The notes below the pieces were generated by a model. The model was not told the origin of the DNA. It worked only from the letters and a program-made list of their open reading frames with translations, and made no database searches. This document shows, one piece after another, positions 1 through 64,000 of a stretch of DNA of 64,000 nt; positions within the stretch are counted from its first letter, which is position 1, and the number at the start of each line of letters is the position of its first letter. The DNA is taken from NCBI GenBank assembly GCA_021772055.1, contig JAETNR010000012.1, positions 1 through 64,000 of the forward strand, given 5' to 3'. This DNA comes from Blautia sp. Lineage in GTDB: Bacteria > Bacillota > Clostridia > Lachnospirales > Lachnospiraceae. The translations under genes were made by a program, and so were the position numbers.

Positions 1-21
1 TTGTTCCTTTGCAACTGCCAT
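1..21 (-). CDS. 5' end of an unidentified gene running off the window (MAVAKEQ...)
   Basis: ATG on the minus strand at 21 with AAAGGAGT Shine-Dalgarno about 10 nt upstream; only 7 codons visible. Confidence 0.45.
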
Positions 22-162
22 AAAAAATACTCCTTTTCGATAAGAATAGTCATATCTGTATTCTTACCAAAAAGGAGCCATTTTTTACCAGAAACACAAA
101 CTATTTTACACTACCAATTGTGACTTCATACTGAACCGTGCGCCGCTAGGCGCACATCAGTT

Positions 163-201
163 ATCCGTCCATTCCGGCTGTTCCCGCCGAAATGGACGGA
201 T
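163..201 (-). terminator. hairpin downstream of the sugar kinase (possible terminator)
   Basis: Perfect 11-bp arms ATCCGTCCATT / AATGGACGGAT 17 nt past the kinase stop; a second hairpin GTGCGCC-gcta-GGCGCAC at 138..155; no clear U-tract. Confidence 0.5.
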
Positions 202-217
202 TTCAGCGTAAATCGTA

Positions 218-1345
218 TTATCCTATCTCATTTGCGTATTTTCTTATAACAGCAGTCATCTGATCCCATTTTCTTTCCATATCAGCCACCAGGGCAAACT
301 GCGTGCGGCAGCGGTCCAGATTATGCTCCTTTCTGTGTATCTTAAAGTACACATCCCCCTGCAGATAATCAGTCAGAAAGCGCATACCGCATTCAAAAGT
401 CATCACCTTTGCTCCCATGGGCATCAGCGCAACTTCTTTGGATGTCAGCCGGCCATTACAGCCCTCCAGAAAGCCTTTTACGTAGCATTCAAACAACTCC
501 ATACTGCAGGAAACTTTACTCAGATCCTTCTCATCCTCCGCTGCGGTACTTGCGCCGAAACGAATGGAATCCCCAAAATCAAACACGGCAAGTCCCGGCA
601 TTACCGTATCCAGGTCGATCACACAGATTCCTTTTCCGGTTTCATTGTCAATCATGATATTGTTCAGTTTTGTATCATTGTGGGTTACACGAAGGGGAAG
701 CTCCTTTTTGTCCAATATCTCCGAAAAATAATTGGCCACATTCTCCCGATCCAGTACAAACTGTATCTCTTCCTGTACTTCTGCAGCTCTTCCTGCGATG
801 TCCTCCTCCACTGCCTTTCTGAAATCCGCAAAACGCTTTCTTGTATCATGGAACTGCGGGATCGTTTCATGGAGCGTTTCCGCAGGAAAATCCGCCAGCA
901 GACACTGGAAATTTCCAAAAGATACTGCACTCTGGTAAAAATCGTTCTTATCTTTTACCACATCATACGAGGTCGCATTTGTTACAAACACATACTCTCT
1001 CCAATACTCACCGTTGTCATCCAGATAGTAATTTTTACCATCTTTTGTGGGAATGATATTTAACGTCTCTCTCGCAGGATCGCCGCCATTTACAGCGATT
1101 TTCTTCTTTAAATGAGCTGTAACATTTGCAATATTTTCCATAACTTCTTCAGGCTTTGGAAAAACTTTTTTATTGATCTTCTGAAGGATTGTATTTATTT
1201 TCTTTCCACTTTCTTCGTAAGTCAGAATATAAGTTTCATTAATGTGTCCATTCCCGTACGGCCTGGCATCTACAAATAATCCGCTTTCCTCAAACTGCCC
1301 TGCAGCTCTTTCTATCTGCACCTTTTTATTCTTTTCCATGACCAT
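218..1345 (-). CDS. aminoglycoside phosphotransferase-fold sugar kinase, NahK-like (N-acetylhexosamine 1-kinase type)
   Basis: 375-aa ORF; APH-type catalytic motif THNDTKLNNIMID and metal-binding VIDLDTVMPGLAVFDFGD. Confidence 0.75.
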   Translation of the reverse strand: MVMEKNKKVQIERAAGQFEESGLFVDARPYGNGHINETYILTYEESGKKINTILQKINKKVFPKPEEVMENIANVTAHLKKKIAVNGGDPARETLNIIPTKDGKNYYLDDNGEYWREYVFVTNATSYDVVKDKNDFYQSAVSFGNFQCLLADFPAETLHETIPQFHDTRKRFADFRKAVEEDIAGRAAEVQEEIQFVLDRENVANYFSEILDKKELPLRVTHNDTKLNNIMIDNETGKGICVIDLDTVMPGLAVFDFGDSIRFGASTAAEDEKDLSKVSCSMELFECYVKGFLEGCNGRLTSKEVALMPMGAKVMTFECGMRFLTDYLQGDVYFKIHRKEHNLDRCRTQFALVADMERKWDQMTAVIRKYANEIG

Positions 1346-1350
1346 TCCTC

Positions 1351-2271
1351 CTAAAACTTTTCAGGATATAATCCCTGCATTCGCATTCTGCAAAGCGCCG
1401 CCTCGACTACAGGCTTGTCTTCTTTATAAGTAACTCCGTACCACTTATCTTTTGTTTCCAGTACCTTTACTGTTGCTTTATCCTCATTCAGAAGTTCACT
1501 CACCACTGCAGGAAGATAGTATTCACATTTTAATGGATTTTCCGTAATCCCTTTATTTAAAAATGCCCCAAACCGATTTTCAATTTCTTTTAAGATACTT
1601 TCGGAGAATCCCCACATATTCATGGAAACGGCTGTATCCGGTGCAATTTCCATCCAGGTTTCCCCATCATCTTCGGTAAAAGCAATTCCATTCTCTCTCT
1701 TTGCGATTTTCGTCCGCTCTGTAACAGATACCAGTTCCCCCTTCTCATTTACTTCGCACACACCCCGGGCTACGGTTCCGTTTTCTGTCACTGTATTTTT
1801 CAATTGATAGCCGATCATAACATAGCGATATTTATTGTCATCTTCATGGTTCAGCAAATACTGATAGATCATGGAAAAGGCTTCTTTTCCATAATAATCA
1901 TCCGCATTGATCACTGCAAATGGCCCGTCGATCAGTTTTCTTACGCTCATAACCGCATGGGCAGTACCCCATGGTTTGCTTCTCCCTTCCGGTACCTTAA
2001 AGCCCTCCGGCAGATCATTTAAATCCTGATAGGCATAAACCACTTCCATAGATTCGGAAATCCGATTCCCGATGGCTTCTTCAAAGACTTCCCTGTTTTC
2101 TTCTTTTATAATAAAAACTACTTTTTCAAACCCTGCACGCTTCGCATCATACAGCGAATAGTCAATAATAATATGTCCCTCTTGATCTACCGGATCGATC
2201 TGTTTTAATCCGCCGTAACGGCTTCCCATTCCTGCAGCCATGATTACCAATGCTGGTTTACTCATATCCAT
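1351..2271 (-). CDS. sugar-phosphate nucleotidyltransferase family protein
   Basis: 306-aa ORF; N-terminal nucleotidyltransferase signature LVIMAAGMGSRYGGLKQIDPV and INADDYYG. Confidence 0.8.
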   Translation of the reverse strand: MDMSKPALVIMAAGMGSRYGGLKQIDPVDQEGHIIIDYSLYDAKRAGFEKVVFIIKEENREVFEEAIGNRISESMEVVYAYQDLNDLPEGFKVPEGRSKPWGTAHAVMSVRKLIDGPFAVINADDYYGKEAFSMIYQYLLNHEDDNKYRYVMIGYQLKNTVTENGTVARGVCEVNEKGELVSVTERTKIAKRENGIAFTEDDGETWMEIAPDTAVSMNMWGFSESILKEIENRFGAFLNKGITENPLKCEYYLPAVVSELLNEDKATVKVLETKDKWYGVTYKEDKPVVEAALCRMRMQGLYPEKF

Positions 2272-2491
2272 TCACTCCTTCATGTTTTTTTGTTTCAGTA
2301 TTTTATGCATTTCTGCATTTCCCGTTCTCGATATTAACTATCATAATCCTGGTTCCTCCTTCTGTCATCGTCCTATTAGCCGCATTATTTATACAATCGG
2401 CTCCATTTTCTTTACTTTTTCTTCGTATTTTAATATAATATTGCAAAAGCCAGGCATTCTGCATAATTTGAGGCAGGAGGAGGGAGGGATT

Positions 2492-3397
2492 ATGGAATAT
2501 ACAGGCATTGAAAGACAACCTTCTATTTCCGTTGAAAAAATATACAGCATTCATTATTTTGAATACGATTGTAATTTTTCTTTTATAGGAGAATCTCATG
2601 ATTTTTGGGAATTTATTTGTGTAGATAAAGGAGAAGTAAATATCATCGCCGGGGAGGAGCAGCTTACCTTAAAGAATAATGAGATTTTTTTTCATGAACC
2701 AAACGAATTTCATACTGTACTGACCAATGGAAAATCTGCCCCGAATCTGGTAGTAATCTCCTTCTCCTGTCAGGATACGATTCTCAATTGTTTGAAGCAT
2801 AAGAAACTACAGATCAGTCAATCGGAACGCAATTTGTTAGGCAAGATCATTTCTGAAGCGCGGCATTGCTTCGATTGTCTTCTGAATGACCCTTATTTAA
2901 AAACAATTTTGCTCAAAGAATCTGATTTCATTGGCGCAGAGCAGCTGCTTTTTCTTTATCTGGAGCAATTCCTGATCCATCTGCTCCGAAGGAATGCTTC
3001 CCCAAAATCGCCATCGGATTCCATTAACGATCCGGGAGCCGGGAAAGAGGCAACAAAAATACAGCTTTTTAATTCCATAGTAAAATATCTGAATGAGCAC
3101 TTGTATACCCACGTTACGATTGAAGAAATCTGTAAAGTGCACGCAATCGGACGCTCCCATCTACAAAAAACTTTTAAAAACTATTGCAATCTCGGTGTGA
3201 TTGAGTATTTTTCGTTTTTGAAGATTCAAAAAGCGAAAGAACTGATCCGCATGAAAGATATGAATTTTTCACAGATAGCAGAAATACTGGGATACTCTTC
3301 CGTACAGTACTTTTCCCGGCAGTTTAAAAAAATCAGCGGGATGACACCTACGGAATATGCCAACTCCATAAAGGCGATTTCTGAATGGGAAAAATGA
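2492..3397 (+). CDS. AraC family transcriptional regulator with N-terminal cupin
   Basis: C-terminal AraC HTH pair (IGRSHLQKTFKNY ... FSQIAEILGYSSVQYFSRQFKKISGMTPTEY); start moved from 2240 to ATG 2492, preceded by GGAGGAGGGAGG. Confidence 0.85.
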   Translation: MEYTGIERQPSISVEKIYSIHYFEYDCNFSFIGESHDFWEFICVDKGEVNIIAGEEQLTLKNNEIFFHEPNEFHTVLTNGKSAPNLVVISFSCQDTILNCLKHKKLQISQSERNLLGKIISEARHCFDCLLNDPYLKTILLKESDFIGAEQLLFLYLEQFLIHLLRRNASPKSPSDSINDPGAGKEATKIQLFNSIVKYLNEHLYTHVTIEEICKVHAIGRSHLQKTFKNYCNLGVIEYFSFLKIQKAKELIRMKDMNFSQIAEILGYSSVQYFSRQFKKISGMTPTEYANSIKAISEWEK

Positions 3398-3495
3398 AAG
3401 TCAATGCCGCCCTCATTCTCCTCGATCCACCCTTGACATATGGTCGGCACACCGATATAATTTAGACATACCATAAATGGAGGAGGCAGCCTTCC

Positions 3496-3738
3496 ATGAA
3501 TCTGCAGACCTATCTTGAACGGAGAAATATCACCAAATATCAGCTTTCCAAGATCAGCGGCGTGCCGAAAACAACCATCCTGGATATCTGTGCAGGGCGA
3601 AGCAGCCTGGAGCGCTGTTCCGCAAAAACTGTACAGCAGCTTGCGAAAGCCCTGGATTGTTCCATGGAGGACATTATGGCGCTGTCTGAAAAGCCGCAGA
3701 ATAAAAATGCTGCAAACAGCAGGAGGAATCAATCATGA
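3496..3738 (+). CDS. small XRE-family helix-turn-helix protein
   Basis: 80 aa, NITKYQLSKISGVPKTTILDICAGR HTH; good RBS. Confidence 0.75.
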   Translation: MNLQTYLERRNITKYQLSKISGVPKTTILDICAGRSSLERCSAKTVQQLAKALDCSMEDIMALSEKPQNKNAANSRRNQS

Positions 3739-4763
3739 AACAGATTACATTGGGAAACACAGAAATCACTGTCAGTCAGAATGCTTTCGGCGCATTGCCT
3801 ATACAGAGAGTGGGGATGGAGGAAGCGGTCGCTATCTTCCGAAGAGCCTACGAAGGAGGAATTCGCTTCTTTGACACTGCAAGAGCCTACAGCGACAGCG
3901 AAGAAAAGCTGGGCACAGCCTTTGACGGAATGCGCGGCAAAATTTACCTTGCATCCAAGACCATGGCACAGACACCGGAAGAATTCTGGCAGCAGCTGGA
4001 AACCTCCCTCAAAAATCTCCGGACAGATTACCTGGACCTTTACCAGTTCCACTGTGTAAACCAGTGCTACCGCCCCGGCGACGGCACAGGTATGTATGAA
4101 TGTATGCAGAAAGCCAAAGAGCAGGGCAAGATCCGCCACATCGGCGTAACCGCCCACAAGCTTGCCATTGCCATGGAATGTGTGGAATCCGGGCTTTACG
4201 AAACCATGCAGTTCCCATTCAGCTATCTGTCTTCCGAAAAGGAAATTCAGCTTGTAAAGGCCTGCGAAAAAGCAAACATGGGCTTTATCGCCATGAAGGG
4301 TCTGGCAGGCGGCCTGATTCATAATTCCAAAGCTGCTATGGCTTTCATGACCCGGTTTGACAATGTACTTCCTATCTGGGGAATCCAGAAAATGGAAGAG
4401 TTGGAAGAATGGCTTGCATTCATGGACGAAACTCCGTCCTATACAGAGGAAATCTCTGCTTATATTGAGCAGGAGAAAAAAGAACTGGCAGGCGACTTCT
4501 GCCGCGGCTGCGGCTATTGTATGCCATGCCCTGCAGGGATACAGATCAACAATTGCGCCAGAATGTCCCTGATGCTTCGCCGTGCTCCGTCGGATGCATG
4601 GCTCACCAGGGAAATGCAGGCAGAAATGGCCAAAATCGAAGACTGCAAAAACTGCGGTCAATGTATGAGCAAATGTCCCTACGAGTTAAACACCCCCGAA
4701 CTTCTTCGGAAGAATCTGGAAGACTACAGGAGGGTGCTCTCAGGGGAAGCAAAAGTCCGGTAG
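3735..4763 (+). CDS. aldo/keto reductase with C-terminal [4Fe-4S] ferredoxin-like domain
   Basis: AKR fold motifs (GIRFFDTARAYSDSEEKLG) and two Cys clusters CRGCGYCMPC, CKNCGQCMSKCP. Confidence 0.88.
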   Translation: MKQITLGNTEITVSQNAFGALPIQRVGMEEAVAIFRRAYEGGIRFFDTARAYSDSEEKLGTAFDGMRGKIYLASKTMAQTPEEFWQQLETSLKNLRTDYLDLYQFHCVNQCYRPGDGTGMYECMQKAKEQGKIRHIGVTAHKLAIAMECVESGLYETMQFPFSYLSSEKEIQLVKACEKANMGFIAMKGLAGGLIHNSKAAMAFMTRFDNVLPIWGIQKMEELEEWLAFMDETPSYTEEISAYIEQEKKELAGDFCRGCGYCMPCPAGIQINNCARMSLMLRRAPSDAWLTREMQAEMAKIEDCKNCGQCMSKCPYELNTPELLRKNLEDYRRVLSGEAKVR

Positions 4764-4913
4764 TTTTTTTTGCAAACAGTTCCTTTCCCTGATGGCAGCA
4801 AAAGGGGGCGTTGCAAAATAGATGAGTAATCATCTATGGAGCAGCGCTCCATTTTTCTGTTCAAAACAGAAAAGCAGGTTCCGAAGAACCTACCATTCAT
4901 GGTATAATAAGTT

Positions 4914-6521
4914 ATGACGAGTAACTCAAAATACACTAAAAATTATACCGAACTTGGTGCAACTTATCAACTAGTTTTACCATTAAGTTTGGAAGGGTTG
5001 GTTCCTGATGATGATTCTGTCCGACTGCTGAGCCACGAATTGGAGGTTTTAGATTACAGCTTGCTGTATCAGGCTTACTCTGCCAAAGGCAGAAATCCGG
5101 CAGTGGACCCAAAGACCATGTTCAAGATCCTGACCTATGCGTATTCGCAAAATATTTATTCATCAAGAAAGATTGAAACAGCCTGTAAACGTGATATCAA
5201 CTTTATGTGGCTACTCGCCGGGCAGAAAGCTCCTGATCACAGCACGATTGCCCGGTTCCGGACAGGATTTTTGGCAGATGCCTGCGAAGATCTGTTTTAT
5301 CAGATGGTACGCCGTCTGAATCAACTGGGCGAGTTATCAAAAGAAACTGTATTTATAGATGGAACAAAACTGGAAGCCTGCGCCAATAAATATACGTTTG
5401 TATGGAAGAAATCTGTGGGGAAATGGGAAGAAAAGATGTTCCCGAAAATACAGGACGCAGTCACCCTGCTGAACCAGGAGTACATGCAGTCTTTTTGCGT
5501 ATTGGAAGAAACCAGAACTCAGGACCTTCAGAAGATCTGCCGCTTCCTGGAGCAAGTATGCGAAGCGCAGCATACCGTTTTTGTCCATGGGAGAGGAAAA
5601 CGCAAAAGCCGGAACCAGAGGTATCTGGAGATGTTCCGCCGTTTTCTGGAGCGTCAGACTATTTATGACTGGCACACAGCCAGCTTTCAGGGAAGGAATA
5701 ATTATTGTAAAACAGATCCGGATGCCACGTTCATGCATATGAAAGACGATCATATGAGGAATGCCCAGTTGAAGCCGGGTTATAACGTACAGATTGCAGT
5801 AGACAGTGAATATATCGTTGCCACGGATATTTTTCAGGACAGGAATGATGTATGGACACTGGTGCCGTTCCTGAAAGCAATGGAAAAGAATCTCAGTTTC
5901 CGTTATCCTAGTGTGACAGCGGATTCCGGTTATGAGAGTGAAGAAGCCTACACTTATCTGCGGGAGCAGAAACAGAACCCGTATATCAAACCACAGACCT
6001 ATGAGAAATGGAAAAAGCGCAGTTTCAAGCAGGACATCAGCAAACGGGAAAACATGGGATATGATGAAACATCAGATACTTATATATGCCATGCCGGGAA
6101 GAAGCTGCAGCCGCTTTTCATAAAAAAGCAAAAAAGTAAGAGTGGATACGAAGCAGAAGTAACCGTCTATGAATGTGAAGACTGTACAGGCTGCCCGCAT
6201 AAAGAAAAATGTACCCGTGCCAAAGGGAATAAACGTCTGTACATCTCCAAAAGTTTTTTAGAAAAGCGGCAGGAATCCTATGAAAATATCCTGAGCGAAA
6301 AGGGGATCTTATATCGGATGAACCGGTCCATACAAGTGGAAGGAGCATTTGGAGTCTTAAAAAATGATTATGAATTCCAAAGATTTCTGCTGCGCGGGAA
6401 AACCAGGGTAAAACTGGAGATCCTTTTGCTGTGTATGGGCTATAATCTTAATAAGCTGCACTCGAAAATACAAAATGAGCGAATGGGAAGCCACTTATTC
6501 CCAGTAAAAGAAACTGCATAA
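4914..6521 (+). CDS. IS1182-family transposase (DDE)
   Basis: 535 aa; typical N-terminus and C-terminal RMNRSIQVEGAFGVLKNDYEFQRFLLRGK. Confidence 0.9.
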   Translation: MTSNSKYTKNYTELGATYQLVLPLSLEGLVPDDDSVRLLSHELEVLDYSLLYQAYSAKGRNPAVDPKTMFKILTYAYSQNIYSSRKIETACKRDINFMWLLAGQKAPDHSTIARFRTGFLADACEDLFYQMVRRLNQLGELSKETVFIDGTKLEACANKYTFVWKKSVGKWEEKMFPKIQDAVTLLNQEYMQSFCVLEETRTQDLQKICRFLEQVCEAQHTVFVHGRGKRKSRNQRYLEMFRRFLERQTIYDWHTASFQGRNNYCKTDPDATFMHMKDDHMRNAQLKPGYNVQIAVDSEYIVATDIFQDRNDVWTLVPFLKAMEKNLSFRYPSVTADSGYESEEAYTYLREQKQNPYIKPQTYEKWKKRSFKQDISKRENMGYDETSDTYICHAGKKLQPLFIKKQKSKSGYEAEVTVYECEDCTGCPHKEKCTRAKGNKRLYISKSFLEKRQESYENILSEKGILYRMNRSIQVEGAFGVLKNDYEFQRFLLRGKTRVKLEILLLCMGYNLNKLHSKIQNERMGSHLFPVKETA

Positions 6522-6559
6522 TATGCTAAAAAATCAGCAGTTTTATTAAAGTACGCAAA

Positions 6560-6605
6560 AAATCCGGAAAGAATCAACAAATCAAAAGATTCTTTCCGGA
6601 TTTTT
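6560..6605 (+). terminator. intrinsic terminator of the transposase gene
   Basis: AAATCCGGAAAGAATC...GATTCTTTCCGGATTTTT stem followed by T-run. Confidence 0.8.
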
Positions 6606-6744
6606 GTACATACAGAGCGAGGGCATCGCTCAATCATCTAATTTGATGATTTTGCGACGGCCTCTTATTGCTGATTTTCGGGAACCGGACCGGTTTACTT
6701 TGAAAATAATCAATGGCATCCGTTCAGAAAGCCATACGGCCTGG

Positions 6745-9700
6745 TTATTCCTGTTTTTTCTTTAAAATCGGTGCTTTCAAAAGGCCTGTCGGTTTCAGTT
6801 GATATTCATAGGACCATTCCTCCAAAACCGTGCGCCATGAATTAGGGCCATACCAGGTTTCTGTCAGATTGCAGTTATGAACGGTTCCAAATGTGTTAAT
6901 ACGGCTGCCAAATACCGTGATCTCAAGGACATGCTCTCCTTCCGGCACCATGCCCAGGCTGCAGGCATACGGAGAAAATACGATCCGTCCGACGGGCTTT
7001 TTATCAAGCATTACACAGATACACGGCGAACGGAACATGGTTGCCTCCACCGTATATTCCCCGCCCTCTGAAAAAAACGGAATTTCATATATGACATTTC
7101 CGCCGTAGAACGGATATCCGTAACGGGTAATATCCCCGAATGCCAGGAATTTTTCAGGCGCCTTGAGAATCTGCCTGGTTCCCCGTATCTCCACGGTAAA
7201 ATCTCCCAAAAGGAACATATTTTCCACATTCGTCCTGCTGTTATACGGAATTTCCGCCATTAAAACGTGTGATCCCTCTGACAGGGCAGGAAGCGGAACT
7301 GTCAAAATGCAATGATCTGTATACCAGCCATCCACCTTCTTTTCCACTTCGCGCCCATCCAGAAAGAGCCTCGTCCCGGCTGCGTTTTCCAAAGCCAGGC
7401 GGCACCCTTCCAGCCTGCAGGCACATTCCACCGTATATTTCAGGGAAAGCAGATGATTCACAGGCTCGGACGCTCTTCTTGTCCATGGCTGGGCAAAGGC
7501 AGCCATACGCATGGGATAACCCAGCTTTTTCCGGAAAAGATTATCGATCCGCAGGATCTCCTCTTCGCCCTGCCACTCTCCGTCATCGAAACGGTACTCC
7601 GCCATATCCAGGAGTCTTACATTCGGCTCGGAAAAGCTTACTCTGTTTTCTCCGGGCAGACGTATGACCTTCGCACGGTCTTCTTCTGTGCCATATTGCA
7701 GGCCGGCAGGCACCTTTCCTTCACTTATGCCATCTTCCGCCGCATCCCCGCAGTCCTCCAGATAAAGAAGGAGGGAGTCCTGGTCGTACATAGTCTTATA
7801 GAAAACCGTATTTCCATCCTTCCGGATACAATCCAGCTTATGAATCTCTCCGGTCAGTGTATCATAAACCGTAACACGCCATCTGCCCCTGATCGTAATG
7901 GTCAAATCCTCCTTTACCGGAAGATCCGCATTTTTCTTGCGGGCAAGTGCGCCAATATGGTCAAAGAGCGCGCCTTCCGGGTTTTCTGTACGGTTTACAT
8001 GTGACAAAAACAGCCAGCGCCCCGCTTCCTCCCGGCGCATCTGGTAAATGATATTCGTGCTGGCCGTTCCGTCCGCTTCTGTAATCCCGACCTCGCGAAA
8101 TTCCTCCAGGGCATCAAGGATCTGCTGGCAGCCAAAAGGCACTACCTCCGCTTTTTCCGCCAGTTTTTTGCCCCGCTCTGAAGGACGGGCATTTTCCAAA
8201 AAGGGAAGCTCCCCTGCAAAGATCACGCGTCCGCCTCTCTGTACAAATGCCTCCAGAATATCCAGCGTGGTGCTCCTGAGAGTCCGGCAGTTTGGAACCA
8301 AAATAACGTCATATTCCATTTCTCCAACCTTCAGCTTCAAAGGATCCTCTTCCGTCAGGCCGCCTTCCTGCATGGTCAGAGACGGCAACAGAGATTCACA
8401 GAGAAAATCAAAATCCATAGTATGATAAAGCAGCCACTCTGTCAGGCAACGGAAGTTTGTATCCATTTGCTCTCGAATCCCGGCGGTCTGTTCTTTCGGC
8501 CCCCAATACAGCCAGTAGGATTCCACCGGATGAATCACGCCCAGGCGGACATACGCTTTTCCTCTTGTCATCGCCGTATTTACTCTTGCAAAATGGTCTT
8601 CCAGAAAAGAATATTCCCGATACCAAGGGGACTGGCAGCCGATCGCTGCCGGATAATCCCTCTTTGCCTCTCCTTCCATGGAAGTCCAGGTCAAATGCGG
8701 CACGCGCACCGTTACCCCCAGCGCTGCCTGCCAGTCCCCCTGCAGCTTATGTCCGCGGAAATCAAAATCCCAGTTTGTCACGCCGTACAGCTCGCTAACC
8801 ATTGCTTCCCTTCCGAACTGATGGACTGCGCTTTCACACTGCTTTGCCGTATTCAGTTCCCTGCGGTCGCAGAGCATATCGATTCCCGGAATATCAAAGG
8901 AGCGGTAGGAACGCATCGCTTCCCCAAGCGCTGCCGTCTGGGACTTCAGTGTCGGCTCTTCCATCATATGTCCTGTCAGGGCAATGCCGTGCGCCCTGCA
9001 CCATGCACCGATCTGATCGGCAAATGCGTCCGCAAAGCGTTCTGCAATGTGGTCATGGTATGCATAGCGGATAAAAGATACCTGCCCGTCCAAAAGCTCC
9101 CAGAACAGCTCCGGAAGATGCTCCAGAAGATGCTCGCCATATGCTTTAAAGAAGGTTTCTTCCAGATCATCCGTATATGGGATGAGCACATCCTTTTTCT
9201 GCTCTGCAAAATCCAGGCACTGTTTATGACAAAACTGAGGCTCATCCGTAAAAATCGCCGGAACGCTGCTGCCGAACTGATCTCCGAGAAGTTCGGCGTA
9301 TTTTTCATGGGTCACATCAATAAATCTTCTGACTGCAGAAGGATCCAGCGTATTCAGGTAAGCCTGGTCATTAAACCATGGATTGTTTCCGGAAACCTCC
9401 AAATAAGCAAACCATTCGCTCCAGCCCTCTTTCACGGTTTCCCCCTCTTCCATCACTGCGTAATCCTTCAGGAAACCCTTGTCCAGACACACCCGGTATC
9501 TTGCAAGAAACGTGCGCTCGTTGCTGCGCACAGCCTGTCCGCTTACTTCTTTTTTGCTTTCCACGATTTTATTGTCATGGCATTCCGGCGTAAAGAGAAG
9601 GAAGCGAATACGGCAGCGATGATCCTTCGTGACCAGCCCGCCGCCTGCGCCGGACGGCCAGCGGTCTTCATCATAAAGCCAGGTCAGCATCTTTTCTTCA

Positions 9701-9945
9701 CACAATTTTTCATTTGCATATTTTACCAGTCCGAGAAATTCCTCACCCATATAGGGATGATCCATTCCCGTACGGCAATGAATATGTCCGCCTCCCATCC
9801 CCATATCCTTCAAAGATTCTATGGTGCGGTCAATGTTTTCCTTATCCATGCGGCAGTTCCATGCCCAAAAGGGCGCTCCCCTGTATTCACTGCCGGGATT
9901 CTGAAACACGTCTGCTTTCAGCTCTCCTGTTTTTTTATATAACAT
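6745..9945 (-). CDS. large glycoside hydrolase, GH106/alpha-L-rhamnosidase-like
   Basis: 1066 aa; N-terminal RGAPFWAWNCRMDKENIDRTIESLKDMGMGGGHIHCR barrel start plus C-terminal beta-sandwich; same operon as an ABC sugar transporter; family assignment from memory. Confidence 0.6.
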   Translation of the reverse strand: MLYKKTGELKADVFQNPGSEYRGAPFWAWNCRMDKENIDRTIESLKDMGMGGGHIHCRTGMDHPYMGEEFLGLVKYANEKLCEEKMLTWLYDEDRWPSGAGGGLVTKDHRCRIRFLLFTPECHDNKIVESKKEVSGQAVRSNERTFLARYRVCLDKGFLKDYAVMEEGETVKEGWSEWFAYLEVSGNNPWFNDQAYLNTLDPSAVRRFIDVTHEKYAELLGDQFGSSVPAIFTDEPQFCHKQCLDFAEQKKDVLIPYTDDLEETFFKAYGEHLLEHLPELFWELLDGQVSFIRYAYHDHIAERFADAFADQIGAWCRAHGIALTGHMMEEPTLKSQTAALGEAMRSYRSFDIPGIDMLCDRRELNTAKQCESAVHQFGREAMVSELYGVTNWDFDFRGHKLQGDWQAALGVTVRVPHLTWTSMEGEAKRDYPAAIGCQSPWYREYSFLEDHFARVNTAMTRGKAYVRLGVIHPVESYWLYWGPKEQTAGIREQMDTNFRCLTEWLLYHTMDFDFLCESLLPSLTMQEGGLTEEDPLKLKVGEMEYDVILVPNCRTLRSTTLDILEAFVQRGGRVIFAGELPFLENARPSERGKKLAEKAEVVPFGCQQILDALEEFREVGITEADGTASTNIIYQMRREEAGRWLFLSHVNRTENPEGALFDHIGALARKKNADLPVKEDLTITIRGRWRVTVYDTLTGEIHKLDCIRKDGNTVFYKTMYDQDSLLLYLEDCGDAAEDGISEGKVPAGLQYGTEEDRAKVIRLPGENRVSFSEPNVRLLDMAEYRFDDGEWQGEEEILRIDNLFRKKLGYPMRMAAFAQPWTRRASEPVNHLLSLKYTVECACRLEGCRLALENAAGTRLFLDGREVEKKVDGWYTDHCILTVPLPALSEGSHVLMAEIPYNSRTNVENMFLLGDFTVEIRGTRQILKAPEKFLAFGDITRYGYPFYGGNVIYEIPFFSEGGEYTVEATMFRSPCICVMLDKKPVGRIVFSPYACSLGMVPEGEHVLEITVFGSRINTFGTVHNCNLTETWYGPNSWRTVLEEWSYEYQLKPTGLLKAPILKKKQE

Positions 9946-9986
9946 AGTCTGCTCCTTTCTTCTTCTGCCGGACTCCTGTAACCATA

Positions 9987-10817
9987 TCAGCCCTTTACGG
10001 AACCCGCTACCATGCCGGCCACAATCTTTTTATTAAAGAATATAAACAGAATCAGCATTGGAATGGTGATCAGTATAATATCTGCAAATAACATATTATA
10101 GCTGCTTGCAAACTGTCCTTTATAATTATACAGCGTCAACTGGACAGTTGTATTGTCAGCGCCCGGCAGGAAATACAGCGGATTCGTGAAGTCATTAAAG
10201 GTTGTAACGGCCGTCAGGATAATAACTGTTGCACGGATGGGTTTTAACAGCGGATGGATGATCCGTACAAACACCTGGAACGGATTGCAGCCGTCAATCC
10301 TGGCAGCCTCCTCCAGCTCCGTAGGGATGGAGGCCATATACCCTCTGAACAGCATGATCGTAAACGGTGTCTGAAGAGCGATCTCCACCATCACCATGCC
10401 AAACATTGTTTTGTAAATATGAAGCTTCTGAAGGAGGTTGATCGTAGGAAGGATCGCCGCAGGGATCATCAAACCAAGCATGATCACCCAGGACACAGCT
10501 TTCATCACACGGTCATTGCGCCTTTGAATGGCATAGCCTGCCATAGCGCCGGTTATGATCAGTCCGAGCACCGTAAAAACAGTCAGAAGCAAACTGTTTT
10601 TGTATGCAGTCAAAAGCTGATAATGGGAATATGAAAGTACATTTGTATAGTTCTCAAAATGCAGTTCCGTCGGCCATGCGATATTCAGCAGGTTGGCTTC
10701 CTGCTGCGATTTCAGCGAGTTCACAAACATGAAATAAAAAGGTATGATAAAAATGATCACCGTCAGGATCACGCCGACAATATCGCCGATCCATATCCAT
10801 CTTTTCTGTTTTTTCAT
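9987..10817 (-). CDS. carbohydrate ABC transporter permease (MalG type)
   Basis: 276 aa, EAA loop ELEEAARIDGCNPFQVFVRIIHPLLKP. Confidence 0.9.
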   Translation of the reverse strand: MKKQKRWIWIGDIVGVILTVIIFIIPFYFMFVNSLKSQQEANLLNIAWPTELHFENYTNVLSYSHYQLLTAYKNSLLLTVFTVLGLIITGAMAGYAIQRRNDRVMKAVSWVIMLGLMIPAAILPTINLLQKLHIYKTMFGMVMVEIALQTPFTIMLFRGYMASIPTELEEAARIDGCNPFQVFVRIIHPLLKPIRATVIILTAVTTFNDFTNPLYFLPGADNTTVQLTLYNYKGQFASSYNMLFADIILITIPMLILFIFFNKKIVAGMVAGSVKG

Positions 10818-11692
10818 TATTGGATCGCCTCCTCTCTTTTCATCAGGAAATGCTGAAGCGGAAATGCAATGCAGGAGATCAGCACGAGCATGATCACATT
10901 GCCCGCAGTGGACAGACCATAGAAACCATATGCATATTCCTTATAGATCACGGATGCCATAACGTCTGTTGCAAATCCCGGGCCGCCGCCTGTCATTCCC
11001 CAGATCAGGTCGAAGGATCTGAGGCCGCCGATCAATGACAAAATAATGATCGAGTTCTGCGATGGCGCAACCAGCGGAAGGGTAATGTTTTTCAGTTTCT
11101 GCCACCCGTTCGCCCCGTCAATGGATGCAGCTTCATAGTAGGTGCCGTCAATGGACTGCACGCCTGCAATATAGATCACAACAGAAATCGAAAGACCCTT
11201 CCACACATCCGTTGCAATAACACTATACAGCGCCAGGTTCATATCGCCCAGGAAATTCACAGGTGCAAATCCTACTGCCTGCAGAGCCATGTTAAATAAA
11301 CCCTTTGTGGGATGCATCAAAGCGGAAAAGGTAAGGCCGACTGCCATTGTGGAAACGAGATTTGGAAAAAATACGGCTGATCGGATAAAGCCTTTTGTGC
11401 GAATCTTGCTGCATAAGAAGATCGCGATAAAGAATGCGATCAAAACCTTTAATGCACTTGTACAGAAAGCATAGATCAGCGTATGTACGATGGATGAGCT
11501 CAGGGAGTTTTCCGAGAAAAACATGATATAGTTGTCCAGTCCGCAGAAAGTCGCAGAGTCAAAATTCCATACCGTCATACTGTAATAAAGAGATGTAACG
11601 ATCGGATACAGAAAGAAAATACCGAAAATAACAAGGGACGGAACTACAAACCAGAAGGAGTATAGTTTGTTCTTTTTACGTTTTGCCTTCAT
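10817..11692 (-). CDS. carbohydrate ABC transporter permease (MalF type)
   Basis: TM permease with EAA loop YYEAASIDGANGWQKLKNITLPLV; start set to MKAKRKKNKLYS at 11692, matching the 291-aa paralog at 34779..35654. Confidence 0.9.
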   Translation of the reverse strand: MKAKRKKNKLYSFWFVVPSLVIFGIFFLYPIVTSLYYSMTVWNFDSATFCGLDNYIMFFSENSLSSSIVHTLIYAFCTSALKVLIAFFIAIFLCSKIRTKGFIRSAVFFPNLVSTMAVGLTFSALMHPTKGLFNMALQAVGFAPVNFLGDMNLALYSVIATDVWKGLSISVVIYIAGVQSIDGTYYEAASIDGANGWQKLKNITLPLVAPSQNSIIILSLIGGLRSFDLIWGMTGGGPGFATDVMASVIYKEYAYGFYGLSTAGNVIMLVLISCIAFPLQHFLMKREEAIQ

Positions 11693-11769
11693 AATTACCT
11701 CCTTAAAAGAAATGAGCCGCCTGCAATAAAGCAGGCGGCATAAAATTTCAAACAGTGACTGTCCGGGAA

Positions 11770-13065
11770 TTATTCCCATCCGAGATCCTGCTGAACTGCA
11801 GATTTCTTACAATCATCATCATACATCTGCGCTGCTGTAGCACCGTCGATCTGGCCAAGCGCTGCAGAAGTAGTGATCTGCTCACAGGTAGCCCCCTTTA
11901 CAGGTGTAAGGAATTCAAGCGCGGGAGCCGTCTTTCCTTCATCAAAGTATGCCTGCATGTCTATGCGGATCGCAGAAGCCACGCTTTCCGGCAGTGTATA
12001 GCCTTTGATACAGGACGGACCATTTGCACCATATGTGTTGATATAAAGATCCAGGTTTTCTTCCTGATAGTAGAAGTCAAGGAATGCAAGTGCTGCCTCT
12101 TTGTTCTCGCTGTCTTTGCTGATATACCAGCTTGTCGGCTCCCAAACAGTCAGGCCTGTATTTTCCGGATCATCCCCGGGGATTGCAAATACGCCGATGT
12201 TTTCTTCTGCTTCCGGATGGGATGCAAGGATCAGCGGGATAACGGAAGTCAGAATGATCCAGTGGGTAGCAGCTCCCGTACCCATAGCCTCAAGGCCGTC
12301 TTCATAAGTTGCTGCCGTATAGCCGTCCTGGTACATATCCACCAGATCTTCATATTTCTGCCAGCTTGCAAGAGCGCCTTCATCCTCTGCAAATTTTGCA
12401 GTACCTGCTGTAAAACCATCTGCAAAATCAGGATTCTTTGAAACTACATTGTAGTTATCTCCAAGGAACAGAACCTGCGTTGTCCAGGTGGTGCCTGCTG
12501 CAAGATATACAGGAGCTTTTCCGGCATCCTTCAATGCCTGGCAGTTCTCAAGGAACGCATCCCAGGTCTTTGGCACTTCCAGTCCAAGTTCTTCATAGTC
12601 CGGCTTCCAGTAAACCACAGCACCTGCCGAGGTATTTACAACCGGTGCACCATAAACACGCCCTTCCTGCGTTACCGTATTCAGATACGCTTCATCCATC
12701 TTCTGCGTAAATTCTTCATCGGTAATATCCAGGAAATGCTCCTTCGGATTCAGCGCAGTAAACAAAGATCCGCAGTTATAAGCGCTGATGTCCGGAAGCT
12801 CGTTGGAAGCACATCTTGTTTTAATGATGTTATCGCCCTCTGTTCCGGCAGGGTTGATTTCAACATCAAATTCCATTCCCAGCTCTTCGGTCGCTTTTTC
12901 CATAACAGCTTTCGTTCCGTCCTGGTATTCGGAAACAGACATCCACATACTTAAGGTTACTCCCTCGTAGGGCTTTGCAGATTCTTCTGCAAATACGGCT
13001 GCCGGTAAGGTTCCAACGGTCATTGCTGCGGCCAACGCAACTGCTACTACTGATTTTTTCTTCAT
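11770..13065 (-). CDS. extracellular solute-binding protein of carbohydrate ABC transporter (no lipobox)
   Basis: 431 aa, signal peptide MKKKSVVAVALAAAMTVGTLPAAVFA, SBP family 1 layout; first of operon SBP-permease-permease. Confidence 0.88.
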   Translation of the reverse strand: MKKKSVVAVALAAAMTVGTLPAAVFAEESAKPYEGVTLSMWMSVSEYQDGTKAVMEKATEELGMEFDVEINPAGTEGDNIIKTRCASNELPDISAYNCGSLFTALNPKEHFLDITDEEFTQKMDEAYLNTVTQEGRVYGAPVVNTSAGAVVYWKPDYEELGLEVPKTWDAFLENCQALKDAGKAPVYLAAGTTWTTQVLFLGDNYNVVSKNPDFADGFTAGTAKFAEDEGALASWQKYEDLVDMYQDGYTAATYEDGLEAMGTGAATHWIILTSVIPLILASHPEAEENIGVFAIPGDDPENTGLTVWEPTSWYISKDSENKEAALAFLDFYYQEENLDLYINTYGANGPSCIKGYTLPESVASAIRIDMQAYFDEGKTAPALEFLTPVKGATCEQITTSAALGQIDGATAAQMYDDDCKKSAVQQDLGWE

Positions 13066-13131
13066 TTCAAAGTCTCCTTTCTTATTTTACAAAGCCTCTT
13101 TTGTGCTTTTGTTTCTGTGAGTCTGTCCCGC

Positions 13132-14082
13132 TTATACAAGCTGATTTTTCGGCTTCCTTCCGTGAAGCACATCCAATACGATCTCTGCTGTGACCAGGGA
13201 TGTGGTTTCACAGTTTTCATAGGTTTCTGCCGCCGTATGGGGTGTTGTAATAACCCTGCTGTTTGACAGCAGTGGGTTTTCCATAGTAACCGGTTCGCTT
13301 TCATACACATCCGTACCAAAGCCTGCTATTTTTCCGGATTCGATTGCCTCTATCACATCCTTCTCCTTCACAAGGCTTCCTCTGGCTGTGTTTACCAGGT
13401 ATACACCGTTTTTCATCCTGGCAATATTCTGTGTATTGATGATTCCGATCGTCTCAGGAAGCGCAGGCAGATGAATGGAGATCACATCACTTCTTTCCAG
13501 CACTTCTTCAAACGAAACGATTTCAACACCCAGCCGGTCTGCCTCCTCCCTGTTTGGATATTTATCATAGGCGATCAAGGTGGGCGAAAACGCTTTTAAT
13601 TTTTCGCAGACGTTCCGGCCGATCGCACCAAAGCCCAACACTCCAACGGTGCTGCTGCGCAGCTCATGCATCATGATACGCGGCCAGTTGCCTCCCTTTG
13701 CCTCCTGATTCAGCCATACGATCTGCCTGGTAAGCCCCAGGATCAGCGCCACCGCATGTTCTGCAACTGCTGTTGTATTGATGCCAGGGCAATTGCAGAC
13801 AACGATCCCGTGTCTTTTTGCAGCCTCCAGGTCGAAATTATCCACTCCCACGCCGAAGCGTGCAAGAACCTTCAGCTTTTTTGCCAGGGCAAATACATCC
13901 TCATTCCATGTATCCACACCAGCGATCACGCCGTCCACATCTGTTACCAGCTCTTTCAGTTCCTCAAATGTAAACGGACGGTCATTCGTGTTTTCAATGA
14001 TCTCGCAGCCCGCATCCAGCAAACGCTGTTTTCCTGCCTGGCAATACTTCGAATAATTGGTCGCTGTAACCAAAATCTTCAT
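13132..14082 (-). CDS. D-2-hydroxyacid / phosphoglycerate dehydrogenase family protein
   Basis: 316 aa; GVGVDNFDLEAAKRHGI, NAD-binding VGVLGFGAIGRNV, NTARGSLVKEKDV. Confidence 0.88.
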   Translation of the reverse strand: MKILVTATNYSKYCQAGKQRLLDAGCEIIENTNDRPFTFEELKELVTDVDGVIAGVDTWNEDVFALAKKLKVLARFGVGVDNFDLEAAKRHGIVVCNCPGINTTAVAEHAVALILGLTRQIVWLNQEAKGGNWPRIMMHELRSSTVGVLGFGAIGRNVCEKLKAFSPTLIAYDKYPNREEADRLGVEIVSFEEVLERSDVISIHLPALPETIGIINTQNIARMKNGVYLVNTARGSLVKEKDVIEAIESGKIAGFGTDVYESEPVTMENPLLSNSRVITTPHTAAETYENCETTSLVTAEIVLDVLHGRKPKNQLV

Positions 14083-14099
14083 CGTTTCACCTCTTCCTA

Positions 14100-15020
14100 T
14101 CAGATTCCAAGATATTCCTTCATATCTTCTGTTAAACGGATCAGTTGATCGACTTCCAACATCCCTGTATCATTCAGCAATGCCGGATCCTTTGTCCGTG
14201 TCTGTATGGAGCGGAAGTTTCCGATCGTTTTCTGGAAATACTTTGCATTTACCGGATAAACCTGCCGCTCGATCATGGAAGCAATGGTAAGAAAATCGGC
14301 TGCCTTACGAGCTTTCTGCGGTTCCTTCCCTACATTCTTTACAAGCCATGCATAAAGCTCCGGATGGAAATTCGCCATCACGCCGCTGAATCCTGCTGCT
14401 CCCATATGTAATGTTTCAAGCAGCGTGGAAGTATTTGCATTAAATAAAAGGATCGTGCTGTCCCGGATCACATCCAGTTTGGCCTGCATATTTTGAATGC
14501 TGCAGCTTGTATCCTTTATAAAATAGAACCGGGAGGTTCCCACACACCACTTCAGCGCCTCCGGCGTGATCAGTCGTTTATACGGATACGGGCATTCATA
14601 AAAACCTAAGGGAAAATTTTCAGGAAGCGCATCCATCACTTTTCGGAGGTTTTTCATCCAGATATCGTCGTCTTCCTCTTCTTTTGCGAAACGGTTCGTA
14701 ATAAAGATCAATGCATCGATCCCGGTCTTTGCCATCTCCTGAAGCTCTCTGATCTGGTCTTCGATGGCATCGGAAATATGTCCGGAAGCAACCACCGGAA
14801 CTCTTCCCGCTGCTGCTTTCACCACAAATCTTGCGATCTCCAGACGTTCCTCCAGGGACAGGAAAAACATTTCACTGGACTGGCAGTCAGCAAATAAACC
14901 ATCCACGCCTTTTTCTATGTACCAGTCAACAAGCTTTCCAAGCGCTTCATAGTCTACCTGGTTATCGTCTGTAAAAGGCGTCAGCATAACCGGATATACA
15001 CCTTTGTTAAATGATCTCAT
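14100..15020 (-). CDS. dihydrodipicolinate synthase / N-acetylneuraminate lyase family protein
   Basis: 306 aa; GVYPVMLTPFTDDNQVDYEALGKLVDWYIEKGVDGLF signature, Lys in FYFIKDTS. Confidence 0.87.
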   Translation of the reverse strand: MRSFNKGVYPVMLTPFTDDNQVDYEALGKLVDWYIEKGVDGLFADCQSSEMFFLSLEERLEIARFVVKAAAGRVPVVASGHISDAIEDQIRELQEMAKTGIDALIFITNRFAKEEEDDDIWMKNLRKVMDALPENFPLGFYECPYPYKRLITPEALKWCVGTSRFYFIKDTSCSIQNMQAKLDVIRDSTILLFNANTSTLLETLHMGAAGFSGVMANFHPELYAWLVKNVGKEPQKARKAADFLTIASMIERQVYPVNAKYFQKTIGNFRSIQTRTKDPALLNDTGMLEVDQLIRLTEDMKEYLGI

Positions 15021-15094
15021 TCTTTTTTCCTCTTTTCTTTTTCCCGGCGGCCAGTGATTCTGTTTTGATGGCCGGGCTATGAATTATCTGAAAT

Positions 15095-16249
15095 TTATTG
15101 GGAATATTTTTTTATAAAACGGCACATTCTGCGGATTCCTTCACACAGTGCTTCCATTTCCGTTCCAAAGGAAATGCGGATCATCTGCCTGGAAGATTCC
15201 CCAAATGTTCCTCCCGGTGCCACAGCCACATGCTCTTCTGCCAACAATTTCAGCGCAAATTCCTCGGAATCCATATTGCAGCAGGCAATGTCAACCATAA
15301 TATAAAATGCACCGTGCGGATAATAGAAGCCTACGTTTTCTTCCCGGAAAATGGCAGCCGCCGCATCCCGCCTCTTTTTATAGTCCTGACGGGAAAACTC
15401 CACAAAGTCCTGCGGTCCTGTGACCGCCGCCTCAACAGCCTTCTGGGCGATCGCAGTGGCATTTCCGATCATTGGGATCATCATCTGCTGCATCATGGAA
15501 ATGATCTCCTCTGACGCAACCGCATAACCGATCCTCCAGCCTGTCATTGCATATTTTTTGGACGCCCCGGAAACCAGAACGACCCTTCCATCCTGATCAA
15601 TGGATTTCAGAGAAAAATGTTCTCCTTCATAAGTGAGATAATCGTACATTTCATCGGAGATCACATACAGATCATATTTCTCGGCCAGATCCATGATCAT
15701 CCGGATCGTTTCTTCACTGAATACGGCTCCTGTCGGATTGGACGGTGTATTGATCATGATCACTTTTGTCTTCTCCGTGATCAGCGGCTCAATGTTTTCC
15801 CGCCTTGGTTCAAATCCATGATCTGCCGGCAATACATAAGGAACTGCCGTAAATCCATTGGATAATACATGCATGGTATAAACCGGCCAGCCCGGATCCG
15901 GAACAAGAACTTCGTCTCCCGGATTGCACAGACACGCCACAGCAATTTCCAGCGCCATGGTGCCTCCGCCGGTCACGATCACCTGACCGGCTTTTACCTC
16001 GATCCCCAGCCTCTTTGAAAAGTCCTGTGCCAGTACGTCCCGCAGTGTCTGGATTCCCGGTACCGAAGTATATTTCGTAAAACCGTCTTTCATTGCCTGA
16101 ACGGCCGCCTCACAGATATAATCCGGTGTCTTAAAATTAGGTTCGCCTGTTTCCAGCCTGATCGCATCCGGTATTTTCCTTGCCGCTTCCTGCAATTTCC
16201 GGATTCCTGACTCCGGAAGATTTTTTATAATCCTGGATAATTCTTTCAT
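15095..16249 (-). CDS. class I/II PLP-dependent aminotransferase
   Basis: NTPSNPTGAVFS, SGASKKYAMTGWRIGY PLP-lysine motif; start placed at MKELSRIIKNLP. Confidence 0.88.
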   Translation of the reverse strand: MKELSRIIKNLPESGIRKLQEAARKIPDAIRLETGEPNFKTPDYICEAAVQAMKDGFTKYTSVPGIQTLRDVLAQDFSKRLGIEVKAGQVIVTGGGTMALEIAVACLCNPGDEVLVPDPGWPVYTMHVLSNGFTAVPYVLPADHGFEPRRENIEPLITEKTKVIMINTPSNPTGAVFSEETIRMIMDLAEKYDLYVISDEMYDYLTYEGEHFSLKSIDQDGRVVLVSGASKKYAMTGWRIGYAVASEEIISMMQQMMIPMIGNATAIAQKAVEAAVTGPQDFVEFSRQDYKKRRDAAAAIFREENVGFYYPHGAFYIMVDIACCNMDSEEFALKLLAEEHVAVAPGGTFGESSRQMIRISFGTEMEALCEGIRRMCRFIKKYSQ

Positions 16250-16483
16250 TGCCTTCCTCCCTGTAAAACCCGGGTTGTAAACACATCCCTGAATCAACCT
16301 TTTGTGAGTAAAATTATAGCAAAGGAATTATCTGTTTTCACTGTTCAACGAACAAAATCTGACTGGTGATTTTTGTAAATTGCACAAAAGAAGAAGCCGC
16401 CGACCATGATTTTCCATCATTTAAGCCAACCGCTTCTTTGCATTCTATTTCTCCTCTGCATCCTGTCCGCTCCACTGCGAAGC

Positions 16484-17662
16484 TTACCCAAGCTGCTGTT
16501 TCAGCTCGTCCGCCAAGAAAGCAATGGAAATCTGCAGGTCAAAATCCCCGTCTTCCTCCATATCCAACAGTTCCCGGATCTTATTGACCCGATAGCGTAC
16601 CGTATTTTTGTGAAGATGCATTTTCTCCGCAATATCCCCAACATTACCATGGCATTTCACATACTGCTTTATTGTTTTGTACAAATCCCCTCCATACTCG
16701 CGGTCGAATTTCAAGATCCTGCACACAATGTCAGAACTGTAATTCCTAACCCACTCAATATGGCTGCACGGAAGCAGCATTTTATAAATGCCCATATTGC
16801 GGAAAAATACTTTATGCTGCTCAAACAGCCTGCAGTATTGATAAGCATAAAAGCTTTCCTGCATAGCCAAAAGCAATTGCTCCGGGTCTTCATGTACTTC
16901 ACCGATCCCGATCCAGTACTTTTCCATAGGCAGGCGCAGGCGGGGCTGCAGGTACTCCTTCCATTTCAGGAATATCCTCTCACTTTCCCCTGCTTCCGCC
17001 CCATACATCACTGCAAAGCAGCCGTCTTTATAATAGAAGGTGTCCCGGTAATTTCGGCTTCCTTCCCTGAACAAATAGTAATTCCTGTGATTTCGGATCT
17101 TTCCGCTTTGCTCCCGGATAAAGCAATAGGCAAAACGATAGGGCTGTTCCCGGTTTAGAAGAACCTCACGGTTTAATTCCCTTTGCTTCTTTATATCCAG
17201 TTCTCCATTTAAAAACAGGGCGATCTTATGTTCCAGGCCTTCCAGGTCGTTTCTCTCCTTGATCTTATGTTTTAAGAACGTCACGATCTCTTCAAAATAT
17301 GCATCATCACGCCCGAACATAAAAATCGGAAGACCGTGCTGGTCAGCATAATCCAGCACCTCCTGCGGCAAGGTCTGATAACAGACATTTTTTACTGCAA
17401 GGGCACTCACCTGATCTTTGCATAATTCCCGGACTGCGGGCATCAGCAATTCGGGCTGCCCTTTTGCAAACAGCAGACTGCTGATGATAAAGTCATGTTT
17501 CCGAAAAGTCCACTTTCTCGGCTGCGTATTGTCCTGCAGTGCAAATTCATAATCCAGGATCCCAACTTTTTCGATCCGATTATCCAACCCGGACTCGCCT
17601 GCCACCAGCCGGAACCTTTGAAATTCCTTCAGTTCCCATATTTCTCTGACCGTGATCCCCAC
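16484..17662 (-). CDS. PucR-family transcriptional regulator
   Basis: N-terminal PucR-like sensor, C-terminal HTH CHGNVGDIAEKMHLHKNTVRYRVNKIRELL. Confidence 0.85.
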   Translation of the reverse strand: MGITVREIWELKEFQRFRLVAGESGLDNRIEKVGILDYEFALQDNTQPRKWTFRKHDFIISSLLFAKGQPELLMPAVRELCKDQVSALAVKNVCYQTLPQEVLDYADQHGLPIFMFGRDDAYFEEIVTFLKHKIKERNDLEGLEHKIALFLNGELDIKKQRELNREVLLNREQPYRFAYCFIREQSGKIRNHRNYYLFREGSRNYRDTFYYKDGCFAVMYGAEAGESERIFLKWKEYLQPRLRLPMEKYWIGIGEVHEDPEQLLLAMQESFYAYQYCRLFEQHKVFFRNMGIYKMLLPCSHIEWVRNYSSDIVCRILKFDREYGGDLYKTIKQYVKCHGNVGDIAEKMHLHKNTVRYRVNKIRELLDMEEDGDFDLQISIAFLADELKQQLG

Positions 17663-17880
17663 TCCGATGCCACCTCCTCGTTTTTTTCACATTATACTCT
17701 TTTTGATGCAGCTTCGCAACACCTGTCCGGCTTCCCAATTTCCCTTTCCGCATCAGAAAATAATCCCTTTCCGCATCCCATTCTGCAAATGAAAACCTGC
17801 TGTTTTTTTAACTTTCTGTTGACAGAAACGGGGTGCAGTGGTATTATGATGTCAGTATAATTCCATATTGAACATATGAA

Positions 17881-18050
17881 GTGCTGGCCACTATCCGCGT
17901 GGTGGACAGAAGAGGGAATCAGGTGCAAGTCCTGAACGATCCGGTCACTGTAACAGAGGAGTGAATTCTCAACAGCCCATTGTACCGTCCGGTATGAGAA
18001 GGGGAGAAGGAGCAATGATTCTGAAGTCAGGAAACCTGCTTTGTATGGCG
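17881..18050 (+). ncRNA. cobalamin (AdoCbl) riboswitch
   Basis: Conserved blocks AGAGGGAATCAGGTGCAAGTCCTGAACGATCCGGTCACTGTAAC and B12 box GAAGTCAGGAAACCTGC (18023..18039). Confidence 0.88.
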
Positions 18051-18111
18051 AGGTTAGACTTCCGTGTAAAGTATAACAACCAACTTGATGATATCCGCAA
18101 TCATCAGGCGT

Positions 18112-18141
18112 TGTCTGCTTGTATGGAGCAGACATTTTTTT
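18112..18141 (+). terminator. riboswitch expression-platform terminator
   Basis: TGTCTGCT-tgtatgg-AGCAGACA followed by TTTTTTT. Confidence 0.8.
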
Positions 18142-18321
18142 ATGGAATTCGCCTGTTCGTATGAATTATACACCGCTGTATTTACAGTGGTACGCCCATA
18201 AGGGCATGATTAAATGGCAGGCGATACTGCTTCGGATGCATTCATTCCCTCCGCATATATTTGAATGAAGCATTGTCTACCCCGGAGCAGCGTCGTCCCT
18301 CTGAAAAGGTTTTGATTGTTT

Positions 18322-18347
18322 CGGCGTTGTATACGCCGTTTTTTTAT
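18322..18347 (+). terminator. second intrinsic terminator in the same leader
   Basis: CGGCGT...ACGCCG followed by TTTTTTT. Confidence 0.65.
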
Positions 18348-18441
18348 TTCAGAAGTTTTTTATTTCAGAAGTTTATATTTCAGCAAAGTGCGGAATATAA
18401 AGCAACAAACTTTTGGAGTGCTTACGCGAAAGGATCTATCC

Positions 18442-18750
18442 ATGGAAAAAAATTATTGGGACGGAAAAGAATATTCCTATTTCAGTCATAAAAAATGCGA
18501 GTTTTTTCCCTGTCACAAGGGCGCAGACCCGGAAAATTTTAACTGTCTTTTCTGCTACTGCCCCCTCTATGCCCTCGGCACAAAATGCGGCGGAAATTTC
18601 CGCATCACAGAGAAGGGAATCAAAGACTGCACAGGCTGCCAGCTTCCCCACAAGCGGCAGAATTACGGCTATGTAACCGGAAAGTACCAGGAGCTGGTTG
18701 AAATGATGAAAGCCTCCGGCGTCCTTTCGGAAAATGGCCGCACGAAATAA
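18442..18750 (+). CDS. cysteine-rich small domain protein (probable metal-binding)
   Basis: 102 aa MEKNYWDGKEYSYFSHKKCEFFPCHKGADPENFNCLFCYCPLYALGTKCGG...; ATG preceded by AAAGGA; downstream of cobalamin riboswitch. Confidence 0.8.
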   Translation: MEKNYWDGKEYSYFSHKKCEFFPCHKGADPENFNCLFCYCPLYALGTKCGGNFRITEKGIKDCTGCQLPHKRQNYGYVTGKYQELVEMMKASGVLSENGRTK

Positions 18751-18810
18751 CGGCATATTGTGACTGCCCGCCGCGTTTGCCGCAAGGTACAAAAAATGCT
18801 GCTGATGCTA

Positions 18811-19743
18811 TCAACGTTCGGCAGCTTTTTTTGATGCTGTGCGAATCATCCGTTCCAGTTCCCGCGCCGCAACTCCGATGGGGCGCTTGGGATCCCACAC
18901 CATACAGATCTCTCTTGTATGGATCTTCTCAGCCAGTTTCACCTCAAACACTTCTCCTTTTTTAATCGCTTCCATAGCCAGATCTCCCGGCAAAAAGCCA
19001 AGTCCCAGGTCATTCTTTACCAGTGGAAGGATCTGATCTGAAGTAGCCACTTCAATATCCGGCTGAAGGATCAGGCCATGTTCCGCAAAAAACTGGTTAT
19101 AAAATTCATAGGTTTTTGTATCTCTTCCAAGACAGATCACCGGATATTCTGTCAGTTCTGCAAGTGTCAGCGTCTTCCCCTTTAACCCCGAAAACTGCGG
19201 GCCTGCCACAAGAACGTCCCGGAACTTTACAAGGGAAATATCTTTCAGAGTTTTGTCCAGTCCCTCCGGCATAGTAACCACCGCAAATTCCACACGCCCG
19301 CTCTTTACTGCCGCAATGGCCTGGGGCGCAGAACAGTTGGTAAGGCGGATATGAATCCCCGGATAGGTAAGGTGGAACTCCCTGAGAACCGGAAGTAAAA
19401 AACAATGCAGCGCGATCTCGCTGACACCCAAAGAAACCGTCCCCTTACTGAGCGTTTTGTCACTGGTCAGCTCTTCCTCCGCCGCCTGAATCTGCTCCTG
19501 GGCAACCTGCACATGGGCAAACAGCCTCTCCCCCTCCGGCGTCAGGGCAACGCCCCGGTTGGAACGCAGAAAGAGGGTGCATCCCAGTTCCTGCTCCAGA
19601 TTATTCATGGCACGGGTGATATTGGGCTGGCTGTTCATCAGAATATGAGCGGCCCTGGTAAAGCTGCGGTATTTTGCCACAAAATAAAAAATGCGGTAAT
19701 AATCATACGTTGCTGCCAATTTTCCATCCTCCTGATATATCAT
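18811..19743 (-). CDS. LysR family transcriptional regulator
   Basis: YDYYRIFYFVAKYRSFTRAAHILMNSQPNITRAMNNLEQELGCTLFLRSNRGVALTPEGERL. Confidence 0.9.
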   Translation of the reverse strand: MIYQEDGKLAATYDYYRIFYFVAKYRSFTRAAHILMNSQPNITRAMNNLEQELGCTLFLRSNRGVALTPEGERLFAHVQVAQEQIQAAEEELTSDKTLSKGTVSLGVSEIALHCFLLPVLREFHLTYPGIHIRLTNCSAPQAIAAVKSGRVEFAVVTMPEGLDKTLKDISLVKFRDVLVAGPQFSGLKGKTLTLAELTEYPVICLGRDTKTYEFYNQFFAEHGLILQPDIEVATSDQILPLVKNDLGLGFLPGDLAMEAIKKGEVFEVKLAEKIHTREICMVWDPKRPIGVAARELERMIRTASKKAAER

Positions 19744-19870
19744 TTTGATATGATGGATATGCAAAATATATCTTTTACATATTGCTTTGTTTCCAGTATA
19801 ATACCAACGGATCAAAAAAGCAAACGCAATCCAATCGGCGTTTGTGTCAAGTAATCGTTGGCACTTTTCC

Positions 19871-21300
19871 TTTTTCTTTTGATGTTTGATTATTCTTGCT
19901 ATTTTCTGACTATTTTAAAAAGTTTTTCCCTTAACTACCAAGTTTCCTTTTATGACACAATCTCCTGCATCTGCATCGTAAAGACCAGGCCATCCGTATA
20001 TCTCTCAATCGTATCAGCCAATTCACGGTTCTCTTTTCTGTACAGGGCTTTCGCCATGTTATTCGCACCATTCTCGGACCAGCGCATTCTTCTGTGCTTC
20101 ATCCGCAAGGTGATCGTTGTACAGTTCTGATTCTCCTGTACTCCCATGTTCTTATATACAATCCCGGGCTTGGCTTCCGGTATCTTTATCCCTCGCTCCT
20201 GATACGGCAGCAGCCCCTCCTTATTGTTTGACAGATATTCATACAGTTTCTTTGCGTTGCTGCTTCGTTTGTCCGTTCTGTCGTTACTCTCCACACTGTC
20301 CGCATAAATCCGGATGTATTCCAGCATCTCCTCCATCTTCCCGGCTTCAAACAACTCCGTTACTTCCTTCTGCGCTTCTTTCTCTTTCAGCTTCCTTTTT
20401 ATTTCCTGATAAATGTGAAAACGGTCAAGCTGGAAGATTACTTCGGAATCATACGGTTCTTTAATCCAGCTTCCTCCATCCCCGTTCAGAACCCTCTGCC
20501 GGATCTCGTCCGCATTATATTTTTTCTCAATCAGGGCCTCTCGCTTCCGGTGGAACTCGCTGCTCTTTTCCATCCCTGCCAGCATTGCTTTGTTCACAAG
20601 GCGGCTTTCTCTGCTCTGGGCATCCCATCCTTCATACATTGTGAAGACTTTCATTTCCTGCTTCTTCATCTTTTTATGGGCTTTATCCTGCATGGCAAGC
20701 CATACTCCGTCCATTTCTTCAAACAGTACTGGAATTTCTGCTTTCCCGACTGCCTGCCCTGCTTCCATCTGCTTTACAGCATAGTCCTCTTCTTCATTGA
20801 TCCGCTCCCCAAGCCGCTGTATCAGGTTCCACGCACCTCCATGGCTGATGCTCTGGCCACAGGTTTCGCTGATGATATCTGCTGTTACACGGTAAGGGGA
20901 TTCCGTAACCGTCATGGCTATCTTTTCCGCCAGGTTTGTAGAGATCAGACCTATCTTATCCATCTGCATTGCTTCATCCAGCAGATACACAAAGGCTTTT
21001 CCCCCGTCCTCCAGCTTCGTCTGATATACTCTCCGGGCATAAGCCACTTCGCCGTAAACCGTCTTAATCGTAGTTGTCCGCTTTCCCTTATCCCGATACT
21101 GACTTTTATCTCTTCCCTCTGCCAGTTCCATATCATAGTTTTCCAGCATGATCCGGGTGATCTCCTGTGCCAGTTCGCAGACATATCTGAAAACTTTTTG
21201 CTCTAATGTCTTGAAAGATACCAACTTTTCTTCTACAATAGATTTCATCATACAGACTCCTTTACGTGTTTTTCTCAACAATTAACATCATAAAGAAAAA
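19871..21300 (-). mobile_element. ISLre2-family-like insertion sequence
   Basis: Single UPF0236/ISLre2 transposase; imperfect terminal inverted repeats TTTTTCTTTTGATGTTTGATT / TTTTTCTTTATGATGTTAATT. Confidence 0.72.
19950..21248 (-). CDS. ISLre2-family transposase (UPF0236)
   Basis: MKSIVEEKLVSFKTLEQKVF..., YRDKGKRTTTIKTVYGEVAYARRVYQ, NGDGGSWIK. Confidence 0.88.
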   Translation of the reverse strand: MKSIVEEKLVSFKTLEQKVFRYVCELAQEITRIMLENYDMELAEGRDKSQYRDKGKRTTTIKTVYGEVAYARRVYQTKLEDGGKAFVYLLDEAMQMDKIGLISTNLAEKIAMTVTESPYRVTADIISETCGQSISHGGAWNLIQRLGERINEEEDYAVKQMEAGQAVGKAEIPVLFEEMDGVWLAMQDKAHKKMKKQEMKVFTMYEGWDAQSRESRLVNKAMLAGMEKSSEFHRKREALIEKKYNADEIRQRVLNGDGGSWIKEPYDSEVIFQLDRFHIYQEIKRKLKEKEAQKEVTELFEAGKMEEMLEYIRIYADSVESNDRTDKRSSNAKKLYEYLSNNKEGLLPYQERGIKIPEAKPGIVYKNMGVQENQNCTTITLRMKHRRMRWSENGANNMAKALYRKENRELADTIERYTDGLVFTMQMQEIVS

Positions 21301-21339
21301 CTGTATGATTGGGAAGTAGGGAATTTCTCTACTTCCCTT

Positions 21340-21668
21340 TTTGCTTCAGCACTTCTGTATAGTCCTCATTATCCATCTGCTTCATGGCCTCCCGGCAGAT
21401 ACGCAGCCTTTTCCATTCCACCTTCAATAATCCTTACCAGCTTTGCCTTATCATAAGAGATTAATTTCTCACTGTCCAAAAGATAGTCAAACCGTTCCGC
21501 TTCAGCACTGACCACCATACAGAGAGCATCATAGGCAGTCCGATAATCCTTTCCCTCCACATCCTTCAATGTAATAGAGATAACCGGATATTTCCCCATA
21601 TACTGTTCACACAATATCGGAGATTCCATAATTTCCAGTCCTTCAAACAAAGAAGCATCTGCTCCCAC
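21340..21668 (-). pseudogene. fragment of an AAA-ATPase-like / PD-(D/E)XK family protein (DUF1703 type)
   Basis: LFEGLEIMESPILCEQYMGKYPVISITLKDVEGKDY is an internal segment; reading frame shifts near the end into REAMKQMDNEDYTEVLKQKGK; N- and C-termini missing. Confidence 0.75.
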
Positions 21669-21701
21669 CTCAAAAAAGATCTGCCTGCTTATTCGCTTGT
21701 A

Positions 21702-23618
21702 TTAATGAACTACCCCAACCGGCCCCAGCAAAATACGTGCAGCAGGTTTGGCAAAAGGACCAGGAATTGTTTTCTCACCTCTTACAGCGCCTGTAAAGTC
21801 CTTATCCAGAACGAAAGGTGTTCCATCCATATTTTCATATGCCTGATCTGTCTGGAAGGATTTGCCCAGGGTTTCTGTGGTTACAAGGCCAACCTCTTCT
21901 TTAAAGGCGTATTCCGGAAGATTTGTCTCGAAATAATACATATCCCCATCTCTCACGACCCTGCAGTTCAGTTCAAAGTCCTTTGCCTCACAGGCATCCG
22001 CTTCTGCCTCATATTTCTCAGCGCCTTTAAAGTACAGGTTCTTATGAATATATACAGGAAATGTTCCATCTCCAAAGGGCATAAGGCTGTTGTCTGTCAT
22101 GGTATTTACTTCCTCTCCCTCTTTCCGGTAACCGTTATAAATCGCATTTCCATAGGACTGTTTCACATCTGCTCCGTAAAACTTCACCAGATCAACTCCG
22201 GCTTTTCCTTCATGATTTCCGGCATAAATATTCTGGTAAGCCTTATCATCACCGCCATAAATAAGCATGGAACCTGCCACAAAAGTATCATGCGGGAAAT
22301 GATAAAGTGTGAAACGGTTAATTTCCCGTCTCATTCTCACACTTCCTCCAAAAAGATTATGCACGAAAGCAGATCCCTGGGACATACTCAGCAGGCTGCA
22401 TTCAGAGAGCAGAAGGTTATTCTCCACCGTACATGGTCCGTGACATACCTCAATAAAGATATCTTCAGATACATTCCCAAACATTGCATTTTTTGACACT
22501 CTCGCCCCCTGTGCTTCCCAGTCAAGCCAAAGGCCGCGGATACAGTCATGGATCAAATTGTTCTCGATCAATACATCAATGGCGCCATGCAGCTTGATTC
22601 CGGCCATCTCCGCTCCGCCAAATTCATTTCGAATATTTGCGCGGTAAATATGATTACCATAGATCTCAGAATAGATTGCCCCCATACAGCCAACAATACC
22701 TGTCTGCCCGCAGTCATAAATCTCATTGTTTCTGATAATGTGGCTTCCTACATTCTCCCTGGACCAGTCACGTTTCAGGTTCTCCATAATGATTTCCGTG
22801 TAGGTCTGGGAACCGTCCTTCTCAGGATTGATGGTCCAGATATTGTCTCTGACATCATGGCGTTTGCCGAGACTGATACCGCAGCACTTGGAATTGGAGA
22901 TCACGCAGTCCTCAATGATCCAGCATTTGCTCCAATGGGTTCCCACAGCCCCCGGCTGAAAAGCGGTAGGGGGTGCCCACTGTGTAGCAACTTTCTCCAT
23001 AACAAGCCCGGAAACAGTAATATAGTTCAGCCCTTCTTTTTCCGGGAAAAAGCAATACGGACGCACACTGGCCTCTACTACGTGTTCATTCGGGTCTTTT
23101 CCCGGAAGGTAGATCCAGACTTCTGTCTCATTTTCGTGAACAGCCGCAAACCAGCTGCATTCGCGCTCTTCCTTATCTTCCTGTTTTATATTTTTAAGAT
23201 CAGGCGCTTCAAATAAGGCAACATCGTCCACGAAAATCTCCCCTGTATGATGCACCTGTCCGAAATTATCGTACCAGTCGCCATAAATCTCGTCAGAATA
23301 GGGATTGTATGCGGAAAGTACCTCCCCCGGTATCAACGCTTTCCAGATATCGTCCCCAAGGCTTACCCAGTTCTGAATCAGCTCCGCACCGCTGATCACT
23401 GCTCGTTCTCCCGGAATATTTCTGTATGTAATACGATGTTCTTCATCACTTCCGCCATTCTCCGGGCAAACCCATTCACGGTAAATACCTTCTCCGATCC
23501 ATACCGTGTCACCGGCAGCCGCTTTCTGCGCTGCCTGCCCTATGGTAGAAAACGGCTTCTGCTCTGTGCCATCCTGGACAGCGCCTGCTTTCTTACTTAC
23601 ATAGTAGTCCATAATCAT
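21702..23618 (-). CDS. right-handed parallel beta-helix repeat protein (possible polysaccharide-active enzyme)
   Basis: 638 aa; YYVSKKAGAVQDGTEQKPFSTIGQAAQKAAAGDTVWIGEGIYRE (DUF1565-like) and N-rich helix repeats HIIRNNEIYDCGQTGI. Confidence 0.78.
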   Translation of the reverse strand: MIMDYYVSKKAGAVQDGTEQKPFSTIGQAAQKAAAGDTVWIGEGIYREWVCPENGGSDEEHRITYRNIPGERAVISGAELIQNWVSLGDDIWKALIPGEVLSAYNPYSDEIYGDWYDNFGQVHHTGEIFVDDVALFEAPDLKNIKQEDKEERECSWFAAVHENETEVWIYLPGKDPNEHVVEASVRPYCFFPEKEGLNYITVSGLVMEKVATQWAPPTAFQPGAVGTHWSKCWIIEDCVISNSKCCGISLGKRHDVRDNIWTINPEKDGSQTYTEIIMENLKRDWSRENVGSHIIRNNEIYDCGQTGIVGCMGAIYSEIYGNHIYRANIRNEFGGAEMAGIKLHGAIDVLIENNLIHDCIRGLWLDWEAQGARVSKNAMFGNVSEDIFIEVCHGPCTVENNLLLSECSLLSMSQGSAFVHNLFGGSVRMRREINRFTLYHFPHDTFVAGSMLIYGGDDKAYQNIYAGNHEGKAGVDLVKFYGADVKQSYGNAIYNGYRKEGEEVNTMTDNSLMPFGDGTFPVYIHKNLYFKGAEKYEAEADACEAKDFELNCRVVRDGDMYYFETNLPEYAFKEEVGLVTTETLGKSFQTDQAYENMDGTPFVLDKDFTGAVRGEKTIPGPFAKPAARILLGPVGVVH

Positions 23619-23664
23619 TTCCTCCCAAACTGTTTTTATTCCGCTCTATATCCCCGGCACCCGG

Positions 23665-24240
23665 TCATCCCTTCACAGCGCCGACCATCATTCCCTGGAC
23701 AAAATATTTTTCTCCCACAATTGACAAAATAATGATAACCGGAATGCAGGACAGCAAAGAACCCGCCAAAGCCGCCCCATATGAAATTTTGTAAAAGCTC
23801 TGTAATCGCGTCAATCCCAAAGGAAGCGTATACATACTCTCTTTATTCAGATAGATCAGCGGCGTCATGTAATCATTCCACACAGCCATAAAAGTAAGGA
23901 CACCCTGAATTCCAAAACCGACTTTACTTAACGGAAGCGCGATCTTAAACAGCATCTTCAGTTCGCCGCAGCCGTCGATCATTGCACTTTCATACAAGTC
24001 TCTGGGAACCTGCCCCATGATCTGAACCAGCAGGTAAATTCCCGTAGCACTTAAAAGAGTAGGAATCACCAGCGGAACATATGTCCCGAACAGGTGCATC
24101 TGCTTATACATCTGAAACTGGGGAACCATCAGTACCTGTGCGGGGATCAGCATGGTAGCCAGGATCAGGGACATAAAAAGCCCTTTTCCCCGAAAATCAA
24201 ATCTTGTAAATCCATAAGCAACTACACCGTCTACCAGCAA
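23665..24240 (-). pseudogene. 5'-truncated carbohydrate ABC transporter permease (MalG type)
   Basis: 191 aa vs about 276 for complete relatives in this window; retains EAA loop DLYESAMIDGCGELKMLFKIALPLSK but lacks the N-terminal TM segments. Confidence 0.75.
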
Positions 24241-24279
24241 AACAAATCTCCATACATGTTATTTTAGTTTTAGCTACAT

Positions 24280-25551
24280 TTATCTTCTGTTTCTGAAGTC
24301 AGCAATTGCCTGAAACATCGCCATCAGATTTTCTGCTGTGGTTGGTGACTGAATATTATGAATCGTGTTAAATACAAAACCTCCTCCCTTAGAAAATAAT
24401 TTCAGCCTTTCCATTGTTTCATTATATACTGCTTCCGGCGTACTGAACGGCAGTGTATGCTGCGTATCAATACCGCCTCCCCAGAAAACAAATTTGTCAC
24501 CCCATTTTTCTTTTAATTCCTTTCCATCCATTCCCGCTGCAGAAAGCTGTACAGGATTCAAAATGTCTGCGCCTGCTTCATAAAAATCCCGAAGGAACGA
24601 AGAAACTGCGCCGCAGGAATGGAAAAACGTCTTCCAGGAAGTATTTTTATGAACCCAGTCATTGATTTTTGTAAAATATGGCTTGTAAAATTCCCGGAAA
24701 GCATCCAATGACATAAACGGGCCGTTCTGCGTTCCAAAATCCGTTCCAGAAATCTGGATAACCTGAATCTTATCCCCACATGCCTGGCGCACCAGCTCTG
24801 CGTTTTTCAGCCCCACTTCCACCTGCAGTTCGAACATTTCATGAATGTAATTTGGGCAAATCTGATGCGCCATCATAAAGTCAGCCAGGTCACGAATTCC
24901 TCGGGGATGCTTCACATTCGGCCCCGGAACAATAGCAAAATCTCCGATAGATGCAATAGCGCTGCAGTATATCAGGCCATAATCCGTATTGTTATAATAG
25001 TAGTCACACTGACGCTCCAGCTCTCTTAACTGCTCATCTGTAATTACTGCAAAATCATCTTTAAAATCCCCGGCTCCGCCAATAGTATCCTCATCAAACT
25101 CAATGGTTCCTCTTGTAATATTGTCAAAAAAGAACCCATCTTTCGGCAGCATCCCCGACGGCGGCACGCTCATATCACCCTGCGGATATAAATAATGCCG
25201 CCCCTGTTCATCCACTGTGGTGTTAAAATCCGTAGGAACATCCACCTTAAGCCCGGATTCCAAAGTCCATGGTTTTCTCCCTTTATTGGAAAAACCAAAC
25301 AGATTCATACCTGTGGATACTCCCACAATATCCAAATGAAGTGCCTGCCGCACATCTTCCTCCACTTCACCCAAAAGCTGCAGAGGTTCCCCCACCTTCA
25401 CGGTCCGTTCCTCCAGTTTCAGTGCCCCTCTCAAACGGTGGAGCGCATTGGCATGGATCCCTGTCACTGCCGTAGAGCCAAGGTCTACCACAACTTCCTC
25501 CGGCTCAATATGATTTAATGTCTGAATAAACCTTTCTCTGCTTGTTGCCAT
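24280..25551 (-). CDS. uroporphyrinogen decarboxylase (URO-D) family protein, methyltransferase-like
   Basis: 423 aa; SRERFIQTLNHIEPEEVVVDLGSTAVTGI and HSCGAVSSFLRDFYEAGADILNPVQLSAAGMD. Confidence 0.85.
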   Translation of the reverse strand: MATSRERFIQTLNHIEPEEVVVDLGSTAVTGIHANALHRLRGALKLEERTVKVGEPLQLLGEVEEDVRQALHLDIVGVSTGMNLFGFSNKGRKPWTLESGLKVDVPTDFNTTVDEQGRHYLYPQGDMSVPPSGMLPKDGFFFDNITRGTIEFDEDTIGGAGDFKDDFAVITDEQLRELERQCDYYYNNTDYGLIYCSAIASIGDFAIVPGPNVKHPRGIRDLADFMMAHQICPNYIHEMFELQVEVGLKNAELVRQACGDKIQVIQISGTDFGTQNGPFMSLDAFREFYKPYFTKINDWVHKNTSWKTFFHSCGAVSSFLRDFYEAGADILNPVQLSAAGMDGKELKEKWGDKFVFWGGGIDTQHTLPFSTPEAVYNETMERLKLFSKGGGFVFNTIHNIQSPTTAENLMAMFQAIADFRNRR

Positions 25552-25595
25552 TTTTTCCTCCTTTAATTTCTTTATCTATGGAATCTATTTACAAT

Positions 25596-25611
25596 CCGTG
25601 CCCGGGCACGG
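25596..25611. promoter_or_regulatory. probable LacI-family operator
   Basis: Perfect 16-bp palindrome CCGTGCCCGGGCACGG just upstream of the URO-D gene and downstream of a lacI-type gene. Confidence 0.65.
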
Positions 25612-25651
25612 TCAGCATATTTTTTTTCTCTTTGCTTTCGCAAAGAGAATT

Positions 25652-26683
25652 TTACAGATTATATTTTGTTAATACAAAAATCTGGGTTTCTACAGTCCGT
25701 TTCTCCGGCTTCGTATGATACGCCAGATACCGCGCCAACAGATTCACTCCGGAATAGCCCTGCTGATAAGGTTCCTGGCAAACCGTAGCCAAAACAACAC
25801 CGGATTCCAAATTCTCCCGGACTACTTCCGTCAGGTCATATGTAACAATACGTATCCTTCTTCCGTAGTTTACATCCTTGATTGCCTGAAGTCCTCCTCT
25901 GACACCAGCGGACCCAAAGCAAACCATTGTAATATCCTTGTTTTCTTCCAGAAGCTTCTTCATGATTCTGTAGGATTCCTCATCGTCATCCTCATTTTCC
26001 AGGACTGCATCAACTGTGATATTGGGATATTCCTTCTGCAAAACATCCTGAATTCCCTCAATTCTCTGCACCTGCGCCATGGCCATTCTGGAACCTGTCA
26101 CAATCGCCAGATGCTCTCTGCATCCATTGCTCAGCAGCCCTAAAAATCCTCCGGCAACATTGCCGCTTTTCACATAATTACATCCCACATATAAAAAATG
26201 CTCTATGTCTGATGTAATATTTGTATTGATGGTAGCTACCGGAATATTCTGTTCTTCCAGTTCCCGGATCTTCTGTGCGATTTCCGGAGCATTTACAGGC
26301 GTGATCACCAATCCGGCGATCTGTTCCTTCACCAGTTCGTCAATCGCTTCTAATTGCTGCCCAAGGTTAAATCCTTTGATTTTTTTGATCACTCCCTGTA
26401 CGCCGAAAGGTTCCACTTCTTTCAAAGCATCTTTAATTCCCAGAATAACCTCATCAAAAAACGGATTTCCCTCTGAGCAAAGAAGAATGCCTATTTTCTT
26501 CTTATATCGTTTATTAGCAAGTACCCGGGCTGTCATATCCGGCTCGTAATTCATTTTCCGGGCAATTTCCATAACCTTCTCAGCCACTTCCAAACTGACC
26601 CCCGGCCTGTTATGCAAGGCTCTGTCTACTGTCCCTCTCGATACATTAGCCGCCTCTGCGATGTCCCGTATTGTCACTCTCAT
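25652..26683 (-). CDS. LacI family transcriptional regulator
   Basis: MRVTIRDIAEAANVSRGTVDRALHNRPGVSLEVAEKV HTH; start placed at 26683. Confidence 0.92.
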   Translation of the reverse strand: MRVTIRDIAEAANVSRGTVDRALHNRPGVSLEVAEKVMEIARKMNYEPDMTARVLANKRYKKKIGILLCSEGNPFFDEVILGIKDALKEVEPFGVQGVIKKIKGFNLGQQLEAIDELVKEQIAGLVITPVNAPEIAQKIRELEEQNIPVATINTNITSDIEHFLYVGCNYVKSGNVAGGFLGLLSNGCREHLAIVTGSRMAMAQVQRIEGIQDVLQKEYPNITVDAVLENEDDDEESYRIMKKLLEENKDITMVCFGSAGVRGGLQAIKDVNYGRRIRIVTYDLTEVVRENLESGVVLATVCQEPYQQGYSGVNLLARYLAYHTKPEKRTVETQIFVLTKYNL

Positions 26684-26703
26684 TAATTCTGTTATCTCCT
26701 TGT

Positions 26704-26717
26704 CGTGCGCGTGCACG
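26704..26717. promoter_or_regulatory. second LacI-type operator-like site (possible autoregulation)
   Basis: CGTGCGCGTGCACG, 12/14 identical to the core of the 25596 palindrome, about 20 nt upstream of lacI start. Confidence 0.5.
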
Positions 26718-26865
26718 TCATATCTAAAATCTTAATTTATTATAAACTATCAGACAATATTTTGCATCCATTTTTGTACGTCGTATAAATTTAAACATGC
26801 AATATTACCGCGTTGCTAAGTTTCAGTGCTTTCTGCTAAGACCTTCAAAATAAAATAAGACTTCG

Positions 26866-26894
26866 TTGACAAATAGAGATATATCTCATATAAT
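26866..26894 (+). promoter_or_regulatory. consensus promoter with embedded palindromic operator for the toxin-antitoxin locus
   Basis: TTGACA-17 nt-TATAAT; spacer contains perfect palindrome GAGATATATCTC (26876..26887). Confidence 0.75.
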
Positions 26895-26930
26895 ATTCAT
26901 AAAAATAAGGCAAGGAGGAATAATAATTCT

Positions 26931-27212
26931 GTGTTTAAAGTAGAATTCTACGAGACAGAAGATGGAAAACACCCGTACTTGATTTTCTACTTTCACTCAA
27001 TCCTAAAATGAGAGCTAAAATGGGTGCCATGATGAAACTACTACAGGAGAAAGGCAATGAACTGCGTAAACCATATACTGAACCATTGGATGATGGTATT
27101 TTTGAATTACGTGCAGTACAAGGCAATAATATATCCAGACGAAATACAACTTGCCAAGATTAGGCGCAAAGATTTTTATAATCGGGAAAAAGAAAGAGGT
27201 GACAAGCAATGA
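26931..27212 (+). pseudogene. HigB/RelE-type toxin remnant
   Basis: VFKVEFYETEDGKH then +frame change to VLDFLLSLNPKMRAKMGAMMKLLQEKGNELRKPYTEPLDDGIFELRAVQGNNIS, internal gap, then DEIQLAKIRRKDFYNREKERGDKQ ending in TGA overlapping the antitoxin start. Confidence 0.8.
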
Positions 27213-27511
27213 TGACATTAGATCAATTTATGGAAGAGCAAATGAAGGATCCCGAATTTGCAGAAGCATATGATGAAATTCAACCTGAGATGAATGTAAT
27301 TCGTGCAATTGTAGAGGCTCGAACCTCTCAGAATCTCACACAAAAAGAGCTTTCCGAAAAAACCGGTATTGCACAGACAGAAATCAGCAAACTTGAAAAA
27401 GGTATCCGAAACCCCTCCATCAAGCTGCTGCAAAGATTGGCAGATGGGATGGATATGGTTTTAAATATTTCTTTCACCCCTAAGCATATTTCAGAATCCA
27501 AATCCAAATAA
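27209..27511 (+). CDS. HigA-type XRE antitoxin
   Basis: 100 aa; LTQKELSEKTGIAQTEISKLEKGIRNPSIKLLQRLADGMDM. Confidence 0.85.
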   Translation: MMTLDQFMEEQMKDPEFAEAYDEIQPEMNVIRAIVEARTSQNLTQKELSEKTGIAQTEISKLEKGIRNPSIKLLQRLADGMDMVLNISFTPKHISESKSK

Positions 27512-27537
27512 GTACAGCCCCTTCCCCTTAACCCCAA

Positions 27538-27564
27538 AGCCCCATGCAAAACTGCATGGGGCTT
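27538..27564 (+). terminator. intrinsic terminator downstream of antitoxin
   Basis: AAGCCCCATGCAaaacTGCATGGGGCTT followed by a T-rich tract. Confidence 0.7.
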
Positions 27565-27601
27565 CCTAATTTTCTTCAATTATCAGATTTTCAAAATTGA
27601 A

Positions 27602-30406
27602 TCATTCCACTGCTCTGAGCAGCTTGTCAATCTTTTCCTGCTGCTCATAAGATACATAGGTAAACGGTCCGTTCATCAGCTCCTGCAAGGTATACAGTTC
27701 ATCAAAGAACGGCAGGTCTTTCACTATGGAGAAGTACTCTTCATCCAATACCTTTTTGGTTCCTTCATAAGCCATCAGCTCCTCCATCGGAGAATTAATG
27801 GAATAAACCTTGCGGCACGGGGTCGTAGGCTCATAACAGAAGGTATAAGTGCCTGCCGCAGCCGTCACCTCCACATTTTTGCCGGCCTGAGCTACAGACA
27901 GGATGCCGTCCTTCCATTCAGTCTGAGCGATGATCACATCTGCAGATGCGTCAGGAAGCACAATCACAGCCTCAGCGTCAAAGGGAACGGTTACTGTAAA
28001 ATGCAGTTCTTTTCCTTCGATTGACCACTCACTTCTGATCAATCCCGAAGCAGAGCGAAGGGAAGCCTTTGCCCACCGAATCTGATAATTTGGAGTCGGT
28101 GCAACGGTAAATTTCTTAAAGCCTGCAGCCTCCTCAGAGGGCTGGATACCAAGCATATTCCTGTACATCCATTCCACAATAGAGCCGTAGGAATAATGAT
28201 TCAGGGAGTTCATGCCCGTACCGCTGATCTTGCCGTCCGGCATTACGGAGTTCCAGCGTTCCCAGACAGTGGTGGCCCCCATAAGAACCTCATACAGCCA
28301 TCCCGGGAACCCTTTTTCCATCAGAAGACGGTATGCAATGTCATTCATGCCGTTCTTGGAAAGAACAGGGCAAAGATACGGTGTTCCTACAAATCCGGTG
28401 TTCAGGTGATATTTATTCTTCTTCAGGATTTCCAAAAGCCCTGCACAGGTCTTTTCATAGGCAAAGTCCGGAGTCAATCCCATATAAAGAACCACAACAT
28501 GCGCAGTCATGGTATTGACACACAAGCGTCCTGCAGGCGTAAAATATTCATTCACAAAAGCATCATGAATTTTTTCTGCAAGACAGCTGTAATAAGCAGC
28601 ATCCTCCTCTTTTCCCAGGATCTTTGCAGTTTTTGCCACAATATTGGTGGAGTAATAATAGTATCCAGAGCAGATCAGGAACGGATCTGTTGCGCCGTAT
28701 ACTCCGCCCTCCACATTTCCGTCCAATGCCAGCCAGTCTGCATAGTGAAATCCGCTCTGCCACAGGTATTTGTTTCCGTATTTCTCATCTTCCCGGCGCA
28801 TATAGTCCACCCAGGCTTTCATGCTGTCATACTGACGGCTTAATATGCCCTTATCACCATAGTGCAGGTATACGTTCCACGGAATAATCGTAGCAGCATC
28901 TCCCCATGCAGTAGAAGCGTCTCCCTGATAATTTGCCACCGGAACAACATCAGGCACACTGCCGTTCAGTTTGAGCTGTTCCGCATACACATCCTTGCCG
29001 AACTTGGTATAGAATGCATAGGTATCCATATTAAAACATGCAGTGCCGCTGAAAATCTGCGCATCTCCGGTCCAGCCGTAGCGCTCATCTCTCTGAGGAC
29101 AGTCCGTCGGAACATCCAGGAAATTGCCTTTCTGGCCCCATTTTGCATTATGCACAAGCTGATTTACCAAAGGATCAGAGGTTTCAATATTACCCAGTTC
29201 TTCCATCTCGGAATGAATCACCAGTCCTCGGAAATCCTCCAAATCCGGCTCGCCGTCCCAGCCAACTACATTTACAAAACGGAATCCGTAGAATGTAAAG
29301 TGCTGTCTCACTTCTCTTTCAACGCCGTCAGAAATATAGGTAAATTCAGCCTTTGCAGTACGCAGGTTGTCATTATAGAAATTGTCATCCTGAAGGATCT
29401 CTCCAAACTGGAAGAACAGCTTTGTTCCCTTGGGTGCTTTGCAGCGGAAGCTAAGCCAGCCTACCATATTCTGTCCCATATCCAGAACCGTCTCCCCTGC
29501 AGGAGTATGGATCACTTCAATCGGTTTCAGTCTTTCGTGAATGGTGATTGCAGGGCTCAGGCGGGGACTCAATTTCTTTTTATCCAGGTCAATGGTCTCT
29601 GTTTCAAACACCTCGCTGGTATCCAGTGTCATATCGAATACTTCCCCGGGATAAATACCGCTGTAAACCACTCTGCTCTTCCGTGCTTTCCAGGACGGAT
29701 CCGTGCAAATGATCTCTTCTGTGCCGTCTTCGTATGTAATATGAAGCTCTGCAATAGCAGCAAGACGGTCCCCATAGTTTTCGGAAGTCTTCCGAAGCCC
29801 GTACCAGCCCTTATACCAGCCGTCCCCCAGGGCGATCTCAATGTTGTTTTTGCCCTCGGAAAGCTTCATTTCATAAGTCTGGTACTGAATCCATGTATCA
29901 AAGTCACAAAGGCCCGGAAGCAGAACCTCATCTCCCTGCTTTTCTCCATTTAAGTACAGCTCATAAACGCCCAGGCCTACCATGTACATTCTTGCCTTCT
30001 TTACAGGCTTTTCAATCTCCACATCCTTAAAGAGAACAGCCTGTACATCCTTTGGAAGGGACGGGGTGATCCAGTCCGCTTTCCATTCTCCGCCCTTGGC
30101 AGTTTCAAACCATGCAGCATCACTTTCGGCCGTTTCTCCGTTATCTGCCCACACCTTTACTTTCCAGTAATATCTTGTCTCCGGTTCCGTTGTGAAAGGA
30201 AGCACATAAGCAGTGCTCACAATATCCTCTTTTTCTCCGGAATCATAGACCAGATCCGTAAATGCTTCATCCTTTGCCACCAGAACCTGTGCCCTGGCCT
30301 GCTTCTTGGCTTCCGTTTCCTCCACTACATAAGAAATGGTTGGTTCCGGCAAATCATAGCCCATGGGATTTACCAAATGATTTACCTTCAAATGACAAAT
30401 CTTCAT
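27602..30406 (-). CDS. alpha-L-rhamnosidase (GH78)
   Basis: 934 aa; ARMYMVGLGVYELYLNGEKQGDEVLLPG, DMGQNMVGW, DVPTDCPQRDERYGWTGDAQIF. Confidence 0.93.
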   Translation of the reverse strand: MKICHLKVNHLVNPMGYDLPEPTISYVVEETEAKKQARAQVLVAKDEAFTDLVYDSGEKEDIVSTAYVLPFTTEPETRYYWKVKVWADNGETAESDAAWFETAKGGEWKADWITPSLPKDVQAVLFKDVEIEKPVKKARMYMVGLGVYELYLNGEKQGDEVLLPGLCDFDTWIQYQTYEMKLSEGKNNIEIALGDGWYKGWYGLRKTSENYGDRLAAIAELHITYEDGTEEIICTDPSWKARKSRVVYSGIYPGEVFDMTLDTSEVFETETIDLDKKKLSPRLSPAITIHERLKPIEVIHTPAGETVLDMGQNMVGWLSFRCKAPKGTKLFFQFGEILQDDNFYNDNLRTAKAEFTYISDGVEREVRQHFTFYGFRFVNVVGWDGEPDLEDFRGLVIHSEMEELGNIETSDPLVNQLVHNAKWGQKGNFLDVPTDCPQRDERYGWTGDAQIFSGTACFNMDTYAFYTKFGKDVYAEQLKLNGSVPDVVPVANYQGDASTAWGDAATIIPWNVYLHYGDKGILSRQYDSMKAWVDYMRREDEKYGNKYLWQSGFHYADWLALDGNVEGGVYGATDPFLICSGYYYYSTNIVAKTAKILGKEEDAAYYSCLAEKIHDAFVNEYFTPAGRLCVNTMTAHVVVLYMGLTPDFAYEKTCAGLLEILKKNKYHLNTGFVGTPYLCPVLSKNGMNDIAYRLLMEKGFPGWLYEVLMGATTVWERWNSVMPDGKISGTGMNSLNHYSYGSIVEWMYRNMLGIQPSEEAAGFKKFTVAPTPNYQIRWAKASLRSASGLIRSEWSIEGKELHFTVTVPFDAEAVIVLPDASADVIIAQTEWKDGILSVAQAGKNVEVTAAAGTYTFCYEPTTPCRKVYSINSPMEELMAYEGTKKVLDEEYFSIVKDLPFFDELYTLQELMNGPFTYVSYEQQEKIDKLLRAVE

Positions 30407-30426
30407 AATTATATTTCTCCTTTCTG

Positions 30427-31962
30427 CTATTTGCTTCCGCTTATTTTTCCATCTGCAATCTCTTTCAAAAATTCCGAGGGGCTCTTTCCCATATAAGAAC
30501 GGAAAATCCGGCTGAAATAGAACTGATCTTCATATCCCACCATCGCCGCCACGTCCTTAATAAAGCTGTCCGGCTTTTCCATAAACAGCTCCTTCGCTCT
30601 GTTCATACGCAGTTCTGTGAGATACTGGCTAAAGGAATTTCCGGAATATTTTCGAAACAGCCTGCTCATATACGGCTGGGATATTCCAAACTGATGGCAG
30701 AGTTCTACCAGAGTGATGGTTTTTCCCATGTTCATTTTCAGATAATGGACGATCATGTCAAAGTATTCCCGGGAGTCCACCCTACTGCTGCCGGTATCAT
30801 CCTTTTCAAAATGCAGAAATACTTCCATCAGGCTATCCACAAGCATTCCAACCGAGGTCGCATAGAAAAATGCATCACTGAGCAGATACTCGCTCTCCGG
30901 CATAGACAGCCTGCAAAGTCCATTCTGACGCATAATAGACAATACCTCTCTTGTAAAACTCTCCATCCAAAGCTGGGAAGGCTTACATTTCTCCAGGATT
31001 TCGTAGCCTTTGCGGATTTCCGGCATGATCTGGTCTGATTTTCTGGTTCTCACCACCGATTCTAGCCCAACCAGAATTTTTTCTTCCAACTTCCGCAGTT
31101 CCGTTACCGAAAGCCCCGGCCCATGTTCCGAAGGATTTTCCAAATTCACGCTTTGTGTCACTCCCACACAACTGCGCTGATCCAGTTCCTGGTACATCCT
31201 TCTTATCTTCTCCTGCAGTTCCTCCAGCAAAAACGGCCTGCTGTCATAAATCAGCGTATAATAATTAGGCTCTTTCTGCTGGCGCTGAATTTTCTGTATA
31301 TATTTCAGGAACTCCTTTTCCGGAAGAATCTCCCGGGGAATCAGATACATGGATTCCATTTCGTCCCGTCCGAAGATCAGATACTGCTCATCAATGTCGG
31401 AATAGATTTCCCTTGTCTTATCCATGGAAAAGCGGCGGGGAAGTCCGTTTGTCCGCAAAATAGCGCCGTAATACTGGGAATAAGGCATATAGCGCTTCAC
31501 TTTATCCAGATCCACCGTTTCTCCGTTGCCCAATGCCCGGAGAATGCGGTTTCTCTCTTTGTATTGGATCTGCCTTATCCGTGTTACAGAATATTCCAGA
31601 GAACGGAGCAGCACGGACGGCACGATCGGTTTCAGTATATAATCCGTTACCCCGGAGCGGATGGCACTTTGTGCATACTCAAAGTCCTGGTAGCCGCTCA
31701 CAAGAATGAAACAGATTTCAGGAAATTCCCCTTTTACCATAGACGCCAGCTCCACCCCTGACAAAAGCGGCATCTTAATATCCGATATGATCAGATCCGG
31801 CCTGATCTCGCGAACCTTCTGCAAAGCCTCCTGCCCATTTTCCGCAGTTGCCACAACATGATAGTCTTTACTTCTTCGATCAATAATCGAACAGATTGAT
31901 TTCAGTGCAAGCGGTTCATCATCCGCGACTAATACCCGATATATGGTTCTCACCTCTCTCAC
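30427..31962 (-). CDS. YesN-type response regulator with AraC output domain
   Basis: REC YRVLVADDEPLALKSI...DLIISDIKMPLLSG and C-terminal AraC HTH. Confidence 0.9.
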   Translation of the reverse strand: MREVRTIYRVLVADDEPLALKSICSIIDRRSKDYHVVATAENGQEALQKVREIRPDLIISDIKMPLLSGVELASMVKGEFPEICFILVSGYQDFEYAQSAIRSGVTDYILKPIVPSVLLRSLEYSVTRIRQIQYKERNRILRALGNGETVDLDKVKRYMPYSQYYGAILRTNGLPRRFSMDKTREIYSDIDEQYLIFGRDEMESMYLIPREILPEKEFLKYIQKIQRQQKEPNYYTLIYDSRPFLLEELQEKIRRMYQELDQRSCVGVTQSVNLENPSEHGPGLSVTELRKLEEKILVGLESVVRTRKSDQIMPEIRKGYEILEKCKPSQLWMESFTREVLSIMRQNGLCRLSMPESEYLLSDAFFYATSVGMLVDSLMEVFLHFEKDDTGSSRVDSREYFDMIVHYLKMNMGKTITLVELCHQFGISQPYMSRLFRKYSGNSFSQYLTELRMNRAKELFMEKPDSFIKDVAAMVGYEDQFYFSRIFRSYMGKSPSEFLKEIADGKISGSK

Positions 31963-32089
31963 TCAATTAAAACAATTTCGTAACTGTTCAGTACCTTCAC
32001 AGTTACCTACTGAATAGTTACACAATTTCTATGATATCATGAATCAGCTTCCATTGATATCTATTTTTTCAGATTTTCCGGATATTTAT

Positions 32090-33880
32090 TCAGCTGCGAA
32101 AAGATAGACCCTCTTCGCAATCACCTGTCAATATTTCCCCAACTTTGATCTCTGTTCCTCCATCCGGAAGGTTTCGTATGGAGAAGATCAGACTTTCATT
32201 ATACAGCAAAAAGCATCTTGCATAGGTATTCACCAGACCCATGCCTCCGATTTCCAGTTCCATGCCGCTGTGATCCAGTATTTTTTTCCGAATCCTCCTG
32301 ATTTTTTCTTCGATCTCTTTCAGCTTGTCCTCCGGAATTCCTACACCTCTGTCCCTCACACAGATTTCCCACCGATCCGGCTGCCTGGTGCCGCACACCT
32401 GGATCTCCATCTTCTGATCCGTATTTTCATAGGCATGTGCCAAAATATTCTCTACAAACTGATGCAGTGTCATCTTCGGAAGAAGTTCCTCCCTAACGCC
32501 TGCATCCACATTCATTTCAAAGGAAATTTTATCTCCATGGCGGGCTTTGAGCAAATACAGGTAATTATCCAGATACTGCATTTCCTGTTCCACCTGTGCG
32601 TACCGCTCAATATTGCTGGTGGAATACCGCAGCATATTTGCCAGTGCTCCGCATATCTCGCAGATCATATCATCATCATTTTCAACGCCCCTGCTGGAAA
32701 TAATATTCAGCACATTATAAAGAAAATGAGGGTTGATCTGCGCCTGCAGGGCATCAAACTGCGCCTGCGTTTGAAGCATGAGTGATTTTCTTTCATTCTG
32801 GACCGCCTGACTTACCCGCTCTGTCATAACGTGATAAGAATTAGCCAGCATTTTCACCTCATCCAGTCCATAGTCTCCCGAGACGGTCTGCATATCCAGG
32901 TTTTCCAGGTTTGTATGCTCGATCATCTTTCTGAGATCCCGAATCGGCCTGGCCAGGGCATAGGACCACAGGACGATCAGCAGCAGACAGATGGCAAACG
33001 AGATCAGCGCCGCCAAAGTCGAGGTAATAAGAATTACAACCCTGCCGCTTTCCTCAGCCAGTTCAGAAACATAGGCGATCACGCTGAAGGACATATTTCC
33101 GGAATCGTTTCTGGATACCAGCATCCCGTTTACACGCTTTGTTTCTCCCGGAAAAACGCCCAGAAGTGTTTGGAATTCCTTCCCGTCAGGACAATTCTCC
33201 CTGCTGGAATACAAAACCTCTGTCCCGTTTGCCAGGATTAAAAACTGCGCATTCGGGTCTGCAACAGAAAGCTCTCCCAGACTCTCTACGGTATTCTCCA
33301 CTTCAATATATCCCATATGAAATCCCTGCAGAGCCTTCATCATGGAATAAACTTCAGGGCCTTCTGTTCTCCCCCAACGGTCTGTGTGTGCCCCCACCAG
33401 GACTGTTTTTCCCTTTGCACGGATTGCCTGTTCAAGATAGGGAATTTCATCCAGTTCGAAGGAGTCAGCCAACTGCGCTGAATTCATTCCGCTAAAACTG
33501 CTGATCAGATTTCCAAGTTGATTATAAAATACAACTCTGTATGAGTTTTTAATCGTATACTCCGTGCTAAATCCAATACTCAAAGTTGTCTGTGCACTTA
33601 ATGCATAATCACTGGGGATGGTTCCTTCTGAAACCATCCCCAGTGTTTTAATACTATCCAGCATGGACACATCCGATAAAATATAATAGATAATCGCATC
33701 CATTCGGCTTAACCGGTCTTCGAATTGGGAAACAAGCTGTTCAGAGGTCACCGCCAGGCTTTCTTCCTGTCTCTTGACTTCATAATCCAAGCTAATCCTG
33801 TATACAACCACTCCAAGGCTCAAGCTCAATATAAGTGCAACTGTTGCATAAGCAAGAATCAATCTGGTCTGATATTTCAT
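32090..33880 (-). CDS. YesM-type sensor histidine kinase
   Basis: HAMP plus His_kinase motif LQAQINPHFLYNVLNIISS and GVGIPEDKL ATPase box. Confidence 0.9.
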   Translation of the reverse strand: MKYQTRLILAYATVALILSLSLGVVVYRISLDYEVKRQEESLAVTSEQLVSQFEDRLSRMDAIIYYILSDVSMLDSIKTLGMVSEGTIPSDYALSAQTTLSIGFSTEYTIKNSYRVVFYNQLGNLISSFSGMNSAQLADSFELDEIPYLEQAIRAKGKTVLVGAHTDRWGRTEGPEVYSMMKALQGFHMGYIEVENTVESLGELSVADPNAQFLILANGTEVLYSSRENCPDGKEFQTLLGVFPGETKRVNGMLVSRNDSGNMSFSVIAYVSELAEESGRVVILITSTLAALISFAICLLLIVLWSYALARPIRDLRKMIEHTNLENLDMQTVSGDYGLDEVKMLANSYHVMTERVSQAVQNERKSLMLQTQAQFDALQAQINPHFLYNVLNIISSRGVENDDDMICEICGALANMLRYSTSNIERYAQVEQEMQYLDNYLYLLKARHGDKISFEMNVDAGVREELLPKMTLHQFVENILAHAYENTDQKMEIQVCGTRQPDRWEICVRDRGVGIPEDKLKEIEEKIRRIRKKILDHSGMELEIGGMGLVNTYARCFLLYNESLIFSIRNLPDGGTEIKVGEILTGDCEEGLSFRS

Positions 33881-33948
33881 TTATCCTCTCTTTTCCCCCA
33901 TAGATGCCGTTCATACAAAGAGGCTCTCCGGTTACCGGCTATACTTTA

Positions 33949-34782
33949 TCATCCTTTCACTGATCCGGCCACCATACCGTCTACGATCTTTTTATTAAAG
34001 AAAATAAACAGAATCAGCATTGGTATCGTGATCAGGATAATATCAGCAAACAGCAGGTTATAGCTGCTTGAGAACTGACCCTTATAATTATATAATGTCA
34101 GCTGAACAGTCGTATTTTCAGCTCCCGGCAAGAAATACAATGGGTTTGTAAAGTCATTAAAAGTAGTTACTGCAGTTAAAATAATAATAGTTGCTCGAAT
34201 GGGCTTCAACAGAGGATTAATGATTCTGATGAATACCTGGAACGGATTACATCCGTCAATTCTTGCCGCTTCCTCCAATTCCCTTGGAATAGAAGCCATA
34301 TATCCACGGAACAGCATAATGGTAAACGGTGTCTGCAGCGCAATTTCAACCATAACCATGCCAAACATAGTTTTATAAATATGAAGCTTCTGAAGAAGAT
34401 CAATGGTTGGAAGAATGGCAGCAGGAATCATCAGGCCAAGCATAATAATCCACTGCACAACCTTCATCACACGGTCATTACGTCTCTGAATAACATAACC
34501 GGCCATGGCACATGTGACCAGCAGTCCAAGTACCGTAAAAACAGTCAGAATCAAGCTGTTTTTAAATGCTGTCACAAGCTGATAGTTTGAATAGGAAAAT
34601 ACCTCCTTGTAGTTTTCAAAATGCAGCTCTGACGGCCAGTTGATCGTCAAAAGCCCCGCTTCCGTCTTTGATTTCAAAGAGTTTACAAACATAAAATAGA
34701 ATGGGAGGATAAAAATCAGCAGTGTCAGAACCACACCGATAATATCTGCGGCCCAGATCAGCCTTTTCTGTTTTTTTGTCAT
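33949..34782 (-). CDS. carbohydrate ABC transporter permease (MalG type), paralog of 9987..10817
   Basis: 277 aa, near-colinear identity with the first copy. Confidence 0.9.
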   Translation of the reverse strand: MTKKQKRLIWAADIIGVVLTLLIFILPFYFMFVNSLKSKTEAGLLTINWPSELHFENYKEVFSYSNYQLVTAFKNSLILTVFTVLGLLVTCAMAGYVIQRRNDRVMKVVQWIIMLGLMIPAAILPTIDLLQKLHIYKTMFGMVMVEIALQTPFTIMLFRGYMASIPRELEEAARIDGCNPFQVFIRIINPLLKPIRATIIILTAVTTFNDFTNPLYFLPGAENTTVQLTLYNYKGQFSSSYNLLFADIILITIPMLILFIFFNKKIVDGMVAGSVKG

Positions 34783-35654
34783 TGGATTGCCTCCTCTCTC
34801 TTCATAAGGAAATGCTGGAGCGGGAATGCAATGCAGGAAATCAGGACTAGCATAATCACGTTGCCCGCTGTTGACAGACCATAAAAGCCATAAGCATACT
34901 GCTTATAGATGACGGATGCCATAACGTCCGTTGCAAATCCAGGACCGCCGCCTGTCATAGCCCAGATCAGGTCAAATGTACGAAGACCACCAATCAGGGA
35001 CAGGATGATAATAGAGTTCTGGGAAGGTGCAACCAACGGAAGCGTAATACTCTTCAGCTGCTGCCATGCATTTGCACCGTCAATAGAAGCCGCTTCATAA
35101 TAGGTCTTGTCAATAGACTGTACACCTGCAATATAAATCACTACAGAAATTGAAAGACCTTTCCATACATCAGTTGCAATCACGCTGTACAGAGCCAGGT
35201 TCATATCGCCCAGGAAATTGATCGGGGAAAATCCAAGTGCCTGCAGGGCAAGATTGAACACACCTTTCGTAGGATGCATCAGGTAGGAAAACGTAAGGCC
35301 AACCGCCATTGTGGAAACCAAATTCGGAAAAAAAACCGCTGAACGGATAAAGCCTTTTGTACGAATCTTACTACAAAGGAAAATTGCAAGGAAGAATGCA
35401 ATAATTACCTTCAGACCACTGGTAAGAAACGCATAAATCAGAGTATGTACAATAGAGGAACTCAACGAGTTCTCTGAAAAGAACATTTTATAATTATCCA
35501 GTCCGCAGAAGGTTGCCGAATCAAAATTCCACACTGTCATACTATAATACAGGGAAGTAATGATCGGATATAAGAAAAATACACCAAAAATCACCAGCGA
35601 AGGAACCACGAACCAGAAGGAGTATAATTTATTGTCCTTGTTTTTGGATTTCAT
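34779..35654 (-). CDS. carbohydrate ABC transporter permease (MalF type), paralog of 10817..11692
   Basis: 291 aa, EAA loop YYEAASIDGANAWQQLKSITLPLV. Confidence 0.9.
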   Translation of the reverse strand: MKSKNKDNKLYSFWFVVPSLVIFGVFFLYPIITSLYYSMTVWNFDSATFCGLDNYKMFFSENSLSSSIVHTLIYAFLTSGLKVIIAFFLAIFLCSKIRTKGFIRSAVFFPNLVSTMAVGLTFSYLMHPTKGVFNLALQALGFSPINFLGDMNLALYSVIATDVWKGLSISVVIYIAGVQSIDKTYYEAASIDGANAWQQLKSITLPLVAPSQNSIIILSLIGGLRTFDLIWAMTGGGPGFATDVMASVIYKQYAYGFYGLSTAGNVIMLVLISCIAFPLQHFLMKREEAIQ

Positions 35655-35726
35655 AACAGCCTCCTTAACAAAACGACCGCCCGCATAAGCAGGCGGCCAA
35701 AAATTTCAGTTACACAATATCAGGAA

Positions 35727-37019
35727 TTATTCCCATCCAAGTCCCTGCTGAACTGCAGATTTCTTGCAGTCTTCATCGTACATCTGAGCTGCTGTTGCTC
35801 CGTCAATCTGTCCAAGAGCAGCAGATGTAGTAATCTGTTCACAGGTAGATCCTTTTACAGGAGTCATGAATTCAAGTGCCGGAGCTGTCTTTCCTGCATC
35901 AAAGTACTGCTGCATATCTACACGGATTGCCGGTGCTACAGAATCCGGAAGTGTAAAGCCTTTAATACAGGACGGTCCGTTTGCACCCATATAGCTGATA
36001 TATTCGTTCATATTCTCTTCCTGATACCAGAAATCAAGAAAAGCAAGCGCTGCTTCCGTATTTGCGCTGTCTTTGTTGATATACCATGCGTTTGGCTCCC
36101 AAACCGTAAGGCCAACGTTTTCAGCATCATCGCCAGGAACAGCAAATACGCCAATATTATCAGCAGCTTCCGGATGATTTGCAACCATTACCGGAATAAC
36201 CTGGGTCAGCATGATCCAGTGTGTAGCCTGGCCTGTAGCCATTTCCTCAAGACCGTCATCATATTTTGCTGCAGTATAGTCTGCATTGTACATATCTACT
36301 AAATCTTCATATTTTTTCCAGCCTGCAAGGCCGCCTTCATCTGATGCAAATTTTGCGGTGCCTGCTGTAAAGTCATCTGCAAATGCAGGATTTTTAGCTA
36401 AAACATTATAGTTATCTCCCAGGAACAGAACCTGAGTTGTCCAGGTGTCACCTGAGGAAAGGTATACCGGTGTCTTTCCGGCATCTTTCAGAGCCTGGCA
36501 GTTTGCAACAAATTCATCCCATGTTTTGGGAACTTCAAGGCCAAGTTCTTCATAATCCGGTTTCCAGTAAATAACTGCGCCGCCCTGTGTTGTTGTAAAC
36601 GGAGCTCCGTAGATACGGCCATCCTGGCTTACTGTACTGGTAAATGTCTCGTCGAATTTTGCCGTCATTTCCTCATCTGTGATATCAAGGAAATGTTCCT
36701 TCGGATTTAATGCGGAAAACAGAGAGCCGGAGTTATAGTTTGCAATATCCGGAAGATCGCCGGATGCGCATTTTGTTTTAATAATATTATCGCCTTCTGT
36801 TCCTCCCGGGCTGATTTCAACTGCAAATTCCATTCCCAGTTCTTCCGTTGCCTTTGCCATAATAGCCTGGGTTCCCTCATTATACTCTGCACTATAAGCC
36901 CATATGCTCAAGGTAACTCCCTCATAAGGCTTTGCAGATTCTTCTGCCATTACGGTTGCAGGAACCATTCCGATGGTCATTGCTGAAGCCAGTAATACTG
37001 CTAATGCTGATTTTTTCAT
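35727..37019 (-). CDS. extracellular solute-binding protein (no lipobox), paralog of 11770..13065
   Basis: Start placed at MKKSALAVLLASAMTIGMVPATVMAEESAKPYEG; strong colinear similarity with the first SBP. Confidence 0.88.
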   Translation of the reverse strand: MKKSALAVLLASAMTIGMVPATVMAEESAKPYEGVTLSIWAYSAEYNEGTQAIMAKATEELGMEFAVEISPGGTEGDNIIKTKCASGDLPDIANYNSGSLFSALNPKEHFLDITDEEMTAKFDETFTSTVSQDGRIYGAPFTTTQGGAVIYWKPDYEELGLEVPKTWDEFVANCQALKDAGKTPVYLSSGDTWTTQVLFLGDNYNVLAKNPAFADDFTAGTAKFASDEGGLAGWKKYEDLVDMYNADYTAAKYDDGLEEMATGQATHWIMLTQVIPVMVANHPEAADNIGVFAVPGDDAENVGLTVWEPNAWYINKDSANTEAALAFLDFWYQEENMNEYISYMGANGPSCIKGFTLPDSVAPAIRVDMQQYFDAGKTAPALEFMTPVKGSTCEQITTSAALGQIDGATAAQMYDEDCKKSAVQQGLGWE

Positions 37020-37170
37020 TTTTTTATCCCCTTTCTCTTTTTTACGTAAGGAAAAACAATTTTCCCTTGAAAGTGAATTCATTATATTAAAAAAATCAAA
37101 AAATGAACATAGAAATTTCATAATTTTTAGATGGAAAATCCAGTCCATTTTCTCATTGACAGCCCTATTA

Positions 37171-37210
37171 AAAAAAGGAAAGCCAAATCGAAACCTCAAT
37201 TCAGCTTTCC
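37171..37210 (-). terminator. intrinsic terminator of glgP
   Basis: Minus strand GGAAAGC...GCTTTCC followed by TTTTTTT; additional hairpin CGGGCAAA-cgca-TTTGCCCG at 37233..37252. Confidence 0.7.
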
Positions 37211-37270
37211 TTCTATATTATTATGATGTTGGCGGGCAAACGCATTTGCCCGTCACGATGCCTTCAGATC

Positions 37271-39727
37271 CTATTTTATAAAGACCTTATCCAGATGCCA
37301 GATGTCATCTACATACTCCTGAATCGTTCTGTCAGAGGAGAACTTGCCGCTGCAGGCAGTATTCAGGATAGCCATCTTCGCCCATCTCTTTTCATCTCTG
37401 TATGCTTCCTCCACACGCTTCTGTGCTTCTGCATAGGAGCGGAAGTCAGCCAGGATGAAGTACTGGTCAGGCCTGTCACTGTAGTGGTTTGTCAGAAGGG
37501 ACTCATACAGGTCACGGAACAGCTCCGTATCATGTGAGAAAGTTCCGTTAATGAGTTCCATCAGTACCTGACGAATGTCACCGTCTGTATTGTAGATCAC
37601 GTTTGGATCATATCCGCCGTGAGTTTCGTAGTTGATAACCTCATCAGAGCTTAATCCAAAGATAAATGCATTGTCAGCACCAACCTCTTCTACGATCTCT
37701 ACGTTTGCACCGTCCATGGTTCCAAGTGTAGGAGCACCGTTCAGCATGAACTTCATGTTGCCTGTACCGGAAGCTTCTTTACTTGCAGTGGAAATCTGCT
37801 CGGAAACATCTGCTGCTGCAAAAATCATCTCCGCGTTAGATACACGGTAGTTTTCAATAAATACGACCTTCAGCTTGCCGTTGATGGAAGCATCATTGTT
37901 TACCACATCTGCTACGGAGTTAATGAGCTTAATAATCTTCTTTGCACGCTCATAACCTGCGGATGCCTTTGCACCGAAGATAAAGGTTCTCGGATAGAAA
38001 TCCATCTCCGGATGCAGCTTGATCTGGTCGTACAGATAAATTACATGCAGGATATTCAGAAGCTGACGTTTGTATTCATGAAGTCTCTTAACCTGAACAT
38101 CAAAGATGGAACGCGGGTTTACTTCCACTCCATTGTGCTCCAGAATGTATTTTGCAAGGCGAACCTTATTCTGGTATTTGATGTTCATGAATTCCTGCTG
38201 TGCTTTTTCATCATCTGCATAAATTGCAAGTTTCTTCAGCTGTGTCAGGTCTGTTACCCAGTCGCTGCCAATGTGATCCGTGATCCAGTTGGAAAGAAGC
38301 TGGTTTCCATGAGCCAGGAAACGTCTCTGGGTAATTCCGTTTGTTTTATTGTTGAATTTTTCAGGCATCATCTCATAGAAATCTCTCAGAGTTTCTTTCT
38401 TTAGGATCTCTGTATGAAGCTTTGCAACACCATTTACAGAAAAGCCTGCAACGATTGCAAGGTTTGCCATTTTTACCTGGCCGTCATAGATCACTGCCAT
38501 ATTCTTGATCTTCTCATAGTTTCCGGGATATTTTGCCTGTACTTCTATGATAAAGCGGCGGTTGATCTCCTCGATGATCTGATATACACGGGGAAGCAAT
38601 CTGGAGAACAGCTCGATCGGCCATTTTTCCAGAGCCTCGGACATAATGGTATGGTTGGTGTAAGCTACACATTTGGTTGTGATCGCCCATGCAGCATCCC
38701 ATCCAAGTCCTTCCTCGTCCATCAGGATACGCATCAGCTCTGCTACTGCAACTGTAGGATGTGTATCATTCATCTGGAATATTACTTTTTCGTAGAGCTT
38801 ATGAATATCACTGTGGCTCTTCTTATATTTTTCAATTGCTGCCTGAAGGCTGGCAGATACGAAGAAATACTGCTGTTTCAGACGAAGTTCCTTGCCTGCA
38901 TAGTGATTGTCATTGGGATAGAGCACCTCTACGATATTGCGCGCAAGGTTTTCCTGCTCAACTGCTTTTTTGTAATCACCCTTGTCAAAAGAATCAAGGC
39001 CAAAGTCTACAATAGGCTCTGCATCCCAGATACGCAGGGTGTTTACGATCTTATTGTTGTATCCCACGATCGGCATATCATAGGGAATGGCCCTGACAGC
39101 CTGATATCCCTCGTGAATAAACTTGTTCTCACACTTCACCGGATCATATTCTACTCTTACATGACCGCCAAAGTGTACTTCTTTTGCATATTCCGGACGG
39201 CGCAGTTCAAATGGATAGCCTTCCTTCAGCCAGTTATCCGGTACTTCAAGCTGGAATCCGTCCTTGATCTGCTGCTTGAACATACCGTAACGGTAACGAA
39301 TCCCACAGCCATATGCACAATAGTTCAGGGTTGCCAGAGAATCCAGGAAGCATGCTGCCAGACGTCCGAGACCTCCGTTACCAAGTGCAGGATCCGGTTC
39401 CTGGTCCTCAAGCACATTGAGATCCAGTCCCAGTTCTTCCAGTGCTTCCTTTACTTCATTGTATGCTGTCAGGTTGATCAGGTTGTTGCCCAATGCACGC
39501 CCCATCAGGAATTCCATAGACATATAGTATACGATCTTCGGATCCTGTTTTTCATATGCTTTCTGGGTTTCCAGCCAGTTATCAATAATAACATCCTTCA
39601 CTGTATAGCTGACAGCCTGGAAAAGCTGCTGTTGTGTTGCTTCTTCTAAAGTTTTGCGATAAAGAAATTTTACGTTTTCTTTTACGCTCTCTTTAAAAGC
39701 TTCTTTTTTAAACTGCTTGTCAATCAT
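37271..39727 (-). CDS. glgP: glycogen/starch/alpha-glucan phosphorylase
   Basis: 818 aa; YMSMEFLMGRALGNNL, PLP motif EASGTGNMKFMLNGAPTLGTMDGANVEI. Confidence 0.97.
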   Translation of the reverse strand: MIDKQFKKEAFKESVKENVKFLYRKTLEEATQQQLFQAVSYTVKDVIIDNWLETQKAYEKQDPKIVYYMSMEFLMGRALGNNLINLTAYNEVKEALEELGLDLNVLEDQEPDPALGNGGLGRLAACFLDSLATLNYCAYGCGIRYRYGMFKQQIKDGFQLEVPDNWLKEGYPFELRRPEYAKEVHFGGHVRVEYDPVKCENKFIHEGYQAVRAIPYDMPIVGYNNKIVNTLRIWDAEPIVDFGLDSFDKGDYKKAVEQENLARNIVEVLYPNDNHYAGKELRLKQQYFFVSASLQAAIEKYKKSHSDIHKLYEKVIFQMNDTHPTVAVAELMRILMDEEGLGWDAAWAITTKCVAYTNHTIMSEALEKWPIELFSRLLPRVYQIIEEINRRFIIEVQAKYPGNYEKIKNMAVIYDGQVKMANLAIVAGFSVNGVAKLHTEILKKETLRDFYEMMPEKFNNKTNGITQRRFLAHGNQLLSNWITDHIGSDWVTDLTQLKKLAIYADDEKAQQEFMNIKYQNKVRLAKYILEHNGVEVNPRSIFDVQVKRLHEYKRQLLNILHVIYLYDQIKLHPEMDFYPRTFIFGAKASAGYERAKKIIKLINSVADVVNNDASINGKLKVVFIENYRVSNAEMIFAAADVSEQISTASKEASGTGNMKFMLNGAPTLGTMDGANVEIVEEVGADNAFIFGLSSDEVINYETHGGYDPNVIYNTDGDIRQVLMELINGTFSHDTELFRDLYESLLTNHYSDRPDQYFILADFRSYAEAQKRVEEAYRDEKRWAKMAILNTACSGKFSSDRTIQEYVDDIWHLDKVFIK

Positions 39728-39803
39728 TCCTTAACCTCCTAATCATTTGCGCCATGGGCGTTGCAGCCCGATGGCACGTCATAGAAAGGCAGATACTGCC
39801 CTC

Positions 39804-42800
39804 CTATAACTTTGTCACGCCAAGAGTCACCTTTTCTTTGTTGATGTTCCATTCTTTTACATAGCCTTCGGTTTCCCCGAGAACGATGTTTTCGGCAAGA
39901 ACATCCTTCATGATTTCCTCCTGATGTGTTTGCATAATTTCCATAATTTTATCATTATCCTTTACAAACACGCTGATCTTATCCATCACCTCAAAGCCAG
40001 CCTCTTTTCTCATAGTCTGTACCTTGCTGATGATCTCCCGGACAAAGCCCTCTTCGATCAGCGCAGGAGTCAGGTTCGTATCCAGGACAACGGAAACCTC
40101 TCCTTCTGTCTCTGTTACATAGCCTTCTGTCTGTGCAGTCTCAATGAGCAGGTCTTCCTCAGACAGCTCCACCTGATTACCATTTATATCCAGGGTGAGT
40201 ACACCCGCGGATCTCAGTTCCTGCATAGCCTTGCTTCCGTCAATGTCCGTAAGGGCCTGGCGGATGCCGCCCAGCAGCTTGCCGTATTTCGGTCCCACAG
40301 TCCGAAGCTGCGGCTTAAAGCTGTAAGAAATAAAAGATTCCACATCATTTGCAAATTTCACTTCTTTTACATTCAGCTCATCTGCAATGATGTCTGTAAA
40401 GAAGGTATCCATTTCTTTTTCAGCTTTGACAAACATGTTTCCGATAGGCTGGCGGTTCTTGATGTTGGCCGTATTTCTGGCTGCACGTCCAAGAACAACA
40501 ATCTTCAAAAGCTCTTCCATGTCTGCTTCCAGTTCCTTGCTGATCCATTCTTCCTTCACTTCCGGGAAATCACAGAGATGGATGCTTTCCGGAGCATCTT
40601 TATCAATACTTCTTACCAGGTTCTGGTAAATGTCCTCTGTCATGAAGGGGATCATAGGCGCTGCTGCCTTGGAGATTGTTACCAGTGCAGTATATAAAGT
40701 CATATAGGCATTGATTTTATCCTGCTCCATTCCCTTGGCCCAGAAACGCTCACGGCTTCTTCTTACATACCAGTTGCTCATTTCATCCACAAATTCCTGC
40801 AGTGCTCTTGCACTCTCCGGAATGCGATAATTGGCAAGGTTATCATCCACAGCCTTCACTACGGAATTCAGCTTGCTCAGAAGCCATTTATCCATAACGG
40901 GAAGTTTGTCATATTCTAAAGTATATTTTGTTGCATCGAAGTTGTCAATATTGGCATAAAGCACAAAAAATGCGTACGTATTCCACAAAGTACTCATGAA
41001 TTTGCGCTGTCCTTCCACAACAGCCTTGCCGTGGAAGCGGTTTGGAAGCCACGGAGCACTGTTGATATAGAAATACCAGCGGATTGCATCTGCTCCGTAT
41101 TTCTCCAGTGCATCAAACGGATCCACCGCATTTCCTTTGGACTTACTCATCTTCTGGCCGTTTTCATCCTGTACATGCCCAAGAACGATTACGTTCTTAT
41201 AAGGTGCCTTATTAAACAGCAGGGTAGACTCTGCAAGCAGGGAATAGAACCATCCTCTTGTCTGGTCTACAGCCTCGGAAATAAAATCTGCAGGGAACTG
41301 CTTTTCAAAGAGTTCCTGATTTTCAAATGGATAATGGTGCTGTGCAAAAGGCATCGCACCGGAGTCAAACCAGCAGTCAATTACTTCCGGTACACGGTGC
41401 ATTTCTTTGCCGCACTCCGGACATTTGACAGTGATCTCATCAATATACGGGCGATGCAGTTCTACAGTCTTTGCCTTCTCATTACCGCTCATCTCATAGA
41501 GTTCCTTGCGGCTACCGATGGAATGCATATGTCCGCACTCACACTCCCAGATATTTAAGGGAGTTCCCCAGTAGCGGTTTCGGCTGATGCCCCAGTCCTG
41601 CACATTCTCCAGCCAGTCTCCGAAGCGTCCCTTGCCAATACTCTCCGGAATCCAGTTAATGGTGTTGTTGTTGCGGATCAGATCCTCTTTCACAGCAGTC
41701 ATCTTAATAAACCAGGATTCCCGTGCATAATAGATCAGCGGCGTATCGCATCTCCAGCAGTGGGGATAATCATGTTCAAATTTCGGCGCGTCAAAAAGCT
41801 TGCCCTCTTTGTCCAGGTCGGTAAGCACCATGGGGTCTGCTTTTTTCACAAAAACACCGGCGTAGGGAGTTTCTTTGGTCATATTTCCCTGTCCGTCTAC
41901 AAACTGTACAAAAGGCAGGTTATACTTACGCCCTACACGGTTATCGTCTTCACCAAATGCAGGTGCGATATGAACGATACCAGTACCGTCACTCATGGTA
42001 ACGTATCCGTCACAGACTACAAAATGGCCTTTCTTTCTCTGTTTCGCAGCCGCTTCTCCCGTACATGCAAACAGCGGTTCATATTCTTTATACTCAAGGT
42101 CTGTTCCTTTATAGGTTTCCAGAACCTCATAAGCCGGCGTTTCTTCCGTTCCAAGCTTTCCAAGAACCTTGTCAAGAAGTGCCTCTGCCATGTAATAGGT
42201 ATATCCGTCAGCAGCCTTTACCTTACAGTAGGTTTCATCCGGATTTACACAAAGTGCCACATTAGACGGCAGTGTCCATGGCGTGGTGGTCCATGCCAGG
42301 AAGTAAGCGTCTTCTCCGATCACCTTGAAGCGAACGATTGCAGAACGTTCCTTAACGGTCTTATACCCCTGGGAAACCTCCTGCGCAGACAGGGGCGTCC
42401 CGCAGCGCGGACAATAGGGAACGATCTTAAAGCCTTTATACAAAAGCTTCTTATTCCAGATTTCTTTCAGAGCCCACCATTCTGACTCAATATAATCATC
42501 CTCATAGGTTACATAGGGATGCTCCATGTCTGCCCAGAAACCAACGGTAGAAGAGAAATCCTCCCACATTCCTTTATATTTCCAGACACTCTCCTTACAT
42601 TGCTGGATAAACGGCTCCATCCCGTATTCTTCAATCTGCTCCTTGCCGTCCAGTCCCAGCTTCTTCTCCACTTCCAGCTCCACCGGAAGCCCGTGGGTAT
42701 CCCACCCGGCCTTACGGGGCACCATATACCCCTTCATGGTACGGTATCTTGGAATCATATCCTTAATCACACGGGTCAGCACATGGCCGATATGAGGCTT

Positions 42801-42956
42801 CCCATTGGCCGTAGGCGGTCCGTCATAAAAAGTATAGGACTCACCCTCTTTGCGTGTATCCATGCTTTTCTCAAAGATGTGATTCTCTTTCCAGAACTGC
42901 TCCACTTTTTTTTCGCGGTCAACGAAATTCAAATTCGTATCAACTTTCTGGTACAC
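39804..42956 (-). CDS. ileS: isoleucyl-tRNA synthetase
   Basis: PPTANGKPHIGHVLTRVIKD (HIGH) and QKMSKSKGN (KMSKS); GTG start at 42956 preferred because TAAGGAGG lies upstream and upstream ATGs fall in the T-box terminator region. Confidence 0.95.
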   Translation of the reverse strand: MYQKVDTNLNFVDREKKVEQFWKENHIFEKSMDTRKEGESYTFYDGPPTANGKPHIGHVLTRVIKDMIPRYRTMKGYMVPRKAGWDTHGLPVELEVEKKLGLDGKEQIEEYGMEPFIQQCKESVWKYKGMWEDFSSTVGFWADMEHPYVTYEDDYIESEWWALKEIWNKKLLYKGFKIVPYCPRCGTPLSAQEVSQGYKTVKERSAIVRFKVIGEDAYFLAWTTTPWTLPSNVALCVNPDETYCKVKAADGYTYYMAEALLDKVLGKLGTEETPAYEVLETYKGTDLEYKEYEPLFACTGEAAAKQRKKGHFVVCDGYVTMSDGTGIVHIAPAFGEDDNRVGRKYNLPFVQFVDGQGNMTKETPYAGVFVKKADPMVLTDLDKEGKLFDAPKFEHDYPHCWRCDTPLIYYARESWFIKMTAVKEDLIRNNNTINWIPESIGKGRFGDWLENVQDWGISRNRYWGTPLNIWECECGHMHSIGSRKELYEMSGNEKAKTVELHRPYIDEITVKCPECGKEMHRVPEVIDCWFDSGAMPFAQHHYPFENQELFEKQFPADFISEAVDQTRGWFYSLLAESTLLFNKAPYKNVIVLGHVQDENGQKMSKSKGNAVDPFDALEKYGADAIRWYFYINSAPWLPNRFHGKAVVEGQRKFMSTLWNTYAFFVLYANIDNFDATKYTLEYDKLPVMDKWLLSKLNSVVKAVDDNLANYRIPESARALQEFVDEMSNWYVRRSRERFWAKGMEQDKINAYMTLYTALVTISKAAAPMIPFMTEDIYQNLVRSIDKDAPESIHLCDFPEVKEEWISKELEADMEELLKIVVLGRAARNTANIKNRQPIGNMFVKAEKEMDTFFTDIIADELNVKEVKFANDVESFISYSFKPQLRTVGPKYGKLLGGIRQALTDIDGSKAMQELRSAGVLTLDINGNQVELSEEDLLIETAQTEGYVTETEGEVSVVLDTNLTPALIEEGFVREIISKVQTMRKEAGFEVMDKISVFVKDNDKIMEIMQTHQEEIMKDVLAENIVLGETEGYVKEWNINKEKVTLGVTKL

Positions 42957-43279
42957 TGCTTTTCCCTCCTTATATTCTAAGTACTTTCCTTTCATAAAAA
43001 AAACTTCCGTCCCTGTAAAAGGACGAAAGCAATTCTCACCTCGCACCACCAATTACACTGTACAGGCTCCTCTGCATATTCCTCCGCCGATACATGTTCC
43101 CTATAACGGCGGAAACACCGTCTATCCCTAATCCGCACCAGCGCCTTTCGGAAAAGCAACTCCGGAGTGATCTTCTGCCAACCTTACTGGCACCAGGCTT
43201 CCACCACCCCCGGCTCTCTAAAGCGTTCCCAGTCAGCATACTGTCTCCATCAAAGTCTTTACATATTTTTTTCGTGTGC
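42957..43279 (-). ncRNA. T-box riboswitch (tRNA-Ile) leader of ileS
   Basis: Minus strand contains AGAGAGCCGGGGGTGGTGGAAGCC stem I motif, T-box-like GGTGGTGCGAGG, terminator CTTTCGTCC-ttttaca-GGGACGGAAGTTTTTTTT (43004..43029); candidate AUC specifier at 43169..43171. Confidence 0.85.
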
Positions 43280-43285
43280 TGACTT

Positions 43286-43315
43286 ATTATAGGATTATAA
43301 AATTCCATATGTCAA
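43286..43315 (-). promoter_or_regulatory. promoter of the ileS T-box transcript
   Basis: Minus strand TTGACA-18 nt-TATAAT. Confidence 0.75.
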
Positions 43316-43366
43316 GCATTTTTTATTTTTTTTAGTTTTTCAGGTTTTATCCGTCTCCAGTCCACA

Positions 43367-43695
43367 GCCGAAGGAACGAACCGGCCCGCGGGGAGAGGGG
43401 ATGCCCAAAGGGAGGGTGTCGCCCGCGGGGAGGGACTCCTGTGTGAACGGGCTGCATTTGCAGGAGTCTTAGAAACAGTTCGTTCGCTGTGCTTCTGCGT
43501 TGTTCAGAAAATCCGTGCTGTCTGAGCCGCCAGGTGAGTTCACGGATTTTCTGAACGCTCTTAGCAGAAGTGCAGGGAACCTACTGTTTCTTACGGCTCC
43601 GAAACCGCAGTCTGCTCACACAGGAGTCCCTCCCCGCGGGCGACACCCTCCCTTTGGGCATCCCCTCTCCCCGCGGGCCGGCTCGTTCCTTCGGC
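43367..43695. repeat. 329-bp imperfect palindrome (80-nt outer arms, 79/80 complementary)
   Basis: 43367..43446 vs reverse complement of 43616..43695 differ at one base; central 169 nt also self-complementary, including GTTCAGAAAATCCGTG / CACGGATTTTCTGAAC. Confidence 0.97.
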
Positions 43696-43705
43696 GTCCT
43701 CCCCC

Positions 43706-43734
43706 CTTGTATCTCCTCTCCTATTCATGTATAA
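43706..43734 (+). promoter_or_regulatory. promoter of the D,D-carboxypeptidase gene
   Basis: TTGTAT-17 nt-TATAAT downstream of the palindrome. Confidence 0.55.
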
Positions 43735-43806
43735 TATACAAAAGCCTGCCCCCCCGCAGGCCACCCAGGGGAGATAGATAATCTAAAAAAGAAGGGTTGT
43801 TTAATA

Positions 43807-45039
43807 ATGACAAAAAAGAAACCAAACCGTTTGCTGCTGGCCGCCAAAGGCCTGCTATGCACAATTCTCCTGTTAAACCAGCCTGCATTCATTTATGCAG
43901 CAGAAGGAGATACCCAGACCGTAACCCCCACACCGGACCCCCACACCCAATATTATGCCCAGGATGCCTCCACAGACTCCATCCCCGGCTGGCCCAAGGG
44001 TCCCCGGATCGAAGGCGAATCCGCCATCGTTATGGATGTCTACACCGAAGCCATCCTCTATGCAAAAAATATCGACAAACAGCAATACCCGGCCAGCATC
44101 ACCAAGATCATGACTACACTGCTCGGCTGCGAAAACCTGGATTTAAACGCAAAACTGACCGTCTCCGAAGCTGCTGCCTACGGAATCGAACCCGGCAGCT
44201 CCAGCATCTACGCAGACACCGGTGAAGAATTCACCGTAACCCAGGCTCTGATGGCTGTCATGCTGGAATCCGCCAACGAAATGTCCATTGCCATTGGAGA
44301 AGAAGTCAGCGGCTCCTCCAAGAAATTTGTAGAATTAATGAATGAACGTGCCCGGCAGATCGGATGTACAAAAACCCACTTTAACAATCCCAACGGCCTG
44401 CCTGACAAATTACACTACACCACAGCCAGAGACATGGCCAAAATTGCCAGAACCGCCTGGTTCAACCCGCTGTTCCGGAAATTTGCTACCAAGGATCTGT
44501 ACGAGATCCCGCCCACAAACAAGCAGCCTGAAACCCGCTATCTTCTAAATCATCACAAAATGATGAAAGGCAGGGATTACGCCTATGACGGCGTTGTAGG
44601 CGGAAAAACAGGCTACACCGATGCTGCAGGAAGCACCCTCGTCACATTTGCCAAACGGGGCAGCACCATTCTTCTGGTGGTAGTATTAAATTCCGTCAAT
44701 GGTGCATGGTCCGATACGGCTGCCCTTTTAGACTATGGCTTTGATAGTTTTGAACGTGTAAACATGAAGGTGGATCTGAACCCGATTCCTGTAAAAACGC
44801 TCCCCAGCGAGAAATACATTCTGAAAGACGGCGGTGACGTTTTTCCGTTTTATTACACCCGCAACGTATATGTATCCGTTCCCAAAGGAGCCGATGTATC
44901 CGGCCTCACAACAAAACAGGCCCTGCTGCACGATGCCGCAGGACCCCTAAGGCTGAGAACCAGATATTATTATAATGACCACGCAGTTGGATTGGGCATC
45001 CAGTATGAACGGAATATCCTGTCCGATCTGCTTCACTAA
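43807..45039 (+). CDS. D-alanyl-D-alanine carboxypeptidase (peptidase S11, DacF-like)
   Basis: SxxK in YPASITKIMTTLL, KTG in GGKTGYTDAAGST. Confidence 0.92.
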   Translation: MTKKKPNRLLLAAKGLLCTILLLNQPAFIYAAEGDTQTVTPTPDPHTQYYAQDASTDSIPGWPKGPRIEGESAIVMDVYTEAILYAKNIDKQQYPASITKIMTTLLGCENLDLNAKLTVSEAAAYGIEPGSSSIYADTGEEFTVTQALMAVMLESANEMSIAIGEEVSGSSKKFVELMNERARQIGCTKTHFNNPNGLPDKLHYTTARDMAKIARTAWFNPLFRKFATKDLYEIPPTNKQPETRYLLNHHKMMKGRDYAYDGVVGGKTGYTDAAGSTLVTFAKRGSTILLVVVLNSVNGAWSDTAALLDYGFDSFERVNMKVDLNPIPVKTLPSEKYILKDGGDVFPFYYTRNVYVSVPKGADVSGLTTKQALLHDAAGPLRLRTRYYYNDHAVGLGIQYERNILSDLLH

Positions 45040-45057
45040 AGCACAGAAAAATGCTCT

Positions 45058-46008
45058 TCATGTGAGCCTGCGCTTCATCTGCTTTTTCAGGCGGAGGGAT
45101 TCCCTTTTTTCCCGGAGTTCCTCCGCATCTTCCATTGTTACCACTCTCAATGTCTTAACTGCATAAAACTTCTCTTCCTCTGTACGGCGGATCTTGATCT
45201 TTCCCCTTACGAACCCATGCTTCTGGCAGACAGAAAGACTTTCATATATTTTAGAATTGTTCATAAACCACCTGATCTTCCTCTTTGCCGGAATATGGCA
45301 GACAGGACAGCGGGTACTGCTTACCTCCCTGTCCTTCATTATTCTTTCTTTGTCGTCAAATTCTCTGGAAACATAAATATCATATGCAGGATAAGAAATA
45401 TGGATTTCTTCTTTTCTGCTCTTGGGATTCTGATAAACATCTATGGAATAATTGGGAAAAATATAATCCCAGTCAATTTTCTTCAGAACCGCACCTGTAT
45501 AATAGGCGTCTGCAAGAGCACGATGAAAATCCTCTTTTTTCTCAATATTCAAAAAATCAATGGCGTGTTCCAGAGAACGTCTGATTCCACGATCCTCAAA
45601 ACAAATGCTGAATATTTTCTGTACATTATAATATCTTACCGGTCCGGGAAGCAAATACAGCATTTCATAATATTTAAGATTCCTCTGCAACTCCATTAAA
45701 TCCTGATTTCCCCAGGTAAAAAAGCACCGTTCGTCTCCACACCATTCCAGAAATTCCCTGGCAGCCTGGGGAAAGGGGATTCCTTTCATTAAATCCTTAT
45801 AATTTACATGAATGACTTCATGGATACTGTCATGGATCCAGTTATAAACCTGCGGCTTAATGAGACGCTGAAAGCTGTCCACTGTCTCAAACTGTTCATT
45901 CAGCTTCACAGCGCCGATCTCTATAATTTCAAAGGGAAGACGGCTGTTGGAATTCTTCTTGCCGCCCGGGCTCTGATTCCACTCCAGATCAAAAACAATA
46001 TAATTCAT
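45058..46008 (-). CDS. 3'-5' exonuclease (DEDDh family)
   Basis: YIVFDLEWNQSPGG...EIIEIGAVKL, HRALADAYYTGAV. Confidence 0.85.
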   Translation of the reverse strand: MNYIVFDLEWNQSPGGKKNSNSRLPFEIIEIGAVKLNEQFETVDSFQRLIKPQVYNWIHDSIHEVIHVNYKDLMKGIPFPQAAREFLEWCGDERCFFTWGNQDLMELQRNLKYYEMLYLLPGPVRYYNVQKIFSICFEDRGIRRSLEHAIDFLNIEKKEDFHRALADAYYTGAVLKKIDWDYIFPNYSIDVYQNPKSRKEEIHISYPAYDIYVSREFDDKERIMKDREVSSTRCPVCHIPAKRKIRWFMNNSKIYESLSVCQKHGFVRGKIKIRRTEEEKFYAVKTLRVVTMEDAEELREKRESLRLKKQMKRRLT

Positions 46009-46012
46009 GAAT

Positions 46013-46984
46013 TTATTCCTTATACTTACCTTTCATTGTTTCTCCAAGCTCATAGAGCGCTGTAATAAGATACTCCTGGAATTTCTCCTGATCTGCATCC
46101 AGAAGTACTGCGGAGGTCAGTCCCTCTTCATCGTGATCCCACCAGCGGAGGTCGCATATGGTTGTCCCCCTTGCAGGCCCATCAGCACATTCTACGCTCA
46201 AAATAGTTCTTTTTGCAGTAAAAATCTCCGGGTGGAGAAGATACATCCACGGTACCACATCATGAATGCTCACTTCCCCTCTGTATTTTGCAGAAGTATT
46301 TTCCAATACAAAGCCTGCCATGTCACCGCAGATCTTTGCCGCCGGATTTCCTGACTGACAAAGCTTCATGACCTGATTCCGTTTCAGCGTACATTTCAAA
46401 GTTGCATCCAGCCCGCACATCACCAGCGGAATCCCGGATTGGAAAACAATGCTTGCTGCTTCCGGATCCGCATAAATATTAAATTCCGCAGATGGTGTAA
46501 CATTACCGCCCATGACCGCACCGCCCATGAAGATAATTTCAAGGATTTTCTCCTTTGCCTTCGGAAACAGTTTTAAAAGCATGGCGATATTTGTCAGCGG
46601 CCCTGTGGCTATCATAGTTACTTTTTTCCCTTTCGGAAGCTCCTTAAGCGTCCTGTAAAGAAAAAGAACTGCATGTTCTTCCAGGACAGCCCCTGCCGCT
46701 TCCGGAAATTCGCACTGTCCCAGACCATTTTCTCCGTGAATCTCCCCTGCTGATAAAGGCTCCTTCACGATCGGCCCTTCCATCCCTCTTGCCACAGGCA
46801 CATCAAGCCCAAAATATTCCGCCACATTCAATGCATTCCTGGTCACTTTTTCAATAGACTGATTCCCGCTCACCGCAGTAATGCCGAGTATCTGAAATTT
46901 ATCCTGATTCGCAGCCGCATAAGCCAGCGCAATGGCATCATCCACACCAGGGTCACAATCCACAATAATTCTTCTCTTTTCCAT
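46013..46984 (-). CDS. inosine-uridine preferring nucleoside hydrolase family
   Basis: RIIVDCDPGVDDAIALAYA signature. Confidence 0.93.
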   Translation of the reverse strand: MEKRRIIVDCDPGVDDAIALAYAAANQDKFQILGITAVSGNQSIEKVTRNALNVAEYFGLDVPVARGMEGPIVKEPLSAGEIHGENGLGQCEFPEAAGAVLEEHAVLFLYRTLKELPKGKKVTMIATGPLTNIAMLLKLFPKAKEKILEIIFMGGAVMGGNVTPSAEFNIYADPEAASIVFQSGIPLVMCGLDATLKCTLKRNQVMKLCQSGNPAAKICGDMAGFVLENTSAKYRGEVSIHDVVPWMYLLHPEIFTAKRTILSVECADGPARGTTICDLRWWDHDEEGLTSAVLLDADQEKFQEYLITALYELGETMKGKYKE

Positions 46985-47230
46985 ATAGCATTTCCCCCAA
47001 ATAATTTTCTATTTCTGTAAAATATGTTTTTTTCAATCCATGGTGCTGTTTTCGTCACCGCAGCGCATCCGGTACATTCAGGCTGCAGTTCTTCTAAACA
47101 TTCTGTAAGTCCTTTTTAGTATAACAGAGATGGTTTCTTCTTTCAATATTGGCATGAATATGTCAATGTTGAAGACATACAGGTGGTACATTTCACTGGG
47201 TGGGGACGGGCTCCCGCCAGGCATGCAAAA

Positions 47231-47263
47231 AAAGCCGGCGGATATTGATTTTCCGCCGGCTTT
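47231..47263 (-). terminator. intrinsic terminator downstream of htrA-like gene
   Basis: AAAGCCGGCGGA...TCCGCCGGCTTT with T-run on the minus strand. Confidence 0.8.
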
Positions 47264-47288
47264 CCTGCTTTCTTATAATTCTGTTTTA

Positions 47289-48737
47289 TTACCACTGGCC
47301 AAAGAACTCCTGAATATTGGGAATTTCTTCTGCCTCTGCCTCACCGTCTTCCCAATCCTCGTATAAATTTCCATCGCTCTCATCTTCAGTACGATCGTCT
47401 TTATCTGTTTCTTCCTGCTTATCATTTTCATCAGTAGGGTTCGGGTTCTCTCCAAGGGTTACGGTAACCTGCTTTTCTTTATAGCCATCACCATCAATCA
47501 CCTCAAGTGTAAGCTCTACTTCTTCACCCGGTTCATAGTACTCCAGAAAATCTACAAGTGTCTGGATGCCCTTCACACGTTTTCCGTTGAACTCCGTAAT
47601 AATAGTGTTTTTCTTAATGCCTGCCTCATCTGCAGGGCCATCCCCTGTGACCTCTGTAATAAAGACACCTGCCGGAATTCCATAAACCTGATTTCCTTCG
47701 TCGCTGACAGTATATCCTGTAATTCCTAGAACGCCGTGTTTTCCATCTTCCACTTTATCTCTTGGTGTTTCGTTCATCAGATTTTCCAGTACGTCAGCTA
47801 CATCGGAAATTGCAATAGCATATCCCATGCCTTCCACTTCCGTAGATGCAAGCTTCGCTGAGTTGATTCCTACTACTTCCCCGTTCATATTCAAAAGTGC
47901 ACCGCCGCTGTTTCCGGGATTAATTGCTGCATCCGTCTGGATCAGGTTTACACCGTCAGCATCTTCTGCATCTCTGCTGCCTGCGGACTCATCCAGTCTG
48001 CGATTCTTGGCACTGACAATACCTGTTGTAACAGACTGTCCATAGCCAAGTGCGTTACCGATTGCTACAACCTGCTCACCAACCTGCAGGTTATCGGAAT
48101 CACCGATTGCTGCAACAGAAATCTCATCTAACGTATCATCAGAAATATCATCCATTTTTACGGAAACCACCGCCAGGTCACGTACTTCATCATAACCGTT
48201 CACAGTTGCTTCGTAAGAGTTTCCGTCAATAAAAGAAACGGAAACCGTATTTGCATCTTCAATAACATGATAGTTTGTGGCAATTAATAAAGCATCGTCA
48301 TTCTTTCCAATAATAATACCGGAGCCGCTGCCCTCCACTTCTCTCTGCTGCGGAGCATAAGACCGTCCGTTTCCATACTGGAAAAGTCCGAAATAATTCT
48401 GTACCTCCTGCAGGGATTTTGTTGTAATTGACACAACAGAAGGCATTGCTTCCTGTACGATTTCGGAAACATCCAGCCCGCCCTTTGAAACCGAAACCTC
48501 TTTTTCTTCTTTATCGTCCTCTGAATCTTCCGATTTCGCTTTCGTTCTCAAAAGGGTTACTTCATCATTCCTCTGCACAGCAGCTTCCACCTGGGATGGG
48601 TTACTCAATGCCCACGGCCTGTCAAAGTTTCCTGCTGCCAGACCACCCGCAATTGCCACACACAGTCCAATTCCGGCACTTCTCTTCACAATCTTTTTCA
48701 CCTTTTCATTCCGATTATCTTTATTCATCATGATCAA
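47289..48737 (-). CDS. HtrA/DegP-like trypsin-like serine protease with PDZ domain
   Basis: TM anchor, NYHVIEDA, QTDAAINPGNSGGALLN (GNSGG), C-terminal PDZ. Confidence 0.93.
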   Translation of the reverse strand: MIMMNKDNRNEKVKKIVKRSAGIGLCVAIAGGLAAGNFDRPWALSNPSQVEAAVQRNDEVTLLRTKAKSEDSEDDKEEKEVSVSKGGLDVSEIVQEAMPSVVSITTKSLQEVQNYFGLFQYGNGRSYAPQQREVEGSGSGIIIGKNDDALLIATNYHVIEDANTVSVSFIDGNSYEATVNGYDEVRDLAVVSVKMDDISDDTLDEISVAAIGDSDNLQVGEQVVAIGNALGYGQSVTTGIVSAKNRRLDESAGSRDAEDADGVNLIQTDAAINPGNSGGALLNMNGEVVGINSAKLASTEVEGMGYAIAISDVADVLENLMNETPRDKVEDGKHGVLGITGYTVSDEGNQVYGIPAGVFITEVTGDGPADEAGIKKNTIITEFNGKRVKGIQTLVDFLEYYEPGEEVELTLEVIDGDGYKEKQVTVTLGENPNPTDENDKQEETDKDDRTEDESDGNLYEDWEDGEAEAEEIPNIQEFFGQW

Positions 48738-48908
48738 ATCCCTCCCTGGATTTTTATTTATCTCTTTTTGATGATTAAAGTATATTGAGAATTTGTGTTA
48801 ACTTTGTGGGAAAATTGTGTTTAAATTGTTAAATCCTTACTGCGGTATGGAAACTCTGATAAAAAGGAACCTGCCATCTACGACAGATTCCCTTCTCTCA
48901 CACAATCC

Positions 48909-50159
48909 TCAATCATTCGTTAAATGAAGTTTATCCAAAATATAGAAAACCAGGCTCAGGATCATACCTACCACGCAGGCAAGCACCATACCTGTAAGCT
49001 GTACATCCCCAAGGCTTACTGCAATTCCGGACAAGCCGATGACAAAAATAACCGATGTCAGGATCAAATTCCTGGATTTGCCGTAATCCACCTGGTTATC
49101 AACCAGGATCCGAAGCCCGGAGGTTCCGATCATACCATACAAAAGAATGGAAATGCCACCGATTACCGATCCCGGAATGGTACTGATCAGCGTAGCGAAC
49201 TTTCCGCAGAAAGAAATCAGAACGGACAGTACTGCAGCTCCTCCGATAACCCAGACACTATACACGCCTGTAATCGCCATAACCCCAATATTCTCTCCGT
49301 ATGTGGTTGTGGGCACAGAACCAATCAAACCGGAAATCGCAGTGGAAAAATTATCTGCAAAAATAGAACGATGAAGCCCCGGATCCTTCAGAAGATCCCT
49401 GCCTACGATCTTGCTGGTTACAATCTGATGTCCGATATGCTCGGAAGTGATTACCAGAATTACCGGAAGGATCGTCAAAACCGCTTCTGTCTTAAATTTT
49501 GCAAGATGAAAATCCGGGACGGCAAACCAGGCAGCTTTCGCTACTTCACTGAAATCCAGCAGTCCGCAAATTGCAGCAGCAATATATCCCGCAATGATCG
49601 CGATCAAAATAGGTATCACCGAAAGAAATCCGCGGAACAGCACCTGCCCGAAAATAGCAACTCCCAATGTTACAAGGAATACGATCAGGTTTTTGGGATC
49701 TACCTTCTCCACACCTGTAAGTCCTGCTGTAGAGGCAGCCGAACCGGCAAGTTCCAAACCAATCAGAGCAACCACCGAGCCCATTGCAGCAGGCGGAAGC
49801 ACAATATCGATCCAGTCCGTACCAAACTTATAAATAATTCCTGCAAGAATACACCCGCAGATACCTACTACCACAAAACCGCCCTGGGCATATTCAAAGC
49901 CATACTTGGCGATTACCACTCCCGCAGGTGCCAGAAATGCGAAACTGGAGCCAAGATAAGCCGGTGCCTTTCCTTTGGTGATCAGAATAAACAGCAGAGT
50001 ACCGCATCCATTCATAAACAGAACAATGGCAGGATTGATTCCAAAAATAAACGGTACCAGCACCGAAGCCCCAAACATGGCAAACAAATGCTGAATACTT
50101 AGAGGAATCATCAGTTTCAACGGAACTCTCTCTTCTACCTGGATGATCTTCTTTTCCAT
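48909..50159 (-). CDS. uracil/xanthine permease (NCS2, UraA-like)
   Basis: PLSIQHLFAMFGASVLVPFIFGINPA; start at MEKKIIQVEERVP. Confidence 0.92.
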   Translation of the reverse strand: MEKKIIQVEERVPLKLMIPLSIQHLFAMFGASVLVPFIFGINPAIVLFMNGCGTLLFILITKGKAPAYLGSSFAFLAPAGVVIAKYGFEYAQGGFVVVGICGCILAGIIYKFGTDWIDIVLPPAAMGSVVALIGLELAGSAASTAGLTGVEKVDPKNLIVFLVTLGVAIFGQVLFRGFLSVIPILIAIIAGYIAAAICGLLDFSEVAKAAWFAVPDFHLAKFKTEAVLTILPVILVITSEHIGHQIVTSKIVGRDLLKDPGLHRSIFADNFSTAISGLIGSVPTTTYGENIGVMAITGVYSVWVIGGAAVLSVLISFCGKFATLISTIPGSVIGGISILLYGMIGTSGLRILVDNQVDYGKSRNLILTSVIFVIGLSGIAVSLGDVQLTGMVLACVVGMILSLVFYILDKLHLTND

Positions 50160-50285
50160 CCTTTTCCCCTCTCTCTTATGTACTTTTTTGAGTAAATTCT
50201 TTACCCACTGAACGCCCTTATTATACCATATCACACCTCCTGCGTACACTAAGAATTTGCTATATTTTATCATTTAAGTTTTTCC

Positions 50286-51299
50286 CTATTGTCCCCCAAT
50301 CCGACTATAAACATTCACTGCATCCAGGATATGAAACTGTTCTGTTTCATGGGAGCCATCCGCTTTTGCCGTAACCAGAATATATTCTTTGCCGTTTACT
50401 AATGCCAGACTTGCCAGACACTGACCCGCTTCTTTCGTATATCCCGTTTTTCCCCCAAGAATCTCTCCTCCGGTCACAGAAGGACTGTCCATATATTGGA
50501 ACATCGTGCTATAAAAGGTAAAACCTTCCGGGTGCTGCACGGTAGGCTGTACGCTATACCTGCTGCCGCAAAAAACCTCCCGAAAATCCTGATTCTGCAA
50601 AGCATACTTTAAAAGCACAGCGATATCCCGCACTGTGGAATAATGTTCCGCCTCATGCAATCCTGTAGAATTACAGAAATGGGTATCTTCCATCCCCAGC
50701 TCTTTCACTTTTTCATTCATCAGATCCACAAAGCCGCTTTCTGACCCTGAAATCCTGTCTGCAAGTGCAATGCAGCATTCTGCACCTGACGGAAGCAGTA
50801 CTCCATACAGCAGATCCTTAATGGACGCTTCCTCTCCCGGCTCAAATCCTGCCATAGAAGCATCCTGCGCATAAAGCCTCTGAAACATCTCTTCCGGAAG
50901 AATGATCCGCTCTTCCAGATTGCTGCTGTTCTCTACTGTCAATAATGCAGTCATGATCTTCGTAAGCGAAGCAGGATAAATCCTCTCCCTGCTGCCGTGC
51001 TCCCCCAGGATTTCCCCTGAGCCGGCATCCATCAGAACAGCATTTTGACTATACAGTTCCTCCAGATCAACTTCCGCAGAGAAATTTTCATATCCCATCT
51101 GAGCCGTACTGTTTTCAAACGATAGGAACTCCGGCCCGCCATTTTCCATACGATACAGAATTTCCCCTGCATATCCGTATATTGCTGATACAAATAAAGC
51201 AGCCGCCGCCAGCAAAATGCATCTCATGATCCTCCGCCTTCTCCTTCTGCGCTGTCTTCTGCTCCCATAGTTTTGCTTTTTTACTTTTCTGCCTTTCAT
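50286..51299 (-). CDS. D-alanyl-D-alanine carboxypeptidase (peptidase S11)
   Basis: YPASLTKIMTALL (SxxK), GGKTGYTKEAGQC (KTG), N-terminal TM anchor. Confidence 0.9.
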   Translation of the reverse strand: MKGRKVKKQNYGSRRQRRRRRRRIMRCILLAAAALFVSAIYGYAGEILYRMENGGPEFLSFENSTAQMGYENFSAEVDLEELYSQNAVLMDAGSGEILGEHGSRERIYPASLTKIMTALLTVENSSNLEERIILPEEMFQRLYAQDASMAGFEPGEEASIKDLLYGVLLPSGAECCIALADRISGSESGFVDLMNEKVKELGMEDTHFCNSTGLHEAEHYSTVRDIAVLLKYALQNQDFREVFCGSRYSVQPTVQHPEGFTFYSTMFQYMDSPSVTGGEILGGKTGYTKEAGQCLASLALVNGKEYILVTAKADGSHETEQFHILDAVNVYSRIGGQ

Positions 51300-51546
51300 T
51301 TAAAAATTCCTGCCTTTCTGAGAAAGAATCCCGTTTCGCAGGATTCTCCGCCTGCGGCGGGCTGCCCCAGGCAACGTAATTTTCCTCCGCATCCTCCCCA
51401 TACGAATGCATAAAGAATTTATTTAGCAGGAGCATAAAAATCAGCTCCCGCTTAGCTATCATTTTACTAAGCAGGAGCTGTTTATACTTTAAGATTACAT
51501 TATTTAATTCCTAAGAAAATCCTAAGATTGCAGGCGGCACACCGGA

Positions 51547-52692
51547 TCACGATCTTACAGGAAGTTTCACACAAAAGGTGGTCATCTCATTTTCACTCTC
51601 TGCAGTGATCGTGCCCCCGTGCAGCTCTGCAATCTCCCTGGCAATTGCCAGACCCAGTCCTGCGCCTCCTGTATTGGTTGCCCTGGCCTCATCCAGCCGG
51701 AAAAATTTTTCAAAAATATTATCCAGCTTATATGCAGGTATAGTTCTTCCTTTATTTCGGAAATACAGCAGCAGATCATGTTCTGTACATTCTGACCATA
51801 TCCTGATCGGCGTATCAGGATAACTGTAAGCCACTGCATTTTTCAAAATATTATTAAAAACCCTCGCCAGCTTCATACTGTCCCCATAAACAGTGAGATT
51901 TTCTTCCACACATAATTCTACCGTATTTCCATGAGGCTGAAGGATCGGATAAAATTCATCCGTCATCTGAACCAGCATATAATAAAGATCTATCGGCTCT
52001 TTTTCCAGCACGATCTGCTGAAGATTATACCTGGTAATTTCAAAAAATTCATTGATCAGCTTCTCCAGACGTTTTGCCTTATCCAGGGTAATGCCTGTAT
52101 ACTTTATCCTCTGTTCCATCGGAAGATCCGGTGCTTCGTCAAGCAGGCTCAGATATCCGATAATAGAGGTCAGCGGAGTTTTCAGGTCGTGTGCCAAATA
52201 AGCGATCAGGTCGTTTTTCCGCGCTGCCTCTTCCTTCAAAAGCTGTTCATGCTTCTGCATCGTGGTTTTCAGCGAAACAAGCTGGGCAGCTATTTCCGCA
52301 TGTTCTTTTGGCAGCGAGTCTGCGGCTGTATCCGTTCCCTGCATATAGTCGTGGATCTCACCGCTTACCATGGTGATGGTCTTTTTCACCTTCGCCTTTC
52401 CGTAAAAATGTACGATTACAAAAATAACCAGAATCCAGAAAATAATATTGATACACATGACCCCAAATATCAGTCTTTTGATTCTGAACCAGTCCGTATT
52501 TAAAACACTCACTTCATTTTCGCCGTAAAAAGTCTGATATTCTGCATAATTCTTCATAAACCAGTCTGCAAACATTCCGTTCCATGCGTGATCTACAAAA
52601 TAAAAAATCCCCCAGCATAAAAGCAGTCCGCCCAAAATGGCTGCCAGACAAATTACTGCTGTTTTTAGTAGCTCCCTGACTTTACTTTTCAA
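51547..52692 (-). CDS. sensor histidine kinase, VanS-like
   Basis: LIAYLAHDLKTPLTSIIGYLSLLDEAPDLP H-box, ATP-lid GGAGLGLAIAREI. Confidence 0.87.
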   Translation of the reverse strand: MKSKVRELLKTAVICLAAILGGLLLCWGIFYFVDHAWNGMFADWFMKNYAEYQTFYGENEVSVLNTDWFRIKRLIFGVMCINIIFWILVIFVIVHFYGKAKVKKTITMVSGEIHDYMQGTDTAADSLPKEHAEIAAQLVSLKTTMQKHEQLLKEEAARKNDLIAYLAHDLKTPLTSIIGYLSLLDEAPDLPMEQRIKYTGITLDKAKRLEKLINEFFEITRYNLQQIVLEKEPIDLYYMLVQMTDEFYPILQPHGNTVELCVEENLTVYGDSMKLARVFNNILKNAVAYSYPDTPIRIWSECTEHDLLLYFRNKGRTIPAYKLDNIFEKFFRLDEARATNTGGAGLGLAIAREIAELHGGTITAESENEMTTFCVKLPVRS

Positions 52693-53389
52693 TTTTGTAG
52701 CCGCACCCCCAGACTGTTTTTATATACCGCGGTTCTTCAAAAGAATCTCCTAGTTTTTCCCGTAAATGGCGAATATGGACAGTAATCGTGTTATTGCTTT
52801 TGCTGAAATACTCATCCCCCCATATCTGTCGGAATAATTCCTCAGAGCTTACCACCTCACCTTTTTGCTGGCATAATATGCGCAGAATTGAAAACTCTGT
52901 AGGAGTCAGGGATAATGGTTTTTCGTTTAATGTACACTCATGTGTCTTAATGTTCAAAACCAGCCCGGAATGGATCAGAATATCCTCTTCCATCCCTGTT
53001 CCTGCTGTATTATATCTTTTATATCTGCGCAGCTGCGCCTTCACCCTGGCGACCAGCTCCAGGGGCAGAAAGGGCTTGGTAATATAGTCGTCAGCGCCTA
53101 AAGTAAGGCCTGTAATCTTATCAATTTCTTCGCCTTTGGCGGTCAGCATGATGACCGGATAATGATATCTCTCCCGTATTTTCCTGCAAATCTCAAAACC
53201 GCTCATATCCGGAAGCATTACATCCAAAATCGCCAGATCCAGATTCTCACTCTGAATACATTTCATTGCCTCTGCTGCGGTATAAAACTTATATACGGTA
53301 AAATTTTCATTTTGCAGATATACCTCTACCAGATCCGCAATCTCCCTTTCATCATCCACGATCAGTATTTTGTCTGCCATCCTCTCCAA
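52682..53389 (-). CDS. OmpR-family response regulator, VanR-like
   Basis: KILIVDDEREIADLVEVYLQNENFTV, winged helix VHIRHLREKLGD...KTVWGCGYKIEK. Confidence 0.9.
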   Translation of the reverse strand: MERMADKILIVDDEREIADLVEVYLQNENFTVYKFYTAAEAMKCIQSENLDLAILDVMLPDMSGFEICRKIRERYHYPVIMLTAKGEEIDKITGLTLGADDYITKPFLPLELVARVKAQLRRYKRYNTAGTGMEEDILIHSGLVLNIKTHECTLNEKPLSLTPTEFSILRILCQQKGEVVSSEELFRQIWGDEYFSKSNNTITVHIRHLREKLGDSFEEPRYIKTVWGCGYKIEK

Positions 53390-53480
53390 AGTCCTTTCTG
53401 TAAAAAACTAATTTTGCCTTTTAGCCTATCCGGCCGCTTTCAAACGGTTTTAAATTGAGCAGTTGAACGATTCCCTGTTC

Positions 53481-54461
53481 TCAGCTTTTTCCCAGAACGC
53501 TTTTCAGCCACATATCTGCAAGCACCGGCCAAACTGCCGCTTCCTCATTGGGAATATTTGCTTTCAGCATTTCTTTCCCTTTCTCTTCGTCATAATCAAA
53601 GGAATCCAGAATCTTCTGCTTTTCCGGTTCTGAAAGTTCTATAATTCCCTGCTTAATGCATTCTACTATCCTGTTGATCTGCTCCATGGTATCTGTCTCA
53701 CCATACTCTCCCCTGGCCCATGCTTCATTTGCAAGAGAAAGCCCGTGTTTTCCGCTGGAAAATACATGATGTGCATAAGAGATTCCCTGTTTATGAAGTG
53801 CCTCTGCCATAAGATAACTGTTTTCTACCGGAACTGCTTCATCTGTTGCAGTCTGCCATAAAAAACAGGGAGGTGTGTTGGATTTTACCTGTTTTTCCAG
53901 AGACACATATGCAAGCTGCTCTTCTGAAGGATTTTCACCCAGAAGGGCATTAAAGGAATCTCTGTGTGCATACTCTCCGGATGTAATCACCGGATAAGAC
54001 AGGATTGCGGCATCCGGGCGGTTGGAAATCTCCTCATACCGCACATCCGACACATCTTTGAAATGAACACAAAGGCTGCCGCAGAGATGTGCTCCGGCAG
54101 AAAATCCACAGATAATCACCTGGTTTGTCAAAACTTTAAATTCTTCTGCCGCCTTACGGACAAAGCGCACTGCTCTTGACAGATCCTTCATGGGCTGATC
54201 ATTAAGCGGAACCGCACCAAGAAGATTTGTCGTATATGTGCAGACAAATGCCTGATACCCTTCTTTATAAAATTCTCTGGCTACGATTTCCCCTTCCGTT
54301 GGGGAAACAACCCGATATCCGCCTCCTGGAACCACAATGATTCCCGGCCTTTTTTGTGTATCCTCGTCATGGATAAATGCCGTGATGTTCGGCATAAATC
54401 CAAATGCCATAGGATAAGAATACTCTCCCTGCTCCCATAAATCAAATCTCTTAATAATCAT
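53481..54461 (-). CDS. alpha/beta hydrolase (acetyl esterase-like)
   Basis: VVPGGGYRVVSPTEGE oxyanion region, GFSAGAHL nucleophile elbow, HGLSLA. Confidence 0.85.
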   Translation of the reverse strand: MIIKRFDLWEQGEYSYPMAFGFMPNITAFIHDEDTQKRPGIIVVPGGGYRVVSPTEGEIVAREFYKEGYQAFVCTYTTNLLGAVPLNDQPMKDLSRAVRFVRKAAEEFKVLTNQVIICGFSAGAHLCGSLCVHFKDVSDVRYEEISNRPDAAILSYPVITSGEYAHRDSFNALLGENPSEEQLAYVSLEKQVKSNTPPCFLWQTATDEAVPVENSYLMAEALHKQGISYAHHVFSSGKHGLSLANEAWARGEYGETDTMEQINRIVECIKQGIIELSEPEKQKILDSFDYDEEKGKEMLKANIPNEEAAVWPVLADMWLKSVLGKS

Positions 54462-54765
54462 ACGTACCCCTCTTTTTTTCAGAATATTTTATACCTTCTC
54501 GCTTCCGTCTTTCACATTCAGAGCATTGCTTATTCCTTTTCTGCAGCTTGCTCTGCTTACAATTTTACCATATACCAACGCAAATTCAACACCAGCTTCT
54601 TCAATTTCCTTTACAAACATTGGTTTAATCCGGAAGATAGAGCGGGATTTATTCCACTTCTCGCTGTTAAACGACAGTAATCCGTACCGAACCTTCGGAT
54701 CCAGGGAAAAATCATCAGAAATCCGGCACATCACTTTAGCGCGACGTGCCGGATTTCCGACAATT

Positions 54766-55713
54766 CTATAAACCACTTACATTCTGAAATTCCCGAAGCT
54801 TTTGCTTCGCTTCCGGGGAAAGTCCTTTGGGGACCTGGATCCGGACTGTCACATACTGGTCACCATATACAGATTTGTTCTTCATGGAAACAACACCCTT
54901 TCCTTTCAGTCTGATCTTGCTTCCGGATTGTGTTCCTTCCTTAATCCTGCATACAACATCTCCGTAGAAAGTATGAACGCGTGCCTCACCGCCAAGAACT
55001 GCCGTGGGATAAGGAATGATAATTTCTGAGTAAATATCCAGCCCTCTTCTCTCATAGCCGGTTTTCCCGGCCACATGGATCACCAGATACAAATCCCCGG
55101 CTTCTTTTCCTCCCAGGCCGGGCTCGCCCTTCCCTTTCAGGCGAATCCTGCTTCCTTCCTCCACGCCTGCAGGAATATGCACCTGAACAGAACTCATACC
55201 TCCGTTGCCGGAATTCTTTAAAGAAAACCTTTTCTCGCATCCCAAAACAGCTTCCTCAAACGTAACGGTAATCTCCGCCTGGGCATCCTGTCCCTTCATA
55301 GAGGACGTTCCAAAGGGATTTCCTGAATAAGCATTCTCATACCGTTTTCCTTTTCCAAACAAATCTCCGAAAATATCTCCGAAAAACTCATCTCCATTCC
55401 CTGTATGAAAATGGAAACCGCCGTCCTCTCCCTGCCAATATGCAGACTGGCTCTGCCGCTTTGCAGCCTCCGGAGAAAATCCGGGTTCAAAAGCCATAAA
55501 TCCGTAGGTATCGTACAGCTTACGCTTTTCCTCATCACCCAGGATTTCATAGGCCTCATTTACTTCCTTAAATAATCTTTCCGCCTGGAGATTACCGGCA
55601 TTGGTATCCGGGTGGTATTTTTTTGCCAGCTTCCGGTATGCCTTTTTGATTGCAGCCGCATCCGCCTTTTTATCAACACCCAACACCTCGTAACAATCTC
55701 GTCTCGCAGCCAT
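54766..55713 (-). CDS. DnaJ/CbpA-like co-chaperone lacking the zinc-finger domain
   Basis: J domain [33 protein letters not shown] with HPD; DnaJ C-terminal domains; start at MAARRD. Confidence 0.9.
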
Positions 55714-55767
55714 AAAAAACACCTCCCTGACTTGTATGCTGCATTTCTCTGTACCTTACAATAAAAT

Positions 55768-55803
55768 GGACTGCATATTTACAATCCGGCAAATATGCAG
55801 TCC
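55768..55803 (-). terminator. hairpin between hsp20 and dnaJ-like genes
   Basis: Perfect 13-bp stem GGACTGCATATTT / AAATATGCAGTCC followed by ATTTTATTG on the minus strand. Confidence 0.6.
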
Positions 55804-55825
55804 TGTCTATTTAAAGAGGTGCCAA

Positions 55826-56266
55826 TTAACCCTCAATGGCAATATATTTCTTTTCTTCTGCTTCAGGCTTCCTGGGATCTTTCTTCGGAATGGACAGGGT
55901 AAGTATTCCGTTCTCATACTTAGCCTTGATTTCTTCCTGTTTCACATTCTCTCCTACAAAGAAGCTTCTACTGCAGGAACCGGAATATCTCTCCCTGCGG
56001 ATATACTTCCCGGTCTTCTCATCCTTCTCATCATTGTTCCTTGAGGTAGCTGCCTTAATTGTAAGATAACCTTCCTTCAGCTCCGCCTGAATGTCTTCTT
56101 TCTTATATCCCGGCAGGCTGACCTCCAGCTCATATTCATTCTCATGTTCCTTCACATCTGTCTTCATTATATTCTCTGTGTTTGTTCTCTGATATCCCCT
56201 GAACGGATAATCAAAACCAAAGAAATCATCAATTAAATTTTCTCCAAAAATACTAGGCATTAACAT
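55826..56266 (-). CDS. Hsp20/alpha-crystallin family small heat shock protein
   Basis: MKTDVKEHENEYELEVSLPGYKKEDIQAELKEGYLTIKA; YENGILTLSIPKK. Confidence 0.95.
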   Translation of the reverse strand: MLMPSIFGENLIDDFFGFDYPFRGYQRTNTENIMKTDVKEHENEYELEVSLPGYKKEDIQAELKEGYLTIKAATSRNNDEKDEKTGKYIRRERYSGSCSRSFFVGENVKQEEIKAKYENGILTLSIPKKDPRKPEAEEKKYIAIEG

Positions 56267-56395
56267 AAGTCACCGCTCCTTTTCCATTAAACTTTTTATA
56301 TGCTTCATTGGAACCGGGGATGTTGGGATTTTTAAGGGTTCTTCTGAACTCCTCTCTGTCATCTCCTTTGTTCTATGTGTAATATAACATATAAA

Positions 56396-56422
56396 TTAGC
56401 ACTCGTCAACCCCGAGTGCTAA
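56396..56422. promoter_or_regulatory. CIRCE element (HrcA operator)
   Basis: Perfect TTAGCACTC-N9-GAGTGCTAA; minus-strand -35 TTGACG lies inside the spacer with TATATT 17 nt downstream. Confidence 0.95.
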
Positions 56423-56584
56423 CATTTTTTGTGAAAATTCTGTGAAAACATTGGTAAAACGATTTTAAATTTCCATACACATCTTTATACATTCTTAATA
56501 CAAATTCCAATACACTTTTACTTTCTTTATTTTTTGTGCCATATAATTAAGGCCTGATAAAGAAGGATAAAGGAGTTCTTCCCA

Positions 56585-57919
56585 ATGAAAATACCATTTT
56601 TAAAAAAGAAAAAGCTGACTTCCTTTCAAATAATTATACTAAGCTTTTCCGGCGCGATCCTTGCAGGGGCACTTCTTCTGATGCTGCCGATCTCCAGCAG
56701 AGGAGGAAACATCACCTCCTTTCCGGACGCCTTGTTTACTTCCACCTCTGCAGTATGCGTTACAGGACTTGTTGTCTTTGATACTGCTACATACTGGTCA
56801 GCCTTTGGCCAGGCAGTTCTTCTGCTTTTGATCCAGGTGGGTGGTATGGGAGTCATTACAGCAGCAGTTATTTTTGCCATGGCCTCCGGAAAAAAAATTT
56901 CCCTGATGCAGCGCAGTACCCTGCAGGAATCTATTTCAGCGCCAAAGGTAGGCGGCATTGTCCGGCTGACGGAATTTATTGTAAAAACAACCTTCCTTTT
57001 AGAACTTGCAGGTGCTGTAATTATGGCTCCCGTGTTTTGCCGTGATCATGGCATAAAAGGATTATGGATGGCACTTTTCCATTCCATATCTGCTTTTTGC
57101 AATGCAGGCTTTGACCTGATGGGGATTAAGGAAAAATTTTCCTCCCTTACAGCCTATTCCGCGGATCCGATCATCAACATCACGATCATGCTCCTGATCA
57201 TAATCGGAGGCATCGGTTTCCTCACCTGGGACGATATTCACACAAACCGTCTACATCTGCACAAATACCGAATGCAAAGCAAGGTGATCCTTTGCACGAC
57301 CATGATATTGATCATTATTCCGGCAGCTTTCTTTTTCTTTTATGAATTTCCTGCCCTTCCTTTTGGAAAAAGACTGCTCGCTTCGCTTTTTCAATCCGTA
57401 ACACCCCGAACTGCAGGCTTTAATACAACAGATTTAGCTGCATTCAGTGAAGCAGGGCAGTCTGTCATAATCATCCTGATGCTGATCGGCGGTTCACCGG
57501 GCTCTACGGCAGGAGGAATGAAAACAACTACTATTGCAGTACTGCTCGCTGCCTCAGCATCGACCTTCAGCCGAAAAGAAAGCGCCCACATTTTCGGGCG
57601 GCGCATTGGAAATGATACGGTAAAACATGCCGCAACGATCCTGCTGATGTATTTCACCCTCTTTTTCTCAGGCGGTTTCCTCATCAGCATTGCTGAAGGA
57701 CTTCCTATGCTTATCTGTCTTTTTGAGACAGCATCTGCTGTAGGAACGGTTGGCTTGTCCCTGGGTATTACTGCAAGCCTCGGGACATTTTCAAGATGCA
57801 TTTTGATCCTGCTCATGTTTCTGGGCAGAGTCGGCGGGTTGACATTGGTCTTTGCAGCTCTGGCAGCTACGCAGCGAAAAACAGCAAAATATCCTCAGGA
57901 AAAAATAACAGTTGGATAA
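56585..57919 (+). CDS. TrkH/KtrB family potassium uptake membrane protein
   Basis: FTSTSAVCVTGLVVFDT, IGGSPGSTAGGMKTTT filter-like motifs. Confidence 0.92.
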   Translation: MKIPFLKKKKLTSFQIIILSFSGAILAGALLLMLPISSRGGNITSFPDALFTSTSAVCVTGLVVFDTATYWSAFGQAVLLLLIQVGGMGVITAAVIFAMASGKKISLMQRSTLQESISAPKVGGIVRLTEFIVKTTFLLELAGAVIMAPVFCRDHGIKGLWMALFHSISAFCNAGFDLMGIKEKFSSLTAYSADPIINITIMLLIIIGGIGFLTWDDIHTNRLHLHKYRMQSKVILCTTMILIIIPAAFFFFYEFPALPFGKRLLASLFQSVTPRTAGFNTTDLAAFSEAGQSVIIILMLIGGSPGSTAGGMKTTTIAVLLAASASTFSRKESAHIFGRRIGNDTVKHAATILLMYFTLFFSGGFLISIAEGLPMLICLFETASAVGTVGLSLGITASLGTFSRCILILLMFLGRVGGLTLVFAALAATQRKTAKYPQEKITVG

Positions 57920-57933
57920 AGGAGAATTTTTCT

Positions 57934-58581
57934 ATGAAATCAATACTTTTAATTGGGCTTGGCCGATTCGGAAAACATATTGCCCTGCATTTAAATCAGC
58001 TTGGACATCAGACTATGGCAGTTGACCATAACGAGGAGCGTGTGGATGCGGTACTGCCATTTGTAACAAACGCGCAGATTGGCGACAGTACCAATGCCGA
58101 TTTTCTGAACTCCCTGGGTGTCCGCAATTTTGATGTATGCATTGTAGCAATCGGAAACGATTTTCAAAGCTCCCTGGAAACCACATCTTTACTAAAAGAG
58201 CTTGGTGCCAAATTTGTTGTCTCCAGAGCAGGCAGGGACATCCATGCAAAATTTCTTCTCAGGAACGGGGCCGACGAAGTGGTTTATCCGGAAAAACAGC
58301 TTGCCAAATGGACTGCCATCCGCTACAGCTCTGATCATATCATGGATTACATAGAGCTGGATGATGAGCACGCCATATTTGAGATTCCGGTACCGAAGGA
58401 CTGGGCAGGCCGATCCATCGGAAATCTTGATATTCGGAAAAAATACAGTATTAACATCATGGGTATCAAGCAGAACCACAACCTGGAACTTTCCGTCTCA
58501 CCGGACATGGTTCTGAGAGAAGGCGAAACCATGCTTGTTCTCGGGAAAAACAAAGATTTACAGAAGTGTTTCCGAATTTAA
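57934..58581 (+). CDS. TrkA/KtrA family K+ channel regulatory (RCK) protein
   Basis: SILLIGLGRFGKHIALHLNQLGH nucleotide-binding; TrkA-C tail. Confidence 0.93.
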   Translation: MKSILLIGLGRFGKHIALHLNQLGHQTMAVDHNEERVDAVLPFVTNAQIGDSTNADFLNSLGVRNFDVCIVAIGNDFQSSLETTSLLKELGAKFVVSRAGRDIHAKFLLRNGADEVVYPEKQLAKWTAIRYSSDHIMDYIELDDEHAIFEIPVPKDWAGRSIGNLDIRKKYSINIMGIKQNHNLELSVSPDMVLREGETMLVLGKNKDLQKCFRI

Positions 58582-58598
58582 CTTCAGGAGGCTGAAAT

Positions 58599-58784
58599 AT
58601 GCAGGACCTTTTACTGCTTGGAGCCGTTTTCGCAGAGCTTCTTTTTGGATTTTATATCATAAAAAAGTGGGATATGCTTTTTGATCAGCTTGATACGGAT
58701 GAAATGCCTCAGGATTCCTTTGAGATTGAAAACTCTCATACAGATTTTTTAGAGAAAAGCGTAGAAAATCACCAAACAGAATGA
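58599..58784 (+). CDS. small single-TM hypothetical protein
   Basis: 61 aa, between trkA-like and kdpD-like genes, RBS CAGGAGG. Confidence 0.6.
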   Translation: MQDLLLLGAVFAELLFGFYIIKKWDMLFDQLDTDEMPQDSFEIENSHTDFLEKSVENHQTE

Positions 58785-58838
58785 TATGATAGGGAAAGCC
58801 TGCCGTTCTTATATAAAGGCAGGCCCGGAGGAAATTCG

Positions 58839-60413
58839 ATGGAACGATTTAATAAAAAGCCCGGACAGCCTTTGGTCGACGTTGTAGCAGGATATATAAA
58901 ATCCATTGCAAGAGATATCGGCAAAAGTTTTCTTGTCCTGTTGGCTGCGACACTGATTGGCTATACATTCTGTTCCCTTGGTTTTACAGAGGCAAACCTG
59001 ATTGCTGTTTATATTTTTGGTGTGCTGGTCATCTCCATCATCACCACAAGCCGCCTGTGCGGACTGATCTCTTCCCTGGTAAGTGTGCTGGTTTTTAACT
59101 TTTTCTTTACTATTCCGCGCTTTACCTTTCATTTTTATGACCCGGATTACCTGGTAACCTTTACCATTATGTTTATGGTTGCACTGCTTACCGGTACCCT
59201 TGCAACAAAACTGAAGGAAAACGCCAGGCAGTCCGCACGGGCAGCATTCCGGACAAAAATACTTTTCGAAACCAACCAGCTTCTGCAAAAGGGGCAGGAT
59301 GAGCAGTCCGTTGTAAAGGCCGCTGCCGGACAGCTGATCAAGCTTTTAAAACGGGATCTGGTTATTTACCTGTCTGACGGCAAAGAACTCTCCACTCCCG
59401 GTATTTACCGCACAACGGACAGCGATGGGGCTGACCTGGTCTCCGAAGCTGAGCAGGCAGTCGCTATCTGGGTACTTCGCCATAAAAAACATGCCGGAGC
59501 CGGAACCGATACATTAAACAATGCCAAATGTCTTTATCTTGCCATAAGAAATAACCAGAAGGTGTACGGAGTGGTTGGAATTTCTATGAATGAGGTTCCT
59601 CTTGATGCCTTTGAAAACAGTGTCCTGCTGGCCATCCTCGGGGAATGCGCCCTTGCCCTTGAAAACATCAAAAACGCCAGAGAAAAAGAGGAGGCTGCGA
59701 TTCTTGCAAAAAATGAACAGCTCCGTGCAAACCTGCTTCGGGCAATCTCCCATGACCTGCGCACTCCGCTGACTTCTATATCCGGAAATGCCAGCAATCT
59801 TTTATTCAATTACCAGAAACTGGATGAAAGTACAAGGGGACAGATTTTTGCAGATATTTACGATGATTCCATGTGGCTCATTAATCTGGTAGAAAATCTG
59901 CTTGCTGTCACACGAATTGAAGAAGGCCGTATTAATCTGAAACAATCTCCGGAACTAATGGACGAAGTAATTTCAGAAGCATTGCGCCATATTAACCGCA
60001 GAAGTGTGGAACATACCATCCGGGTCACCAGCACACAGGATCTGATCCTTGCACAGATGGATGCGAAATTGATCGTTCAGCTGGTCATCAACCTTGTGGA
60101 CAATGCCATCAAGTATACGCCCGCCGGATCTGTCATAGAAATCCATACAGAGCAGAAAGACAAACTGGTCTTCGTTTCTGTTTCTGATAACGGTCCCGGA
60201 ATTCCTGATGAACAAAAGCCCCGTATTTTTGATATGTTCTACACAGGCACTAACAAAGTCGCTGACAGCCGCAGAAGCCTGGGGCTTGGACTCTCGTTAT
60301 GCAAATCAATTGTTACAGCTCATGGCGGCACGATTTCCATATCGGACAATCAGCCCCATGGTACGATCTTTACATTTACATTACCTACAGGGGAGGTAGA
60401 TATACATGAATAA
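58839..60413 (+). CDS. KdpD-like sensor histidine kinase lacking the N-terminal KdpD/Usp domain
   Basis: Four-TM DUF4118 region, GAF, ISHDLRTPLTSISGNASNLL H-box. Confidence 0.88.
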   Translation: MERFNKKPGQPLVDVVAGYIKSIARDIGKSFLVLLAATLIGYTFCSLGFTEANLIAVYIFGVLVISIITTSRLCGLISSLVSVLVFNFFFTIPRFTFHFYDPDYLVTFTIMFMVALLTGTLATKLKENARQSARAAFRTKILFETNQLLQKGQDEQSVVKAAAGQLIKLLKRDLVIYLSDGKELSTPGIYRTTDSDGADLVSEAEQAVAIWVLRHKKHAGAGTDTLNNAKCLYLAIRNNQKVYGVVGISMNEVPLDAFENSVLLAILGECALALENIKNAREKEEAAILAKNEQLRANLLRAISHDLRTPLTSISGNASNLLFNYQKLDESTRGQIFADIYDDSMWLINLVENLLAVTRIEEGRINLKQSPELMDEVISEALRHINRRSVEHTIRVTSTQDLILAQMDAKLIVQLVINLVDNAIKYTPAGSVIEIHTEQKDKLVFVSVSDNGPGIPDEQKPRIFDMFYTGTNKVADSRRSLGLGLSLCKSIVTAHGGTISISDNQPHGTIFTFTLPTGEVDIHE

Positions 60414-61107
60414 ACCTTTAATACTGGTAGTGGAGGATGATTCTTCCGTGCGAAACCTGATTTCAACCACATTAAAAACCAATGATTACCGGTATCTGGT
60501 TGCTGTCACCGGAGAAGCAGCAATTATGGAAGCATCCTCACATAATCCGGATATTATTCTTCTGGATCTTGGTCTTCCGGATATGGATGGCGTACAGGTC
60601 ATAAAAAAGATCCGCACCTGGTCCAATCTCCCGATCATTGTGATCAGTGCAAGAAGCGAGGATTCCGATAAAATACAGGCTCTTGACGAAGGCGCAGATG
60701 ATTATCTGACAAAGCCCTTCTCTGTGGAAGAGCTGCTGGCAAGGCTTCGAGTAACCCAGCGCCGACTCTCTTATATGACCTCTGAAATGCTGACTGCCAG
60801 TTCTGTATTTGTCAACGGAAAACTAACCATAGACTATGCCGGAGGCTGCGCCAGCATGGACGGCCAGGAACTCCACCTGACCCCCATTGAATATAAGCTT
60901 TTGTGTCTCCTTTCCAAAAACGTCGGCAAGGTCCTGACCCACACCTATATTACCCAGAATATCTGGGGCAGAAGCTGGGAAAATGATGTAGCATCCCTCC
61001 GGGTCTTCATGGCAACCCTCCGGAAAAAGCTGGAAGCAGCACCGGATTCCCCGCAATACATTCAGACCCATATCGGCGTCGGATACCGCATGATGAAGGT
61101 AGAATGA
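60406..61107 (+). CDS. KdpE-like response regulator
   Basis: ILVVEDDSSVRNLISTTLKTNDY; winged helix YIQTHIGVGYRM. Confidence 0.9.
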   Translation: MNKPLILVVEDDSSVRNLISTTLKTNDYRYLVAVTGEAAIMEASSHNPDIILLDLGLPDMDGVQVIKKIRTWSNLPIIVISARSEDSDKIQALDEGADDYLTKPFSVEELLARLRVTQRRLSYMTSEMLTASSVFVNGKLTIDYAGGCASMDGQELHLTPIEYKLLCLLSKNVGKVLTHTYITQNIWGRSWENDVASLRVFMATLRKKLEAAPDSPQYIQTHIGVGYRMMKVE

Positions 61108-61151
61108 GCCGAAACCGCCGGACAGTAAAAAACAGCAAAGCAGAATCTTTT

Positions 61152-61550
61152 TCATAAAAGAACTGCTTTGCCGTATATTTTAATAATCAACATCCAAATT
61201 TTTGTAATAAAAGAAATTACCTTTTCCGGGCCGCCTGCAGGTTCCATACACCATTGCATATCAAAATGAACCACATCATATTGATTTAAATATGTCTTAA
61301 ACTCCTTGCTCTTTGCTATTTCCAGACAGGAAAACATTTCTTCCGAGTCACAGCCCCTGCTGTAATATGCCGCAAGCATATCTGCCGTAATAGATTTGCC
61401 AAATCTCCGCGGGCGGCTATTGCAGATGAATGCATCTGTAGATTCCAAAACACTATTCGTGTAGTTGAGAAGACCTGTTTTATCTACATAAATTTTTGCA
61501 TTCAAAGCAGCCTGAAATCCACTGTTATCCGGATTTAAAAACAGCCCCAT
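61152..61550 (-). pseudogene. N-terminal fragment of an AAA-ATPase-like family protein
   Basis: GLFLNPDNSGFQAALNAKIYVDKTGLLNYTNSVLESTDAFICNSRPRRFGKSITADMLAAYYSRG is the family N-terminus; truncated after about 115 aa. Confidence 0.75.
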
Positions 61551-61618
61551 ATGCCATACACCCCTTCCTTATGCCTGATCCGTGAGACAACATTTAAACA
61601 GTTTCTACCCGACAAATT

Positions 61619-61882
61619 TCATAACTCATCCATCACAACATCATTGACAGCATCAAACGCATCCTCCAGAGCATCCAGTGCCTCTGTCAGTGTATCCAGC
61701 TTTTCCTCCTCCGCGTCCCCGTCCTCATATTCCTCAATAATATCCGCCATTGCATCCTTCAGTTTCTCCAGATAATCCGCAATGTCCTGCAATTTTAATT
61801 CTTTGTCCGCCAAAGGTGCAATATCTACTACTTTTCCCATGCTGTGTACTCCTCCATATTCCGGTTCATTTTTTTCCTGCAT
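61619..61882 (-). CDS. small acidic helical hypothetical protein
   Basis: 87 aa, likely start MGKVVDIAPLADKELKL; Asp/Glu rich. Confidence 0.65.
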   Translation of the reverse strand: MQEKNEPEYGGVHSMGKVVDIAPLADKELKLQDIADYLEKLKDAMADIIEEYEDGDAEEEKLDTLTEALDALEDAFDAVNDVVMDEL

Positions 61883-62471
61883 TCAATGCCCTTTTATATT
61901 CCTTAGCCTTTTTCAAAGTATCCGCGATAAACTCATGCTTGCCTTCCAGATACTTTTCTCTGCCGCAGTCAACAGGCGCTTTCTGTGCAAGCAATACTTT
62001 TAAATCCTCATACGCTTTGGCCGCAGAAGGTGTATCGTTCAGATAATCTCTGAAATTTATATAATTTTTCCACTCCTCACTATCTGTCAAAACAACATGG
62101 ATAAAATGCGTCTGCAGATCTCCAGAACCATCATAGTAGCTTCCGCAGGCAAACAATAGCTGATTTTGAATAGATGCCTGTGCATTGGGCCGATAGTAAA
62201 ACCCATTGTCCTTTAGTTCTTTCTCATAAGCCAGAATATCGTAGAAATCATCCACAGCAAGTGCAATATCGATAATGGGTTTTGCCTTGATGGAAAGTAC
62301 GGAAGTACTTCCTACATGCTGAATATCTTTTATCACATTTCCCAGTATTTTTTTCAGACGGGAAATGGTATTCCGGGCTTCAATTTCCCATTCTTTTTCA
62401 TGTTCACATAGCTGTACAGTTCCTCGTCTTAATCCTATCATCTGTCCAAAATTCCTTCCCGCATTTTTCAC
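61866..62471 (-). CDS. GrpB family protein (UPF0157)
   Basis: IQHVGSTSVLSIKAKPIIDIALAVDDF motif. Confidence 0.88.
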   Translation of the reverse strand: MKNAGRNFGQMIGLRRGTVQLCEHEKEWEIEARNTISRLKKILGNVIKDIQHVGSTSVLSIKAKPIIDIALAVDDFYDILAYEKELKDNGFYYRPNAQASIQNQLLFACGSYYDGSGDLQTHFIHVVLTDSEEWKNYINFRDYLNDTPSAAKAYEDLKVLLAQKAPVDCGREKYLEGKHEFIADTLKKAKEYKRALNAGKK

Positions 62472-62477
62472 TTTATT

Positions 62478-62831
62478 CTATTTTCCCATCTTTTCCTTCC
62501 ACTCGGCTTCCCTGAATCCTGTAAGGACATAATCCTCAGAAATGAGCAAAGGCCGCTTCACCAGCATGCCGTCTGTGGCAAGAAGCGTATAAATCTCATC
62601 CTCTGTCATCGTCGGCAGCTTGTCCTTTAACTGCAGTTCTCTATAAAGCATACCGCTTGTATTTACAAATTTTTTGATGGGATAACCGCTCATTTGATGC
62701 CAGGTTTTTAATTCCTGAGCATTGGGATTATCATCCTTAATGTGGCGGTCAACATACTCCACTCCATTGGCATCCAGCCATTTCTTTGCTTTCTGGCAAG
62801 TACTGCATTTGGGATATTCTATAAATAACAT
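62478..62831 (-). CDS. ArsC/Spx family protein
   Basis: MLFIEYPKCSTCQKAKKWLDANGVEY. Confidence 0.9.
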   Translation of the reverse strand: MLFIEYPKCSTCQKAKKWLDANGVEYVDRHIKDDNPNAQELKTWHQMSGYPIKKFVNTSGMLYRELQLKDKLPTMTEDEIYTLLATDGMLVKRPLLISEDYVLTGFREAEWKEKMGK

Positions 62832-62865
62832 TGCAATTCCTCCTCTGATTTTTCCTGTTCCTGCA

Positions 62866-63618
62866 TTATTGAGCCTGTATAAACTGCAAAAGAAATTCCT
62901 TGAATGCCGCGATCACCTGGTCAAGGTGATGATCATAGCAATGGGTGTCCCCCGGGATGATCACAAGCTTTGCATGATCATACAGCTTCGCCGCTTCGAT
63001 GGAATATTCCACAGGAACAGCGTCATCTGCATCCCCGTGTATCAGCAGCACAGAACCATGATATTTACTGATCAATTCTTCTGCATGGATCATCTGGGCA
63101 ATGCCAAGATAATCTCCTTTTAATTTCCTGTCCCCCAGATCCAGTTCATCCGGCACATTATCCACATCAAATTCTCTGCCAAGCAGGGAACCTTTCCGTG
63201 CTGTATCCGGGATACACAGTGCAGGTGAAAGAGGAATCAGTGCTTTAAACGTCTTTGGCCGCAGCCCTGCTGCAAGGATTGCCAAAAGTCCTCCCTGTGA
63301 ATGCCCGGTAATATAAAGATCTGTCACAAAATCAAGGGATTTTGCATAGTCTATTGCTGCCAGAACATTGGATATCCACTTAAACAGATTATGATCCTCA
63401 AATTTTCCACCGCTCATGCCGTGTCCGTACATTTCCACACGGAGTGCGGCGAAGCCGACCTCCACTGCCGCCTCTGCTGCCGCAACAATATGTGTCTCTT
63501 CCATATGTCCTGTAAATCCGTGAATAATCAGGATCAGCGGACATTTCTCTTTCTTCTCCGGCATATCCAGTTTTGCATGCAGTTTTATTCCAATATCTTC
63601 AATATAAAATTCTCTCAT
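62866..63618 (-). CDS. alpha/beta hydrolase
   Basis: ILIIHGFTGHMEE, GHSQGG nucleophile elbow, HGDADDAVP. Confidence 0.88.
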   Translation of the reverse strand: MREFYIEDIGIKLHAKLDMPEKKEKCPLILIIHGFTGHMEETHIVAAAEAAVEVGFAALRVEMYGHGMSGGKFEDHNLFKWISNVLAAIDYAKSLDFVTDLYITGHSQGGLLAILAAGLRPKTFKALIPLSPALCIPDTARKGSLLGREFDVDNVPDELDLGDRKLKGDYLGIAQMIHAEELISKYHGSVLLIHGDADDAVPVEYSIEAAKLYDHAKLVIIPGDTHCYDHHLDQVIAAFKEFLLQFIQAQ

Positions 63619-63772
63619 GATCTTTTACCTCCAAATAGCACAACCTCATATCCAAAATCCATATAGTTTTTTTATCATAATCATTCTAACAATGAATATT
63701 TTCCATGTCAATAAATGCAGCAAAAGTGGCAGCTTAACCTGTCCCTGAAGCCAGCCATGCGCATTGAACCCG

Positions 63773-64000
63773 TTATCTCTCCTTCCTCATAACAAAGTTT
63801 GTAAGATAAATCCCCTGCCGTTCTACCTGCTGCTCTTTTACTACTATATATCCTCTTTTTTCGAAAAAGGGCCTCGCTGTAATAGAAGCATGGGTCGTAA
63901 TATTCCCCTGGACTGCCAGTTCCAGAACATTACAAATACCGGAAGCAATCCCTTTTCCCTGATAATCTGCATGGACATACAGCCGATCAAGATAGCCTGT
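63773..64000 (-). CDS. GNAT family N-acetyltransferase, C-terminal part (runs off the window)
   Basis: Minus-strand translation ...TGYLDRLYVHADYQGKGIASGICNVLELAVQGNITTHASITARPFFEKRGYIVVKEQQVERQGIYLTNFVMRKER stop. Confidence 0.8.
   Translation of the reverse strand, partial: TGYLDRLYVHADYQGKGIASGICNVLELAVQGNITTHASITARPFFEKRGYIVVKEQQVERQGIYLTNFVMRKER

Follow-up and report, generated by a model that had tools for sequence, protein, structure and literature searches.

A long Blautia palindrome belongs to a gene-less family of DNA hairpins that may move as single strands

The palindrome at positions 43367-43695 of the analysed window (64,000 nucleotides of contig JAETNR010000012.1, Blautia sp.) is one copy of a dispersed repeat family, and the best explanation of this family, to which we give a probability of about 0.55, is a non-autonomous mobile DNA element that encodes no protein and would act as a long hairpin of single-stranded DNA. 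The observations concern the repetition of the element, its insertion as compared with an empty site, covariation of DNA type, replication-linked orientation, head-to-head pairs and the absence of a linked gene.

Structure and setting of the palindrome

Two arms of 132 nt (43367-43498 and 43564-43695), 86% complementary and separated by a 65-nt spacer, form the palindrome. Direct reading reproduced the claim of an earlier sequence-only reading that the outermost 80 nt of the arms (43616-43695 on the 5' side of the element and 43367-43446 on its 3' side, minus strand) are complementary at 79 of 80 positions, the single difference lying at 43380 (A versus G), and the central fold-back noted there was found as a perfect 16-bp inner repeat (43502-43517 and 43541-43556). 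Folded as RNA, a check which that reading had proposed, the palindrome gives one rod on either strand (-290 and -275 kcal/mol; z of -24 and -25 for the two strands) with 0 of 100 shuffles as low for each strand; it is far beyond chance. The flanks are also as described: on one side lies ileS with its T-box leader (43016-43262, minus strand; Rfam E 7e-17, where the 77.6 bits compare with a gathering score of 93), and on the other a D-Ala-D-Ala carboxypeptidase gene (43807-45039, plus strand).

The whole insertion spans approximately 43347-43725 (minus strand, as its conserved core), its ends being approximate because the flanks are AT-rich. Within it the asymmetric conserved core (43445-43617, minus strand) matches the 172-position model R1 with 186 bits and E 2e-43, and alignment and pair counts place conserved internal mismatches and covarying stems in the same interval. 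The inner perfect 16-bp stem (43502-43556; helix 4, with two-sided change in 10 of 16 pairs among copies) bears the apical motif GAACTCAC-loop-GCTCAGACAGC (43517-43541, minus strand; consensus GAACTCGC..GCTCAGACAGC), which is the part common to several phyla. Outside the arms stand two unpaired terminal motifs on the minus strand, GGGGGGAGGAC at the 5' end (43696-43706; genus consensus AAAAGGGGAC, found in most copies at the same position) and TGTGGACTGG at the 3' end (43357-43366; genus consensus TGTGTATTGGC).

Up to E 5 the Rfam search of the element gave nothing relevant, and neither a transposase gene (TnpA, HUH, Y1) nor tnpB lies inside it. A 93-aa open reading frame (43500-43781, plus strand) reads through the element; such frames (..KSVLSEPPGE..) are by-products of the hairpin, which elsewhere are probably annotated as hypothetical proteins.

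Copies, empty sites and the evolution of the stems

Same-genome search found about 28 places that match the central 130-210 nt of the palindrome, while its outer arms, private to the window copy, have no other match in this genome. The palindrome is therefore not a one-off duplication, and since the core also recurs in single-contig relatives the earlier doubt about an assembly artefact is removed. Read as the minus strand of the window, all copies share a 172-nt core, conserved and asymmetric, in which constant mismatched loops (CTAAG/CTAAG, GCTAAAAGC/AACGC and GGTTTCGG/CCTGCAAATGC) and the conserved hairpin tip GAACTCGC-loop-GCTCAGACAGC recur; the arms beyond the core vary in sequence from copy to copy and are palindromic within each copy, and the hairpins of the family measure about 200-330 nt.

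In two Blautia genomes (G186 and G207) nearly all copies are bounded by AAAAGGGGAC before the initial GC of the palindrome and by TGTGTATTGGC after its final GC, that is, two unlike unpaired motifs flank it. Among 107 genus copies the 5' foot GGNAC is present in 78 and the 3' terminal motif, in some form, in 52, and the terminal sequences vary among copies and between species. Many copies of the window genome end in GTTACATTTCA/TGAAATGTAAC, and its recent sub-family (L003, L004, L007, L010, L014, L017, L018) has nearly symmetric ends of this kind, unlike the genus-wide GGGAC/TGTGTATTGGC. The flanks 3' of L232 and L238 contain two further abundant intergenic repeat families, seen in the Blautia genomes G207 and G172.

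The covariance model R1 of the 172-position core, run on 60 sampled Blautia genomes, matched in 22 of them with 1 to more than 30 copies each and in none of the others. In the close relative G191, which has no R1 match, the otherwise syntenic gap between ileS and the carboxypeptidase gene lacks the element, a few bases replacing window positions 43340-43720; thus the insertion is estimated at about 375 bp, slightly longer than the palindrome. The same relative has empty sites that correspond to further copies of the window genome. A non-autonomous mobile element, one of the options of the sequence-only reading, is supported by this multi-copy, gene-less and between species patchy occurrence with empty sites. 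Duplications at the ends, another check proposed there, turned out irregular, namely AAAAA at L014, TTTTCAT at L007, GATTC at L017, GGTTTTTGTTAT at L004 and none at L003, or 0, 5-7 and about 12 bp depending on the site.

The copies L218 (G186) and L248 (G207) represent one insertion, with the upstream gene 94% and the downstream tRNA region 99% identical; their cores are 91% identical (77% for the next best core), while the outermost ~28 bp of both arms differ and yet are palindromic in each. This one clear ortholog pair supports in part that arms of orthologous copies can be replaced symmetrically in place, and to that extent the earlier suggestion of recent birth or gene conversion of the near-perfect arms holds. 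Most other ortholog pairs are near-identical. In one ortholog the hairpin tip was deleted between GCA repeats, which fits hairpin extrusion at replication, and another has shrunk to a 26-bp palindrome. Purifying selection at each site, hinted at by a few ortholog pairs, was dropped after the full count, and the divergence of the element between orthologs resembles that of the flanks.

Pairing in the stems is preserved through sequence change. In 24 copies of the window genome 96% of stem cells are paired, and 32 of 57 stem pairs carry two-sided changes, a count reached by 0 of 500 shuffles and compared with 8-15 for slid structures; covariation, for which the sequence-only reading had proposed a search, is thereby established among the copies. 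The 107 sense copies of the genus contain 5306 Watson-Crick, 96 G.U and 113 A.C stem cells, counted in a large alignment that had itself been fitted to the model and from which one conserved G.U column was omitted. As an RNA control 31 T-box leaders, counted identically on the RNAalifold structure, contain 220 G.U versus 14 A.C (Fisher p 5e-31 against the element), and the 24 window-genome copies, treated exactly like this control, contain 40 G.U and 34 A.C. One-sided changes between orthologous copies amount to 29 GT, 25 AC and 59 other. Because G.U is no commoner than A.C, the stem pairing appears to be maintained as Watson-Crick DNA and not as RNA.

Replication, partner genes and relatives in other phyla

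In four Blautia genomes with a located dnaA, the terminus being assumed opposite to it, 72 copies point in the direction of replication and 24 against it, and for single copies the ratio is 59:11 (p 4e-9), so that the core strand is mostly the lagging-strand template. Relative to the neighbouring genes 17 copies have the same and 27 the opposite strand at the 5' flank (12 and 23 at the 3' flank); copy orientation is thus independent of flanking genes and is not explained by gene-strand bias. The 13 close pairs (<3 kb) in the same four genomes all stand head-to-head, their GGGAC ends pointing outward; wider pairs enclose ordinary genes and one encloses an IS605. Upstream of their 5' end 20 of 85 copies have a terminator-like hairpin with a T-run on the same strand, mostly at a distance of 14-21 nt, as compared with 6/85, 1/85 and 0/85 for the other three terminator arrangements.

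Clustering of neighbouring open reading frames and the Pfam tally of 109 neighbours from several phyla returned ordinary families only, with no transposase or other neighbour gene shared across phyla. A RAYT/Y1 transposase was considered as the driver and rejected, as the number of copies does not go with PF01797 matches: none was obtained in G177, which has 23 copies, or in G163, which also carries the element, and G190 gave 6 but has no copy. Neither the Y1 profile nor the neighbour tallies found a mobilising enzyme for the element.

The tip pattern occurs in more than 118 stretches of named genomes among the matches listed, some of them by chance; these include Lachnospiraceae, Bacteroidota, Pseudomonadota, Desulfobacterota and Acidobacteriota, and most lie within long inverted arms of unrelated sequence. 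Whole-genome samples contained 66 tip matches in Bacillota (44 excluding the window genome) versus 1 of the reversed-pattern control, and 32 versus 5 in Pseudomonadota; the enrichment over control in both phyla is real. Nine copies lie in a single-contig Pseudomonadota genome (G831), and eight of them make up four head-to-head pairs with distances of about 140-240 nt; further pairs of this arrangement occur elsewhere in Pseudomonadota. Full-length R1 matches were obtained in Acidithiobacillus (E 3e-10) and Noviherbaspirillum, and the plasmid pILYOP01 of Ilyobacter (Fusobacteriota) carries 6 to 8 copies. The E. coli collection searched gave no match; phages and viral contigs gave few, weak or single matches, so the element is not a phage module.

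From these data it is tentatively suggested, as a possibility that we rate below even odds, that the hairpins may belong to an undescribed superfamily of long single-stranded DNA hairpin elements in at least six phyla with the common tip GAACTCGC..GCTCAGACAGC; what moves them would be an enzyme, or a replication factor of the host, that has no relation to the RAYT/Y1, DDE and integron systems.

Some relatives show features of their own. In Desulfosarcina (L405, 2263-5000) hairpins in direct orientation recur every ~1.3 kb and separate small toxin-antitoxin-like genes (HigA, HicB and VapC types), an arrangement like that of a cassette array. In Noviherbaspirillum, Variovorax, Aureibacter and Desulfosarcina (L080 at about 7150-7900, L407, L408) an A/T purine-pyrimidine hairpin precedes the main one, together with the purine tract repeated a third time (CTTTCTTTG..CAAAGAAAG..CAAAGAAAG), and the combination might form an intrastrand triplex (compare PMC4666352).

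Known systems, proposed mechanism and rival explanations

The best reading of the comparisons is that the family works like IS200/IS605 elements or REPINs but belongs to none of the REP/RAYT, IS200/IS605, attC and MITE groups. Integron attC sites are single-strand recombination sites in folded form whose stem sequence is free and which carry extrahelical bases, and in these three respects the family resembles them; however, the R boxes are missing (RYYYAAC and GTTRRRY occur together in 0 of 107 copies) and Blautia copies do not stand at cassette ends. No conserved terminal inverted repeats in common with an insertion sequence, such as DDE-moved MITEs have, were found.

REPs are 20-40 bp long, carry a GTAG tag and go with a RAYT (PMC3116915, PMC3733652), and REPINs are inverted doublets of them with compensatory stem changes (PMC3116915). 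The family is likewise gene-less and intergenic, with a single-strand hairpin, compensatory stems, unpaired end motifs and inverted doublets (13 of 13 close Blautia pairs and four pairs in G831). It differs by its ~200-330 nt hairpins, an order of magnitude larger than a REPIN, its conserved tip and its GGGAC/TGTGTATTGGC ends; no RAYT is linked to it, copies occur in genomes without detected Y1, and in place of a GTAG/GTGG foot tag (a GTRG string lies in the foot of 25 of 107 copies) the foot motif is GGGAC. Comparable in some points are the CGTC-tagged REPs, which have no dedicated transposase and form inverted dimers with an unpaired CCA tail and stems of 8-9 bp (Di Nocera et al. 2013, PMC3733652), and some TIR families of TIRYTs, whose motif GGGGWSAS (PMC3733652) resembles GGGGAC of the family. 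Against this likeness in inverted dimers and lack of a dedicated transposase, CGTC stems are short, their tag and tail differ from the family in order and strand, and a conserved tip has not been described for them. IS200/IS605 elements transpose as single-stranded DNA, insert into the lagging-strand template and are oriented with replication (PMC5371812). The family shares this orientation (59:11) and structured single-strand ends, as in IS608 (PMC5371812), while it has no tnpA or tnpB and the whole element is one hairpin instead of two subterminal ones. No earlier description of the hairpin family was found in the literature searched, which covered few subscription journals, and one may exist.

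In the proposed mechanism passage of the fork would expose the top strand of the element (minus strand of the window) in the lagging-strand template, where it would fold. A putative trans-acting enzyme would recognise the conserved tip, the bulges and the two unpaired ends (GGGAC and TGTGTATTGG), and would then transfer or copy the strand to a different fork, into DNA that is single-stranded there, the new insertion often landing just beyond a terminator hairpin with a T-run. Any stem sequence would be tolerated if paired, and copies would diverge through paired changes; once inserted, they would decay without base-pair selection. The single-stranded intermediate, its recognition and the enzyme itself are inferred, since neither a transposition event nor an intermediate was seen.

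Several other explanations account for part of these data. An intergenic and dispersed family of structured or double-stranded RNA genes selected for their RNA fold, also raised by the sequence-only reading, would suit the very stable folding, the strong covariation and the conserved internal loops that resemble RNA motifs, but the ratio of G.U to A.C (96:113, and 29 GT to 25 AC between orthologs), the blank Rfam result over the element and an orientation set by replication and not by genes make it unlikely. A conventional MITE, mobilised through its terminal inverted repeats by a DDE transposase, we regard as equally improbable. The GTTACATTTCA/TGAAATGTAAC ends of many window-genome copies with short flanking repeats (AAAAA, TTTTCAT, GATTC) speak for it, and yet the centre is conserved instead of the ends, the ends differ between species, duplications range from none to ~12 bp, no transposase is a common neighbour, and MITEs show neither head-to-head pairs nor replication bias, so that the earlier term MITE-like fits only loosely.

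Replication itself may have made the palindromes, if an old and rarely spreading hairpin were kept symmetric by template switching at the fork without a dedicated enzyme. The near-perfect arms private to each copy, the symmetric in-place exchange of arms, the tip deletion between microhomologies and the fork-linked orientation agree with such an origin; nevertheless template switching would erase the mismatched loops that are conserved in all copies, and it leaves dispersal and the cross-phylum tip unexplained, for which reasons its probability seems low. It is very doubtful that the hairpins are bidirectional terminators, mRNA stabilisers or insulators kept for function at each site: they are intergenic and often beyond gene ends, with 30 convergent sites in outside genomes, but their occurrence is patchy among close species with empty sites, their divergence is like that of the flanks, and the window copy lies between divergent genes.

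Long palindromes are usually unstable and are shunned by genomes, whereas this family keeps hairpins of 200-330 nt whose stems are free to evolve as long as they stay paired DNA, and which follow the replication fork. The ratio of G.U to A.C offers a simple test by which genome scans can tell hairpins of DNA from those of RNA, and the family accounts for recurrent spurious open reading frames in Lachnospiraceae genomes. If the single-stranded hairpin element is mobile as inferred, it would constitute a second, much larger REPIN-like system in distant phyla, and identification of its enzyme would reveal a new way of handling single-stranded DNA.
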